Under the pieces are notes generated by a model that saw nothing but the letters and a program-made list of their open reading frames with translations, made no database searches and was not told the DNA's origin. The position numbers and the translations under genes were made by a program. 52,656 nucleotides of DNA from Mycobacterium sp. UM_CSW (GTDB lineage: Bacteria; Actinomycetota; Actinomycetes; Mycobacteriales; Mycobacteriaceae): assembly GCF_000455205.1 (NCBI RefSeq), contig NZ_AUWQ01000039.1, positions 1 through 52,656 on the forward strand, in the 5' to 3' direction. This document shows, in pieces, positions 1 through 52,656 of this stretch. Numbering within the stretch: the stretch's first letter is position 1; the number at the start of each line of letters is the position of its first letter.

Positions 1-1
1 C

Positions 2-760
2 GACGGCATCCTGGCCGCCGCCGCCGACGGGTCCCTGGCGGCGCTGGTGGTCGGCGGCATCGAGCCCAACGACTTCCCCGATCCGGAGGCGGTGCTCGCC
101 GCGCTGGACGCAGCCGGATTCATCGTCAGCCTGGAGTTGCGGCACAGCCCCGTCACCGAACGCGCCGACGTGGTGTTCCCGGTCGCGCCGACGACCCAGA
201 AGTCCGGTGCCTTCGTCAACTGGGAAGGGCGCTACCGCGCGTTCGCGCCGGCGCTGCGCGGCACCACCGGCGAGGCCGGCCAGTCGGACCACCGGGTGCT
301 GGACACGCTGGCCGACGAGATGGGTGTCTACCTGGGAACGACCACCGTCGAGGCGGCCCGCGAGGAACTCGCCGCCCTGGGCACCTGGGACGGCGGACAC
401 GTCGCCGACCCGCAGGTCGCGGCGTCGGAACCGGCCACACCCGGGCAAGGGCAGGCCGTGCTGGCGGGATGGCGGTTGCTGCTCGACGAGGGCCGAATGC
501 AGGACGGCGAACCGCATTTGGCGGGTACCGCCCGCAAGCCCGTCGTGCGGCTGTCGGCCGAAACCGCCGCCGAGGTCGGCGCGGCCGACGGTGACAACGT
601 CACGGTCAGGACCCCGCGTGGCTCGATCATGTTGCCGCTGGCCATCACCGACATGCCCGACCGGGTGGTGTGGCTTCCGCTGAACTCGCCGGGTTCGGCG
701 GTGCACCGGAAGTTGGGCGTAACCCTGGGCAGCATTGTCGAGATCGGAGTGGGCATATGA
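2..760 (+). CDS. nuoG: NADH-quinone oxidoreductase subunit G, 3' part (cut by window start)
   Basis: The reading frame is open from base 2, giving 252 residues of the C-terminal end; the start lies outside the window. NuoG is the largest peripheral-arm subunit of complex I, carries Fe-S clusters and has a molybdopterin-oxidoreductase fold. The visible part contains the late part of that fold ([19 protein letters not shown], then NWEGRYRAF) and a C-terminal molybdopterin-dinucleotide-binding-like beta domain (from about [20 protein letters not shown] to the end). The stop codon overlaps the nuoH start as ATGA, and seven further nuo genes follow in order, which secures the assignment. Confidence 0.95.
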
Positions 761-2028
761 CGGTCCCCTTGTCCGCCTTCGGACACGATCCGTGGTGGTT
801 GGTGCTCGGCAAGGCGCTGGCCATCTTCGTCTTCCTGATGCTGAACGTGCTGCTCGCGATCCTGCTAGAACGCAAGATCCTGGGCTGGATGCAGCTGCGG
901 CCCGGACCGAACCGGGCGGGTCCATGGGGCGCGCTGCAGAGCCTGGCCGACGGGATCAAGTTGGCATTGAAGGAGAGCATCACTCCGGGCGGCGTCGACA
1001 AGTTCGTGTACTTTACGGCGCCGGTCATCTCGACGATTCCGGCGTTCACCGCGTTCGCGTTCGTCCCGTTCGGTCCGGTGGTGTCGGTGTTCGGCCACCG
1101 CACGCCGTTGCAGCTGACCGATCTTCCGGTGGCGGTTCTGTTCATCCTCGGCCTGTCGGCAATCGGGGTGTACGGCATCGTGCTGGGCGGCTGGGCGTCG
1201 GGGTCCACCTACCCGTTGCTCGGCGGGGTGCGCTCCACCGCGCAGGTCATCTCCTACGAGGTGGCGATGGGGTTGTCGTTCGCCGCGGTGTTCCTTTATG
1301 CGGGCTCCATGTCGACGTCGCAGATCGTCGGCGCACAGGACCGCGTCTGGTACGTCTTCCTGCTGCTGCCGTCCTTCGTGATCTACCTCATCTCGATGGT
1401 CGGCGAAACCAACAGGGCGCCATTCGATCTGCCCGAGGCCGAGGGCGAGCTGGTCGCCGGATTCCACACCGAGTACTCGTCGCTGAAGTTCGCGATGTTC
1501 ATGCTGGCCGAGTACGTCAACATGATGACGGTTTCGTCGCTGGCCACGGCCCTGTTCTTCGGTGGCTGGCATGCGCCCTGGCCGCTGAACATGTGGGCGG
1601 GCGCCAACACCGGGTGGTGGCCGGTGCTCTGGTTCACCGCCAAGATGTGGACCTTCCTGTTCATCTATATGTGGCTGCGAGCCTCACTGCCCCGGCTGCG
1701 CTACGACCAGTTCATGGCGCTGGGCTGGAAGCTGCTGATCCCCGCCTCGCTGGTGTGGGTGCTGATCGCAGCGGTGATCCGCACCGCGCGCAACCAGGGG
1801 TACGCGCATTGGACGCCGATCCTGGTGGTCAGCAGCCTGGTCTTCGCCGCGGTGCTGGTGCTGCTGTTGCGAAAACCGTTCAGCACGCCGACGATTCGCG
1901 CGCTGGAACGCGAGCTGCGCCGCGAGGGCGGGGAAGGTCCCGGCCCGGAAACAACCGAGCCGGCGTTCCCGACACCGCCGCTGCCGGCACAAAAGGTCGG
2001 CGCGAGCAAGGAGAAAGCACGTGCCTAG
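757..2028 (+). CDS. nuoH: NADH-quinone oxidoreductase subunit H
   Basis: NuoH is the membrane subunit that joins the peripheral and membrane arms of complex I and helps form the quinone tunnel. The 423-residue product is strongly hydrophobic with about eight or more membrane segments. It has the family signatures [16 protein letters not shown] near residue 40 and [16 protein letters not shown] in the conserved acidic loop near residue 220. The ATG at 757 overlaps the nuoG stop (ATGA); the frame is open further upstream (from 670), but that would run into nuoG. The C-terminal tail is charged and Pro-rich, as in other actinobacterial NuoH. Confidence 0.97.
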
Positions 2029-2566
2029 ATTCTTCGACGCCGTAGCAGGTTTCGGCGTGACGTTCGCGTCGATGTTCAAGAAGAGGGTCACCGAGGAGTA
2101 TCCGGAAAAGCCGGGTCCGGTCGCGCCGCGCTATCACGGGCGCCACCAACTCAACCGGTATCCCGACGGGCTGGAGAAGTGCATCGGCTGCGAGCTGTGC
2201 GCCTGGGCGTGTCCCGCCGACGCGATCTACGTCGAGGGCGCCGACAACACCGAGGAGCTGCGGTATTCGCCGGGCGAACGCTACGGCCGCGTGTACCAGA
2301 TCAACTATCTGCGCTGCATCGGCTGCGGCCTGTGCATCGAGGCCTGCCCGACCAGGGCGCTGACCATGACCAACGACTACGAGATGGCCGACGACAACCG
2401 CGCCGACCTGATCTACGAGAAGGACCGGCTGCTCGCCCCCCTGCTCCCCGACATGACCGCGCCGCCGCACCCGAGGGCGCCCGGCGCCACCGACAAGGAC
2501 TACTACCAGGGCAACGTGACCGCTGAGGGATTGCGGGCGCGCGAGAATGCGGGAGACAACCGATGA
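2021..2566 (+). CDS. nuoI: NADH-quinone oxidoreductase subunit I (2 x 4Fe-4S ferredoxin)
   Basis: NuoI carries the two tetranuclear clusters N6a and N6b that pass electrons toward N2 and quinone. Both cluster motifs are complete: [12 protein letters not shown] (Cys54, 57, 60, 64) and [12 protein letters not shown] (Cys99, 102, 105, 109). The 181-residue product starts with GTG at 2021, inside the last codons of nuoH, so the two are probably translationally coupled. The tail after residue 130 is variable and hydrophilic. Confidence 0.97.
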
Positions 2567-3363
2567 TCGCTGTGCTCGCCTCAACCCCGCTCGCCTCGGA
2601 GACCATCGTTCGCACCTCCACCGGCGAGGCGGTCACGTTCTGGGTGCTGGGCGCCGTGGCGCTGATCGGCGCGGTCGGGGTGGTGCTCGCCGTCAACGCC
2701 GTGTACTCGGCGATGTTCCTGGCGATGACCATGATCATCTTGGCGGTGTTCTACATGATCCAGGACGCGCTGTTCTTGGGTGTAGTTCAGGTGGTCGTCT
2801 ACACCGGTGCGGTGATGATGCTGTTCCTGTTCGTCCTGATGCTGATCGGCGTCGACTCCGCGGAATCGCTGAAGGAGACGCTGCGGGGCCAGCGCGTGGC
2901 CGCGGTGGTCACCGGCCTCGGGTTCGGGATCCTGTTGCTGGCCGGCATCGGCAACGTGGCGACCGGAGGGTTTCTCGGGCTCACCACCGCCAATTCGGGC
3001 GGCAACGTGGAAGGCCTGGCCGCGCTGATCTTTTCGCGTTACCTGTGGGCCTTCGAGCTGACCAGCGCCCTGTTGATCACCGCGGCGGTCGGCGCGATGG
3101 TGCTGGCGCACCGGGAACGTTTCGAGCGGCGCAAGACCCAGCGCGAGCTTTCCGAAGAACGCTTCCGGGCCGGCGGGCGCCCCACCCCGCTGCCCAACCC
3201 GGGCGTCTACGCGCGCCATAACTCCGTCGACGTCGCCGCGCTGCTGCCCGACGGCTCGTACTCGGAGTTGTCGGTGTCCCCCATCCTGCGGATCCGCGGC
3301 GCGGACGGCGGAGACGTCGCAGCGACGCGCTCCACCGAAGCCGTCAAGGGCGGTGCGTCGTGA
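2563..3363 (+). CDS. nuoJ: NADH-quinone oxidoreductase subunit J
   Basis: NuoJ is a small membrane subunit of complex I with five predicted membrane helices, one of which contains a pi-bulge. The 266-residue product has the hydrophobic pattern expected, with the conserved stretch [20 protein letters not shown] near residues 67-86. A hydrophilic C-terminal extension of about 75 residues follows the last helix, typical of actinobacterial NuoJ. ATGA overlap with nuoI at 2563. Confidence 0.96.
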
Positions 3364-3659
3364 ATCCGGCCAACTACCTTTACCTTTCGGCGCTGCTGTT
3401 CACCATCGGGGCGTCGGGGGTGCTGTTGCGCCGCAACGCCATCGTGATGTTCATGTGCGTGGAGCTGATGCTCAACGCCGTCAACCTGGCGTTCGTCACG
3501 TTCGCGCGAATGCACGGCCACCTCGACGGACAGATGATCGCGTTCTTCACGATGGTGGTGGCCGCGTGCGAGGTCGTCGTCGGCCTGGCCATCATCATGA
3601 CGATTTTCCGTGCCCGCAAATCCGCTTCCGTCGACGACGCGAACCTACTCAAAGGCTAA
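3360..3659 (+). CDS. nuoK: NADH-quinone oxidoreductase subunit K
   Basis: NuoK is a three-helix proton-channel subunit homologous to MrpC. The 99-residue length is the family norm. The conserved membrane glutamates are visible in [12 protein letters not shown] (helix 2) and [11 protein letters not shown] (helix 3). The GTG start at 3360 overlaps the nuoJ stop. Confidence 0.97.
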
Positions 3660-3671
3660 AAGAACGCCGAG

Positions 3672-5558
3672 ATGACTGACTACACCTGGCTGCTGGTGGC
3701 GCTGCCGTTGGCGGGTGCCGCGATCTTGTTGTTCGGGGGCAGGCTCACCGACGCGTGGGGCCACCTGCTGGGTTGTGCCACCGCGCTCGCGGCGTTCGGG
3801 GTGGGCGCGACGCTGCTCGCCCACATGCTCGGCCGCGGCGAGGCCGACCGCGCCATCCACCAGAAGCTGTTCACCTGGATCCCCGTCGGGCAACTCCAGG
3901 TCGACCTCGGGCTGCAGATCGACCAGCTGTCGATGTGCTTCGTGCTGCTGATCACCGGGGTCGGATCGCTGATCCACATCTACTCGGTCGGCTACATGGC
4001 TGAAGACCCCGATCGCCGAAGGTTTTTCGGCTACCTCAACCTGTTCCTGGCCTCGATGCTGCTGCTGGTGGTCGCCGACAACTACGTGGTGCTCTACGTC
4101 GGCTGGGAGGGCGTCGGCCTGGCCTCCTACCTGCTCATCGGTTTCTGGTACCACAAGCCGTCGGCCGCCACCGCGGCCAAGAAGGCGTTCGTCATGAACC
4201 GGGTCGGTGACGCCGGGCTGGCGGTGGGAATGTTCTTGATGTTCAGCACCTTCGGCACGCTGTCGTACGCCGGGGTGTTCGCGGGCGCGCCTTCGGCCTC
4301 GAGCGGCGCGCTAACCGCGATGGGGTTGCTGTTGCTGCTGGGCGCCTGCGCAAAGTCCGCGCAGGTTCCGCTGCAGGCGTGGCTCGGCGACGCGATGGAA
4401 GGCCCGACACCGGTGTCCGCCCTGATCCACGCGGCCACCATGGTGACCGCCGGCGTGTACCTGATCGTGCGGTCCAATCCGCTCTACAACCTCTCGCCCG
4501 GAGCGCAATTGGGCGTCGTCATCGTCGGCGCCGTCACCCTGCTGTTCGGGGCGTTCATCGGCTGCGCCAAGGACGACATCAAGCGCGCCCTGGCGGCGTC
4601 CACGATGAGCCAGATCGGCTACATGGTGCTGGCCGCCGGCCTCGGCCCGGCCGGCTACGCCTTCGCGATCATGCACCTGCTCACCCACGGCTTCTTCAAG
4701 GCCGGCCTGTTCCTCGGGTCCGGGTCGATCATCCACGCGATGCACGAGGAGCAGAACATGCGCCGCTACGGCGGCCTGCGCAAGGCCCTGCCGGTCACGT
4801 TCGCCACGTTCGGGCTCGGATATCTGGCGATCATCGGCGTGCCGCCGTTCGCGGGCTTCTTCTCCAAGGACGCCATCATCGAGGCGGCGCTGGCCGCCGG
4901 CGGCACCCGCGGTTACGTGCTGGGCGGTGCCGCGCTGCTGGGCGCCGGCGTCACCGCGTTCTACATGACCCGGGTCATGCTGATGACCTTCTTCGGTGAA
5001 AAGCGTTGGGCCCCCGGCGCCCACCCGCACGAGGCGCCCGCCGTGATGGCGTGGCCGATGATCCTGCTCGCCGTCGGTTCGGTGTTCTCCGGCGGCCTGC
5101 TGGCCTGGCGGGGCACCATGCAGCACTGGCTCGAGCCCGTCGTCGGGGTGCACGAAGAGGCCGCGCACGCCCTGCCGGCGTGGGTCACCACCGTCATCGC
5201 GTTGGGTGTCGTCGCCGTCGGAATCGCGGTGGCCTACCGGATGTACGCCACCGCGCCCATCCCGCGGGTCGCTCCCGTGCGGGTCTCGGCGCTCACGACC
5301 GCCGCGCGCGCCGACCTCTACGGCGACGCGCTCAACGAGGAGGTGTTCATGCGCCCCGGCGCGCAGCTGACCGAGGCACTGGTCGAGGTCGACAACGCCG
5401 GCGTCGACGGCTCGGTCAACGCCCTGGCCGCGCTCGTCAGCCGGACGTCAAACGGCCTGCGGCGCTTCCAAACCGGATTTGCCCGCAACTACGCATTGTC
5501 GATGCTCGCGGGCGCCGTGCTGGTGGCCGCACTGATCCTGGCGGTGAGGGTGTGGTGA
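3672..5558 (+). CDS. nuoL: NADH-quinone oxidoreductase subunit L
   Basis: NuoL is the distal antiporter-like proton-pumping subunit of complex I. The 628-residue product has the proton-antiporter core ([19 protein letters not shown] near residue 140, [16 protein letters not shown] near 255, [20 protein letters not shown] near 297, [16 protein letters not shown] near 335). The C-terminal region includes the long lateral helix and a final anchor helix. ATG at 3672 lies 12 bases after nuoK, and the stop overlaps the nuoM GTG. Confidence 0.97.
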
Positions 5559-7126
5559 GTAACGTGCCGTGGCTGAGCGTCCTGTGGCTGCTGCCGCTGG
5601 CGGGCTCCCTGCTGATCATCCTGCTGCCGCCGGGGCTGCGGCAGCTCGCCAAGTGGACCGGCCTGATCGTCGGGGTGCTGACGCTGGCGGTGGCGATCGT
5701 CATCACCGTCGGCTTCAAGAGCGGCGGCCCCACCTATCAGTTCGTCGAAAGCCACAGGTGGATACCGGCGTTCGGCGCCGGCTACTCGCTCGGCGTGGAC
5801 GGCATCGCGGTGGTGCTGGTGCTGCTGACCGCGGTGCTGATCCCGCTGCTGCAGGTGGCCGGGTGGAACGACGGCAACAAGGGCACGCAGGCGAATACCC
5901 GTAGCGTGCACGCCTACGTCGCGCTCACGCTGGCCATCGAGGCGATGGTGCTGATCTCGGTGGTCGCGCTGGACGTGCTGCTGTTCTACGTCTTCTTCGA
6001 GGCCATGCTCGTGCCGATGTACTTCCTGATCGGCGGCTTCGGGCAGGGTTCCGGCCGGTCGCGCGCGGCGGTGAAGTTCTTGCTGTACAACCTGTTCGGC
6101 GGCCTGATCATGCTGGCGGCCGTCATCGGGCTGTACGTGGTCACCGCGCAGCACGGCTCGGGCACCTTCGACTTCCGTGACATCGTGGCCGGCGTCGCAT
6201 CGGGCCGCTACGGCGCCGATCCGGCGGTGTTCAAGGCGCTGTTCCTCGGCTTCATGTTCGCGTTCGCGATCAAGGCCCCGCTGTGGCCGCTGCACCGCTG
6301 GCTGCCCGATGCCTGCGTCGAGGCCACCCCGGCGACGGCGGTGCTGATTACCGCCGTGATGGACAAGGTCGGCACCTTCGGCATGCTGCGCTACTGCCTG
6401 CAGCTGTTCCCCGACGCCTCAACGTATTTCCGTCCGGCGATCGTGACGCTGGCGATCATCGGCGTGATCTACGGCGCAATCGTGGCGATCGGCCAGACCG
6501 ACATGATTCGCCTGATCGCCTACACGTCGATCTCGCACTTCGGGTTCATCATCGCCGGCATCTTCGTCATGACCAGCCAGGGGCAGAGCGGGTCGACGCT
6601 CTACATGCTCAACCATGGCATCTCCACCGCCGCGGTGTTCCTGATCGCGGGATTCCTGGTGACGCGGCGCGGCAGCCGGGCGATCGCCGACTACGGCGGC
6701 GTCCAGAAGGTCGCACCGATCCTGGCCGGCACGTTCCTCGTCTCGGCCATGGCCACCCTGTCGCTGCCCGGGCTGGCGCCGTTCGTCAGCGAATTCCTCG
6801 TCCTGCTGGGCACTTTCAACCGGTACTGGCTGGCCGGCGCCTTCGGGGTAACCGCCCTGGTGCTCGCGGCCATCTACATGCTGTGGCTCTACCAGCGGAT
6901 GATGACGGGACCGGTGGCCGAGGGTAACGACCGGATCACCGACCTGCGGGCGCGCGAATTGGTCGTCGTGGCACCGTTGCTCGCGCTGCTGTTCGTGCTG
7001 GGCGTCTATCCCAAGCCGGTGCTCGACATCATCAACCCCGCCGTCGAGAACACCATGACCACCATCGGCCAACATGACCCAGCGCCGAGCGTGCCGCCCC
7101 GGACTGCCGAAGGACCGCACCGATGA
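5555..7126 (+). CDS. nuoM: NADH-quinone oxidoreductase subunit M
   Basis: NuoM is the second antiporter-like proton-pumping subunit of complex I. It has the family signatures [21 protein letters not shown] near residue 145 and [17 protein letters not shown] near residue 249. I place the start at GTG 5555, which overlaps the nuoL stop (GTGA) and gives 523 residues; GTG 5564 is a close alternative. The same frame is open far upstream inside nuoL, but that part has no coding character of its own. The product is slightly shorter at the C-terminus than the M. tuberculosis protein as I remember it. Confidence 0.96.
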
Positions 7127-8703
7127 CCCTGCCCACCCCCAGCGTCGAGTACTTCCTGCTGTGCCCGATGCTCATCGTCTTTTCCGTCGCGGTCGTCGGC
7201 ATCCTCGTCGAGGCCTTCCTGCCCAGGCGGATTCGCTACGCCGCGCAGATGACGCTGGCCCTCGGCGGCCTGATCGCGGCGCTTTTCGCGGACGTGGAAG
7301 TCGCCGAGTCGATTCCCGCGTCCGGTCGCACCGCCGTGCTGGGCGCGGTGGCCATCGACCGGCCGACGCTGTACCTGCAGGGCACGGTGCTGCTGGTCGC
7401 GGTGCTGGCGGTCATCTTCATCGGCGAGCGGACCCAAGCCAAGGCGGAGAGCAAGGTCGCCGCGCGGGTGGGCGCTGGCGGATTGGATTCCTTTACACCG
7501 CAGGCGTCCGCGGTTCCCGGGGGTGAGGCGGAGCGCGAGGCCGAACGGGCCGGGGCCGCGCAGACCGAGCTTTTCCCGCTGGTGATGCTGTCGGTCGGCG
7601 GCATGATGGTGTTCCCCGCGTCCAACGACCTGCTGACGATGTTCGTCGCGCTGGAAGTCTTGTCGCTGCCCCTGTACCTGATGTGCGGGCTGGCCCGGCA
7701 TCGCCGCCTGCTGTCCCAGGAAGCGTCGATGAAGTACTTCTTGCTGGGCGCGTTCTCCTCGGCGTTCTTCCTCTACGGCGTCGCGCTGCTCTACGGCGCG
7801 ACGGGCACGCTGCTGCTGCCCGGGATCCGAGATGCCCTTGCCGCCCATGGCGATAGCTCGATGGCGCTGATCGGCGTCGCGCTGCTGTCGGTCGGCCTGC
7901 TGTTCAAGGTGGGCGCCGTCCCGTTCCACTCCTGGATTCCCGACGTCTACCAGGGCGCGCCCACCCCGATCACGGGATTCATGGCGGCGGCCACCAAGGT
8001 GGCGGCGTTCGGCGCGCTGCTCCGCGTCGTCTACGTTGCGCTGCCCCCGCTGCACCACGAGTGGCGCCCGGTGCTGTGGGCCATTGCGATCCTGACCATG
8101 GCCGTGGGCACCGTCACGGCGGTGAACCAGACCGACGTCAAGCGGATGCTGGCCTATTCCTCGGTCGCGCACGTGGGCTTCATCCTCACCGGCGTGATCG
8201 CCGACAACACCGCCGGCCTGTCCGCCACGCTGTTCTATCTGGTCGCCTACAGCTTCAGCACCGTGGGCGCGTTCGCCATCGTGAGCCTGATCCGCAACGC
8301 CGACGGCGTCGAAGACGCGAAGATCTCACACTGGGCCGGGCTCGGGCAGCGCTCCCCCATTGTGGGCGTGATGTTTTCGATGTTCCTGTTGGCCTTCGCC
8401 GGCATCCCGTTGACGAGCGGATTCGTCAGCAAGCTCGCGGTGTTCAAGGCCGCCGCCCAGGGCGGCGCCGTGCCGCTGGTCATCATCGGCGTCATCGCCA
8501 GCGGTGTGGCCGCGTACTTCTACGTGCGCGTCATCGTGTCGATGTTCTTCACCGAAGCGACCGACGACACCCCGCACGTCGTGGAGCCCGGCATCCTGAG
8601 CAAGATCGCGATCGCGGTATGCGCCGCCGTCACAGTGCTTTTGGGGATCTTCCCGCAACAGCTGCTCGAGCTGGCCGACCAGGCGGCCCAGCTGCTGCAC
8701 TAG
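7123..8703 (+). CDS. nuoN: NADH-quinone oxidoreductase subunit N
   Basis: NuoN is the third antiporter-like subunit and the last gene of the complex I operon. The 526-residue product has the core motifs MFVALEVLSLPLYLMCGLAR near residue 174, PFHSWIPDVYQGAPTPITGF near 267 and NQTDVKRMLAYSSVAHVGF near 336. A hydrophilic loop around residues 105-150 (ERTQAKAESKVA to GGEAEREAERAGAAQTELF) is a lineage-specific insertion relative to E. coli NuoN. ATGA overlap with nuoM; a convergent operon begins 12 bases after the stop. Confidence 0.97.
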   Translation: MTLPTPSVEYFLLCPMLIVFSVAVVGILVEAFLPRRIRYAAQMTLALGGLIAALFADVEVAESIPASGRTAVLGAVAIDRPTLYLQGTVLLVAVLAVIFIGERTQAKAESKVAARVGAGGLDSFTPQASAVPGGEAEREAERAGAAQTELFPLVMLSVGGMMVFPASNDLLTMFVALEVLSLPLYLMCGLARHRRLLSQEASMKYFLLGAFSSAFFLYGVALLYGATGTLLLPGIRDALAAHGDSSMALIGVALLSVGLLFKVGAVPFHSWIPDVYQGAPTPITGFMAAATKVAAFGALLRVVYVALPPLHHEWRPVLWAIAILTMAVGTVTAVNQTDVKRMLAYSSVAHVGFILTGVIADNTAGLSATLFYLVAYSFSTVGAFAIVSLIRNADGVEDAKISHWAGLGQRSPIVGVMFSMFLLAFAGIPLTSGFVSKLAVFKAAAQGGAVPLVIIGVIASGVAAYFYVRVIVSMFFTEATDDTPHVVEPGILSKIAIAVCAAVTVLLGIFPQQLLELADQAAQLLH

Positions 8704-8715
8704 AAATCCCCCGCG

Positions 8716-9162
8716 TCAGCTCACGAACGGGCGGGTCGCCAGCACGTAGATCGCCAGCACCCCGACCGGCGCGGCCAACGGCAACCACGGCAGCTGCAGC
8801 GGGAAGGCCGTCGCGACCAGGCCCGCGAACATAAAGCCTACGGCCGCAACGGCGGTCGGCCAGCTCCACATGACGCCGCCGACCGTCCCGACCGCGTGCC
8901 GGCACACCAGATATGCGACCGCGCACAGCCCGGACCAGGCGGCGAAGACGAGCGAGGGGTCCGACGCCAGGATGGTCGCCACCGACAACAGCACGGCGAC
9001 GGTCGCCGCCGGGCGGAAAACCACGGAGACAGCCACCGCGACGGCGGCCGCGACGCCCGCGACGACCGCCGGCCCGTGCGAGCCGAACGCGGCCAGCCCC
9101 ACCATGAGTGCGCCGAAAACCGTTGAGATGCCCAGTGTTGCGGGACGCGCGATCGAGCTCAT
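8716..9162 (-). CDS. Small integral membrane protein, Rv3162c-like
   Basis: A 148-residue, almost wholly hydrophobic protein with about five membrane segments and no enzymatic motif. It is the last gene of the MoxR operon; its ATG at 9162 overlaps the stop of the DUF58 gene (ATGA). By position and type it matches M. tuberculosis Rv3162c, which lies at the same place after nuoN and the DUF58 and moxR3 genes. It probably acts with the DUF58 and DUF4129 membrane proteins of this operon; the function is unknown. Confidence 0.8.
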   Translation of the reverse strand: MSSIARPATLGISTVFGALMVGLAAFGSHGPAVVAGVAAAVAVAVSVVFRPAATVAVLLSVATILASDPSLVFAAWSGLCAVAYLVCRHAVGTVGGVMWSWPTAVAAVGFMFAGLVATAFPLQLPWLPLAAPVGVLAIYVLATRPFVS

Positions 9163-10418
9163 GCCCGCAGCCGTCCCCGGACGCGATGGCGGCGGTCGGG
9201 CAGGACGGCCATCGACTGATCCAGCGTGCTGTCACCTCGCCACGCCACGATGTCGACGCCGACCGTCGCCATGTCGCGATACATGGCCGAGCGCTGCAGC
9301 GCCCACATCCGGTCGATCAGCGGATCCTGCTGGCTTTCGAAGGGCGAGGTGTCAAGGATGTCGACGGCGATCACGACGTGGCCCCGCTTGCGCAGGTCGA
9401 TCAGGGCCAGCGCGAATTCCGTGTCGAGCAGCGTGGAGAACGCGATGACGATCGCGCCCACGGGAACCGCGGCGCGCGGCGCCAGTGTGCCGGTGGTGTT
9501 TTCGAATCGGTCGCCGGCGCCTAGGACGGTGTCGAGCACCCGGTAGAACTGGCGCTGTCCGATGTCGGCGCCCAGCCAGCGCGGGCGGTTGCCACCCAGG
9601 GCGACGATCCCGGCGCGATCGCCGTGCCGCAGCGCGGTCTGCACCACCTGCGCGGCGCCGCGCACGACGCGTTCGGTGGCTTCGGTTGCCGGGCCGGCGG
9701 GTTGGCGATACGTGTCGATCAGCACCACCACGTCGGCGGCGCGATCGGTCAATCGCTGGGTCACGTGCAGCTGACGCCGGCGCGCGCTCACCGGCCAGTT
9801 CACCGCCCGCAACTGGTCACCGGGCACGTAGGGGCGGATGTCGGCGTACTCCACACCGGGGCCGATGTGGCGGGTCAGGTGGGCACCCAGCCGGTCGAGC
9901 AACTCGATCTGCGGGATCGGTGTCGACTGCGGGGGCGTCAGCGGGAACACGATCACGTCGGCGGCGTCGACGGTGCCCGTTCCCGTCAGCAACCCGCCCC
10001 GCGCCAGCACCTCGACCCGCGCCCGCACGGGGTAGCGGCCCCAGCGCTGTGCCGTTGCCGCAACGGTTTTCGCGTGCCGGGAATCGGCATCGAGCGCTTC
10101 GAGCTGCATGCCCGCGACGGGCCGCACGGTCAGCTCCACCGCCGAGGGCCCGGCGTCGCCCTCTTCGCTCAGCCACACACGCACCCGCGCCTGTTCGTTT
10201 TCAAAGCATCGCTGCGAATCGGGTGCGCCGTGCACGCGAATCTTCGGCACCGCGGGTTGCCAGCTGATCGAACACAGCACACCCAGCAGTGGCGCGGCGA
10301 ACGCGAGCAGCTGCCAGCGTGCGCCGATCACCGCGGCCGCCAGCGCAACCCCGGCGCAGGTCGCGATCGAGAGGGTCAACGGCGATGCGCGCCAACGGAA
10401 CTCGACTTCGGTGCCCAT
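9159..10418 (-). CDS. DUF58 domain protein (MoxR-associated, vWA-like fold)
   Basis: DUF58 proteins accompany MoxR AAA+ ATPases and carry a von Willebrand A-like fold. The 419-residue product has two N-terminal membrane segments (about residues 14-52) and the diagnostic DUF58 box IRPYVPGDQLRAVNWPVSAR in the middle, followed by a vWA-like half (VVVLIDTY; AIVIAFSTLLDTE; VIAVDILDTSPF). I chose ATG 10418, six bases after the moxR stop; a TTG at 10427 would overlap that stop and is possible. Corresponds to Rv3163c in position and domain. Confidence 0.9.
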   Translation of the reverse strand: MGTEVEFRWRASPLTLSIATCAGVALAAAVIGARWQLLAFAAPLLGVLCSISWQPAVPKIRVHGAPDSQRCFENEQARVRVWLSEEGDAGPSAVELTVRPVAGMQLEALDADSRHAKTVAATAQRWGRYPVRARVEVLARGGLLTGTGTVDAADVIVFPLTPPQSTPIPQIELLDRLGAHLTRHIGPGVEYADIRPYVPGDQLRAVNWPVSARRRQLHVTQRLTDRAADVVVLIDTYRQPAGPATEATERVVRGAAQVVQTALRHGDRAGIVALGGNRPRWLGADIGQRQFYRVLDTVLGAGDRFENTTGTLAPRAAVPVGAIVIAFSTLLDTEFALALIDLRKRGHVVIAVDILDTSPFESQQDPLIDRMWALQRSAMYRDMATVGVDIVAWRGDSTLDQSMAVLPDRRHRVRGRLRA

Positions 10419-10423
10419 CGGGG

Positions 10424-11392
10424 TCAACCGTGTCCCCCGCTCGTTCGGGGCACCGGCAAGCGTCGCAGCAATTCTCCGACCACGTCGGCCCCCTGGATCT
10501 TGCGAACCCACATCTCCGGCCGCAGGGTGATGCGATGCGCGACGGCCGCGACGGCGAGCGCCTTGACGTCCTCGGGGATCACATAATCGCGGCCGAGCAA
10601 CAACGCCCGCGCGCGGGCGAGTTGAACCAGGTCGAGTTCGGCGCGCGGGCTGGCGCCCACGGCGACCTGCGGGTGGTGCCGGGTGGCGGTGGCCAGCGAC
10701 ACCACATAGTGCAGGACGTCCTCGTGCACGGTCACTTGCTCGACCGATTCGCGCATCGCCAGCAGGTCGTGCCCGTCCACCACCTGGTTGACCGTCGGCT
10801 CGGCCGAGCCGCGTTCGAGGCGGCGGCGCAGCATCGAGGTCTCGTCGCGCTCGGAGAGGTATCGCAGTTCCAGCCGGATCGCGAACCGGTCCAGCTGCGC
10901 CTCGGGCAAGGGATACGTGCCCTCGTACTCGATCGGGTTGTCGGTCGCCAGGACGATGAACGGCGTTGGCAGCTTGTGGGTTTCGCCGTCGATGCTCACC
11001 TGGCCTTCGGCCATCGCTTCGAGCAGCGCCGCCTGGGTCTTCGGCGGCGTGCGGTTGATCTCGTCGGCGAGCAAAAGGTTGGTGAAGATGGGTCCGGACC
11101 GGAACGCGAAGTTGCCGGACTGCATGTCGTAAATCGTCGAGCCGAGCAGGTCCGCGGGCAGCAGGTCCGGGGTGAACTGCACCCGGGTGAATCGAAGCCC
11201 CAGCGCGGCGGCGAAGGACCGCGCGATCAGCGTCTTGCCGAGGCCGGGCAGGTCCTCGATGAGGACGTGGCCGCGCGCGAGCACCGCGGTCAGGATGAGC
11301 GTCAGCGCCGAGCGCTTCCCCACCACCACCCGTTCGATTTCGTCGAGGACAGCCTCGCAGCGTGCGGTGGTGGTCGCGACCGGCAGCGTCAT
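10424..11392 (-). CDS. moxR3: MoxR-family AAA+ ATPase
   Basis: MoxR ATPases are chaperone-like AAA+ proteins thought to assemble or activate partner complexes together with vWA/DUF58 proteins. In the 322-residue product Walker A is EDLPGLGKT (residues 46-54), Walker B LLLADEINR (106-114) and sensor 1 ATDNPIE (149-155); the C-terminal lid follows. The frame extends upstream to 11893, but the ATG at 11392 overlaps the upstream gene's stop (ATGA) and gives the usual family length. The symbol is by synteny with Rv3164c (moxR3 of M. tuberculosis). Confidence 0.93.
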   Translation of the reverse strand: MTLPVATTTARCEAVLDEIERVVVGKRSALTLILTAVLARGHVLIEDLPGLGKTLIARSFAAALGLRFTRVQFTPDLLPADLLGSTIYDMQSGNFAFRSGPIFTNLLLADEINRTPPKTQAALLEAMAEGQVSIDGETHKLPTPFIVLATDNPIEYEGTYPLPEAQLDRFAIRLELRYLSERDETSMLRRRLERGSAEPTVNQVVDGHDLLAMRESVEQVTVHEDVLHYVVSLATATRHHPQVAVGASPRAELDLVQLARARALLLGRDYVIPEDVKALAVAAVAHRITLRPEMWVRKIQGADVVGELLRRLPVPRTSGGHG

Positions 11393-11871
11393 ATTTGCTC
11401 CAACCTTCGCAGAATCTCCTCCAGCACCCCGCGGCCGGGCCCGGGTTCGCGGTCGCCGGTGCGCGTGACGTTGTTCGGATTGACCCATTCCCACAGTTCC
11501 GGGCCGAAAAGCATTCGGCCGCTGGCGTGATAGGCGCCTGCGTCCTTGGATTGCTTGTGCCCCGTGGTCATTTCGTAGCGCCGGGCGAGCATGGGGCGCA
11601 GATGCCGGTCCCAGTCCGCCCGGGTGGAGTCCGACCGCCGGATCGTCGCCTCGGTGGTGGACAGCCAGCGGCGCAACGAATCCCCCAGCTCGTCGTAGTC
11701 CGGCTCGGCCGCCGGTTCGTTGCCGCGCCCCACGTAACGGCGAACGTTGAGCAACACCAGGGCCAGTCCGACACCGGAGGCGGCCAACAGGAAGCGGCGG
11801 CCGTGCAGCGTCAACGCCAGCAGCTCGATCCCCACGACGAGGCAAACACCAAGGACGACAAGCCTTTTCAT
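11389..11871 (-). CDS. Membrane-anchored protein of the moxR3 operon, Rv3165c-like
   Basis: 160 residues: two closely spaced N-terminal hydrophobic segments (about residues 3-22 and 27-43), then a soluble basic region (YDELGDSLRRWLSTTEATI, WDRHLRPMLARRYEM) ending in EEILRRLEQI. No known catalytic motif. ATGA overlaps join it to the DUF4129 gene upstream and moxR3 downstream, so the five minus-strand genes form one translationally coupled operon. By position it is the Rv3165c counterpart. Confidence 0.8.
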   Translation of the reverse strand: MKRLVVLGVCLVVGIELLALTLHGRRFLLAASGVGLALVLLNVRRYVGRGNEPAAEPDYDELGDSLRRWLSTTEATIRRSDSTRADWDRHLRPMLARRYEMTTGHKQSKDAGAYHASGRMLFGPELWEWVNPNNVTRTGDREPGPGRGVLEEILRRLEQI

Positions 11872-12827
11872 ACCGGGCTCCGCAACTCGGCAAGCACCAG
11901 CCGCAACACGTCGACCGCCACGTCGCGATGCCCCTCGTTCATCACGTGCGGGGAAAAACGCGCCTCTTCGAACAGGTTGACCAGCCGCTCCGCGTTCTCG
12001 GCGTGCAGCGCATGGTGTTCGACGGCCCGAACCAGTACCTCGGTCGGCGTATCGAAGTCCTGCGGCGCGGCGCCGGGCACGCGGGCGAGCTCACGTTCCA
12101 TCGCCGCGTAGCACGCGATGATCGCCTCACGGGGTTCGCGGCTGAGGTCGCCGATCTCGGCCAAACCGACTTCGGCCGCGCGGGCCAGCGACTCCGACGG
12201 CGGCTCCGGTGCCGGCGATTCGATGCGATCGTCGGCCGCCAGGACCGGTCTGGGGACCGGCCTGGGCGCCCGCCACCGCCGCCGCGCCATGATCAGCGTC
12301 CCGGCGACTATCACCAGCATCATCGGGATCGTGCCGGCAAGCAGAACACCGAACATGTCCCCCGAACCATTGCCCGGGCGCGGCTGGTTCGCCGAGCCGC
12401 TGGGGGGGCTCGATGTCCGTGCGGCGGGGACTTGGGTGGGGGCCGACGGATTGGCGTGGTGCGGCACCAGGTAGCGGACCAGCAGGGTCACGATCAGCAG
12501 CCAGGCCACGATCAGCAGCAATCCGATCAGCAACACGCGCCAGCTGGGCCGGCCCTTGCCGATGCCGAGCAGGTCGGACAGGTCCGCCTGAGCGGGTGCC
12601 GGCGCGCGCGGATCCCGTAGCCGCGCGATCACCGCGATCGCCAGCAGCGCGAGCGCCCCGCTCAGGGCAGCGATGACGAAAAGCAGGGCCGCCCGGCCGC
12701 CGCCCGGCTCGCTATGAGCCGCATGGCCTTGGGCCGGGAAGTACCCGCGCAGCGCGGCGGCGGCAAAGATCAACAGGGCGATCAGGGCAACCACGCGCCC
12801 CGTCGGCTTGTCAATACCGGGCTTCAT
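11868..12827 (-). CDS. DUF4129-type membrane protein, Rv3166c-like
   Basis: 319 residues from ATG 12827 (an upstream ATG at 12860 would add 11 residues; neither has a clear ribosome site). There are three hydrophobic segments (about residues 10-25, 45-65, 90-115), a Pro/Ser-rich loop, another membrane segment (MFGVLLAGTIPMMLVIVAG) and a C-terminal cytoplasmic domain with REAIIACYAAMERELAR, the signature helix of DUF4129 proteins. First gene of the moxR3 operon; DUF4129 is a common partner of MoxR/DUF58 pairs. Confidence 0.85.
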   Translation of the reverse strand: MKPGIDKPTGRVVALIALLIFAAAALRGYFPAQGHAAHSEPGGGRAALLFVIAALSGALALLAIAVIARLRDPRAPAPAQADLSDLLGIGKGRPSWRVLLIGLLLIVAWLLIVTLLVRYLVPHHANPSAPTQVPAARTSSPPSGSANQPRPGNGSGDMFGVLLAGTIPMMLVIVAGTLIMARRRWRAPRPVPRPVLAADDRIESPAPEPPSESLARAAEVGLAEIGDLSREPREAIIACYAAMERELARVPGAAPQDFDTPTEVLVRAVEHHALHAENAERLVNLFEEARFSPHVMNEGHRDVAVDVLRLVLAELRSPV

Positions 12828-13159
12828 AACGGGCAAGGGGCACCACCCGACCGGTTGCATACGCGGTTGCGGCTCTGTCTTGGTTCATACTGGCACGTCA
12901 AGCGGCCATCCCGCCAGGAACGACGCCGGCGCCGACGCGCGCCGCCGACCCCGGGACGGACCTCGGTTGCGGCTTTGTCCACAGGCCAGAACCGCCGCCG
13001 CTCACGGTGTGCAACTTCAACGGATTGTGGCGTACATCACACTCTCGCTACCGCCGGTACAACCCGCGTACTCGGTGCGACTATTGGACGCACGTCGACC
13101 AAGCCCCCAATCTTTGATTGGCTGAGAACCCGTGGCAGCGATTAAGGAGGGACCCGCCG
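12828..13159 (+). other. Divergent intergenic region between the moxR3 and mce operons
   Basis: About 330 bases with no convincing gene. It must hold the promoters of both divergent operons. The visible elements are the CRP-like dyad at 13026-13041 and a strong ribosome site AAGGAGG at 13144-13150 in front of the yrbEA TTG. Short open frames here lack coding bias or ribosome sites. Confidence 0.6.
13026..13041 (+). promoter_or_regulatory. CRP-like binding site upstream of the mce operon
   Basis: TGTGG-CGTACA-TCACA matches the CRP consensus TGTGA-N6-TCACA with one mismatch (position 5). It lies 119 bases before the yrbEA start. Mycobacterial CRP (Rv3676 in M. tuberculosis) uses this consensus. 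Binding is inferred from sequence only. Confidence 0.45.
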
Positions 13160-14170
13160 TTGACCGCCGTATACAACGCGACAGCGGCTGAACCACCGAC
13201 TGAGACCGAAGGCGACGCAGTCGCCTGTATCGACGCCGACGCCGGCATCACGACAAACGGCCAGCCTGCCCCCAGTCAGGCGGTGGAGACGCCTGACCAA
13301 CCGGACGAGGGCCAGGCGGCCCCGGAGGCCGCGGCGCCGACGGGCCGGCGGACCGTCACGGCACTGGGCAAACCCTTCCGATACGTCCTGCGTCAGCTCG
13401 ATTCCTCGATGCAGACGCTGGGCCGTTTCTTCGACCTGGCCGCCCAGTCCTTCAGGTACCTGATCACGGATTTGATCCGGTTGCGCCACCCCTGGCGGGA
13501 CACCATCAACCAGGCCTGGTTCATCATCAGCGTCACCGCGATACCCGCGTTGCTGGTGTCGATCCCGTTCGGGGTCATCGTGGCGGTGCAGGTGGGGAAC
13601 TTCGTCCAGCAGGTCGGCGCCTCGTCGGTGTCGGGCGCGGCCGGCGGCCTCGGGGTGATCCGGCAGGGTGCGCCGGTCGTCGCCGCGCTGCTGCTGGGCG
13701 GCGCGGCCGGTTCGGCGGTGGCCACCGATCTCGGCGCCCGCACCATTCGCGAAGAGGTCGACGCGCTGCGCGTCATGGGCATCAACCCGGTGCAGCGGCT
13801 GGTCACCCCCCGGCTGGCCGCGATCGTCATCGTGGCGCCGGTGCTGTGCTCCTTCATCATCTTCATGGGGCTGGCGGCGGGCTACGCGATCAACGTCGGC
13901 TTCCAGTCCGGCACCCCGGGGAGCTACATCGCGTCGTTCGCGTCCTTCGCCAGCGTCAACGACGTCGTGGTGGCCGTCCTCAAGACCTGGCTGTTCGGCG
14001 TGATCGTGATCCTGGTGGCCTGCCAGCGCGGGCTGGAGACCAAGGGCGGCGCCCGGGGCGTGGCCGACGCGGTCAACGCCTCCGTGGTCATCGGCATCGT
14101 CTCGGTGTTCGTTATCAACCTGGTGATCACGCAGGGGCTGTCGATGTCCATGCCGCTGCGAGTGGGCTGA
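13160..14170 (+). CDS. yrbEA: YrbEA-type MlaE permease of an mce transporter, with long N-terminal extension
   Basis: One of the two integral-membrane permeases of an Mce lipid importer. The MlaE-family core spans about residues 75-330 with ARTIREEVDALRVMGINP, the EExDAL loop thought to contact the MceG ATPase. I choose TTG 13160, nine bases after AAGGAGG; a TTG at 13118 is in frame but has no ribosome site. Compared with YrbE proteins of about 255-290 residues, this 336-residue form carries about 70 extra N-terminal residues, acidic and Pro/Ala-rich, before FRYVLRQLDSS. The paralogue number (mce1-8) cannot be settled here, so the symbol is generic. Confidence 0.9.
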   Translation: MTAVYNATAAEPPTETEGDAVACIDADAGITTNGQPAPSQAVETPDQPDEGQAAPEAAAPTGRRTVTALGKPFRYVLRQLDSSMQTLGRFFDLAAQSFRYLITDLIRLRHPWRDTINQAWFIISVTAIPALLVSIPFGVIVAVQVGNFVQQVGASSVSGAAGGLGVIRQGAPVVAALLLGGAAGSAVATDLGARTIREEVDALRVMGINPVQRLVTPRLAAIVIVAPVLCSFIIFMGLAAGYAINVGFQSGTPGSYIASFASFASVNDVVVAVLKTWLFGVIVILVACQRGLETKGGARGVADAVNASVVIGIVSVFVINLVITQGLSMSMPLRVG

Positions 14171-14179
14171 CGGCCGCCG

Positions 14180-15040
14180 ATGACACAGCCGGCTCGATAC
14201 GTACCGACGCCTTTGCGGGCCCCGCGATGGTTCGCGCACCGGGGCGACTCGCTCGTCCAGCGCCTCGGTCACCAGGTCACCTTCGGCGCCCAGGTGCTCG
14301 GCGCGATTCCGCACACGCTGAAGCGCTACCGGCACCAGACCGGCGTGCTGCTGGTCGACATGATCTGGGGAAACGGGTCGCTGATCGTCGGCGGTGGCAC
14401 CATCGGCGTGCTGGTGTTCATGGGCGCGGCGGTCGGTGGTTCGGTCGGGGTCGAAGGGTACGGGGCCCTCGACATGGTCGGCATGGGCCCGCTGACCGGC
14501 TTCGTCTCCGCGTACGCGAACACCCGCGAGATGGCGCCGATGATTGCGGGGATCGGCTTCGCGGCCCAGGCCGGGTGCCGCATGACGGCAGAGATCGGCG
14601 CCATGCGGATCTCGGAGGAGATCGACGCGCTGGAAGCCCTTGGCATTCAGTCGGTCCCGTTCGTGGTCACCACCCGGGTGATCGCGGGCATGATCACCAT
14701 CGTCCCGCTGTACGTGGTGACGCTCGCGTTGAGCTACGCGTCGTGCGCGATGGTGGTCAACGTGCTGCACGGGCAGTCGTCGGGCACCTATTACCACTAC
14801 TTCGACTCGTTCATCCAGCCGACCGACGTGGTGTTCTCCGTGCTCAAGGCCGCCATCTTCGTGACGCTGATCATCGCCATCCACTGCTATCAGGGCTACT
14901 ACGCCAGCGGGGGTCCCGAAGGTGTCGGGCGGGCCTCGGGCCGGGCCATCCGGGCCAGCATCGTCACCGTGGTCGCCGCGGACATGGTGCTGACGCTGTT
15001 GTTCTGGGGCAACAGCCCCGGCATTCGGATATCGGGATAG
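14180..15040 (+). CDS. yrbEB: YrbEB-type MlaE permease of an mce transporter
   Basis: Second permease of the Mce lipid-uptake system, 286 residues, the usual length. MlaE fold with about five to six membrane segments and the EExDAL loop RISEEIDALEALGIQ near residue 150. It starts nine bases after yrbEA and ends four bases before mceA. Together the two permeases form the inner-membrane channel beneath the MceA-F assembly. Confidence 0.94.
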   Translation: MTQPARYVPTPLRAPRWFAHRGDSLVQRLGHQVTFGAQVLGAIPHTLKRYRHQTGVLLVDMIWGNGSLIVGGGTIGVLVFMGAAVGGSVGVEGYGALDMVGMGPLTGFVSAYANTREMAPMIAGIGFAAQAGCRMTAEIGAMRISEEIDALEALGIQSVPFVVTTRVIAGMITIVPLYVVTLALSYASCAMVVNVLHGQSSGTYYHYFDSFIQPTDVVFSVLKAAIFVTLIIAIHCYQGYYASGGPEGVGRASGRAIRASIVTVVAADMVLTLLFWGNSPGIRISG

Positions 15041-15043
15041 CCC

Positions 15044-16096
15044 ATGGCGACACTGCCGGGTTCGGACCAGGGAGCGCGGGCGCCCAGCTCACGCTCGTTG
15101 CGGATCCGTGGACTGATCTCCGCCGTAGCGCTGGCGATCGCGGGCATCGTGCTGTATCAGCTGGGCACCGGCGGCTACGCCGACACGTTCACGCTGACGG
15201 TGGTGGCCGATTCGATCGGTGAGGGCCTGACGCCGGGCGCGGAGGTCAAGTTCCGCGGCCTGACGATCGGATCGGTGAAGACCCTTCAATCGGTCGGATA
15301 CAACAGGCAGAAGATCACGGTGGAACTCGAGCCGCGGCAAGCGAGGGCACTGGCCGCCGACACGACGGCGAACTTCATGTCGTCGAACACTTTTGGCCTC
15401 GCGGCGGTCGAACTGGTCAGCAGCGGCGTCGGTCCCCGGCTGCGGCCGAACCAGATGCTGCTGATCGGCGCCAACGCGCGGTCGGCCTCCATCACCGGGC
15501 TGCTGCGTCAGGGCCAAAAACTCGGCCGGATCGCGGACTCGCCCGATGTCGACCACATCATCGAGGTGGTGCGCCGGCACGCCGACCTGACCGAGCCGGT
15601 CACCCGGTCGTACTTCGACCTGGTCAAGATGCTCGTCGACTCCCAGAAAGTGCCGTTCTCGCAATCGCTTTCGGTGTTCGCCTCGGTGGTCAACGGCGCC
15701 AGCGACTCCATCCCCCTCATCGGCCTGGCCTACGACCTGCTCAACGGGATGGAGTTCCTGGCTCAGCCCGACGGCGTCGAACGCATGAACACCATCCTGG
15801 ACCAGAGCGCCAAGCTCCTCTTCACCAGCGACAAGATGATCGTGAAGAACGTCTCGTGGCTGGCCCCGTTCATGCGCGCGACGACGGACGTCTTGCTGCC
15901 GCTGTCGTACATGCAGGGCAGCATGGCGCCGGTTTATGACCGGCTCTCGGGTCTGCTGGACCGCACCAGCGCGGCGTTCCCCGTCATCGACGGCAAGGTC
16001 CGCATGCAGATCGAGGTCACCCTGGACACGATGCCCGGGCTGGCGGCGGCCCTGCCCTCCCCACCGCCAGCGGCGCCGCAGCGGGGTGGCCGATGA
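15044..16096 (+). CDS. mceA: Mce family protein MceA
   Basis: Substrate-binding/tunnel subunit of an Mce transporter. One N-terminal membrane anchor (about residues 23-41) is followed by the MCE/MlaD domain (about 44-120: FTLTVVADSIGEGLTPGAEV, VKFRGLTIGSVK, TFGLAAVELVSSG) and a helical Mce C-terminal domain. 350 residues with a Pro-rich tail. The next gene overlaps its stop (ATGA). Which mce operon this represents is not resolved. Confidence 0.93.
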   Translation: MATLPGSDQGARAPSSRSLRIRGLISAVALAIAGIVLYQLGTGGYADTFTLTVVADSIGEGLTPGAEVKFRGLTIGSVKTLQSVGYNRQKITVELEPRQARALAADTTANFMSSNTFGLAAVELVSSGVGPRLRPNQMLLIGANARSASITGLLRQGQKLGRIADSPDVDHIIEVVRRHADLTEPVTRSYFDLVKMLVDSQKVPFSQSLSVFASVVNGASDSIPLIGLAYDLLNGMEFLAQPDGVERMNTILDQSAKLLFTSDKMIVKNVSWLAPFMRATTDVLLPLSYMQGSMAPVYDRLSGLLDRTSAAFPVIDGKVRMQIEVTLDTMPGLAAALPSPPPAAPQRGGR

Positions 16097-17103
16097 GAAG
16101 TGTCACCAAATCGGTGGTGTGGCTGACGATCTTCACCGCGGTCGCGGTGGTGTGCACGCTGATCGTGCTGACCGCCTTGCGTTCGCCGGTCACCGGGGCG
16201 GTCTCCCGCTACACCGCCGCGTTCTCCGACGTGTCGGGGCTCTACGTCGGTGACGACGTCCGCATTTCCGGTGTGCAGGTCGGCAAGGTGGAAACCATCC
16301 GGCTCGACGGGCGGATCGCCAAGGTCGATTTCACCGCGCAAAACGATCACCCGGTGTTCGCCAACACCGTCGCCGCGGTGCGCTATCAAACCCTGCTCGG
16401 TCAGCGCTACGTGGAACTCGTCCAGCCGGCCAAGCCGGAGCAACGGCTGCCGGCCGGGGGCACCATCGCGCTGGCGCAGACGATCCCGTCGTTCGATGTG
16501 GCCAAGCTGTTCAACGGGTTTCGGCCGATCTTCCAAACCCTCGACCCCGCCCAGTTCAACCAGTTGGGCGAGAACCTGCTGCGGCTGATCCAGGGCGACG
16601 AAAACGGCATCGGCCCGTTCCTGCACGACCTCGACGTCATTTCAAAGCTGGCCGTGGACCGGCAGGCGGTCATCGCCGGCGTGCTGCGCAACCTCAGCGC
16701 GATCTCGGCCGACCTGGGCGGCAAATCGCAGCAACTGTTCCACCTCATCGCCACGCTCAACGACGTGGTGACGAAGTTCGCCTCCAAGGGCGAGGAGTTC
16801 AGTCAGGCGATGGAAGCCGGACTGCCCGTCTTGCGCAACACCACCCATTTCCTGCAGTACTTCGAGCGCATCTTCGACGGGACGACGGTCCCGCTGTACG
16901 ACCTGTTCAGCCGGATGTGGCCGCAGACCGCGACGATCATCGCGGGCCTGTCGCTGGCGCCGTCGCTGATCCAGGGCATGCGGGACTGGCTGGCCGACGA
17001 AAAGCCCGCCACGCCAACGTTTAACTGCTCGCACGGCGAAGTGACGCTGCCCGGGATCGGTCAGGTGTCGTTCGCGCAACAGAACTTGGTGGTGTGCCGG
17101 TAA
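16093..17103 (+). CDS. mceB: Mce family protein MceB
   Basis: 336 residues: membrane anchor at about residues 10-30, MCE domain at about 38-118 (YTAAFSDVSGLYVGDDVRIS, VQVGKVETIRL, LGQRYVELVQP), then the helical Mce region. A pair of late cysteines (NCSH and the terminal VVCR) may form a disulfide outside the membrane. Overlaps mceA (ATGA) and mceC (TAATG). Confidence 0.93.
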   Translation: MRSVTKSVVWLTIFTAVAVVCTLIVLTALRSPVTGAVSRYTAAFSDVSGLYVGDDVRISGVQVGKVETIRLDGRIAKVDFTAQNDHPVFANTVAAVRYQTLLGQRYVELVQPAKPEQRLPAGGTIALAQTIPSFDVAKLFNGFRPIFQTLDPAQFNQLGENLLRLIQGDENGIGPFLHDLDVISKLAVDRQAVIAGVLRNLSAISADLGGKSQQLFHLIATLNDVVTKFASKGEEFSQAMEAGLPVLRNTTHFLQYFERIFDGTTVPLYDLFSRMWPQTATIIAGLSLAPSLIQGMRDWLADEKPATPTFNCSHGEVTLPGIGQVSFAQQNLVVCR

Positions 17104-18125
17104 TGGTGTTCGGCGACAAGGGGACGGGACGGCGGCGTCCCGTGCTCGACGAGCGTGCCGCTGCCGTCCGCAATCGCCGCAACGGCATCGTGGGCGTCGT
17201 CGTCATCGTTGCGGCGTTGGCCGCGACCGCGATGGCATACCTGAATCCCACCGGCCAGACCGGCTACACCGCACACCTGCCCAACTCCGGCGGCGTGCGC
17301 GCCGGCGACCAGGTTCGGATCGCGGGCATCCCGGTCGGGAAGGTGACCGGCGTCCGGCTCGCCGGCGCCGTCGTCGAGATGAAGTTCGACATCGAGCAAT
17401 CGGTGGTAGTCGGTTCGGAATCCACCCTGGACATCAAGCTGCTGACCCCGTTGGGCGGCCATTATGTGGCGCTCGACCCGAAGGGCGGTTTGCCCCTGGG
17501 CCACAAAGTGATTCCGCCGCAACGTGTCACGCTGCCGTTCGAGGCCAACGACATCATCCAGGCGGCGACGCCCCTGATCAAGCAAGTCGACGGCCAAGTC
17601 ATCCACGACACCTTCACCGAGGTGGCCAACGCCGCCAACAGGTATCCCGACGCAGTGCGCGACCTGCTCCGGTCGGCCAACGCGCTGACCGCGTCGTTAA
17701 GCAAGACAACGGCCGACTTCCATCGCGGCCTGGACTTCGTCAACAACGGCCTGCGCGCCACGGTCGCCGAGCGTAAGCAGCTCATCACGCTGTTCGAGCA
17801 GCTCGACATCCTCGGCCAGGCCTACACTTCGAGGTCGGTCGACATCATCGAATTCTTCGGCCTGTTATCCGAATTGGCCCGCATCATGGACCGCATCACG
17901 GTGTTTTGGGGGCGGGAGGTCGCGCCGGTCGTCAACGGGCTGGACGACATCAGCGAGACGCTGGGCGCCCACCCCGAGCGCATCGGCGAGGCGCTCGAGA
18001 ACCTGGGTCAGACCCTCAACATCGTGGGGCCGATGCTCAGCGGGAACGGGGTCGTCTTCGACAAACACAACCGGCTGGTGCCCGGGCAGGATCTGTGCCT
18101 GCCCAACATCATGAGGAACTGTTGA
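17103..18125 (+). CDS. mceC: Mce family protein MceC
   Basis: 340 residues from the ATG at 17103, which shares one base with the mceB stop (TAATG). A basic N-terminus (RRRPVLDERAAAVRNRRNG) precedes the membrane segment at about residues 27-45. The MCE domain (YTAHLPNSGGVRAGDQVRIA, IPVGKVTGVRL, LGGHYVALDP) is followed by a long helical stretch. Two late cysteines (LCLPNIMRNC) resemble those of MceB. Confidence 0.93.
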   Translation: MVFGDKGTGRRRPVLDERAAAVRNRRNGIVGVVVIVAALAATAMAYLNPTGQTGYTAHLPNSGGVRAGDQVRIAGIPVGKVTGVRLAGAVVEMKFDIEQSVVVGSESTLDIKLLTPLGGHYVALDPKGGLPLGHKVIPPQRVTLPFEANDIIQAATPLIKQVDGQVIHDTFTEVANAANRYPDAVRDLLRSANALTASLSKTTADFHRGLDFVNNGLRATVAERKQLITLFEQLDILGQAYTSRSVDIIEFFGLLSELARIMDRITVFWGREVAPVVNGLDDISETLGAHPERIGEALENLGQTLNIVGPMLSGNGVVFDKHNRLVPGQDLCLPNIMRNC

Positions 18126-18126
18126 G

Positions 18127-19284
18127 GTGGCCCGGATTTCGGCGCTCGGCTCGCGGCTGCGGTCTCCACTGGGGATCGCAGCGGTGCTGGCCGTCGTCGC
18201 GGCGGTCGCGGCGGCGGCGGTCATCGGCGCCAAGCTCCTCGCGCCGGGCCACAGCCGGGCGATGTGCGCCGAATTCACCGACGCGGTAGGGCTTTACCCG
18301 GGCAACAAGGTGGCGCTGCTGGGCATCGAGGTCGGCTCGACGACCGCGATCCTCAACAAGGCCGACCACGTCGAGGTCGACTTCACCGTCCCCACCGACC
18401 TCGATCTGCCGGCCGACGTCGGTGCGGTCACCTACTCGCAATCGATTGTCACCGACCGCCATATCGAACTGACCAAGCCCTACACCGGGGGCCCGAAATT
18501 CACCGGCCCGGGCTGCATCAAGCTGAAGTCCACCAAAACGCCGATCAGTGTCAGCGAAACCTTCTCCGCCGTAGGCAAGCTCGCCGACACCATCATGGGT
18601 CCCCAACCCGGCCAGGACCCGTCGAAGTCGCCGGGCGTGCAGGCCATCAACGACAGCCTGCGGGCGTTCAGCCGCTCGCTGGACGGCACCGGCCCCGGGC
18701 TCAACCAGACGCTCGGCAACCTGGTGACGATGCTGGCCGACCCGTATAAGGCCGACGCCGACTACCGGCAGCTGTTCGAGAACAGCGAGATCCTCACCTC
18801 CGACTTTCTCAAGAACTGGGACAGCTTCGCCTCGTTCGTCCGGATGCTGCCGACCACCACCGAATTGATCGAGGGCCTCTCGGACAACTTCGGCGCGGCC
18901 CTGAGCCACATGTCGCACCTGCTGCCGATCCTGGTCGAGGCGCTGGACCGGTGGGGGCCGCGGCTCTATCAGAAGCTGGACAAGGCGATCACCTGGCTGC
19001 GCGACATGCTGAACCGGCACACCCCGGCAATCCTCGCGATGATCAACTCCTGGCCGCAGTTCAGCCACTGGCTCAGCGACATCTACGAGCCGGCGTGGGG
19101 AACCCACAACGTCACGTATATCCCTCCGCAGGTGGCGATTTCGCCGACGCAGGCCGGCGCCATCTGCGAGGGGCTGCGGAAACGCAACGTCCCCGGTGCC
19201 GCGGCGGCGTGCGCGTCGGGCACCGCGTCGGATCCGGTCACCCTCGGCCTGACCGATCTAATCCTGGGGGCCGCGCTGTCATGA
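18127..19284 (+). CDS. mceD: Mce family protein MceD
   Basis: 385 residues from GTG 18127. The N-terminal anchor spans about residues 14-38. The MCE domain starts at MCAEFTDAVGLYPGNKVALL and includes IEVGSTTAIL and TDRHIELTKPY. The helical region ends with a cysteine-containing tail (GAICEGLRKRN, AAACASG). The stop overlaps the mceE ATG. Confidence 0.92.
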   Translation: MARISALGSRLRSPLGIAAVLAVVAAVAAAAVIGAKLLAPGHSRAMCAEFTDAVGLYPGNKVALLGIEVGSTTAILNKADHVEVDFTVPTDLDLPADVGAVTYSQSIVTDRHIELTKPYTGGPKFTGPGCIKLKSTKTPISVSETFSAVGKLADTIMGPQPGQDPSKSPGVQAINDSLRAFSRSLDGTGPGLNQTLGNLVTMLADPYKADADYRQLFENSEILTSDFLKNWDSFASFVRMLPTTTELIEGLSDNFGAALSHMSHLLPILVEALDRWGPRLYQKLDKAITWLRDMLNRHTPAILAMINSWPQFSHWLSDIYEPAWGTHNVTYIPPQVAISPTQAGAICEGLRKRNVPGAAAACASGTASDPVTLGLTDLILGAALS

Positions 19285-20354
19285 GCCGACGAGCGATGCG
19301 CGTACTGGTAGCCCTGCTGACGATCGGCCTGACCGCGGCATGTTCGCTGGATCCGACGCGGCTGCCGGTCCCGGGCGCCTACAGCCCCGACCACTCCTAC
19401 CGGGTCAAGATCCAGTTCTCCAGCGTGCTCAACCTGCCCGCCCGCGCCAAGGTGGACTTCGGCGGGATCCAGATCGGTGTGCTCGACCACGTCCAGCTCG
19501 ACGGCACCACGGCGGTCGCCTACGTCGATATCGCCGGCGACAGCAGGCTTCCCGCCAACACCCGTGCCGAACTGCGCCAGGCCACCCCGCTCGGGGACAT
19601 CTACATCGCGCTGCTGCCGCCGGAGGATCGGGCTGGGGATCGATCCGGGGATGGATCCGGGGACCGGTCGGTGGCGCCGTTGCGCGACGGCGACACGATT
19701 CCGTTGCGCAACACCGCGCCGGCCGACAACGTCGAAGACGTGTTGCGCTCGGTGTCGAACCTGGTGGCCGGCGGCGCGATCGGCACGCTGCAAAGCACCG
19801 TGGTGAACCTCAACCACGCGTTCCCCAAGGATCCCGCCGAGCTGACGCGGGCCCAGCAGACCGTCGCCGGCGTGCTCAACGACCTGGCGGCCAACCAGGA
19901 CACCATCGACGGGATCCTGTCCAGCATGGACAACATCACCACCAACGTGGCCGCCAACACCACGGTGTTCAACCGGCTCGTCACCGAAGGCCCGCCCAAG
20001 CTCCAAGGGCTGTCGGCGATCACCCTGGCCATCCTGAGCGTCGTCGGGGACTCCAGAGAAATCGGCGACCTCGGCGGGCAGATCCTCAACCCGGTCGCCG
20101 GGGACATGATGCAAATGCTTTCCTACATCACGCCATTGGTCGGAACCGTCGCGACCCTCGACACCACCATTCCGGTGCTGGCCGACAAGCTGATCGCGTT
20201 CCTGCACTACAAGCTTCTCGGATTTTTCCGCAATGGCGGCCCGAAATACATTGTCTCCGAACTTCATCCACCCACCGGCCACGAGGGCGTCGATCCCGCC
20301 GACAAGGCTGATGCGGCCGTCTCGGCGATGCAGACGATGGGAATGCTGCCATGA
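19281..20354 (+). CDS. mceE: Mce family lipoprotein MceE (LprN-like)
   Basis: The E subunit of Mce systems is a lipoprotein. The 357-residue product has a signal peptide ending in the lipobox LTAAC (Cys21), then an MCE domain (YRVKIQFSSVLNLPARAKVD, IQIGVLDHVQLDG, LGDIYIALLPP) and a helical region. A 12-residue Gly/Asp/Ser-rich stretch at residues 119-130 is coded by three tandem 12-base units. The frame is open from 18951 inside mceD, but ATG 19281 with its ATGA overlap and lipobox is clearly the start. Confidence 0.94.
   Translation: MSRRAMRVLVALLTIGLTAACSLDPTRLPVPGAYSPDHSYRVKIQFSSVLNLPARAKVDFGGIQIGVLDHVQLDGTTAVAYVDIAGDSRLPANTRAELRQATPLGDIYIALLPPEDRAGDRSGDGSGDRSVAPLRDGDTIPLRNTAPADNVEDVLRSVSNLVAGGAIGTLQSTVVNLNHAFPKDPAELTRAQQTVAGVLNDLAANQDTIDGILSSMDNITTNVAANTTVFNRLVTEGPPKLQGLSAITLAILSVVGDSREIGDLGGQILNPVAGDMMQMLSYITPLVGTVATLDTTIPVLADKLIAFLHYKLLGFFRNGGPKYIVSELHPPTGHEGVDPADKADAAVSAMQTMGMLP
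19635..19670 (+). repeat. Three tandem 12-base units inside mceE
   Basis: GGGGATCGATCC, GGGGATGGATCC and GGGGACCGGTCG lie head to tail and in frame, coding GDRS-GDGS-GDRS. This sits between the MCE domain and the downstream helical region. Copy number could vary without shifting the frame. Confidence 0.8.
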
Positions 20355-21316
20355 AGTTCAATGCCGGCGTCACGCTGGCCATCCTGGCGGTGATGACGCT
20401 GCTCGGCGCGGCCTACATGTCGATCGGCGTGCTCGACATCGGGCCGACGAAACAGGTCACCCGACTCACCTTGCTGCTCAACACTTCCGGCGGCCTGATG
20501 CCCACATCGGAAGTCACGATGCGCGGCATCAAGGTCGGTCGGGTGACCGGCATCCAGACCACCGCGACCGGGCTGGCGGTCTCAATCGACCTCGACCGCG
20601 AACACCCGGTGCCCGCCGACAGCCCGATCAGCGTGGAAAACCTCTCCGCCGCCGGCGAGCAGTACATCGACTTCAAACCGAAACTCATTGCGCCGCCGTA
20701 CTTCGCCGACGGCGCGGTGATCCCGCCGGACCGCGTCGCGCCGATGGTTACCGGCGCCGACTTGCTCACCAAGGTGAATGCCCTGGTCTCGGCACTCAAC
20801 CTCGACCAGGTACGCACCATCATCAGCAACGTCGCCGCCGCGTTCGCCGGCAACGACGCCACCCTCGATTCCCTGGCCACCACGGCTGGGTTGACGGCCA
20901 AGGTGATCCACGACGACAAGCAGTTGATGGCCACCCTGTTCGAGAACGTCTCGACGATGACCACCAACCTGGGTGACATCAACGCCGGCGAGGTGATCAG
21001 CGATACGGGAAAACTGCTGCCGCGTTCGGTGCCGGCATTCCTGCGGATGGTCCACGAATTCGAAACCCTTTCGCACACCGGCGTCGGCGTGGTGGGCCCG
21101 GACGACCCGGTCGGCATCCTGGTGGGCAAGATGAGCCAGTACATCGACATGCTGGCCGGTCCGCTGAGCACCTTCGCCACCGTGCTGGAACCCGCGCTCG
21201 CACCGCTGCACGACGTCAAGGTCGACGCCGGGCATTGGCTCGACTTCTGGGAATCGACCTTCAACGACACCGGCGGCATGCGGGTTCAACTGAACGTCCC
21301 GGCATGGCACCAATGA
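20351..21316 (+). CDS. mceF: Mce family protein MceF
   Basis: Last of the six Mce subunits, 321 residues. N-terminal anchor at about residues 7-29, MCE domain at about 38-115 (TLLLNTSGGLMPTSEVTM, GIKVGRVTGIQT, AAGEQYIDFKPK), then a helical region and no long Pro-rich tail, unlike many MceF proteins. ATGA overlap with mceE; mam follows 16 bases after the stop. Confidence 0.93.
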   Translation: MKFNAGVTLAILAVMTLLGAAYMSIGVLDIGPTKQVTRLTLLLNTSGGLMPTSEVTMRGIKVGRVTGIQTTATGLAVSIDLDREHPVPADSPISVENLSAAGEQYIDFKPKLIAPPYFADGAVIPPDRVAPMVTGADLLTKVNALVSALNLDQVRTIISNVAAAFAGNDATLDSLATTAGLTAKVIHDDKQLMATLFENVSTMTTNLGDINAGEVISDTGKLLPRSVPAFLRMVHEFETLSHTGVGVVGPDDPVGILVGKMSQYIDMLAGPLSTFATVLEPALAPLHDVKVDAGHWLDFWESTFNDTGGMRVQLNVPAWHQ

Positions 21317-21332
21317 TCAAGAAAGAACGGGC

Positions 21333-22088
21333 ATGACCAACTCAACTGTCGACAAAGATGAAACCGTGGACGACACCGAGCCCACGGCGCCCGAGGACGG
21401 CGCAGAAGACACCGTCGAGGCCGACGAGGCCGTCGAGGCCGACGAGGCCGACCCGCCGCCCCGACGATTTTCAAGGTTCCGGCCGAAGATCTCGAGGCGA
21501 TGGGGGGCGGCCGTTGTCTCGGCGGCGGTGCTCGCCGGCGGGGTGTTCGGGTTCATCAAGTACCACCAGGTGACCGGCCAGCTCGCGCAGCTGCGTCAGC
21601 AGCAAGCCGACCGCGACGCCGCGGCACAGCTGGCCAAGGAGTATGCGCTGAAGTCGCTGACGTACAGCTTCGAAGACCCGGACGCCTTCTTTCGTTCGGT
21701 CGAAGACGGTGTGTCGCAACAACTTAAGGACAAATACGTCAACGCCTCCGATTTGCTGAAGAGCATCATGCTGCAGGCGCAGGTCACCTCCACCGGTGAG
21801 GTGCTGGCCACGGACCCGGTGGCCCAGCCCGGCGGGGTCTACCAGGTGGTGGTGTCGGCCCATCAGACCACCCGCAATCTGCAAAACCCGACGCCGAAGG
21901 TGTCGATCATCCTGCTGCAGGTCACGGTGAACAGGGTGGGCAATGCCTGGCAGGTCGCCGACATCGGCCCCAAGGCCGGCGCCCGCCCGCCGATCGAGCA
22001 GCAGCTCCCGGCGCCCGAGCCGCCTCCCCCGGCCGCTCCTGCTCCGGCGCCCAGTCCGGCTCCGGCCAAGCCGGCACCGAAACGGTAG
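21333..22088 (+). CDS. Mce-associated membrane protein (Mam/Mas type)
   Basis: 251 residues: an acidic N-terminal stretch with repeated EADEAVEADEAD, one membrane segment (about residues 54-72), a short coiled region (QLRQQQADRDAAAQLAKEY), an NTF2/VirB8-like extracytoplasmic domain (SLTYSFEDPDAFFRSVEDG to LLQVTVNRVGNAWQVADIG) and a Pro/Ala-rich tail. Such Mam proteins follow many mce operons and are thought to stabilise the Mce complex. Only one clear Mam is present here. Confidence 0.88.
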   Translation: MTNSTVDKDETVDDTEPTAPEDGAEDTVEADEAVEADEADPPPRRFSRFRPKISRRWGAAVVSAAVLAGGVFGFIKYHQVTGQLAQLRQQQADRDAAAQLAKEYALKSLTYSFEDPDAFFRSVEDGVSQQLKDKYVNASDLLKSIMLQAQVTSTGEVLATDPVAQPGGVYQVVVSAHQTTRNLQNPTPKVSIILLQVTVNRVGNAWQVADIGPKAGARPPIEQQLPAPEPPPPAAPAPAPSPAPAKPAPKR

Positions 22089-22098
22089 GCGCGCACCC

Positions 22099-22872
22099 GT
22101 GCGGCGGCTGGCCCTGCTGGGCGCGATCGTGACGATGGCGACGGCGGGCACGGTGTGCCCGATCGCGTCCACCGACACGTCGTTGCCTTCATGCCCGCAG
22201 ACAGCCGCGGTGATCGCGCCGAGCGCGGAGTCGCCGCACACGGACTGCCGAATGCATTCCGGCGCGCTGGATTTCGCGGTCACCTATTGGACCGTGCCCG
22301 AGCTGCCCGGGCCCCGCGCGGTCAAGGTCGTCGTGACCGACGCGTCGGGCGAGGTGGTGCAGACGATCGACGAGCTGTTGGAGCCGTCCAGCCCCGGCGG
22401 CGTCGGGTTGGAGGACATCGACGGCGACGGGCGCGACGAGCTGATCATCCCGATCGCGCGACACCCGTTCAACGGCAGCCCGAATACCCGGTTCACGGTG
22501 TGGCGGGCGCCGGGCGACCGGCTGCATTTCGAACGCACCCAGATGGTCGCGCAGGCCGCGTATCCCAGCGGCGACGGCTACCTGGTGACCAACGCCGGGG
22601 CGCTGGACAGCCGAGACCTGACCTTCTATCTGCCCACGGGAGCCGGCTACACGCTGGTCGTCGTGTTGACCATCGAGGCCGAGCAGGTCGACCCCGACAC
22701 CCACCGGGTCCTGACCGTCATCTGCCGCGCCCACCAGGAAGACGGCCTCCACGCGGTCGACATGAGCCTGCGCCAGGCGGAGGAAACGTTCTGCGCGTCG
22801 CCGGCCGCCATGGCTATCTGGCCGGGCGCCGAGCGCCTTGACATCCGGCGCTGGCGCCGTGGGCAGCAATAA
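22099..22872 (+). CDS. Secreted protein with an FG-GAP/EF-hand-like DxDGDG motif, mce-linked
   Basis: 257 residues from GTG 22099, ten bases after mam. A signal peptide or anchor (RRLALLGAIVTMATAGTV) leads into a soluble domain with four cysteines and LEDIDGDGRDELIIPIA, a calcium-loop-like motif of the FG-GAP/VCBS type. No enzymatic motif recognised. Its place at the end of the mce operon suggests an extracytoplasmic accessory role, but that is only context. The frame is open upstream to 21943 inside mam. Confidence 0.7.
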   Translation: MRRLALLGAIVTMATAGTVCPIASTDTSLPSCPQTAAVIAPSAESPHTDCRMHSGALDFAVTYWTVPELPGPRAVKVVVTDASGEVVQTIDELLEPSSPGGVGLEDIDGDGRDELIIPIARHPFNGSPNTRFTVWRAPGDRLHFERTQMVAQAAYPSGDGYLVTNAGALDSRDLTFYLPTGAGYTLVVVLTIEAEQVDPDTHRVLTVICRAHQEDGLHAVDMSLRQAEETFCASPAAMAIWPGAERLDIRRWRRGQQ

Positions 22873-22876
22873 CGTT

Positions 22877-23254
22877 TCAAGGTGCGCACGCTGCGCGGGA
22901 CACCGCCAGCTGTTGTCGCGCCTGGACGAGATCGCCGGCGAGTAGTTCCGGGCTCGCCGGTCGGTAGGGGTCGCTGGCGTCGATCTGCGCCGCCAGCATG
23001 TCGGATCGAAGCCGCAGGTCGACCGCGGCCGGACCGCGCAAGCCGTTCAGTGGTGACAGGGCGTTTCTGATCTGGCCCGCCACGTAAGGCGGTGTCCCGG
23101 AAGGGCTTACGAGGTCGAGGACGTTCTCGAGTCGGTCGGCCACCGGCACGACAATGCTGCATTCCCAGTCACCGGCGGCCGACGCCGGCGGGCACATCGT
23201 GACCGCGGCGACCACGAGCGGTACGGGCAGAATTCGTTTCAAGCGTGGGCGCAT
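22877..23254 (-). CDS. Small secreted protein of unknown function
   Basis: 125 residues from ATG 23254; the frame opens upstream to 23323, but the ATG follows a GGTAGGGG ribosome-site-like run and begins a clean signal peptide (RLKRILPVPLVVAAVTMCPP) with a PASA-AG cleavage site. The mature protein is about 100 residues with two cysteines (WECS and RAACAP), probably one disulfide. It converges on the preceding secreted-protein gene with a four-base gap. Function not recognised. Confidence 0.7.
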   Translation of the reverse strand: MRPRLKRILPVPLVVAAVTMCPPASAAGDWECSIVVPVADRLENVLDLVSPSGTPPYVAGQIRNALSPLNGLRGPAAVDLRLRSDMLAAQIDASDPYRPASPELLAGDLVQARQQLAVSRAACAP

Positions 23255-23265
23255 TGCCCCTACCT

Positions 23266-23292
23266 TTATCCACAGTTGAGGTTTTATCCACA
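23266..23292 (+). repeat. Two perfect DnaA-box sequences in direct repeat
   Basis: TTATCCACA occurs at 23266-23274 and 23284-23292, same orientation, start-to-start distance 18. Both match the DnaA box consensus exactly. They lie between the small secreted-protein gene and the 13E12-family gene, upstream of its LexA-like box. Confidence 0.7.
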
Positions 23293-23315
23293 GATTGTTA
23301 TTTGACCGGCCCGAT

Positions 23316-23337
23316 TCGCACATTTGTTCGATAGGTT
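23316..23337 (+). promoter_or_regulatory. LexA-like SOS box and -10 element of the 13E12-family gene
   Basis: TCGCAC-ATTT-GTTCGA at 23316-23331 matches the mycobacterial SOS box TCGAAC-N4-GTTCGA with one mismatch. TAGGTT at 23332-23337 fits TANNNT and lies six bases before the GTG, the geometry of a leaderless mycobacterial promoter. LexA control of 13E12-family genes has been reported in M. tuberculosis; here it is inferred from sequence. Confidence 0.6.
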
Positions 23338-23343
23338 GGTGGT

Positions 23344-24726
23344 GTGGGATTCATCAGCGCGGAGGCGGCACGCGAGCGGATCAGCGCCGCTTTGGACGCG
23401 ATCGACGCCGCCCACGATGTGCTGCGGGAGACCTCGTCGGATCTGGTGGGCAACGACTTTCGGGTGGAGGTGGCCCAGCGGCTTGAGACCCAGGCGCGGG
23501 TGAATCGGGGGTTGATGTATCGGGTGTTCGCCGAGATCGCCGAGCCGCCCGACGGCGCCGAGTCCAGCCCGGGGCTGCGGGGCCGGGTGTGCGCGCGACT
23601 CCGTCTGACTTCCGGGGAGGTGACGCGCCGGTTTCGGTTGGCGGCCCGGATTCGGCCGCGGCGCTCGCTGACCGGCCCGCCCCTGCCGCCCGAACTGGAG
23701 ATGGTGGCGGGAGCGGTCGAGGCGGGCGCGCTGGGTGAGGACCATCTGCGCGTGATCTGTCGCGCCTTGGATGTGCTGCCCGCCGCCGTGGCCCCGGCCG
23801 ACGTGGCCGAGGCCGAACGCGTCCTGGTCGAGCATGCCTCCAAACTGGACTCCGCCGTGGTGACCCGGCTGGGGCAGCGCATCGCCGACTACCTCAACCC
23901 CGACGGCACCTTCACTGACGAAGACCGGGCCCGGCGGCGCTCACTGCACCTGGGCCCGCAAGGCCCCGACGGCATGTCGCGGCTGTCCGGGCTGCTCGAC
24001 CCCGAGGCCCGCGCCTACTTCGAAGCCATCGCGGCCGCGGTGCGCCCCGGCCGCCACCAACCCGAGGGCACCCCCGCCGAGGAGCGCGACACCCGCAGCC
24101 AAGCTCAACGCGGCCACGACGCCTTCAAACTCGCGATGAAAACCGCGATCGGCTCCGGCGAGCTCGGCACTCACCGCGGCCATCCGGTCACCGTGGTGAT
24201 CACCACCACCCTGGGCGAACTCGACCAAGCCGCCCACGCCGCCGTTAACACCGCGATCCCGATGCCCGCCCCGGCGCGCACCGGCGGCGGATCGCGCCTG
24301 CCGATGCCCGATCTGATTCGGATGGCGGCCAACGCGATTCACTACCTCGCGGTGTTCGAGGACCACACCAGCCGCCCGCTATACCTGGGCCGGCAAAAAC
24401 GCCTCGCCACCGCCGACCAACGCCTCATCTGCCACGCCCGCGACCACGGCTGCACCCGCCCCAACTGCCTCGAATCGGGCTACCACTCCGAAGTCCACCA
24501 CGTCCCCGACTGGGCCCAAGGCGGACAAACCGACGCCGACAAACTCTTCTTCGCCTGCGGCCCCGACCACACCGGCGCCACCAACGGCGACTACCACACC
24601 GAAGTCACCGACACCGGACGACTCGCCTGGACCGACGGCACCAGCCCGCCCGAAATCAACCACGCCCATCACCCCGACGAACTCCTGAACGGAGACCCCG
24701 ACCCGCCCGACGAAGACGAACCGTGA
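23344..24726 (+). CDS. 13E12 repeat family protein (DUF222 + HNH nuclease domain)
   Basis: 460 residues. The N-terminal two thirds is a DUF222 helical domain (about residues 20-330), and the C-terminal third is an HNH endonuclease-like domain with CHARDHGCTRPNCLESGYHS, EVHHVPDWAQGG and the later CGPDHTGATNGDY. Genes of this family occur in many copies in mycobacteria, and some copies are prophage attachment targets in M. tuberculosis. The GTG at 23344 fits the leaderless promoter. The role is unresolved; a DNA-damage link is suggested by the SOS-like box. Confidence 0.92.
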   Translation: MGFISAEAARERISAALDAIDAAHDVLRETSSDLVGNDFRVEVAQRLETQARVNRGLMYRVFAEIAEPPDGAESSPGLRGRVCARLRLTSGEVTRRFRLAARIRPRRSLTGPPLPPELEMVAGAVEAGALGEDHLRVICRALDVLPAAVAPADVAEAERVLVEHASKLDSAVVTRLGQRIADYLNPDGTFTDEDRARRRSLHLGPQGPDGMSRLSGLLDPEARAYFEAIAAAVRPGRHQPEGTPAEERDTRSQAQRGHDAFKLAMKTAIGSGELGTHRGHPVTVVITTTLGELDQAAHAAVNTAIPMPAPARTGGGSRLPMPDLIRMAANAIHYLAVFEDHTSRPLYLGRQKRLATADQRLICHARDHGCTRPNCLESGYHSEVHHVPDWAQGGQTDADKLFFACGPDHTGATNGDYHTEVTDTGRLAWTDGTSPPEINHAHHPDELLNGDPDPPDEDEP

Positions 24727-24755
24727 ACCGCCGCGTTGCGTGCCAGACTGGGCGG

Positions 24756-25361
24756 GTGCCGCCGCACCGCGATCTGGCCGCGTTCAACGACCGAGCGCCC
24801 GAGTACGACCGCGGGTGGCGCGGCCGCTTGCACCACGAGATCTCCGAACGCACGGCCGACCTCGCGGTGGCGACCGCCGCGTCCGCCGGCAGCGTGCTGG
24901 ACGTCGGCTGCGGGACGGGCTACCTGCTGCGCGCACTCGGTCGTCGCTACCCGGACGCCCGGCAGCTTTGCGGCATCGACGCCGCACCGCAAATGATCGC
25001 TACGGCAAGGGCTTTGGAGGCCGACGACAGGTTGAGCTTTACCGTCGGGGTGGCCGAGGAGCTCGGCTACCCCGACGGCAGTTTCGACCTCGTGGTCAGC
25101 ACGACATCGTTCGATCACTGGACGGATCAACAGGCCGGGCTCGTCGAATGCTCGCGGGTGCTGCGCCCGGGCGGTCACCTGGTGCTCGTCGACCAGTTCT
25201 CGCTGTGGCTGCTGCCGACCCTGGCCACCAGCCGGCGCGGCAAGGCCCGCACCCGACGCCGCGCCACGGCGCTGCTACTGCGCGCGGGGTTTCGCTCCCC
25301 GCAATGGCACCGGCTGTACGCGCTGATCATCAACGGCGTGACGGCAACTAAGCCAGCGTGA
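24756..25361 (+). CDS. Class I SAM-dependent methyltransferase
   Basis: Methyltransferase-11-type protein. SAM-binding motif I is VLDVGCGTGYLLRAL, followed by GIDAAPQMI, PDGSFDLVVST and LRPGGHLVLVDQFS. I take GTG 24756 (about 201 residues, starting PPHRDLAAFNDRAPEYD) because a GGGCGG run precedes it; GTG 24723 would add 11 residues and overlap the 13E12-gene stop (GTGA). The substrate is unknown. Its 3' end overlaps the convergent SDR gene by 14 bases. Confidence 0.87.
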   Translation: MPPHRDLAAFNDRAPEYDRGWRGRLHHEISERTADLAVATAASAGSVLDVGCGTGYLLRALGRRYPDARQLCGIDAAPQMIATARALEADDRLSFTVGVAEELGYPDGSFDLVVSTTSFDHWTDQQAGLVECSRVLRPGGHLVLVDQFSLWLLPTLATSRRGKARTRRRATALLLRAGFRSPQWHRLYALIINGVTATKPA

Positions 25362-26220
25362 AGGGCCGGAAGCTGCCGTCGAGCACGTTCAGGTGCCCGA
25401 TCGTGCGCCCGGTGACCACCGCCGGATCCACCAGCGCCAATTCGACTGCGGCGCGGGCGAAATCATCGGCAGAGGCGGTGTCGACGAAGCCGCTGGCGTA
25501 GTAGGCCAGGCCCGGCGTAAGGATCGGCTTCGACGGCGACAGCGCGTTCACCGCGATGTTGTGGTCGGCCAGGTCGTAGGCCGCGCACTGGGTGAGATGC
25601 TCGAGGGCCGCCTTGGATCCGCCGTAGCCGGGCAGGACGCCGCCGCTGCGGTCGGGATAGGGTCCGTCCCCGGGCATCCGCGACGCGACCGAGGTGATGT
25701 TGATGATCGAGCCGCCGCCGGCGTCGAACATGTCCGGACACACCAGTTGCATCAGCTCGTAGGCGGCGAACACCGCGATGTCGAAATGCCGGCGAAACGC
25801 CTGCAACGGTGTGCTGACGAACCCCGGCCAGCCGGGCTTGGCGCCGCCGCTGGCGGCCTTGGGCGGTTTCGCGCGCGGTTGCGAACCGGGGACCGATGGC
25901 CGGCCGGGCGCGGTGAAGGCCGCGTTGTTGACCAGAATCGTGATGGGCCCCAAGGCCTCTCGCGCCTCGCCCACCAGCCGCGCCACGTCGTCGCGGTCGG
26001 TCAGGTCGGCGCGGATCGCCACGGCGCGCCCGCCGGCCCCCTCGACCTCGGCGACCGTCTCGCCAATGGTGCCGGGCAGCCGGTCGTCCCACACCTGTTC
26101 GGTGCGCCCGACGACGGCCACCGCCGCGCCCTCCGCGGCCAAGGCCAGCGCGATCGCCCGGCCCAGCCCGCGGCTGGCGCCGGTGACGATCGCGGACCGT
26201 CCCGCCAATCGCCCCGTCAT
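25348..26220 (-). CDS. Short-chain dehydrogenase/reductase (SDR)
   Basis: 290-residue NAD(P)-dependent oxidoreductase. Cofactor motif TGASRGLG (residues 14-21), NNAA (about 98-101), catalytic Ser in IINITSVASRMPG and YGGSK for Tyr/Lys. An insert of about 25 residues rich in Pro/Lys/Gly (RPSVPGSQPRAKPPKAASGG) follows NNAA. The ATG overlaps the stop of the TetR gene (ATGA), so the two are co-transcribed and the SDR may belong to that regulon. Substrate unknown. Confidence 0.9.
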   Translation of the reverse strand: MTGRLAGRSAIVTGASRGLGRAIALALAAEGAAVAVVGRTEQVWDDRLPGTIGETVAEVEGAGGRAVAIRADLTDRDDVARLVGEAREALGPITILVNNAAFTAPGRPSVPGSQPRAKPPKAASGGAKPGWPGFVSTPLQAFRRHFDIAVFAAYELMQLVCPDMFDAGGGSIINITSVASRMPGDGPYPDRSGGVLPGYGGSKAALEHLTQCAAYDLADHNIAVNALSPSKPILTPGLAYYASGFVDTASADDFARAAVELALVDPAVVTGRTIGHLNVLDGSFRPFTLA

Positions 26221-26819
26221 CCCGTCACCCCGTGCACGACGATGGCGGTCGTCTGCTCCACCCAGGTGTCGTCCAGCTGCTCCTCCGGGCGCAGCAACAT
26301 CCGCAGCATCGTCGCCCCTCCGATCAGCTCGATCAACCGATCCGGGTCCACGTCGGGATGCGCCTCACCCCGGTCGATCGCCTCGCGCAGCCGCACCCGC
26401 ACCGCCGTGAACACGCCGGCGAAGCGCGACATCACCCGGGCGTTCAGGGCGGGATCGGCCGTCATGTCGGCGACCAGGCCGGGCAACGCCGCACGTACCA
26501 CCGGCGTGGTGAAGACGTCGCGGGTGGCCTCGATCATCATCCGCACGTCGGCGGCGATGTCGCCGGCCGGGGCCTGCAGCGCGGTGGGCGCCGTCGGAAA
26601 CGCGGCCTCGTGCACCAGTTCCGCCTTGCTCGACCACCGGCGATACAGTGCCGATTTGGTGGTCCCGGCGCGTTCGGCCACCGCGGCGAGGCTGAGGTTC
26701 GAATAGCCGATCTCCACAAGCAGTTCCGCGGTCGCCGTGAGGATGGCAGAGTCGATGCGCGGGTCCCGGGGCCGCCCGGCGCCCGGGGCCTTGTCAAGGT
26801 AAGACGGGTCTGCTTTCAT
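26217..26819 (-). CDS. TetR-family transcriptional regulator, Rv3167c-like
   Basis: 200 residues. The N-terminal HTH (about 20-66: ILTATAELLVEIGYSNLSLA, RAGTTKSALYRRWSSKAEL) is followed by a TetR C-terminal ligand domain (TAPTALQAPAGDIAADVRMM onward). Divergent from the APH-like gene, with a 59-base control region between them. By gene order it matches Rv3167c of M. tuberculosis, a TetR repressor of the adjacent Rv3168-Rv3169 genes. The ligand is unknown. Confidence 0.92.
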   Translation of the reverse strand: MKADPSYLDKAPGAGRPRDPRIDSAILTATAELLVEIGYSNLSLAAVAERAGTTKSALYRRWSSKAELVHEAAFPTAPTALQAPAGDIAADVRMMIEATRDVFTTPVVRAALPGLVADMTADPALNARVMSRFAGVFTAVRVRLREAIDRGEAHPDVDPDRLIELIGGATMLRMLLRPEEQLDDTWVEQTTAIVVHGVTG

Positions 26820-28035
<1,216 letters not shown>

Positions 28036-28036
<1 letters not shown>

Positions 28037-29151
28037 TGCTTGGCCCGCTTGACGAGTTCCCGGTACATCAGGTTCCCCAACCGATCGCGTGGGCCGGTTC
28101 CTCGGACCGCAACTTCTACGACCGCTCCTACTTCAACGCCCACGACCGCACCGGGGACATCTTCGTGATCAGCGGCATCGGCTACTACCCCAACCTCGGC
28201 GTTAAGGACGCGTTCTTCCTCGTCCGGCGCGGGGACACGCAGACGGCAGTGCACCTGTCCGACGCCATCGATCAGGACCGGCTGAACCAGAACGTCAACG
28301 GCTACCGCATCGAGGTCAGCGAACCGCTGCGCAAGCTGCGTTTGGTCCTCGACGAAACCGAGGGCATCGCAGCCGATCTCACGTGGCAGGGCCTGTTCGA
28401 CGTCGTGCAGGAACAGCCCCACCTGATGCGGTCCGGCAACCGGGTGACGCTGGATGCGCAGCGGTTCGCCCAGCTCGGTTCCTGGAGCGGGCGCATCGCC
28501 ATCGACGGCGAGGAGATCGCCGTCGACCCCGCGACCTGGCTGGGCAGCCGCGACCGGTCCTGGGGCATCCGTCCGATCGGTGAGCCCGAGCCCGCGGGCC
28601 GGCCCGCCGACCCGCCGTTCGAAGGGATGTGGTGGCTCTACGTGCCGATGGCGTTCGACGAGTTTGCGATCGTGCTGATCATCCAGGAGGAGCCCGACGG
28701 GTTCCGATCGCTCAACGACTGCACCCGGGTGTGGCGCGACGGGCGCGTCGAGCAACTGGGCTGGCCGCGGGTGAAAATCCACTACCGCTCGGGCACCCGC
28801 ATCCCGACCGGGGCCACCATCGATGCGACCGCGCCGGACGGCACCCCGGTGCACTTCGACGTGGAATCCAAGCTGCCCGTGCCGATTCACGTCGGCGGCG
28901 GCTACGGCGGCGACTCGGACTGGCTGCACGGCATGTGGAAGGGCGAGAAGTTCGTCGAGCGGCTGACTTACGACATGACCGACCCGGCCATCGTCGCGCG
29001 GTCCGGCTTCGGCGTCATCGACCACGTGGGCCGCGCGGTTTGCCGCGACGGCGACGGGGATCCGGTGGAGGGCTGGGGCCTGTACGAGCACGGCGCGCTG
29101 GGCCGCCACGACCCGTCGGGCTTCAAGGACTGGTTGACGGTCGCGCCCTAG
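28036..29151 (+). CDS. Conserved protein, Rv3169-like
   Basis: 371 residues, soluble, without signal peptide. Beta-rich sequence with recurrent aromatic and charged strands (NFYDRSYFNAHDRTGDIFVI, ITIVL-type cores, WLGSRDRSWGIRPIG, GMWWLYVPMAFDEFAIVLII), compatible with a lipocalin-like/hydroxyneurosporene-synthase-type fold, although I cannot confirm the family. Always paired with the APH-like gene in my memory of M. tuberculosis (Rv3168-Rv3169). Function unknown. Confidence 0.85.
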
Positions 29152-30143
29152 CCTTTTCGACCCAACTCGCGCAGTTCGTCGACGATCTCCGACAGCGTCT
29201 CCACCGCGATAGGCGACGGCTGATACAGGCACACGGTGTCCGAGACGCCGTCGACGCGATCCCGGATGTGGGCGGCGATCTCCTTGGGCGTCCCGCAGGC
29301 GGCGATGGTGTGCAGTATCTCGTCGTCGATGAGCCCGCCCATCTCCTCCCACCGGCCCTGTTTTGACATCGCGTTGAGTTCCGGCTGCAGGTCCTCCCAG
29401 CCGTGGGCGGCCAGCACCGGCCGGTAGGCGGGGGTGGACCCGTAGAAGGCCAGCAGCCGGCGGGTGGCCGCGTGATCCGAGCCGGCCGACACGATGATCT
29501 CGGGAATGACGGCGAACTCCCCGGGCCGCCGGCCGGCGGCCCGCAGGCCGTCGCGCACGGCGGGCATCGTGTGCTCGTGCAGGAACCGCTTGGTGCCGAA
29601 CGGCATCACCAGCAGGCCGTCGGCGTGCTCGGCGGTGGCGCGGGTCAGCCGTGGCCCCAGCGCGCCAACGTAGATCGGCGGCGGACCGTATGGATTCGGG
29701 CCGGGGCTGAAGGTCGGCGTCATCAAGGTGTGCCGGTAGTAGTCGCCGCGAAAATCCAAGCGGCCGCCCGTGTTCCAGGCCTCGAAGATTGCGCGCAGGG
29801 CCGCGATCAACTCGGTCATGCGCGCCACCGGGTGGTCGAACTGCGCGCCGAATCGCTTCTCGATCTGCGGACGAATCTGGGTGCCCAGGCCGAGGAAGAA
29901 CCGCCCGCCGCTCAGCAGCTGGTGATCGTTGGCCTGGTGCGCCAGGTGGATCGGATTGCGCGGAAACGCGATGGCCACATTGGTCATCAGGTCCAGGCCG
30001 CCCACCGTGGCGGCCAACGTCAGCGGGGCGAACACGTCGTGCTGACCCTCGAAGGTGGCGACGCCACTGGCGCCGGCGTCGCGCAGCGCCCGCGCCCGCC
30101 CGGCCGCGTCGACCGGCCCGTACAACGCCGTGAAGACCCTCAT
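29148..30143 (-). CDS. LLM-class F420-dependent oxidoreductase
   Basis: 331-residue TIM-barrel flavin/F420 oxidoreductase of the luciferase-like monooxygenase class. Typical elements: MTNVAIAFPRNPIHLAHQAN, LLSGGRFFLGLGTQIRPQIE, PPIYVGALGPRLTRATAEHAD and GTPKEIAAHIRDRVDGVSDT. Mycobacteria use F420 in many such enzymes; the substrate is unknown. It converges with the Rv3169-like gene with a four-base overlap and diverges from the aofH-like gene. Confidence 0.9.
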   Translation of the reverse strand: MRVFTALYGPVDAAGRARALRDAGASGVATFEGQHDVFAPLTLAATVGGLDLMTNVAIAFPRNPIHLAHQANDHQLLSGGRFFLGLGTQIRPQIEKRFGAQFDHPVARMTELIAALRAIFEAWNTGGRLDFRGDYYRHTLMTPTFSPGPNPYGPPPIYVGALGPRLTRATAEHADGLLVMPFGTKRFLHEHTMPAVRDGLRAAGRRPGEFAVIPEIIVSAGSDHAATRRLLAFYGSTPAYRPVLAAHGWEDLQPELNAMSKQGRWEEMGGLIDDEILHTIAACGTPKEIAAHIRDRVDGVSDTVCLYQPSPIAVETLSEIVDELRELGRKG

Positions 30144-30224
30144 TTGCCCACCTTGAAGCGCGTACTTAGACCGGCAATGGAAATTTATCCTACGAAATCG
30201 TCAAAATGCTGTTGACTAGACGGC

Positions 30225-31571
30225 GTGACAAAGCCGCCGCCGGTCGTCGACGTCGTCGTGGTCGGTGCCGGATTTGCCGGGCTGTCCGCCGCGCGCGAGC
30301 TGACGCGGCAGGGACACGACGTCCTCGTCTTCGAGGGCCGGAACCGGGTGGGCGGCCGCTCGTACACCGGCAGCGTCGCCGGGCTGCCCGCCGATCTGGG
30401 CGGCACTTTCGTCGGCCCGACCCAAACCGCCGTCCTGGCGCTGGCGGCCGAGCTCGAGGTGCCGACCACTCCCACCCACCACGACGGCAAGAACGTGATC
30501 CACTGGCGCGGCTGGGCGCGCCCCTACCGCGGCACCATCCCGCGCGTGTCGCTGACCGGACTGCTCGACATCGGCCGGCTGCGTTGGCAATTCGAGCGGA
30601 TCGCACGCAGCGTGCCGGTGGCGGCGCCGTGGGACGCCCGCCGCGCCCGCGAGCTGGACGGCATGTCGCTGGGCGGATGGTTGCGCTCGGTGCGCGCGTC
30701 GGCGTCCTCGCACGACCTGATGGCGATCGTGGCCCGGGTGACGTGGGGGTGCGAACCCGACGAGGTGTCGATGCTGCACGCCGCGCGCTACGTGCACGCG
30801 GCCGGCGGGCTGGACCCGCTGCTCGACGTCGAGAACGGCGCCCAGCAGGATCGTTTCCCGGGCGGCACCCAGCAGATCGCCGAGGCCGCCGCCGCCGAAC
30901 TCGGCGCGCGCGTGGTGCTGGGCGCGCCGGTGCGGCGTATCGAGCGGCATGGGGCCGGGGTCACCGTCACGACCGACACCGGCTCGGCCGAGGCCGGGTT
31001 CGTCATCGTCGCGATCCCGCCGGCCCATCGCGCGTCGATCGAGTTCGCTCCCCCGCTGCCGGCGGAATACGAGCAGCTCGCCGCCAATTGGCCGCAGGGC
31101 CGACTCAGCAAGGCGTACGCGGCCTACGAGACGCCGTTCTGGCGCGCCGACGGATTTTCCGGGCAGGCGCTGTCCGACCAGGGGCCGGTGTTCATCACCT
31201 TCGACGTCAGCCCGCACCCCGACGGCCCGGGCATCCTGATGGGCTTCGTCGATGCCCGCGCGTTCGACTCGCTGCCCACCGAGCAGCGCCGCCGCGACAC
31301 GTTGCGTTGTTTCGCGTCGCTGTTCGGCGACGACGCGCTCAAACCCCTCGACTACGTCGATCAGCGTTGGGGCGCAGAGGATTTCGCTCCGGGCGGCCCG
31401 ACCGCCGCGGTGCCGCCCGGCTCGTGGACGCGATTCGGTCCGTGGTTGCGCGCGCCGGTCGGGCCGATTCACTGGGCAGGCACCGAGACGGCGGACGAGT
31501 GGACCGGATTCCTCGACGGCGCCGTCCGGTCCGGACAGCGAGCGGCCGCCGAGATCGCCGCCCTGCTATGA
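30225..31571 (+). CDS. aofH: Flavin-containing monoamine oxidase, AofH-like
   Basis: 448-residue FAD amine oxidase. FAD-binding [16 protein letters not shown] (about residues 11-26), [14 protein letters not shown] and the C-terminal flavin loop [21 protein letters not shown]. It should oxidise amines to aldehydes with release of H2O2 and ammonia; the natural substrate is not known. GTG start at 30225. The length equals that of Rv3170 (AofH) as I recall, and the neighbourhood matches. It overlaps the convergent hydrolase gene by six bases. Confidence 0.92.
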
Positions 31572-32495
31572 GCTGATCCGGCGCACCCGCGCGTCCTGGG
31601 TCACCGATTCCACCAGGGCCCGCAGGTGGCGGTTGACCTCGCGCGGCTGTTCGAGCATCGAGCAGTGGCCGCCGGGCAGCTCGACCAGGCCGACGACGTT
31701 GGGCGCGGTTCGGGCGATCCTGCGGGACTGGCCGATCGGTGTCAGGCGGTCGCGCTCGCTGCCGATCACCAGGGTCGGCACCGTCAGCCCGTCCAATTCG
31801 AGATGCCGCGAACCCAGCGCATCGACGAGCATCTTGGCGCAGCCGCCGCGCCCGGCTGACGAGGTCTGCGCGAACAGCTCGTAGACGACCCGCGCGGCGT
31901 CCGGGTCGGCGTCCTTTGCGACGGCCAGCATCGCGACCACGTAGCGGCTCGGGATCCGGGCCGCGGCCGGCAGGGGGAACCCGCCGAAAGCGGTGATCAA
32001 ACCCCGGGCCGCCAAAACCCTTGCCGGCGAGAGTTCGCGCGGCACAGACAGCAATTTCACCTGGCGCACCAGGTCCCCGGTGGTGGTGTTGATCAGCGCG
32101 ACGGCATCGGCGCGCCGGCGGACCTTGTCGCGGTAGTGGGATGACCACGCGGCGATGGCTATGCCGCCCATCGAATGCCCCGCCAGCACCGCCCGCTCGC
32201 GCGGCGCCAGCGTCGCCTCGAGCACCGAATCCAGGTCGGCGGCAAGGTGTTCGAGGCTGTAGCCGCCGCGCCGGGGAATGCCGCTGCGCCCGTGGCCGCG
32301 ATGGTCGAACGCGATGACCCGGTATTCGGTCGCCAGGTCGGCGATCTGGTGGGCCCAGGCGCGGATCGCGCACGTGATCCCGTGCGTCAAGACGATCGGA
32401 TAGCCGTCGGGCGGGCCGAAAACCTCGGCGTGCAGCGCGGTCCCGTCGGCCGCTCGCACGGTCAGGGTGCGGCTTGGTGGCAGCTCGGCACTCAT
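31566..32495 (-). CDS. hpx: Alpha/beta hydrolase, Hpx (non-haem haloperoxidase)-like
   Basis: 309-residue alpha/beta hydrolase. Nucleophile elbow GHSMGG, oxyanion segment [12 protein letters not shown], a late acid in [10 protein letters not shown] and a His in [12 protein letters not shown] complete the triad. Start ATG 32495 after GAAGGGGGAA; the longer frame to 32516 lacks a ribosome site. Matches Rv3171c (hpx) in position. The haloperoxidase name is inherited; many such proteins are simple esterases. Confidence 0.88.
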
Positions 32496-32644
32496 CGCCG
32501 TTCCCCCTTCGAACACGGCCCCATCGCCAGTTCTGGACGTAGGCGAAGTGTAGCCCTACCTCAACGACGAACTGGTGAAAACGGCCCATTACACGCGGCG
32601 ATTTCGGGCACGATCGTGCAACAACTTGTGAGACGCTGACAGCC

Positions 32645-34000
32645 GTGAACCCGATGTCCCGTCGGGAGTTCTTCGCGGCCACGACCAGCCTGGTGGGCGG
32701 CGGGCTGACGGCCGGCTGCGGCTCGGGGCCGCCGCCCGCGCCGGACAGCAAGGCGGTGCTGGTCGTCGGCGCCGGCATGGCCGGCCTGTCCGCCGCCCGC
32801 AGCCTGGCCGACGCGGGATGGCCGGTGCGCGTCATCGAGGCCCGCGACCGCATCGGCGGCCGGGTGTACACCGACCGGGGCTGGGGCACACCGCTCGAGA
32901 TGGGCGCGTCCTGGATCCACGGCACCACGGACAATCCGGCGATGGAGCTGGCGCAAAAGGCGCGCGCGCAGCTCGCCACCACCGATTACTACGGATGGGC
33001 GAAGCTGGCCGTCGACCCGCGGCTCCCCCCGCTGGCCTACGACCCGCAGACCTGGCGCACCTTCGTGAAACGAGCGCGCGGCCGCGTGGACGACGGGAGC
33101 CTCGGCGCCGCCGTCGACGCCGCGGCGACCCGCGCCGAGCTCGCCGATTCCGACCGCGCCCAATTGGCCTTCTACCTGACCTCCGAGATCGAGAACGAAT
33201 ACGCCGCCGGCGTGGATCAGTTGTCCGCCAAGACCTTTGACCGCGGCGAGTACGCCGACGGCGACCAGGACGTGATCACCAACGGCTACGACGCCCTGCC
33301 CCGGCTGCTTGCCGAGGGCCTCCGGATCGAGCTCAAGACGCCGGTCACGGCGATCGCGCGCCGGGACAGCTCCGTCGTCGTGCGGGCCGGCGACCGGTCG
33401 TTCGAGGGGCCCGCCGCGATCGTCACCGTGCCCCTCGGAGTCCTCAAATCCGGCGCGATCGCCTTCGACCCGCCCCTCCCGGACGAACACCGAAAGGCCG
33501 TGCAGGCGCTGGGATTCGGCGTGCTGTCCAAGAGCTACTTTCGCTTCGCCCGGCGGACGTGGGACGTAGAGAACGCCTTTTACCAGTACATCGGCAGCGA
33601 GCCCGGCGTGTGGTCACAATGGTTCACGCTGCCGAGCGGAGCGGGCCCAATCGTGTTGGCTTTCAACGCCGGTGAGCGCGGCCGGTGGGCGGAGTCGGCC
33701 GCGCCGGGCGACCTCATCGCCAACTCGCTGCCGATCGCGCGCCAGCTGTTCGGCGGCGACGGCGCCGCGGTCGACGTGCGGACGTCGAATTGGTCCGTCG
33801 ACCCGTACGCGCTCGGCTCGTATTCGTTTCATGCGCCCGGTTCCGGTCTCGCCGACCGGCGCCAGCTGGCCGAGCCGATCGGCGATCGGCTGTACCTGGC
33901 GGGTGAGGCCGTCGGCGTCAACAATCCGGCCACCGTGACCGGCGCCATGGTCAGTGGGCGATACGCCGCGGGCCAAGTGATGCACCGGCTGAGCGGGTGA
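32645..34000 (+). CDS. Exported flavin amine oxidase lipoprotein
   Basis: 451 residues. The N-terminus has a twin-arginine-like SRREFF followed by a hydrophobic stretch and a lipobox LTAGC (Cys25), so it is probably exported folded and lipid-anchored. The rest is an FAD amine oxidase: VLVVGAGMAGLSAARSLADA, IEARDRIGGRVYTD, GASWIHGT, and LYLAGEAVGVNNPATVTGAM for the flavin loop. This resembles polyamine oxidase/LSD1-type enzymes. GTG start at 32645. It is the second amine oxidase gene of the window, separated from the first by the hydrolase. Confidence 0.87.
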   Translation: MNPMSRREFFAATTSLVGGGLTAGCGSGPPPAPDSKAVLVVGAGMAGLSAARSLADAGWPVRVIEARDRIGGRVYTDRGWGTPLEMGASWIHGTTDNPAMELAQKARAQLATTDYYGWAKLAVDPRLPPLAYDPQTWRTFVKRARGRVDDGSLGAAVDAAATRAELADSDRAQLAFYLTSEIENEYAAGVDQLSAKTFDRGEYADGDQDVITNGYDALPRLLAEGLRIELKTPVTAIARRDSSVVVRAGDRSFEGPAAIVTVPLGVLKSGAIAFDPPLPDEHRKAVQALGFGVLSKSYFRFARRTWDVENAFYQYIGSEPGVWSQWFTLPSGAGPIVLAFNAGERGRWAESAAPGDLIANSLPIARQLFGGDGAAVDVRTSNWSVDPYALGSYSFHAPGSGLADRRQLAEPIGDRLYLAGEAVGVNNPATVTGAMVSGRYAAGQVMHRLSG

Positions 34001-34006
34001 GGGCGG

Positions 34007-34444
34007 TTATTCGGTCTCGAGCGCATTCGCGCAGGCATCAAGGATGGCAAGGAAACTCGAGCGCAGCAGCCGATAGCTGACCACCTCCAGCAGCTTGCCC
34101 CCAGCCAGAGTGGGATGGGTGTAGTTGCTCAGCCAGTCCACGTGGGTGCCGTCCCCCGAGCCGGTGAATGTAAGGGTGCCGCCCTCGTGGTTGAACGGCG
34201 GAAACGACCGAACGATGAGATATGAATAGCGGCCCGGCCGATCGTAGGCCGTGATCTCCTCCCGGAACCACGTGCCGATGCCGACCACCTCGCGCACCGC
34301 GCCCGCGCCGTGGCCGGGCGAATCCTTCGCATAACCGGCCTTGAGAACCAGCGGAGCGGCGGCCGGATTTACGGGGTCGGCCAGCCAGTCGAAGACCTGT
34401 TCCACGGGTGCGGCGATGGTTCTTTCCACGTGAATCTCGACCAT
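34007..34444 (-). CDS. SRPBCC-family (START-like) protein
   Basis: 145 residues from ATG 34444 (VEIHVERTIAAPVEQVFDWL, the canonical SRPBCC opening); an ATG at 34453 would add three residues. Helix-grip fold with DWLSNYTHPTLAGG and a C-terminal helix (LLRSSFLAILDACANAL). These proteins bind hydrophobic ligands; ligand unknown. It ends six bases from the amine-oxidase stop, convergent with it. Confidence 0.85.
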   Translation of the reverse strand: MVEIHVERTIAAPVEQVFDWLADPVNPAAAPLVLKAGYAKDSPGHGAGAVREVVGIGTWFREEITAYDRPGRYSYLIVRSFPPFNHEGGTLTFTGSGDGTHVDWLSNYTHPTLAGGKLLEVVSYRLLRSSFLAILDACANALETE

Positions 34445-34491
34445 TCGGCCCATGCTATGCGCCGCTCAGAACCCGGCGGCCGGTAGAGCCG

Positions 34492-35562
34492 TTACCTCAC
34501 CTGTTTGAGCGTGGTGTGGGGGCTCTGGCCGTAGGTCTGTCGATACAGCACGGCGAAGCGCCCGGTGTGCGCGAAGCCCCACCGCTGCGCGATCTCGGTG
34601 ACGGTGGTGCCGGCGCGCTCACCGGCGAGCAGTTCCTGGTGCGCGCGATGCAGCCGCACGCGACGCATGTACTCGGTGGGAGTGGTGTCGAGCTGGCGCC
34701 GGAAAAGGTATTGGACCGCCCTGGGTGTCAGGTGCACGGCCCCGGCGATGTCGTTGATGCTCACGTCGGCTGCGGCATGCCGGTGGATGAAAGCCACCGC
34801 CTCCTTCAGCGTTTCGGGCAGCGAGGGGTCACCCGCCAGGTCCTGGTCGGTCGCGTTGGACGGGTAGCACTCCAGCAGCGCGCCCGCCAGGAGCGGGGCC
34901 ATCGCGGCCACGATCATCGGCTGCTGGGCTGTGTCCGGCGCGGCCAATGCCGCGGTCACGTAATCAAGCGCCCGATGCCACGCGCGCACGGCGCCCCGCG
35001 ACCGTGGGCGCCAGTTGAGGAACCGGATGCGCTGCGACGGCGGCGAGTGCCAGTCCATGGTGATCTTGTGCAACGCTTCGGGCGCGATGGTCACCACATC
35101 GAACCGCGCGCCGTTCACCTGCAGCGCGCACGACAAGCCGTGGGCTACCAGGACGGGGCAGTCGACATTCGGGAACGGTCCACCCGTCACGGTCAAGGAA
35201 CCGGCGCGGGGCTGAATCACGACAACCGTTTCGGCGGGCGGGATTTCGAAGATCGCCGGGCCGTGGATCAGCACTTCGTCGATCGCCAACGAATCCACCG
35301 CGCAGCGCCGATAGGTGAGGGCCGAGCGGGTCGTGAGGCCGCTGACGCGCCAGCCCGGGGAGTACGCGCCGGCAAAGAACCGGCGCATGGCGTCGGGCTG
35401 GACGGTGCGGAATTGCTCGTACCGGACCGCGACCGCGCCCTGGGCCGGCACCGTGGCGCGCGCCAGGGTGTGCCGGGCGGGGCGCAGGTCGACCTGGATC
35501 TCGTCGGGTTCGCCCGCTATGGCGACCGCGCCGGTCGCCACGCCGTCGGCGGTGGTCGTCAT
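34492..35562 (-). CDS. AraC/XylS-family transcriptional regulator
   Basis: 356 residues. Beta-rich N-terminal sensor region (about 1-210) and a C-terminal double HTH (about 265-355): AVAFIHRHAAADVSINDIAG, LTPRAVQYLFRRQLDTTPTE, YMRRVRLHRAHQELL, and VTEIAQRWGFAHTGRFAVLY. The ATG overlaps the stop of the glycosyltransferase (ATGA), so it is downstream in that operon. Effector unknown. Confidence 0.9.
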   Translation of the reverse strand: MTTTADGVATGAVAIAGEPDEIQVDLRPARHTLARATVPAQGAVAVRYEQFRTVQPDAMRRFFAGAYSPGWRVSGLTTRSALTYRRCAVDSLAIDEVLIHGPAIFEIPPAETVVVIQPRAGSLTVTGGPFPNVDCPVLVAHGLSCALQVNGARFDVVTIAPEALHKITMDWHSPPSQRIRFLNWRPRSRGAVRAWHRALDYVTAALAAPDTAQQPMIVAAMAPLLAGALLECYPSNATDQDLAGDPSLPETLKEAVAFIHRHAAADVSINDIAGAVHLTPRAVQYLFRRQLDTTPTEYMRRVRLHRAHQELLAGERAGTTVTEIAQRWGFAHTGRFAVLYRQTYGQSPHTTLKQVR

Positions 35563-36716
35563 GTTCGCGCGGCCGATCGTCGCGCCGTCGCTGCGTCCGC
35601 CACGACCGCGGCAGGCCCCGACGGTTGCGAGGCGAGTTGCCGATAGATGTTCAGCGCGTCGAGCCCGATCCGGTCCCAGGAGAAGCGTGAGACCGCGCGG
35701 CTTCGCCCCGCCGCGCCCATGCTGTCACACTGAAAGCTTTGGGCCAGAAGGCTTCTCAACGCCGCGGCGACCGCGGCGGGGCTGCGTCGCGGCAGCAGCA
35801 ACCCCGTGACGCCGTCCACCACGGCATCGGTCAGGACGCCTACCGGTAGCGCGACCACCGCCACACCACTGGCCATGGCCTGCAATACCGCGGTGGCCCG
35901 CGGTGGTTGCCGCGGCGTGCACACGACCACGTCGGCGGACCGCAGCAGCGACGGCAGCTCGTCGTCGTCGACCGCGCCCGCGAAGCGGACCCGGTCGGCG
36001 ACGCCCGACTCGGCGGCGAAACGTTTCAGCTCGGCGCGCGCCCGGTCGTGGCCGGGCTCTCGGGCGCCAGTTTCGGCGATCACCAACTCCGCGCCGACGA
36101 CCTTGGGCAATATCCGAATGGCAACGTCTAAGCCATTGTCCGACAACGGATTCGGTGCCACGCAGACAATCCGGTGACGTGCGTCGCGGCCGACCGCTGG
36201 GCCCACCGGGCTGTATCGCTCGATATCCACGCCGCTGCACAGGACGGCCGCTCGGGCCCGCCCGTGCCGTAGCCGGGCCAGCACGTCGGCGTCGGCGCTG
36301 CATTCGCCCGTCACCCACGTCGCGCCACGCGCGAGCAACGGTTCGATTCGTTCGCGTCCACGCTGCGCGGCGGCACCGTTGGAGCGTGACGTCACGGCCA
36401 GCCCCTGAAAGCTCTGCACCGTCGGTATCCGGTGCCGGCGCGCGGCCAGCTGGGCGGCCAACCCACCCAGCCAGCCGTAGGCGTGCACGACGTCCGGCCG
36501 CTCCGATGACCACAGGCGCTCGAGTGCCCGCGCCCAGTCGCCGACATACGGCAGAACCTCCGCAGCGGGCGCCGGCGCCCCGGGGCCGACCTGGATCGGG
36601 CCCTGGCCCCTGGCGTAGACCGTCGCCTCGTGTCCTCGGGTCACGAGCGCGGCACGCAGTTGCTCCGGGTCGTCGCCGGCGAGGTCGTCACCGCAGACGA
36701 TCGCAACCTTCACCAT
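35559..36716 (-). CDS. GT4-family glycosyltransferase
   Basis: 385 residues, GT-B fold. N-terminal VKVAIVCGDDLAGDD, PDVVHAYGWLGGLAAQLAA, VLCSGVDIERYSPVGP; C-terminal nucleotide-sugar half with ADVVVCTPRQPPRATAVLQA, MASGVAVVALPVG and VDGVTGLLLPRRS. Start ATG 36716 after GGAGGG; upstream codons to 37013 are in frame but lack family sequence. It probably transfers a sugar to a cell-wall glycolipid or small molecule; acceptor unknown. A SigF-like promoter precedes it. Confidence 0.9.
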   Translation of the reverse strand: MVKVAIVCGDDLAGDDPEQLRAALVTRGHEATVYARGQGPIQVGPGAPAPAAEVLPYVGDWARALERLWSSERPDVVHAYGWLGGLAAQLAARRHRIPTVQSFQGLAVTSRSNGAAAQRGRERIEPLLARGATWVTGECSADADVLARLRHGRARAAVLCSGVDIERYSPVGPAVGRDARHRIVCVAPNPLSDNGLDVAIRILPKVVGAELVIAETGAREPGHDRARAELKRFAAESGVADRVRFAGAVDDDELPSLLRSADVVVCTPRQPPRATAVLQAMASGVAVVALPVGVLTDAVVDGVTGLLLPRRSPAAVAAALRSLLAQSFQCDSMGAAGRSRAVSRFSWDRIGLDALNIYRQLASQPSGPAAVVADAATARRSAART

Positions 36717-36754
36717 GACAGCCCTCCAACCCGCGTGCGGCCCGTTCAAGAGAG

Positions 36755-36779
36755 CTACCCGGCTCACGGCCGGCGAAAC
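36755..36779 (-). promoter_or_regulatory. SigF-like promoter of the GT4-araC operon
   Basis: On the minus strand GTTT (36776-36779), a 15-base spacer and GGGTAG (36755-36760). Near-match to SigF GTTT-N15-17-GGGTAT. The -10 ends 38 bases before the ATG at 36716. Confidence 0.5.
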
Positions 36780-36878
36780 GCCGGACTTCGCGCGCTTCGT
36801 CCGAGGCGTCGGCGTTTCGCATCGCGGATCTGCGGACATGCGCTGGGACGACGCCCCCGCAGGGAGGAGACTGGGGGC

Positions 36879-37735
36879 ATGACGAATTCCGAGCCACGTC
36901 CGCCGGTCGAACTGGTGGTGCTGCTGGCGTCGGCCGGCGGGTTGGACGCGCTGTCCATCGTCCTGCACGATTTGCCGACGGAATTTGCGGCCGCGGTCGT
37001 CGTGCAGCAGCACCTCGGCGGCCTTTCCAGCGTGCTTCCGACCATCCTGGGCCGACAGACCCCCATCGGGTCAGCTGGGCGCAGGACGGGCAGGCCGTAG
37101 TGCCGGGACAGGTGGTGGTCTGCCCGCCGGGTGTCCACCTTGAGATGACGCCGGACGGTCGCTGTCGCCTCCACAAGATGGTGGCGCTGCTGGAACGCCG
37201 TTTCGACGTGCTGCTGGCGTCGGTCGCCAAGTCGTACGGACCGCGCAGCGTGGCGGTGTTGTTGTCGGGGTCCGGCCAGGACGGCGCCGTCGGCACCATC
37301 GCGATGAAGCAGGCCGGCGCCCTCGTGATAGCCCAAAGCCCGAACACCGCCCAGTACCCGTCGCTGCCGACCGCGGCCGCGCGCGCGGGAGCCGATTTCG
37401 TGCTGCCGATTCACGAGATCGGGCATGTCCTGGCGGACGTCGTCAGCGGGGCACCGCTACCGGCCAAGGACCGGTCGCCAACGCCGCCGAGGTCGCTGCC
37501 AGCGGTCACGAAGAACCCGGCAATCGACCGCCGTCCCAACAACGCGGCCACTCGCGCCGAAGCGGCACGGCAGCGCGCGGCCGAACTCCAGCGCCGGCGC
37601 CATGAGCTGTCCGAAGGTTTCGGCGCGACCGAGCAGACTGTGTCGATCGCGCGGCGCAGAGCCCAAGAGTCGCTGCGCCGCGCGCAATTGGCGCACCAAG
37701 CGGCCTCGGAGGCATCCGCGCGGTGGGGACACTGA
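36879..37735 (+). pseudogene. cheB: CheB-type methylesterase gene broken by a single-base frameshift
   Basis: ATG 36879 follows AGGGAGGAG. The first frame codes LLASAGGLDALSIVL (catalytic-type Ser18) and VVVQQHLGG (His45), then shifts near 37068-37070 and stops at 37100. From 37070 the -1 frame continues the domain (VSWAQDGQAVVPGQVVVCPP, then LLSGSGQDGAVGTIAM with the third catalytic residue, Asp). Restoring one G in the GGG run at 37068-37070 would give one protein of about 285 residues with a basic coiled C-terminal tail. It could be a recent mutation, a sequencing error or programmed frameshifting; if read separately, the second part would be a 211-residue frame from GTG 37100. Confidence 0.8.
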
Positions 37736-37748
37736 CCGCCGCGCCACG

Positions 37749-39638
37749 CTACGACGGGCTCACGACCTCCATCAGCAACAGCGCGCCGCCGACGCTCGCG
37801 TCGCCCGATCGAAACGGTGTGCAAACCACCCGCACCCGTGCCGGGCGGCCGCGCCGATTGACAGCGTCGACCACCGTTTCACCGGAACTTTCCCCATCGA
37901 CGAACGCGTTGCCGATCAGCGGCCGCACGCTGTCGAGCGGCAATCCGATGTCCAGCCCGGTCAACCGAGTGCCCATCGTCTCGTCGGCCCGCAGTCCCCA
38001 CAGGTCCTCGCAGCCCCGGTTCCACACCACTACCCGCATTTCCCGGTCCACGACGACCATCCCCAGGCGAACCGAGTTGATCAGCGAATCCAGGAAGTTC
38101 TTGGCATCGTCCAGCTCCACGCTGCGTTCGCGCAGCGTCTCGTTGATGGTGTGCAGTTCGTCGTTCGTGGACTGCAGCTCCTCGTTCATCGTCTCGAGCT
38201 CTTCGTTGGTGGACTGCAGCTCCTCGTTGGTCGTCTCGAGCTCCTCCACCGTGGACTGCAGTTCCTCGTTGGTCGTCTCGAGTTCCTCGTTGGTGGACTG
38301 CAGCTCCTCGTACGCCGCCTCGAGCTGGCGGTTGGTCTGCACCACCTTGTCGAGCAAGGCGCGCGTCGCCGTGACGTCGAAGAACACGATCGATACACCG
38401 AGCAGGCCGTTCTCGGCGTCGACGAGCGGATTGACGTGAATCTCGAACCACACCGTGTCGGCGCCTGGCCGTTGCCACTTGACGTCCGGGATCCGCGCCG
38501 ACCGCCGCTCCACCTTGGCCTGCTCGAGGTAGGCACGCAGCTCTACCGGGCGGTAAGACACCTCGAGGTCGCGCAGCAGCCGGCCGATGTCGCGGGCCGA
38601 GAGCCCAAAGACGCTCTCGGCCTGCTGGTTGATCATCGCGACGGTGTCCTCGCCGGTGATGACGATCTGGGCGACGGGGCTGGCGCGAAAAGCCAAGTCG
38701 CGCACCGTGGTCAAGCCCGGCAGCTCGCCGTGGCGTTCGTAGAACGCGGCGGCCGGGTCGTAGCGATCGCCCGCGATCTGCGTCCCGGCGACCTTGCGGA
38801 AGATCCGGTGCTTGAGGTTCAACGGAGCGAAGCGGTCACTGTGGCTCAACAGCATCTCGGCGTGCCCGAGAAACAAGGTTCCCTGCGGAGCCAGCGCGAA
38901 ATGCAAGCGCCCCACCACGTTTCGCTGTGTCTCGGCGTTGAGATACATCAGGGTGTTGCGGCACACCAGCAGATCGACACGCGAAATCGGCGCGTCTTTG
39001 ACCAGGTCGTTCCGCCCGAAGATGACCGCGCGGCGCAGATCCTTGTGGAAGACGTAGCGGCCGTTGACCTGTTCGAAATAGCGCGTCAACAGATCCGGCG
39101 GCACCGACTCGACGGCCTTGGCGTCGTAGGATGCCGTGCGCGCCTCGGTAAGCGCCTCCTCGTCGATGTCGGTCGCGTAAATCTTGACGCGCTGACGGAA
39201 CTCATCGGGTCCCATCGCCTCGGCCAGCAGCATGGCCAGCGTGTAGGCCTCCTGCCCGGACGCGCATCCCGCGCTCCACACCCTGACCGGGTCACCCGGC
39301 CCGCGCTCGGCCAGCATCCGCGGGATGACCTCTGCGCTGACGAATTCCCAGGCCTCGGGGTCCCGGAAGAAGGCGGTGACGTTGATCAGGATGGTGTTGA
39401 ACAGCGAGGCGAACTCGTCGGAGCTGGCCTGCAGCACGTCCAGGTATTCCTCGTATGTGGCGTACCCCGCCTGGTCCATGCGGTGCCGGACCCGGCGCAT
39501 CAGCGACGTGCGCTTGTAGCCCGTGAAGTCGAAGCCCCGGGAATCGCGCATGTAGCGCAACAAAGCCTCGAAGGCCTCGTCCGTCGTGCCGTCCATCAAG
39601 GTCCCGTCGCAAGAGCGTTTGCTGTCGGACTCGAACAT
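37749..39638 (-). CDS. CheR-type methyltransferase fused to PAS, coiled coil and second PAS
   Basis: 629 residues. CheR N-terminal helices (about 20-95), then the SAM-dependent glutamate methyltransferase domain (about 100-285) with NVTAFFRDPEAW, WSAGCASGQEAYTLAM and VDLLVCRNTLMYLN. PAS 1 about 310-425, a regular 14-residue-period coiled coil (about 440-505, repeats of EELQSTN EELETTN) and PAS 2 about 510-627. Related CheB-CheR-PAS fusions exist in many bacteria. Mycobacteria have no flagella or classical chemoreceptors, so its target is unknown. An internal ATG at 39596 is an alternative start. It lies downstream of the STAS-HATPase and CheB genes on the same strand. Confidence 0.92.
   Translation of the reverse strand: MFESDSKRSCDGTLMDGTTDEAFEALLRYMRDSRGFDFTGYKRTSLMRRVRHRMDQAGYATYEEYLDVLQASSDEFASLFNTILINVTAFFRDPEAWEFVSAEVIPRMLAERGPGDPVRVWSAGCASGQEAYTLAMLLAEAMGPDEFRQRVKIYATDIDEEALTEARTASYDAKAVESVPPDLLTRYFEQVNGRYVFHKDLRRAVIFGRNDLVKDAPISRVDLLVCRNTLMYLNAETQRNVVGRLHFALAPQGTLFLGHAEMLLSHSDRFAPLNLKHRIFRKVAGTQIAGDRYDPAAAFYERHGELPGLTTVRDLAFRASPVAQIVITGEDTVAMINQQAESVFGLSARDIGRLLRDLEVSYRPVELRAYLEQAKVERRSARIPDVKWQRPGADTVWFEIHVNPLVDAENGLLGVSIVFFDVTATRALLDKVVQTNRQLEAAYEELQSTNEELETTNEELQSTVEELETTNEELQSTNEELETMNEELQSTNDELHTINETLRERSVELDDAKNFLDSLINSVRLGMVVVDREMRVVVWNRGCEDLWGLRADETMGTRLTGLDIGLPLDSVRPLIGNAFVDGESSGETVVDAVNRRGRPARVRVVCTPFRSGDASVGGALLLMEVVSPS
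38139..38312 (-). repeat. 42-base periodic coding repeat (coiled coil of the CheR-PAS protein)
   Basis: About four imperfect 42-base units, each coding two heptads of the form EELQSTN-EELETTN. The DNA units are similar enough to allow slippage in 42-base steps, which would lengthen or shorten the coiled coil between the two PAS domains without breaking the frame. Confidence 0.8.
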
Positions 39639-39648
39639 TACTCCGACG

Positions 39649-40416
39649 TCACAGGAGATTTTCGCGCCCGACCAGTGCCCAGACCGTCTTGCCCGACGAC
39701 GTCGGAGTGGCGCCCCAGGCGCGGCACAACGCGGACACGATTGCCAGCCCGGAGACGATCTCGGCTCCGCGATCGCCGTCCTCGTGCCTCCCGGGCAGGC
39801 GGTCGCTGCGATCCTCGACCGCGACGGTGATGGTGTCCCGATGGCTCTCCACGATGAGCACCGGCGCGCTCTGCGTGTGGTCGATGACGTTTTCGACGAA
39901 GACGGTGCCCACCGCGGCAGCGACCGGGATCAGGTCGCGCTTGTCCCATTTGGTGAGCCAGTCGGTGATTATGGCGCGGGCCAGGCCGACGCTTTGCCCG
40001 GCTGCCGGTAGCTCGCTTCGCGCGCACCACCGGATGGCCAAGGGCTGGCCGCGCACGGCGTCCAGCGCCGACAGCCGCGTGGGGTGCACCGGCACGTATC
40101 GGGTCACGCCGCCGGCGGCGATCGACCGCCGGACCTGCGGCTGCTCGCACACCAGCAGGATGGGCACGTCCGGCCACACGCTGACGTGCCAGCGGGCGCT
40201 GGTGAACACGGTCCATGCCGACGCGGACGGCACGGACAGACGGTTGACGTCGACGATCACCGCTCGCGGCTCGTCGAGCGCGGCCTTGATCACGGTGTCG
40301 CGCACGGTCCGGTACGTGGAGCTGTCCAGCACCCCGTCCATCGCCAGGACCGGCACGTCGTGTCGGGGTGCCCTCTCGATCCGGATCGTCGACCGCGGTT
40401 CAGCCACCGGGATCAC
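39649..40416 (-). CDS. STAS domain fused to HATPase (anti-sigma-regulator-like) domain
   Basis: 255 residues. The N-terminal half (about 15-112) is STAS-like: VPVLAMDGVLDSSTYRTVRD, AVIVDVNRLSVPSASAWTVF with serines where anti-anti-sigma factors are phosphorylated. The C-terminal half (about 130-252) is HATPase-like: AVGTVFVENVIDHTQ as N-box, then GLAIVSALCRAWGATPTSSG KTVWALV. The N-box Glu that normally activates water in SpoIIAB/RsbW kinases seems replaced by Val, so kinase activity is doubtful. It fuses two partner-switch modules usually made separately. GTG 40416 overlaps the cheB stop; GTG 40407 is possible. Confidence 0.8.
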   Translation of the reverse strand: MIPVAEPRSTIRIERAPRHDVPVLAMDGVLDSSTYRTVRDTVIKAALDEPRAVIVDVNRLSVPSASAWTVFTSARWHVSVWPDVPILLVCEQPQVRRSIAAGGVTRYVPVHPTRLSALDAVRGQPLAIRWCARSELPAAGQSVGLARAIITDWLTKWDKRDLIPVAAAVGTVFVENVIDHTQSAPVLIVESHRDTITVAVEDRSDRLPGRHEDGDRGAEIVSGLAIVSALCRAWGATPTSSGKTVWALVGRENLL

Positions 40417-41419
40417 CGGGATCCGGGGCGGTGGCCGCGAGCCGGTCGCCGAGCACGGTCAGTGCCCTTTCGCTTTCCTCGGCAAGCGTGTGGTAGCGGT
40501 GAGCGACCGGACCGGGACCCGCTTTTTCGGCCAGCTGCCGGGCCAGTTTGGCCTTCTCTTGCAGGCTGCGCAGGGCCACCCACAGGGCGCCCTCGATCTC
40601 GCGGTCCCGCGCCGCGAGCAGAGCATCGGAAGTCCAGGCGTGGCCGACGCGGCAACGGAAGTTGCCCTCGCCGAGGGAGATCAGCGAGCCGTTGCAGTCG
40701 GGGCACGTGTACCCCGACGGCATGCCGAGTTCCTGGGTGTCGAATTCGGTCGAAAACCGGGAGGTCATGGCGATACGGTTTTCGAGGTCCAGCGCCGCGT
40801 CGGGTTCCATGACCGGGTCCTCGATTCTTCTCTGGGACAGCTCTTTGAGCAGCGCCCCGACCTCGGCCGCGGCGGCCTGCCGATCCAGCACGCCGGCGTC
40901 GCGCGCGTTGGTCGGCAGGGCCGGGAACAGCGCGTCCTCGGCCGACTGGCCGATGGTGGTGCCGCCGCGCGAGCGGATCGCGGCCAGCCCCAGCACGCCG
41001 TCGTCGAGCACACCCGAGAGCAACACGCCGATCGCGCGGGGGCCGAACGCCACGGCGACCGAACGGAACAAGGCGTTGATCGCGGGCCGGTGCCCGTTCT
41101 CGGTCGGCCCCTGAGACAGCACAACGCGATGGTCGGCGACCAGCAGATGACGATCCGGGCCGCAGACGTAGATGTGGCCCGGCTGCAGCGTCGCGCCGTC
41201 CTCGGCGGTGACCGCCGGCAGCGGGCCGCTGCGATCGATGATCCGGGCCAGCACGCTCGGCGCACCGGCGGGAACGTGCAGCACGATCAAGTACGCGTAC
41301 GGCAAATCCGGCGACAGACCGGCGGCGAACCGTGAGAGGGCTTCGACTCCGCCGGCCGAGGCGCCGATGGCGACCACTCCGCGCAGCCCATCGTTTTGGT
41401 TGGTCGCGTCAATCACCAC
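40400..41419 (-). CDS. cheB: CheB-type protein-glutamate methylesterase with C-terminal zinc ribbon
   Basis: 339 residues, no receiver domain. The CheB catalytic triad residues are visible: Ser21 in AIGASAGG, His48 in IVLHVPAG, Asp140 in LSGVLDDGVLG. After a linker, a zinc ribbon CPDC...CRVGH (Cys239, Cys242, Cys256, His260) and a helical tail (LRSLQEKAKLARQLAEKAG) follow. Without an N-terminal receiver the enzyme cannot be controlled by CheA in the usual way. First gene of the cheB / STAS-HATPase / cheR-PAS operon, with a leaderless-type GTG start close to a SigF-like promoter. Confidence 0.9.
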   Translation of the reverse strand: MVIDATNQNDGLRGVVAIGASAGGVEALSRFAAGLSPDLPYAYLIVLHVPAGAPSVLARIIDRSGPLPAVTAEDGATLQPGHIYVCGPDRHLLVADHRVVLSQGPTENGHRPAINALFRSVAVAFGPRAIGVLLSGVLDDGVLGLAAIRSRGGTTIGQSAEDALFPALPTNARDAGVLDRQAAAAEVGALLKELSQRRIEDPVMEPDAALDLENRIAMTSRFSTEFDTQELGMPSGYTCPDCNGSLISLGEGNFRCRVGHAWTSDALLAARDREIEGALWVALRSLQEKAKLARQLAEKAGPGPVAHRYHTLAEESERALTVLGDRLAATAPDPGDPGG

Positions 41420-41425
41420 CCTCGG

Positions 41426-41450
41426 CTACCCGCATCAAGCCTACGTAACC
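41426..41450 (-). promoter_or_regulatory. SigF-like, leaderless-type promoter of the cheB operon
   Basis: On the minus strand GGTT (41447-41450), a 15-base spacer and GGGTAG (41426-41431). The -10 ends six bases before the GTG at 41419, so the transcript would start at or next to the start codon. Confidence 0.45.
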
Positions 41451-41482
41451 GGGCGGTCGTTAGACAGGGAAAACGCAGGCCC

Positions 41483-41508
41483 GTTTATGACCCGTCAACC
41501 GTGGTAAC
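41483..41508 (+). promoter_or_regulatory. Weak SigF-like promoter candidate of katE
   Basis: GTTT (41483-41486), 16-base spacer, GGTAAC (41503-41508), then eight bases to the katE ATG. The -10 departs from GGGTAT at several positions, so this is tentative. Confidence 0.25.
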
Positions 41509-41516
41509 CGAACGCC

Positions 41517-43646
41517 ATGGGAGCCAATGACACGCCTGATCCAAAACAGCGCGACCTCGAGCCGTCGCGCGTGCGCCGCGACACCGGATACCTGACCACC
41601 CAGCAGGGCGTCCGCGTCGATCACACCGACGATTCGCTGACCGCCGGCGAACGGGGACCCACGCTGCTGGAGGACTTTCACGCCCGGGAGAAGATCACCC
41701 ACTTCGATCACGAGCGAATCCCCGAGCGCGTCGTTCACGCGCGCGGCGCCGGGGCGTACGGCTACTTCGAACCCTACGACGACTGGCTGGCCGAATACAC
41801 CGCCGCGAAATTCCTGACCACGCCGGGCACCCGGACCCCGGTGTTCGTGCGGTTCTCCACGGTGGCCGGCTCGCGCGGCTCGGCCGACACGGTCCGCGAC
41901 GTGCGTGGCTTTGCCACCAAGTTCTACACCGAGCAGGGCAACTACGACCTGGTGGGCAACAACTTCCCGGTCTTCTTCATCCAGGACGGGATCAAGTTCC
42001 CCGACTTCGTCCACGCGGTGAAACCCGAGCCGCACAACGAGATTCCGCAGGCCGCCTCGGCACACGACACACTGTGGGACTTCGTCTCCCTCCAGCCCGA
42101 GACGCTGCACACCATCATGTGGCTGATGTCGGACCGGGCGCTGCCGCGCAGCTACCGCATGATGCAGGGGTTCGGCGTGCACACCTTCCGCCTGGTAAAC
42201 GCCCGCGGCGAAGGCACTTTCGTGAAGTTCCACTGGAAGCCCCGCCTTGGTGTGCACTCGCTGATCTGGGACGAATGCCAGAAGATCGCCGGCAAGGACC
42301 CCGACTACAACCGGCGCGACCTGTGGGAGGCCATCGAGTCCGGCCAGTATCCGGAGTGGGAACTCGGGGTGCAGCTCGTGCCCGAGGCCGACGAGTTCAA
42401 CTTCGACTTCGACCTCCTCGACGCCACGAAGCTCATTCCCGAGGAACAGGTTCCGGTCCGTCCGGTCGGCAAGATGGTGCTGAACCGCAACCCCGACAAC
42501 TTCTTCGCCGAGACCGAGCAGGTCGCCTTCCACACCGCCAACGTGGTGCCGGGGATCGACTTCACCAATGACCCGCTGCTGCAGTTCCGCAACTTCTCCT
42601 ACCTGGACACGCAGTTGATCCGCCTCGGCGGGCCCAACTTCGCGCAGCTGCCGGTCAACCGGCCGGTGGCCGACGTCCGCAACAACCAGCAGGACGGCTA
42701 CTCCCAGCACGCCATCCCGCAGGGCCGGACCAGCTACTACAAGAACACCCTCGGCGGCGGATGCCCGGCGCTGGCCAACGACGACGTGTTCCGCCACTAC
42801 ACGCAGCGGATCGACGGCGCCGCGATGCGCAAGCGCGCCAAGTCCTTCGAGAATCACTACAGCCAGGCACGGATGTTCTGGAAGAGCATGTCGGCGGTCG
42901 AGGCCGAACACATCGTCGCCGCCTTCGCCTTCGAACTGGGCAAGGTCGAAGTGCCCGACATCCGTTCGGCTGTGGTGGCCCAACTCGCTCGCGTCGACCA
43001 CGGGCTGGCCACTCGGGTGGCGGCGAAGCTGGGCCTGCCGGCGCCGCCCGACGAAGCCGTCGACGGCGAGGTCGCCTCCTCGCCGGCGCTGTCCCAGATC
43101 GGTGCCGCGAATTCTGCGGACAGCATCGAGTCGCGCAAGATCGCCGTGCTGGCCGCGGACGGCGTGGATGTCGTTGGAACGCAACGCTTCAAGGAGCTGA
43201 TGGCCCAGCGCGGCGCGATGGTCGAGGTCCTGGCCCCCGTCGCCGGCGGCACCCTGCGCGGCGGTTCGGGCGGGGAGCTCCCCGTCGACCGGGCGTTCAC
43301 GACGATGGCATCGGTCCTCTACGACGCGGTGGTGGTGGCGTGCGGGCCGGATTCGGTGGCGACGCTTTCCGAGGACGGTTACGCCGTGCACTTCGTGGTC
43401 GAGGCCTACAAGCACCTGAAGCCGATCGGCGCGTACGGCAAGGGGATCGACATGCTGCGCGCCGCGCACATCGATGCCCGCCTCGCCTCCGACGGCGACT
43501 CAGCCGCCGACGTGGTGAACGACCGGTCCGTCGTGACCACGAAGGCGGCCGCCGACGACTTCCCCGATCAATTCGCCGATGAATTCGCCGCCGCGCTGGC
43601 CCGCCACCGCTGCTGGGAGCGCCAAACCGACCCGGTGCCGGCATAA
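41517..43646 (+). CDS. katE: Large-subunit monofunctional catalase (HPII/KatE type)
   Basis: 709 residues, the length of clade-2 catalases. It degrades H2O2 with a buried haem. Distal His in [12 protein letters not shown], Asn in [13 protein letters not shown], proximal haem-ligand Tyr in [16 protein letters not shown]. The C-terminal flavodoxin-like/GATase-like domain (about 545-700: [34 protein letters not shown]) is characteristic of this clade. Distinct from KatG. The small basic protein gene follows after 19 bases and probably shares its transcript. Confidence 0.96.
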
Positions 43647-43665
43647 CCGTAAAGGAGGAGAAACC

Positions 43666-43923
43666 ATGCCGCGATCGTCGATCAAGAACGAGAAGATGTA
43701 TCAGGATCTGCGCAAGAAGGGCGAGTCCAAGGAGAAGGCCGCACGGATCTCGAATGCGGCCGCGGGCCGGGGCAAGTCGTCCGTCGGCCGCAAGGGCGGC
43801 AAGGCGGGATCCTATGCCGACTGGACGGTCCCCCAGTTGAAGAAGAAGGCCAAAGAGCTTGGCATGTCCGGCTATTCGAGCCTGACCAAGGACAAGTTGG
43901 TCGCCAAGCTGCGCAACCACTGA
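43666..43923 (+). CDS. Small basic DUF7218-like / Rho-N-SAP-type protein
   Basis: 85 residues, Lys-rich. The N-terminal half SIKNEKMYQDLRKKGESKEK and AARISNAAAGRGKSSVGRKGG is a conserved mycobacterial module, and the C-terminal half DWTVPQLKKKAKELGMSGYS plus KDKLVAKLRNH is a Rho N-terminal/SAP-like helical domain that can bind nucleic acid. ATG 43666 follows the very strong AAAGGAGGAG. Placed right after katE, it may be a stress-time DNA-binding protein; that is inferred. Confidence 0.88.
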   Translation: MPRSSIKNEKMYQDLRKKGESKEKAARISNAAAGRGKSSVGRKGGKAGSYADWTVPQLKKKAKELGMSGYSSLTKDKLVAKLRNH

Positions 43924-43953
43924 CGCGCTCTGCCCAGCCGGGGCCTTCGGACG

Positions 43954-43985
43954 TTGCGTGTGAATTGGGGTCCTTGCGTGTGAAT
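43954..43985 (+). repeat. Direct repeat of TTGCGTGTGAAT in a convergent intergenic region
   Basis: TTGCGTGTGAAT at 43954-43965 and 43974-43985, period 20. A related inverted stretch (GTGCACACGAA) lies about 35-50 bases downstream. The 134-base region between two convergent genes holds nothing else I recognise. Confidence 0.6.
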
Positions 43986-44057
43986 CCTGGGCGGAAGAAT
44001 CGCCGGAATCCCACCATCGGTGCACACGAAAAACCGCCAGCGCACCTCTCAACGCGG

Positions 44058-44642
44058 CTAGCCGGAACGCGACGAGCCAGTTAAGCCCAGCCGGTCGGCC
44101 AGCACCAAAAAGGCGACCGCGTAGTCGTTGTCGGCGGTCCGCGACCTGATCTGCTCCCAGTCCAGCCTTTCGCGGACCGCCCGGACCGGCGGCAGCAGCT
44201 TGGCGAAGTCGCAGTGATGTTCGTTCAGGGAGCGCAGCTTCTGGATGACCACCATGGTCGGCGGCAGCACCGGCATCGCGATCGCCAACACGTCGCGCTG
44301 TTCGGCGCAGTCCAGCGTCGCCGGCTCCACGCGCTCGCCGTTGATGCGGTGCAGGACGTCGACGACGGTGTCGCCGGTGCGCGCCTTGAACAACCAGTCC
44401 TCCGGGGGGTGTTCGATCGCGAATCCGGCGCCGGCGAGGGTGGCCTCGGCGCTGGCCACGTCGGTCTCGGCCACGACGAGATCCACGTCGTGGCTGGGCT
44501 CGGGCGCGCCGAAGGCCCACAACGCGTAGGTGCCGGCCAATGCGAAGCGCGGCCCGTTTTCCTTGAGCGCCGACGCCGCGCCGCGCAACGCCTCCCGCAG
44601 CTCATTGCAGGACACGCCCGAGGGGGTCTGGGTGGCTGTCAT
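44058..44642 (-). CDS. Nucleotidyltransferase-fold protein (AbiEii/MNT-like)
   Basis: 194 residues from ATG 44642; a GTG at 44675 would add 11 residues but lies within the promoter. Nucleotidyltransferase signature FALAGTYALWAFGAPEPSHD with DVDLVV (Asp-x-Asp metal site), then DTVVDVLHR and a helical tail. No partner antitoxin or HEPN gene is adjacent. A perfect SigF-like element lies just upstream, giving a nearly leaderless transcript. Substrate unknown. Confidence 0.8.
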   Translation of the reverse strand: MTATQTPSGVSCNELREALRGAASALKENGPRFALAGTYALWAFGAPEPSHDVDLVVAETDVASAEATLAGAGFAIEHPPEDWLFKARTGDTVVDVLHRINGERVEPATLDCAEQRDVLAIAMPVLPPTMVVIQKLRSLNEHHCDFAKLLPPVRAVRERLDWEQIRSRTADNDYAVAFLVLADRLGLTGSSRSG

Positions 44643-44654
44643 CGTGCATAGGTG

Positions 44655-44679
44655 ATACCCCCCTTTCGGTGGCACAACC
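44655..44679 (-). promoter_or_regulatory. SigF-like promoter of the nucleotidyltransferase gene
   Basis: On the minus strand GGTT (44676-44679), 15-base spacer, GGGTAT (44655-44660), a perfect -10. It ends 12 bases before the ATG at 44642. Confidence 0.6.
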
Positions 44680-44809
44680 TGCCGCGGATTCGCGTGACAT
44701 CGCTCGTCATCCGTTTAAGCGACCCTCACACTGGCAAATCTTGTGTTATGTCAGCCCCTGTCTTGCCCGAGTGCGACGGGGCTGCCGTCGTGATCGTGGG
44801 TGATCGGGT

Positions 44810-45754
44810 GTGACGGCGGGGTTGGTGCGGCATTGGCTCGAGTCGGGACGGCTCGAGCTGCCGTTGCCCGCCTCCGGGCGGACCGCGGAACGCTGGCAAC
44901 GCCTGGCCCGGCTGGCCGAGGAGGACATCGTGGCGGCCCGGATCGCCGAGGCCCACGCCGACGCCGTCGCGATCCTGCACGAGCTGGGCGGCAAGCCGCC
45001 CGATTCCGATCAGCTGTGGGGTGTGTGGGCGGCCGAATCGTCCGACGATGCGCTGATCGCCACCAGAATCCGCGGCGGCGCGATCATCCTCAACGGCACC
45101 AAGGTGTGGTGCTCGGGCGCCGGGTTCTGCACCCACGCGCTGGTGACCGCCCGCCTCGACGACGGACGGTGCGGGCTGTTCGCGGTGCCGGTCACCGAAC
45201 CCGCCGTCAAGGCGCTCCCGACCACCTGGTGGAACGTCGGGATGGCCGGAAGCGACACCAGGGCCGTGCAATTCACCAACGCACGCGCCGTCGCGGTGGG
45301 TGATCCCGACGACTACCTGACCCGGCCCGGGTTCTGGCACGGCGCCACCGGCGTCGCGGCCTGCTGGCTCGGCGGTGCGCGGCGGGTCGCGGAGCCGTTA
45401 TACCGCTGCGCCACAAGCGATTCCGCCGACGCCTACTCCCTGGCGCACCTGGGTGCAGTGGACGCCGCCCTGGCCGCCGGAGAGGCCATCCTGACCACCG
45501 CGGCGATGCAGATCGACACCGATCCGTTCGACCGGTCCAATACCGCTCAGCTGCTGGCCCGTCGCGCACGCACGGTCGTGGAACACGCGGTCGACGAGGC
45601 CATCACGCGCACCGGCCGCGCCCTGGGGCCGGGCCCGCTGTGTCAGGACGGGCGGCACGCCCAGCGCGTCGCGGACCTGACCATCTACATCCGGCAAAGC
45701 CACGCCGAGCGGGACCTGGCCGAGCTCGGGCGCCTCGCCGGGCGCAGGCCATGA
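44810..45754 (+). CDS. Acyl-CoA-dehydrogenase-like protein (short form)
   Basis: 314 residues against about 380 for normal acyl-CoA dehydrogenases. Recognisable: WGVWAAESSDDALIATRIRG, ILNGTKVWCSGAGFCTHALV, WWNVGMAGSDTRAVQFTNA and a C-terminal helical bundle. Much of the N-terminal helical domain is missing, so it may act on an unusual substrate. GTG start at 44810, with no strong ribosome site. Its stop overlaps the PIG-L start (ATGA), the first of three coupled genes that look like one pathway. Confidence 0.85.
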   Translation: MTAGLVRHWLESGRLELPLPASGRTAERWQRLARLAEEDIVAARIAEAHADAVAILHELGGKPPDSDQLWGVWAAESSDDALIATRIRGGAIILNGTKVWCSGAGFCTHALVTARLDDGRCGLFAVPVTEPAVKALPTTWWNVGMAGSDTRAVQFTNARAVAVGDPDDYLTRPGFWHGATGVAACWLGGARRVAEPLYRCATSDSADAYSLAHLGAVDAALAAGEAILTTAAMQIDTDPFDRSNTAQLLARRARTVVEHAVDEAITRTGRALGPGPLCQDGRHAQRVADLTIYIRQSHAERDLAELGRLAGRRP

Positions 45755-46524
45755 AAACCCTGCGGGCGAGCAATTGCGCCAAGTTTGCGGCCAAGCCGCT
45801 GACCCGCGGCGGCACGCCGGCGCCGGTGTGGCTGGCAGCGCTGCACTCCGAACCGCTGCCCCCGCTGGACCTGAGCGCGTGTCCCGGGTTGGTCGTCGTC
45901 GCGGCCCACCCCGACGACGAGACGCTCGGACTCGGCGCGACCACCGCGCAGCTGGTCGCGTCGGGCGTTGACGTGCAGGTGATCTCGGTCACCGACGGTG
46001 GCGCTTCCCGACCGGGTGCGACGGCGCGGGAGCGGACCCGTTGGGAGATCACTCGTAGATACGAACTTTGCCGGGCCGCAAGTATTTTGGGGATCCCCGA
46101 GCCGGTATCTCTGGGGCTGCCCGACGGGAACCTGGCCGACCACGAGGACAAAGTCGCCGACCTCCTCACCGGCATTCTCGACGCCGCCGCGCCCGGGACG
46201 TGGTGCGCCGCCACCTGGCGGGGCGACGGGCACCCCGATCACGAGGCCGTGGGGCGCGCGGCCGCGGAGGCGTGCCGGCGCACCGGCGCCGCCTTGCTGG
46301 AATATCCGGTGTGGATGTGGCACTGGGCCAGCCCGGCCGACCCGACGGTGCCCTGGCACCGCGCCCGGTCGGTGCCCGTGCCCACTCGGGCGCTCGCCCG
46401 TAAACGCCTCGCCGCGCATTGTTTTCGCAGCCAGCTCCAGCCGGCCGCCGGCGGGGCGGCGCCCGCCGTCCCACCGTTCGTGCTGCAACGGCTCCTCGCG
46501 GTGGGCGAGGTGGTGTTCCGGTGA
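45751..46524 (+). CDS. PIG-L/LmbE-family deacetylase
   Basis: 257-residue zinc-dependent N-deacetylase family protein, which removes the acetyl group of N-acetylglucosamine-type sugars (MshB and Mca of mycothiol metabolism belong here). Zinc motif AAHPDDETLG (His53, Asp55, Asp56) and GHPDHEAVG with His161 and His164. Start ATG 45751, not the longer frame from 45640. Probably works on the product or precursor handled by its coupled neighbours. Not MshB itself by context. Confidence 0.92.
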   Translation: MKTLRASNCAKFAAKPLTRGGTPAPVWLAALHSEPLPPLDLSACPGLVVVAAHPDDETLGLGATTAQLVASGVDVQVISVTDGGASRPGATARERTRWEITRRYELCRAASILGIPEPVSLGLPDGNLADHEDKVADLLTGILDAAAPGTWCAATWRGDGHPDHEAVGRAAAEACRRTGAALLEYPVWMWHWASPADPTVPWHRARSVPVPTRALARKRLAAHCFRSQLQPAAGGAAPAVPPFVLQRLLAVGEVVFR

Positions 46525-47078
46525 CCACCGCGGCGTATGCCGGCGTCGAGGATCCCCGGCCGCTGCCGACGCCGTGGTACCAACAACGCAGGGACGCCAT
46601 CACCCTCGCGGTGCTGCCCGACCGCCGGTATCGGCACGCCTTGCAGCCGGGCTGCTCGACCGGGACGCTGACCGCCCAGCTGGCCGCGCGGTGTGATCGC
46701 GTGACCGCGATGGATGTGGCCGATGCGGCGCTGCGCAGCGCGGACGCGCGGCTGCGCCGGGCGGGCAGCCGGGATCGGGTGACGCTGTACCGATCGCCCC
46801 GGGACGCGCCGTGGCCGCCCGGGCCCTTCGACCTGCTGATGCTCAGCGAGGTCGCCTGCGGCTTGGAGGCCGACACGCTGGCCGCGGTGTTGTCCCGCGA
46901 ATGCCCGCGGCTGCGGCCGGGGGCGAAAGTCGTTGCCGCACACTGGCGCCACCCCGTGGCGGACCACCCCCTCACCGGCGACGCGGCCCACGCCGTCATC
47001 GCGGAGACGCCCGGGCTGACGTCCGTCGCCCGCTACGGGGACCGCGATGTCGTCATCGAGGTGTTCGAACACCGGTGA
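46521..47078 (+). CDS. NodS-like SAM-dependent methyltransferase
   Basis: 185 residues from GTG 46521 (GTGA overlap with the deacetylase). Opening PWYQQRRDAITLAVLPDRRY and motif I ALQPGCSTGTLTAQLA, then PPGPFDLLMLSEVACGL. This pattern is NodS-like; rhizobial NodS N-methylates a de-N-acetylated glucosamine. The coupling to a PIG-L deacetylase fits such chemistry. Substrate inferred only. Confidence 0.87.
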   Translation: MTTAAYAGVEDPRPLPTPWYQQRRDAITLAVLPDRRYRHALQPGCSTGTLTAQLAARCDRVTAMDVADAALRSADARLRRAGSRDRVTLYRSPRDAPWPPGPFDLLMLSEVACGLEADTLAAVLSRECPRLRPGAKVVAAHWRHPVADHPLTGDAAHAVIAETPGLTSVARYGDRDVVIEVFEHR

Positions 47079-47109
47079 CGGCGGCCCGGGAGTGGGTATC
47101 GAAGAGGGT

Positions 47110-47874
47110 ATGCGCGTAGCGACCTTCAACATCCTGCACGGCCGCACCGTCGGAAACGGGGTGGATCCGGCGCGGCTGCGGGACTGCGTGCGCCGCCTGA
47201 ATCCCGACATCCTCGGGTTGCAGGAGGTCGACTGCGATCAGCCGCGGTCCGATCGCGCCGACCTCACCGCGGTCGCCGCGGACGCCATGGGCGCCGTGGA
47301 GCATCGGTTCGTTGCCGCGATCTCCGGCACGCCGGGCGCGACCTGGATGGCCGCTACGGGCAAGGAACAACCCGGCACGGCGGCCTACGGGATCGCGCTG
47401 CTGTCCCGGTATCCCGTGGCCAGCTGGCAGGTGGTGCGATTGCCCCGTATTCCCATGCGGTTTCCCATGTATCTGCCCGGACCGAACCGGGTGATGGTCG
47501 TCGACGAGGAACCGCGCGCCGCCGTCATCGCGCAGCTGCACACCCCGTGGGGCGGCCTCACGGTGGCCAACACGCATCTATCGTTCGTGCCCGGCTGGAA
47601 TCGGCGCCAGCTGCGCCGCCTGATCCACGACCTGCGCGGCTTCCCGGGGCCGCGGCTTCTCACCGGTGACCTCAACATGACGCCCGACGCGGTGCGCCGC
47701 TGGTCGGGCATGCGGCCCCTGGCCGCGGCCGCAACCTTTCCCGCCCAAGCCCCCAACCGGCAGCTCGACCACATCCTGACCGACGACCCCGGCCTGCGCG
47801 GCGGCGCCGTTCAGTCCGAAGTGATGCCGATCTCCGATCACCGGCCGCTGGTGGTCGACCTGGAGCACGCCTGA
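47110..47874 (+). CDS. Endonuclease/exonuclease/phosphatase (EEP) family protein
   Basis: 254 residues, cytoplasmic. EEP motifs: MRVATFNILHGRT, ILGLQEVDCDQPRSDRA, ANTHLSFVPG, LLTGDLNMTPD, and the final SDHRPLVVDLEHA. The catalytic Asn, Glu and Asp/His residues are present. Members hydrolyse phosphodiesters of nucleic acid, lipid or small molecules. ATG 47110 is 31 bases after the methyltransferase stop. A GGGTAT at 47094-47099 with a poor -35 could be a weak internal promoter. Confidence 0.87.
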   Translation: MRVATFNILHGRTVGNGVDPARLRDCVRRLNPDILGLQEVDCDQPRSDRADLTAVAADAMGAVEHRFVAAISGTPGATWMAATGKEQPGTAAYGIALLSRYPVASWQVVRLPRIPMRFPMYLPGPNRVMVVDEEPRAAVIAQLHTPWGGLTVANTHLSFVPGWNRRQLRRLIHDLRGFPGPRLLTGDLNMTPDAVRRWSGMRPLAAAATFPAQAPNRQLDHILTDDPGLRGGAVQSEVMPISDHRPLVVDLEHA

Positions 47875-47878
47875 GCGC

Positions 47879-48154
47879 TCAGGCCCAGCCCATCGCGTCG
47901 AGGCGCCGCTGGACCCGGTCGACGTCGTCCGGCGCGGGCAGCTCGTCGGTGACCCGGAGGATCTCCGCCCCGACGTCGGCGTCGTCGATCGGACGGCGCC
48001 CGGTGAGGGCGGTCGCGATGGTGGTGACCTCGTCGTCGCACACTCGCCGCGGCAAGAGCGCCAGCACCGGCGCGTAGCCGAGGGCCGGCGCGCCGCTAGG
48101 GTAACCGGCGCGCAGAAACGCGATGATGCTCGACACCGTGTCGCGTAAGACCAT
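47879..48154 (-). CDS. DUF3349 family small protein
   Basis: 91 residues: VSSIIAFLRAGYPSGAPALG, LLPRRVCDDEVTTIATAL, ILRVTDELPAPDDVDRVQ. This matches the mycobacterial DUF3349 fold (Rv0543c-like), with the late motif DELP-PDDV-RV. Start ATG 48154 with GGAGG nearby; the open frame extends to 48577 but only as a shadow of other genes. Function unknown. Its stop is four bases from the EEP gene's stop. Confidence 0.88.
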   Translation of the reverse strand: MVLRDTVSSIIAFLRAGYPSGAPALGYAPVLALLPRRVCDDEVTTIATALTGRRPIDDADVGAEILRVTDELPAPDDVDRVQRRLDAMGWA

Positions 48155-48194
48155 CCCTAACCTCCAGCCGCCACGCCGGGCGGTCTTGCCAGGA

Positions 48195-48219
48195 ATAACC
48201 CGTCGTTTCCGTTTGAAAC
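48195..48219 (-). promoter_or_regulatory. SigF-like promoter of the DUF3349 gene
   Basis: On the minus strand GTTT (48216-48219), 15-base spacer, GGTTAT (48195-48200). Five of six -10 positions match GGGTAT. The -10 is 40 bases from the ATG. Confidence 0.4.
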
Positions 48220-48223
48220 CCAA

Positions 48224-48254
48224 GGGGCCCGGTCCGACTGCCGGACCGGGCCCC
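48224..48254 (-). terminator. Intrinsic-type hairpin after the CsbD-like gene
   Basis: A perfect 13-base-pair stem (GGGGCCCGGTCCG / CGGACCGGGCCCC) with a five-base loop at 48237-48241, 12 bases after the CsbD-like stop. No long U tract, as is usual for mycobacterial I-shaped terminators. It separates the CsbD-like gene from the DUF3349 promoter. Confidence 0.8.
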
Positions 48255-48266
48255 AGTGGAGATGGC

Positions 48267-48503
48267 TTACTGGTTTTCCTTCTGGCGCTCTTCGGCGGCC
48301 TGGGCGCCCGCGCGCGCCGACTCGGCTTCGGCTTCCTTCTTGCCCGCGTCGCGCTGGGCGTCGGCCTTGTCCTGCTGAGCCTGTCCCTCTTCGACGAGGT
48401 CGTCGCGACCGGTGACGGTTCCGCCAACCTCCTTGACCTTGCCCTTGACGCCTTCGACGGTGCCCTTGACGGCCTCTTGTGGTCCGCTCTTCTGATCGCC
48501 CAT
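48267..48503 (-). CDS. CsbD-like small stress protein (microaggregate-binding-protein type)
   Basis: 78 residues, highly charged and helical: EAVKGTVEGVKGKVKEVGGT, VTGRDDLVEEGQAQQDKADA and an Ala/Glu/Lys tail. CsbD-family proteins rise under general stress in several bacteria; the mycobacterial version is often named microaggregate-binding protein. ATG 48503 has GAGGGAGG seven bases upstream. Terminator follows at 48224-48254; a SigF-like promoter precedes. Confidence 0.88.
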   Translation of the reverse strand: MGDQKSGPQEAVKGTVEGVKGKVKEVGGTVTGRDDLVEEGQAQQDKADAQRDAGKKEAEAESARAGAQAAEERQKENQ

Positions 48504-48550
48504 TGGTCGACCTCCCTCTCGGTGGTTACGTCTTGATTCGCATCTACCGG

Positions 48551-48575
48551 CTTCCCGCCCGGCGCAGGGCCAAAC
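48551..48575 (-). promoter_or_regulatory. SigF-like promoter of the CsbD-like gene
   Basis: On the minus strand GTTT (48572-48575), 15-base spacer, GGGAAG (48551-48556). Four of six -10 positions match. Divergent from the element at 48623-48647, with 47 bases between them. Confidence 0.4.
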
Positions 48576-48622
48576 ACCCTCGCCCGGTTGCGGGCCGAGG
48601 GTTTCGCTGTGCGGACTCGTTC

Positions 48623-48647
48623 GTTTGAAAGCGGTAATTCCGGGTAG
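48623..48647 (+). promoter_or_regulatory. SigF-like promoter of the NmrA-like gene
   Basis: GTTT (48623-48626), 15-base spacer, GGGTAG (48642-48647), 25 bases before the GTG at 48673. Five of six -10 positions match. Confidence 0.55.
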
Positions 48648-48672
48648 TTACTGCCCCCGACTGCTCAAGGGG

Positions 48673-49515
48673 GTGGAGTCACTGAGCACCATCGCTGTCA
48701 TAGGGGCGACCGGCACGGCCGGGTCCCGCGTCGTCGCCCGGCTGAAGGCCCGCGAGGTCGAGGTCGTCGAGATCTCCCGCGCTCACGGCGTCGACGTCAT
48801 CTCGGGGCGGGGGTTGTTCCAGGCACTGGCGGGGGTCGACGTCGTCATCGACGTCTCCAACCCGATGCCCGCCGACGGGGGGTCGAACATCACCCAGACG
48901 GTGGCCACCGCAACCCGCAACGTCGTGGGAGCGTGCGCCGCCCGCGATGTGCAGCGGCTGGTGGTGTTGACGGTCGCCGGAATCGAAGATCCCTCATTCG
49001 ACGGGTTTCCGTATTACGAGGCCAAACGCGCCGCCAAGGAGCTCGCGCTCGACGGTCCGGTGCCGGTGACCCTGGTGAAGTCCACCCAGTGGTACGAGTT
49101 CGCCACCAACCCCGTCGCGGTGAGTTCCCGCGACGGGGAGGTGGTCGTCCAGGACTGGCTGATCCAACCCATCGCCGTCGACACCGTCGCCGACGTGCTG
49201 GTCGAGGCGGCCCTGGCGCAGACGCATCGCCCACGCACGATCGCCGGCCCGCAGGCCGTCCGCCTGCCCGAACTGACGTCGAAACTGCTCGACCGGCGCG
49301 GCGACAAGCGCCGCGTGCGCGCCGTCCCGCCCGCGCTCGGTGCGCTCGCCACCGGCGCGCTGTTGGCGTCCGACGGCGCCATCGTCGTCGGCCCCGACCT
49401 CGACACGTGGCTGCACTCCCTTTCATCCCCTGGCGCGGACGGCGAGTCGGCCGCGGACGGCGGTGATCCACCGACGGTGCTGCGAACGCGGGATCTCTCC
49501 CCCACCAGCCGTTAG
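48673..49515 (+). CDS. NmrA-like NAD(P)-binding protein
   Basis: 280 residues from GTG 48673 (an upstream TTG at 48625 overlaps the promoter). Rossmann motif STIAVIGATGTAGSRVVARL, then VDVVIDVSNPMPADGG, VGACAARDVQRLVVLTVAGI and YYEAKRAAKELAL. Atypical SDR/NmrA family: may bind NAD(P) as a redox sensor or act as an oxidoreductase or epimerase. The C-terminus ends in a hydrophilic tail of about 30 residues. Under a SigF-like promoter. Confidence 0.85.
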   Translation: MESLSTIAVIGATGTAGSRVVARLKAREVEVVEISRAHGVDVISGRGLFQALAGVDVVIDVSNPMPADGGSNITQTVATATRNVVGACAARDVQRLVVLTVAGIEDPSFDGFPYYEAKRAAKELALDGPVPVTLVKSTQWYEFATNPVAVSSRDGEVVVQDWLIQPIAVDTVADVLVEAALAQTHRPRTIAGPQAVRLPELTSKLLDRRGDKRRVRAVPPALGALATGALLASDGAIVVGPDLDTWLHSLSSPGADGESAADGGDPPTVLRTRDLSPTSR

Positions 49516-49785
49516 GCCCCGCGTGCAAGGTCACGGTTGCGTCACGATCGGTGTCACGATTGGTTAAGAACCGGGCCCGTTCTCTAAGAATTCTCATCAT
49601 TGGCGGTCGTATTTATTTGCTCACTTAGCGAAAATGTGGCTCATGGGGCGATCGGGCCGCGCGTGGTTCGCGATGTTCTGTTTCGGCGAACGCGGTCCCT
49701 TTTGGCTTCCGCTACCTTGGTTTTCGAGGATCGGGAGCCTCTCTGAGAGAAATCAATTGATCAATTTCGAAGGACAAGACTGATC
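49516..49785 (+). other. Leader region before the haemophore-like gene
   Basis: 270 bases without a gene, more AT-rich toward the end than its surroundings. Three GTCACGGT/GTCACGAT boxes at 49530, 49541 and 49553, spaced 11-12 bases. An imperfect dyad AGAACCGGGCCCGTTCT follows near 49567-49583. Just before the ATG, overlapping palindromes ATCAATTGAT (49752-49761) and AATTGATCAATT (49755-49766). The boxes look like regulator sites, but no regulator can be named. Confidence 0.5.
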
Positions 49786-50184
49786 ATGAAAAACAGCAGT
49801 ATCGTCGCGCGCCGGCGAGTTGCCGGCATCAGCGCGGGCTTCCTGCTCGGGGGATTGACTGTCGGCATCATCGGCGCCCCGTCCGCGGCCGCAGCGCCCG
49901 ATTGCAGCCCCGGCGGTGTGAACGCCACCGTGTCGTCGGTCCAGGGCGCGGCGGAGCAGTACCTGGCCGCCCACCCGGACGCCAACCAGGTGGTAACGGC
50001 CGCCTACGGCCAGCCGCGACCGGAGGCCGAGTCGAACCTGCGCGGCTACTTCACCTCGCATCCGCAGCAGTACTACGACCTGCGCGGCATCCTGGCGCCG
50101 ATCGGCGACACGGAGCGGCAGTGCAACGTCAAGGCGCTGCCGCCATTCCTGGAGTCGGCCTACCAGGAGTTCATGGCCGGCTGA
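49786..50184 (+). CDS. Secreted haemophore / haem-binding family protein
   Basis: 132 residues with a signal peptide (VARRRVAGISAGFLLGGLTV) cut after PSAAAA. The mature part of about 95 residues has one cysteine pair (DCSPGG and RQCNV) and the helical pattern VSSVQGAAEQYLAAHPDANQ, RGYFTSHPQQYYDLRGILAP of the mycobacterial Rv0203-like haemophore family. These secreted proteins bind haem for iron uptake. No IdeR box is seen upstream. A strong terminator follows. Confidence 0.87.
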   Translation: MKNSSIVARRRVAGISAGFLLGGLTVGIIGAPSAAAAPDCSPGGVNATVSSVQGAAEQYLAAHPDANQVVTAAYGQPRPEAESNLRGYFTSHPQQYYDLRGILAPIGDTERQCNVKALPPFLESAYQEFMAG

Positions 50185-50197
50185 CCCCCGCCGAGAG

Positions 50198-50229
50198 ACG
50201 ACCCGCCACAACGCCGTGGCGGGTCGTTT
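50198..50229 (+). terminator. Terminator after the haemophore-like gene
   Basis: A perfect 12-base-pair stem ACGACCCGCCAC / GTGGCGGGTCGT, six-base loop, then TTTC. The right arm at 50216-50227 overlaps the -35 of the following SigF-like promoter. Confidence 0.85.
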
Positions 50230-50251
50230 CGCGTGCACCGCCGGCGGGTAT
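50226..50251 (+). promoter_or_regulatory. SigF-like promoter of the topoisomerase IB gene
   Basis: GTTT (50226-50229), 16-base spacer, GGGTAT (50246-50251), an exact match to the consensus. It leaves a leader of about 35-40 bases with GGAGG before the ATG at 50296. Confidence 0.65.
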
Positions 50252-50295
50252 TGAGCGGGTACTTGTGCAGTCAGCCAACGGGACTGGAGGCAACC

Positions 50296-51351
50296 ATGCG
50301 GCTGCGTCGCAGCGATCTGGCCAAGCCGGGGATCGCACGCAAACGACGGGGCAAGGGCTTCGCCTACTACGACCCCGAGGGCAACCAGCTGTCCGACCCG
50401 GACACCCTGGCACGCATCAAGGACCTTGTCATCCCGCCCGCATGGAAGAAGGTGTGGATTTCGCCGGATCCCAAGGGCCACATTCAGGCCGTCGGCACGG
50501 ACGCTGCCGGGCGCCGGCAGTACCTCTATCACACGGCCTGGCAGCAGGAGCGGGCCGAGGAGAAGTTCGACCGCGTGCTGGAACTGTCGGTGCAGTTGCC
50601 GCTGTGGCGGGCGCGCATCGCCAAAGACCTGACGCGCCGTGGCTTGACGCGCGAGCGGGTGCTGGCGGTCGCGCTGCGCCTGCTCGACCGTGGCTACTTC
50701 CGCGCCGGCGGTGAGCAATACGCCGAGGAGCACGAGTCCTACGGATTGGCCACCCTGCTGTGCAGCCACGTGACAGTGCGCCGCCACGCGGTCGCATTCG
50801 ACTTCCCCGCCAAGAGCGGGGTGCGGCGCACGGTGGAAATCGAGGACGCCGAAATCCTTCGCGCGGTGCGCGCCCTGGTCCGCCGCCCGCAGCGCACCGA
50901 CCGACTGCTGGTGTGCCGTACCGGATCCGGATGGGTCGACATCCGCTCCGACGACCTCAACGCCCGGTTCAAGGAGATGGTGGGCGACCAGTACACCGTC
51001 AAGGACCTGCGCACCTGGCACGGCACGGTGCTGGCGGCGGCTGCCTTCGCCGACGCGGACCCGCCCGTGTCGCAGCGCGTGATCAAGCGCGTTGAGTCCG
51101 CGGTCATGAAGGAGGTCGCCGAGGAACTCGGCAACACCCCCGCGGTGGCTCGCGGATCCTATGTCGACCCGCGCGTCGTCAGCGGCTACGAGCAGGGCCT
51201 GACGATCCAGACGGCGGTGCGCCGAGCCGAACGCGCCCGTCGACCCGAGGCCAAACAGGAAATCCTGGAGAAGGCGACCCGCATGCTCATACGACGAGTT
51301 GCCAAGGGCCACAGCACATCCGGAGCATCACAGCTGCCCAAAACCGCGTGA
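50296..51351 (+). CDS. DNA topoisomerase IB (bacterial, poxvirus-type)
   Basis: 351 residues. It relaxes supercoils through a 3'-phosphotyrosine. Nucleophile Tyr289 in NTPAVARGSYVDPRVV; other active-site residues Arg136 (YFRAGGEQYAEEHESYG), Lys173, Arg239 and His242 in KDLRTWHGTVLAAA. Start ATG 50296 after GGAGG, not the GTG at 50233, which lies within the promoter. Bacterial IB enzymes are accessory; M. tuberculosis lacks one as far as I recall. The SigF-like promoter suggests stress-time expression. Confidence 0.94.
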   Translation: MRLRRSDLAKPGIARKRRGKGFAYYDPEGNQLSDPDTLARIKDLVIPPAWKKVWISPDPKGHIQAVGTDAAGRRQYLYHTAWQQERAEEKFDRVLELSVQLPLWRARIAKDLTRRGLTRERVLAVALRLLDRGYFRAGGEQYAEEHESYGLATLLCSHVTVRRHAVAFDFPAKSGVRRTVEIEDAEILRAVRALVRRPQRTDRLLVCRTGSGWVDIRSDDLNARFKEMVGDQYTVKDLRTWHGTVLAAAAFADADPPVSQRVIKRVESAVMKEVAEELGNTPAVARGSYVDPRVVSGYEQGLTIQTAVRRAERARRPEAKQEILEKATRMLIRRVAKGHSTSGASQLPKTA

Positions 51352-51667
51352 TCCGACGCGTCGCGGCGGCCGACGCGGTCATATCCAGATTGCGAAGTGT
51401 TTCTCGCGCGACGAGCTGGGCGGCCGCCAAACGTGCCAGGACAACCGGGGGGCGCTGGCCGCGCGCATGCGACCGATGCCACTGACATTTCGCACAATGG
51501 ACGGCGGCGGGATGCGCCGCGACACCCGGTCCGTCGTCCGTTCGCTTGAACGTGGTTGCACGGGAATATAACTGGCGCACGAATGCGCTGAGTGACGCGC
51601 TCCCCGAGGGAGGAGACGGCGGCAGAAACGTCGTTTATGTAATGACCTATAGGGTATTTCGCTCGCC
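51352..51667 (+). other. Intergenic region between topoisomerase IB and glycosyltransferase genes
   Basis: 316 bases. Two short frames (51299-51571 plus and 51287-51580 minus) overlap the topoisomerase gene and have no ribosome site or family signature, so I see no gene. The only clear element is the SigF-like promoter at its end. Confidence 0.6.
51633..51657 (+). promoter_or_regulatory. SigF-like promoter of the terminal glycosyltransferase gene
   Basis: GTTT (51633-51636), 15-base spacer, GGGTAT (51652-51657), an exact match. The ATG at 51668 follows ten bases later, so the transcript is nearly leaderless. Confidence 0.65.
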
Positions 51668-52656
51668 ATGCTCGATTCAGGCTCCGCGAAGAACGTGCTG
51701 CTGTGGCACGTCCATGGGTCGTGGACACAAGCGTTCGTCGCGGGCCGCCACCGGTATTTGATTCCGGTGGCCGACGACCGCGGCGCCGACGGGATCGGGC
51801 TGGCCGGGCGAAAGTGGCCCAACGCGCGCGAGATCGCGCTCGGCGAACTGGCAGGCCAGCACATCGATCTGGTGGTGTTGCAGCGTCCGCACGAGGCCGC
51901 GCTGGTGGCCCGGTGGGCGGGACGCCGCGCCGGCACCGACGTGCCCGCGGTGTACGTCGAGCACAATGCCCCGCGCCCGTTCGCCGAGCGCAGCCGGCAT
52001 CTTGTCGCGGACCGCGGCGACATCCCGCTGGTTCACGTCACCGATTTCAACCGGCTGATGTGGGACAACGGCCGGGCGCCGACGCGGGTGATCGATCACG
52101 GCATGGCCGATCCGGGCCCGCGCTACACCGGCGACGTGCCGAGGGCGGCCACGATGATCAACGAGCCACAGCGGCGCGGGCGCACCGTGGGGGCCGACCT
52201 GCTCGAACCGTTGTCGGCATACGCGCCGACCGACGTGTGGGGCATCGGCACGGAGTCGCTGTACGAGAACCGTGGCGGCGTCACCGGGCGCGGTGACGTT
52301 TCGGCCCCGCAGCTGTGGGACCAGATCGCCCGGCGCCGTGTGTACCTGCACACTGCCCGCTGGACGTCGTTGGGACTCTCGCTCATCGAGGCGATGTTCC
52401 TCGGGATGCCGGTGGTCGCCGTGGGCACGACGATGGCGCCCCTGGTGGTGCCCGGCGAGGCGGGCGTCGTCGCCGCCGACGTCACCACCCTGGGCGGCGG
52501 ACTGCGGGATTTCATGAACGACCACGCGGCCGCGGTGGCCGCCGGGAAAGCGGCGCGCGAATTCGCCACCGCCCGCTTCGGGCTGGACCGGTTTCTCGCC
52601 GAATGGGACGAAGTGATCGCCGAACAGTGCAGTGAATTCAGAAGGAATCTCAATGA
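51668..52656 (+). CDS. Glycosyltransferase (GT-B), cut by window end
   Basis: About 329 residues are visible with no stop. N-terminal VLLWHVHGSWTQAFVAG, then VVLQRPHEAALVARWAG, VPAVYVEHNAPRPFAE; the C-terminal half has LLEPLSAYAPTDVWGIG, YLHTARWTSLGLSLIEAMFL and GMPVVAVGTTMAP, the acidic EA pair of GT4-type enzymes. The acceptor is unknown. The sequence ends in CAATGA, an ATGA that may start an overlapping gene downstream. Together with the PIG-L/NodS-like genes upstream it could serve one glycoconjugate pathway, but it lies in a different transcription unit. Confidence 0.87.
   Translation, partial: MLDSGSAKNVLLWHVHGSWTQAFVAGRHRYLIPVADDRGADGIGLAGRKWPNAREIALGELAGQHIDLVVLQRPHEAALVARWAGRRAGTDVPAVYVEHNAPRPFAERSRHLVADRGDIPLVHVTDFNRLMWDNGRAPTRVIDHGMADPGPRYTGDVPRAATMINEPQRRGRTVGADLLEPLSAYAPTDVWGIGTESLYENRGGVTGRGDVSAPQLWDQIARRRVYLHTARWTSLGLSLIEAMFLGMPVVAVGTTMAPLVVPGEAGVVAADVTTLGGGLRDFMNDHAAAVAAGKAAREFATARFGLDRFLAEWDEVIAEQCSEFRRNLN

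What the first reader, a model, noticed from the sequence alone, without database searches (positions are those of the whole stretch)
37749..41419. CheB, STAS-HATPase and CheR-PAS operon in a genus without chemotaxis
A receiver-less CheB with zinc ribbon, a fused STAS-HATPase protein and a CheR-PAS-coiled-coil-PAS protein are arranged as one operon next to katE. There is no CheA, CheW, CheY or chemoreceptor here. The mix of glutamate methylation enzymes with partner-switch modules suggests a signalling system in which reversible methylation controls an anti-sigma-type switch, possibly SigF. I know of no described system of that form in mycobacteria.
Basis: partly seen in the sequence, partly recalled or inferred. 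Interest (0 to 1): 0.85.

Follow-up and report, generated by a model that had tools for sequence, protein, structure and literature searches.

The report
Chemotaxis methylation enzymes beside stress switch
Many mycobacteria, which have no chemotaxis, carry one conserved operon that joins the methylation enzymes of bacterial chemotaxis to a protein of the kind that controls a stress sigma factor, and its promoter looks like that sigma factor's own, which suggests an undescribed way of tuning a bacterial stress response.

Summary
CheB (zinc ribbon, no receiver), a fused STAS-HATPase protein and CheR-PAS-coiled coil-PAS form one minus-strand operon. It is neither sporadic nor chemotactic: all three genes are intact in 58 of 80 named mycobacterial loci, and over-cut-off CheW or chemoreceptor signalling domains occur in 1 of 148 genomes, not this one. 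First, a SigF-type promoter (G[GTC]TT-N15-17-GGGTA) lies just upstream of cheB in 54 of 67 loci, against 0.45 expected from shuffles. Second, full-length orthologues of this CheR in 11 genomes of other actinobacterial classes lie within 3 kb of STAS and/or RsbW-type genes in 8 of 11 (0.77 expected), and of a SigB/F/G-type sigma gene in 2 of 11. The fused protein has the folds of RsfB and SpoIIAB/RsbW, but 22 of 27 orthologues lack the phospho-acceptor serine and all 27 lack the kinase glutamate. Best reading: a SigF-regulon sensory module that feeds back on partner switching, possibly through glutamate methylation in place of phosphorylation. Methylation, its substrate and the effect on SigF are inferred. 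My literature searches found no such system.

The parts
40400..41419 (-). cheB1: receiver-less CheB methylesterase with C-terminal zinc ribbon (339 aa), first gene of the operon
   Evidence: Ser/His/Asp positions conserved against CheB structures 1chd and 6ymz; motif test for the triad passed in 55 of 59 orthologues and for the zinc ribbon in 59 of 59, one more orthologue with a stop left out
39649..40416 (-). STAS-HATPase fusion (255 aa), pseudo partner-switch protein
   Evidence: searches (STAS; HATPase half), predicted fold; residue counts
37749..39638 (-). cheR-PAS-coiled coil-PAS (629 aa)
   Evidence: closest solved structures by sequence are CheR methyltransferases
38124..38333 (-). coiled coil of CheR (residues about 436-505), EEL at residues 444, 451, 458, 465, 472, 479 and 486, strongly conserved across the phylum; candidate methyl-accepting helix (inferred)
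41427..41450 (-). SigF-type promoter GGTTACGTAGGCTTGATGCGGGTA before cheB1; 7 nt lie between its -10 box and the GTG, so the mRNA may be leaderless (inferred)
36876..37100 (+). first piece of a second CheB (CheB2), convergent to cheR
   Evidence: PF01339 positions 1-52
37100..37735 (+). second piece of CheB2 in another frame (Pfam match starts at 37064); one uninterrupted PF01339 match in several katE-context relatives. Described only, not mended
   Evidence: PF01339 positions 52-173; relatives
36756..36779 (-). SigF-type site before the neighbouring glycosyltransferase gene
   Evidence: 49 of 61 relatives

Best explanation
The operon is a sensory and adaptation module of the general stress response, built from chemotaxis-type methylation enzymes and a partner-switch protein, and made under SigF control. 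CheR carries two PAS sensors joined by a glutamate-rich coiled coil. CheR and CheB would set, by reversible glutamate methylation, the state of that coil (in cis or between subunits) or of another partner. The fused STAS-HATPase protein has RsfB-like and RsbW-like halves but lacks key residues of the phosphorylation cycle, so it would act as a binding partner that loads or unloads the anti-sigma factor (RsbW1/UsfX type) of SigF or a close relative. Because the operon has a SigF-type promoter, this is feedback: once SigF is active the module tunes the strength or duration of the response. Shown: gene content, conservation, predicted fold, missing catalytic residues, absence of chemotaxis, promoter-like site, recurrent linkage to partner-switch and sigma genes. 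Inferred: methylation itself, its substrate, binding to anti-sigma, sign of the feedback.
Confidence: 0.6

Rival explanations
1. SigF only switches the operon on. The module's output is another target (a second sigma factor, an enzyme or a second-messenger protein), with the STAS-HATPase protein as its switch.
For: The promoter shows regulation by SigF, not of SigF. The own genome has a second strong SigB/F/G-type sigma gene, G000:C153 E 6.2e-88. The fused protein has lost the kinase Glu and the first Gly of the G2 box in 27 of 27, so it may have changed partners.
Against: In other classes the same CheR sits beside STAS and RsbW-type genes and, twice, sigma genes. RsfB in complex with UsfX is among the top fold matches of the STAS half.
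Confidence: 0.25
2. CheB-CheR and the STAS-HATPase protein are two independent stress functions that share a SigF-type promoter.
For: The STAS-HATPase gene is intact while CheB1 and CheR are absent or broken in 14 of 80 loci, and 37 of 90 genomes with it lack an operon-type CheR by my thresholds.
Against: Operon-type CheR does not occur without the STAS-HATPase protein in the sample (53 of 53, G032 left out). In G137 and G019 CheR lies 10-16 kb away but all three genes are kept. STAS/RsbW linkage recurs in other classes.
Confidence: 0.12
3. A remnant of chemotaxis that is decaying in a genus without it.
For: Broken copies exist: G118, G031 and G089, L158, and CheB2 is split in this genome.
Against: 58 of 80 loci intact; CheR dN/dS 0.08-0.11, like katE; CheW in 1 of 148 genomes; full-length orthologues of this CheR, PAS-coil-PAS included, elsewhere in the phylum.
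Confidence: 0.03

Closest known systems
SigF partner-switching network of Mycobacterium smegmatis (RsbW1, RsbW2, RsbW3, RsfA, RsfB, RsfSR)
   Same: STAS and RsbW-type domains; SigF-type promoter before the operon, as before rsbW3, which boosts SigF by binding RsbW1 (PMC7693655, passages; PMC10950880, outline and abstract).
   Different: STAS and HATPase are fused in one protein, the phospho-acceptor Ser is mostly and the kinase Glu wholly lost, and CheR/CheB are added; the terms CheR, chemotaxis and STAS do not occur in PMC7693655.
Rv1364c type fusion (PAS-RsbU-RsbW-STAS; domain order recalled)
   Different: No phosphatase domain in the window operon; STAS precedes HATPase; the sensors sit on CheR.
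Chemotaxis adaptation enzymes CheR and CheB
   Same: CheR fold family (E 2.5e-39 to 5ftw) and CheB with conserved Ser/His/Asp positions.
   Different: No chemoreceptor signalling domain or CheW in the genome; CheB has no receiver; CheR carries PAS-coil-PAS.
CheR/CheB beside hybrid histidine kinase and GGDEF-EAL regulator in other mycobacteria
   Same: Methylation enzymes in the same genus.
   Different: Another system: in L166, CheR 282 aa and CheB 211 aa with a GAF-histidine kinase with receivers and a receiver-PAS-GGDEF-EAL protein; no STAS family among the hits to these four proteins.

Membership tests
SigB/SigF partner-switching system | STAS (antagonist-type) domain | tested here: met
SigB/SigF partner-switching system | RsbW/SpoIIAB-type HATPase domain | tested here: met
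SigB/SigF partner-switching system | conserved phospho-acceptor Ser in STAS | tested here: not met
   residue 65, aligned to RsfB Ser-63: Ser or Thr in 6 of 27
SigB/SigF partner-switching system | N-box Glu of the Ser kinase | tested here: not met
   Val or Ile at residue 172 in 27 of 27; the Asn is kept in 26 of 27. RsbW1 and RsbW3 of M. smegmatis showed no kinase activity on RsfB either (PMC7693655, passages)
SigB/SigF partner-switching system | binding to a sigma or anti-sigma partner | not testable with these tools
   needs pull-down or complex prediction
SigF regulon | SigF-type promoter | tested here: met
   54 of 67 strict; window site 41427-41450; consensus from passages of PMC4694148 and PMC7693655
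SigF regulon | expression lost in a sigF deletion | not testable with these tools
   no transcriptome available
Chemotaxis signalling system | chemoreceptor signalling domain (MCPsignal) | tested here: not met
   0 in own genome; over cut-off in 1 of 148
Chemotaxis signalling system | CheW | tested here: not met
   0 in own genome; 1 of 148 in genus
Chemotaxis adaptation enzymes | CheR and CheB domains with active-site motifs | tested here: met
CheR-PAS-histidine kinase fusions | histidine kinase domain on the CheR protein | tested here: not met
   no HisKA or HATPase family among the hits to the 629-aa protein at E<=0.001

The most novel reading that the evidence does not exclude
Glutamate methylation has taken the place of serine phosphorylation in a sigma-factor partner switch. 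CheR methylates, and CheB demethylates, the heptad-spaced Glu-Glu pairs of CheR's own PAS-flanked coil, a built-in receptor mimic. This gives the SigF response a chemotaxis-like memory, read out by a STAS-HATPase protein that has lost its phosphorylation residues. Versions across Actinomycetota keep the same CheR beside RsbU-, RsbV- and RsbW-type genes and sometimes a sigma gene.
Probability: 0.3. Interest if true: 0.95.

Novelty: new variant of a known kind. Interest (0 to 1): 0.82.

Why it matters
Partner switching is thought to run on serine phosphorylation, and CheR/CheB to serve chemoreceptors. An operon that joins them in a genus without chemotaxis, carries a SigF-type promoter, and has relatives with a sigma gene alongside suggests that receptor-style adaptation can be applied to a general stress response. 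It could give a function to 'orphan' CheR/CheB genes of other actinobacteria, add an input to mycobacterial SigF control, and explain a STAS-HATPase gene that many mycobacteria keep without CheB and CheR. It is directly testable with purified proteins and a promoter fusion.

Tried and rejected
Rejected: chemotaxis remnant (constraint, intact copies, no CheW). Rejected: katE as a partner by promoter, since no strict SigF-type site lies within 120 bp before katE in any of the 27 loci tested, and at the second chromosomal site the operon stands without katE in the stretches I had. G037 and G085 have another catalase near cheR, so a loose catalase link stays open. Rejected: filing the fused protein as an ordinary RsbV or RsbW, because catalytic residues are missing.

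Led nowhere: the strict chemoreceptor methylation consensus in the coil gave no match. The STAS-HATPase profile outside the genus gave only one full-length relative, G347, among 396 genomes, with no CheB or CheR among its called neighbours. A CheR structure model was never accepted. Paper searches on CheB/CheR with STAS, RsbW, RsbU, SigF or coiled coils showed no description of such a system in the rows listed (20 of 22, 20 of 58, 20 of 27, 5 of 5, 3 of 3, 2 of 2, 15 of 20, 12 of 15); I saw listings only, except the four papers named in the report (passages or outline). The identity of the orphan locus with Rv0941c is recalled from gene order, not from a named record; the one paper found for Rv0941c (PMC1884158, passages) only lists it in tables.
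Full report
What is there. On the minus strand of the window, cheB1 (41419-40400), a STAS-HATPase gene (40416-39649) and cheR-PAS-coil-PAS (39638-37749) overlap or nearly touch (17-nt overlap, 10-nt gap). Pfam finds CheB 2.9e-49, STAS 4.6e-8, CheR 1.6e-54 and PAS on both sides of the coil. CheB1 keeps the Ser, His and Asp positions in its alignments to CheB structures. A motif test passed in 55 of 59 orthologues without stops for the triad and in 59 of 59 for the zinc ribbon. CheR aligns to CheR methyltransferase structures. katE is divergent. A second CheB lies convergent to cheR and is split over two frames; I describe it only.

Missing chemistry. The residue aligned to the phospho-acceptor Ser-63 of RsfB (register) is Ser or Thr in only 6 of 27 aligned sequences (A 9, S 5, P 3, E 3, G 2, D 2, T, R, Q). 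The N-box Glu is Val or Ile in 27 of 27 and the first Gly of the G2 box is Val, Leu or Ile in 27 of 27, while N-box Asn (26 of 27) and His (27 of 27) stay (register; counts). In M. smegmatis, RsfB S63A still binds RsbW1 and S63E does not, and only RsbW2 phosphorylated RsfB (PMC7693655, passages). So the fused protein looks like a binding protein rather than a phospho-relay.

Distribution in the genus. In 148 Mycobacterium genomes the STAS-HATPase protein matched 116 at E<=1e-3. Taking E<1e-40 for it and E<1e-45 for operon-type CheR and for CheB, 90, 53 and 56 genomes qualify (transcribed). All 53 CheR genomes have both others; the CheB may lie elsewhere in the genome, as in G080. I left G032 out of the CheR set although one of its CheR hits reaches 2.4e-49, because it is the only genome with CheW and the only one over the MCPsignal cut-off; with it, 53 of 54 CheR genomes have the STAS-HATPase protein and 54 of 54 a CheB. 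CheB without a counted CheR: G032, G005 (the contig ends soon after its STAS-HATPase gene) and G031 (CheR in two frames). Relatedness of the genomes is not corrected for. CheW: 1 of 148. MCPsignal: 2 of 148 at E<=1e-3, 1 over cut-off. The own genome has neither.

Integrity and loss. Of 80 named loci (the best 80 of 232 relatives found), all three genes are intact in 58 (open frame of at least 300, 225 and 590 codons with at least 85% of that aligned). The STAS-HATPase gene is intact in 78. In 14 it is intact while CheB1 and CheR are both absent or broken. CheR intact with CheB1 absent or broken: L100, L132, L157 and L163, plus L155 at a contig end; CheB1 intact with CheR broken only in L111 and L150, both on contigs that end there. 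NG86 dN/dS against three relatives: CheR 0.08-0.11, KatE 0.07-0.14, CheB1 0.16-0.24, STAS-HATPase 0.26-0.31.

Two genomic sites. Most loci close to the window lie beside the glycosyltransferase and AraC genes, often with katE. More distant ones lie between a CobF-like/nei/SDR/pgi block and an LLM oxidoreductase. In the own genome that second site holds an orphan STAS-HATPase paralogue (L034:9231-10004, minus). From gene order I recall this as the place of Rv0941c in M. tuberculosis; no named record was examined.

SigF-type promoter. G[GTC]TT-N15-17-GGGTA within 120 bp before cheB1 occurs in 54 of 67 loci; 20 rounds of dinucleotide shuffles gave a mean of 0.45 and at most 2. Other genes of the same loci: KatE 0 of 27, CheR 0 of 67, AraC 0 of 58, STAS-HATPase 1 of 79, DUF7218 0 of 54, CheB2 0 of 32, nei 0 of 7, LLM 0 of 11, CobF 0 of 13, but the glycosyltransferase 49 of 61. 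By context: glycosyltransferase/katE side 45 of 51 strict and 49 relaxed, second site 7 of 13 strict and 9 relaxed, other 2 of 3. The site mostly starts 25-36 nt before the start codon (placed by alignment to the window's start), which would give a leaderless mRNA (inference). In an alignment of 67 upstream regions the GGTT and GGGTA columns are among the most conserved. Where CheB1 is gone or cut short, 5 of 16 testable named loci keep a strict site within 250 bp of the STAS-HATPase gene; the own orphan paralogue has no strict site there, only relaxed ones. Window sites: 41427-41450 and, for the glycosyltransferase, 36756-36779. The window has 5 GKTT-N15-GGGTA sites against 0.18 expected (largest of 100 shuffles 3). 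The own sigF locus (sigma 5.7e-93; neighbours) has GGTT-N16-GGGTA before the 172-aa gene upstream of sigF. The consensus comes from PMC4694148 (GTTT-N14-19-GGGTA, passage; GGTT forms are in its table) and PMC7693655 (passage). PMC4694148 does not mention CheR, CheB or chemotaxis; I did not examine whether M. smegmatis has the operon.

Outside the genus. The fused protein is nearly confined to Mycobacterium: both halves matched in 9 of 396 phylum genomes, 8 of them of the genus plus G347 at 4.0e-34. The CheR protein is older: full-length orthologues (45-53% identity, PAS-coil-PAS included) occur in 11 genomes of other classes, one of them in two contig pieces. Within 3 kb of that CheR there is HATPase_c_2 in 6 of 11 (expected 0.55, P 5e-6), STAS in 7 of 11 (expected 0.23, P 3e-10), either in 8 of 11 (expected 0.77, P 7e-8), and a SigB/F/G-type sigma gene in 2 of 11 (expected 0.27, P 0.03) (from; genomes are not independent: G268, G247 and G396 are one genus, and the 11 fall in 6 families). 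The STAS call for G247 is a sub-cut-off STAS_2 match on a STAS-GAF-ANTAR protein; without it STAS is 6 of 11 and 'either' stays 8. G521, G522 and G332 have neither. G168: STAS, CheB, CheR, CheB with zinc ribbon and a sigma gene that runs to the contig end (TIGR02980 1.2e-64, 218 bits, cut-off 234) on one strand. G220: CheB, CheR, a PAS-SpoIIE-HATPase_c_2 protein, a convergent sigma gene (2.9e-57, 194 bits) and STAS. G265: STAS, HATPase_c_2 9.1e-23, CheB with zinc ribbon, CheR. G468: a SpoIIE-HATPase protein and STAS, with a stop inside CheR.

The coil. EEL recurs every seven residues at 444-486 of CheR. The repeats (S/T)T(N/V)EEL(E/Q) are much alike from mycobacteria to nine sequences of other classes, shortened in G168 and altered in G332. 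Among 54 mycobacterial sequences the invariant fraction is 0.42 in the coil, 0.38 in CheR, 0.39 in PAS1 and 0.17 in PAS2. A CheB-CheR-PAS fusion of G242 has a similar coil. Heptad-spaced Glu pairs recall chemoreceptor methylation helices (recalled), but the strict consensus does not match.

Reading. Together these make a SigF-regulon module attached to partner switching the best account. The published parallel is RsbW3, SigF-regulated and boosting SigF by binding RsbW1 (PMC7693655, passages). That CheR/CheB methylate the coil, and that methylation stands in for phosphorylation, is the boldest reading left open.

Novelty. I found no paper describing CheR/CheB with partner switching (an open-licence library, listings seen). 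The parts are known; the combination is not, as far as these searches reach.

Noticed in passing
window 36876-37735 (+): Second CheB (CheB2), convergent to cheR, split over two frames near 37064-37100; a single uninterrupted PF01339 match in several katE-context relatives. G143 (L027, L046) has CheB2 but no CheB1.
   Followed up: partly
window 36756-36779 (-): SigF-type site before a glycosyltransferase gene, present in 49 of 61 relatives, so the neighbouring gene may share the regulon.
   Followed up: partly
window 44656-44679 (-), 48623-48646 (+), 51633-51656 (+): Three more GKTT-N15-GGGTA sites; 5 in the window against 0.18 expected.
   Followed up: no
L034:9231-10004 (-): Orphan STAS-HATPase paralogue (46-47% identical) at the second chromosomal site of the own genome, without CheB or CheR among its neighbours.
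   Followed up: partly
L166:8985-16588; L182: A different CheR/CheB pair in some mycobacteria; in L166 beside a GAF hybrid histidine kinase and a receiver-PAS-GGDEF-EAL protein.
   Followed up: partly
genome G032: Only genome of 148 with CheW and an over-cut-off MCPsignal match, and with several CheR: real chemotaxis genes or foreign contigs.
   Followed up: no
L169, L170: In two genomes (G037, G085) cheR is divergent from cheB and lies near a different long catalase (52-53% identical to the window katE), a second catalase association.
   Followed up: no
L208:6638-8064; L214:3-1099: GAF-ANTAR proteins, with a weak STAS domain in L208, directly upstream of HATPase_c_2, CheB and CheR: an RNA-binding antitermination domain (function recalled) in the same neighbourhood.
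   Followed up: no
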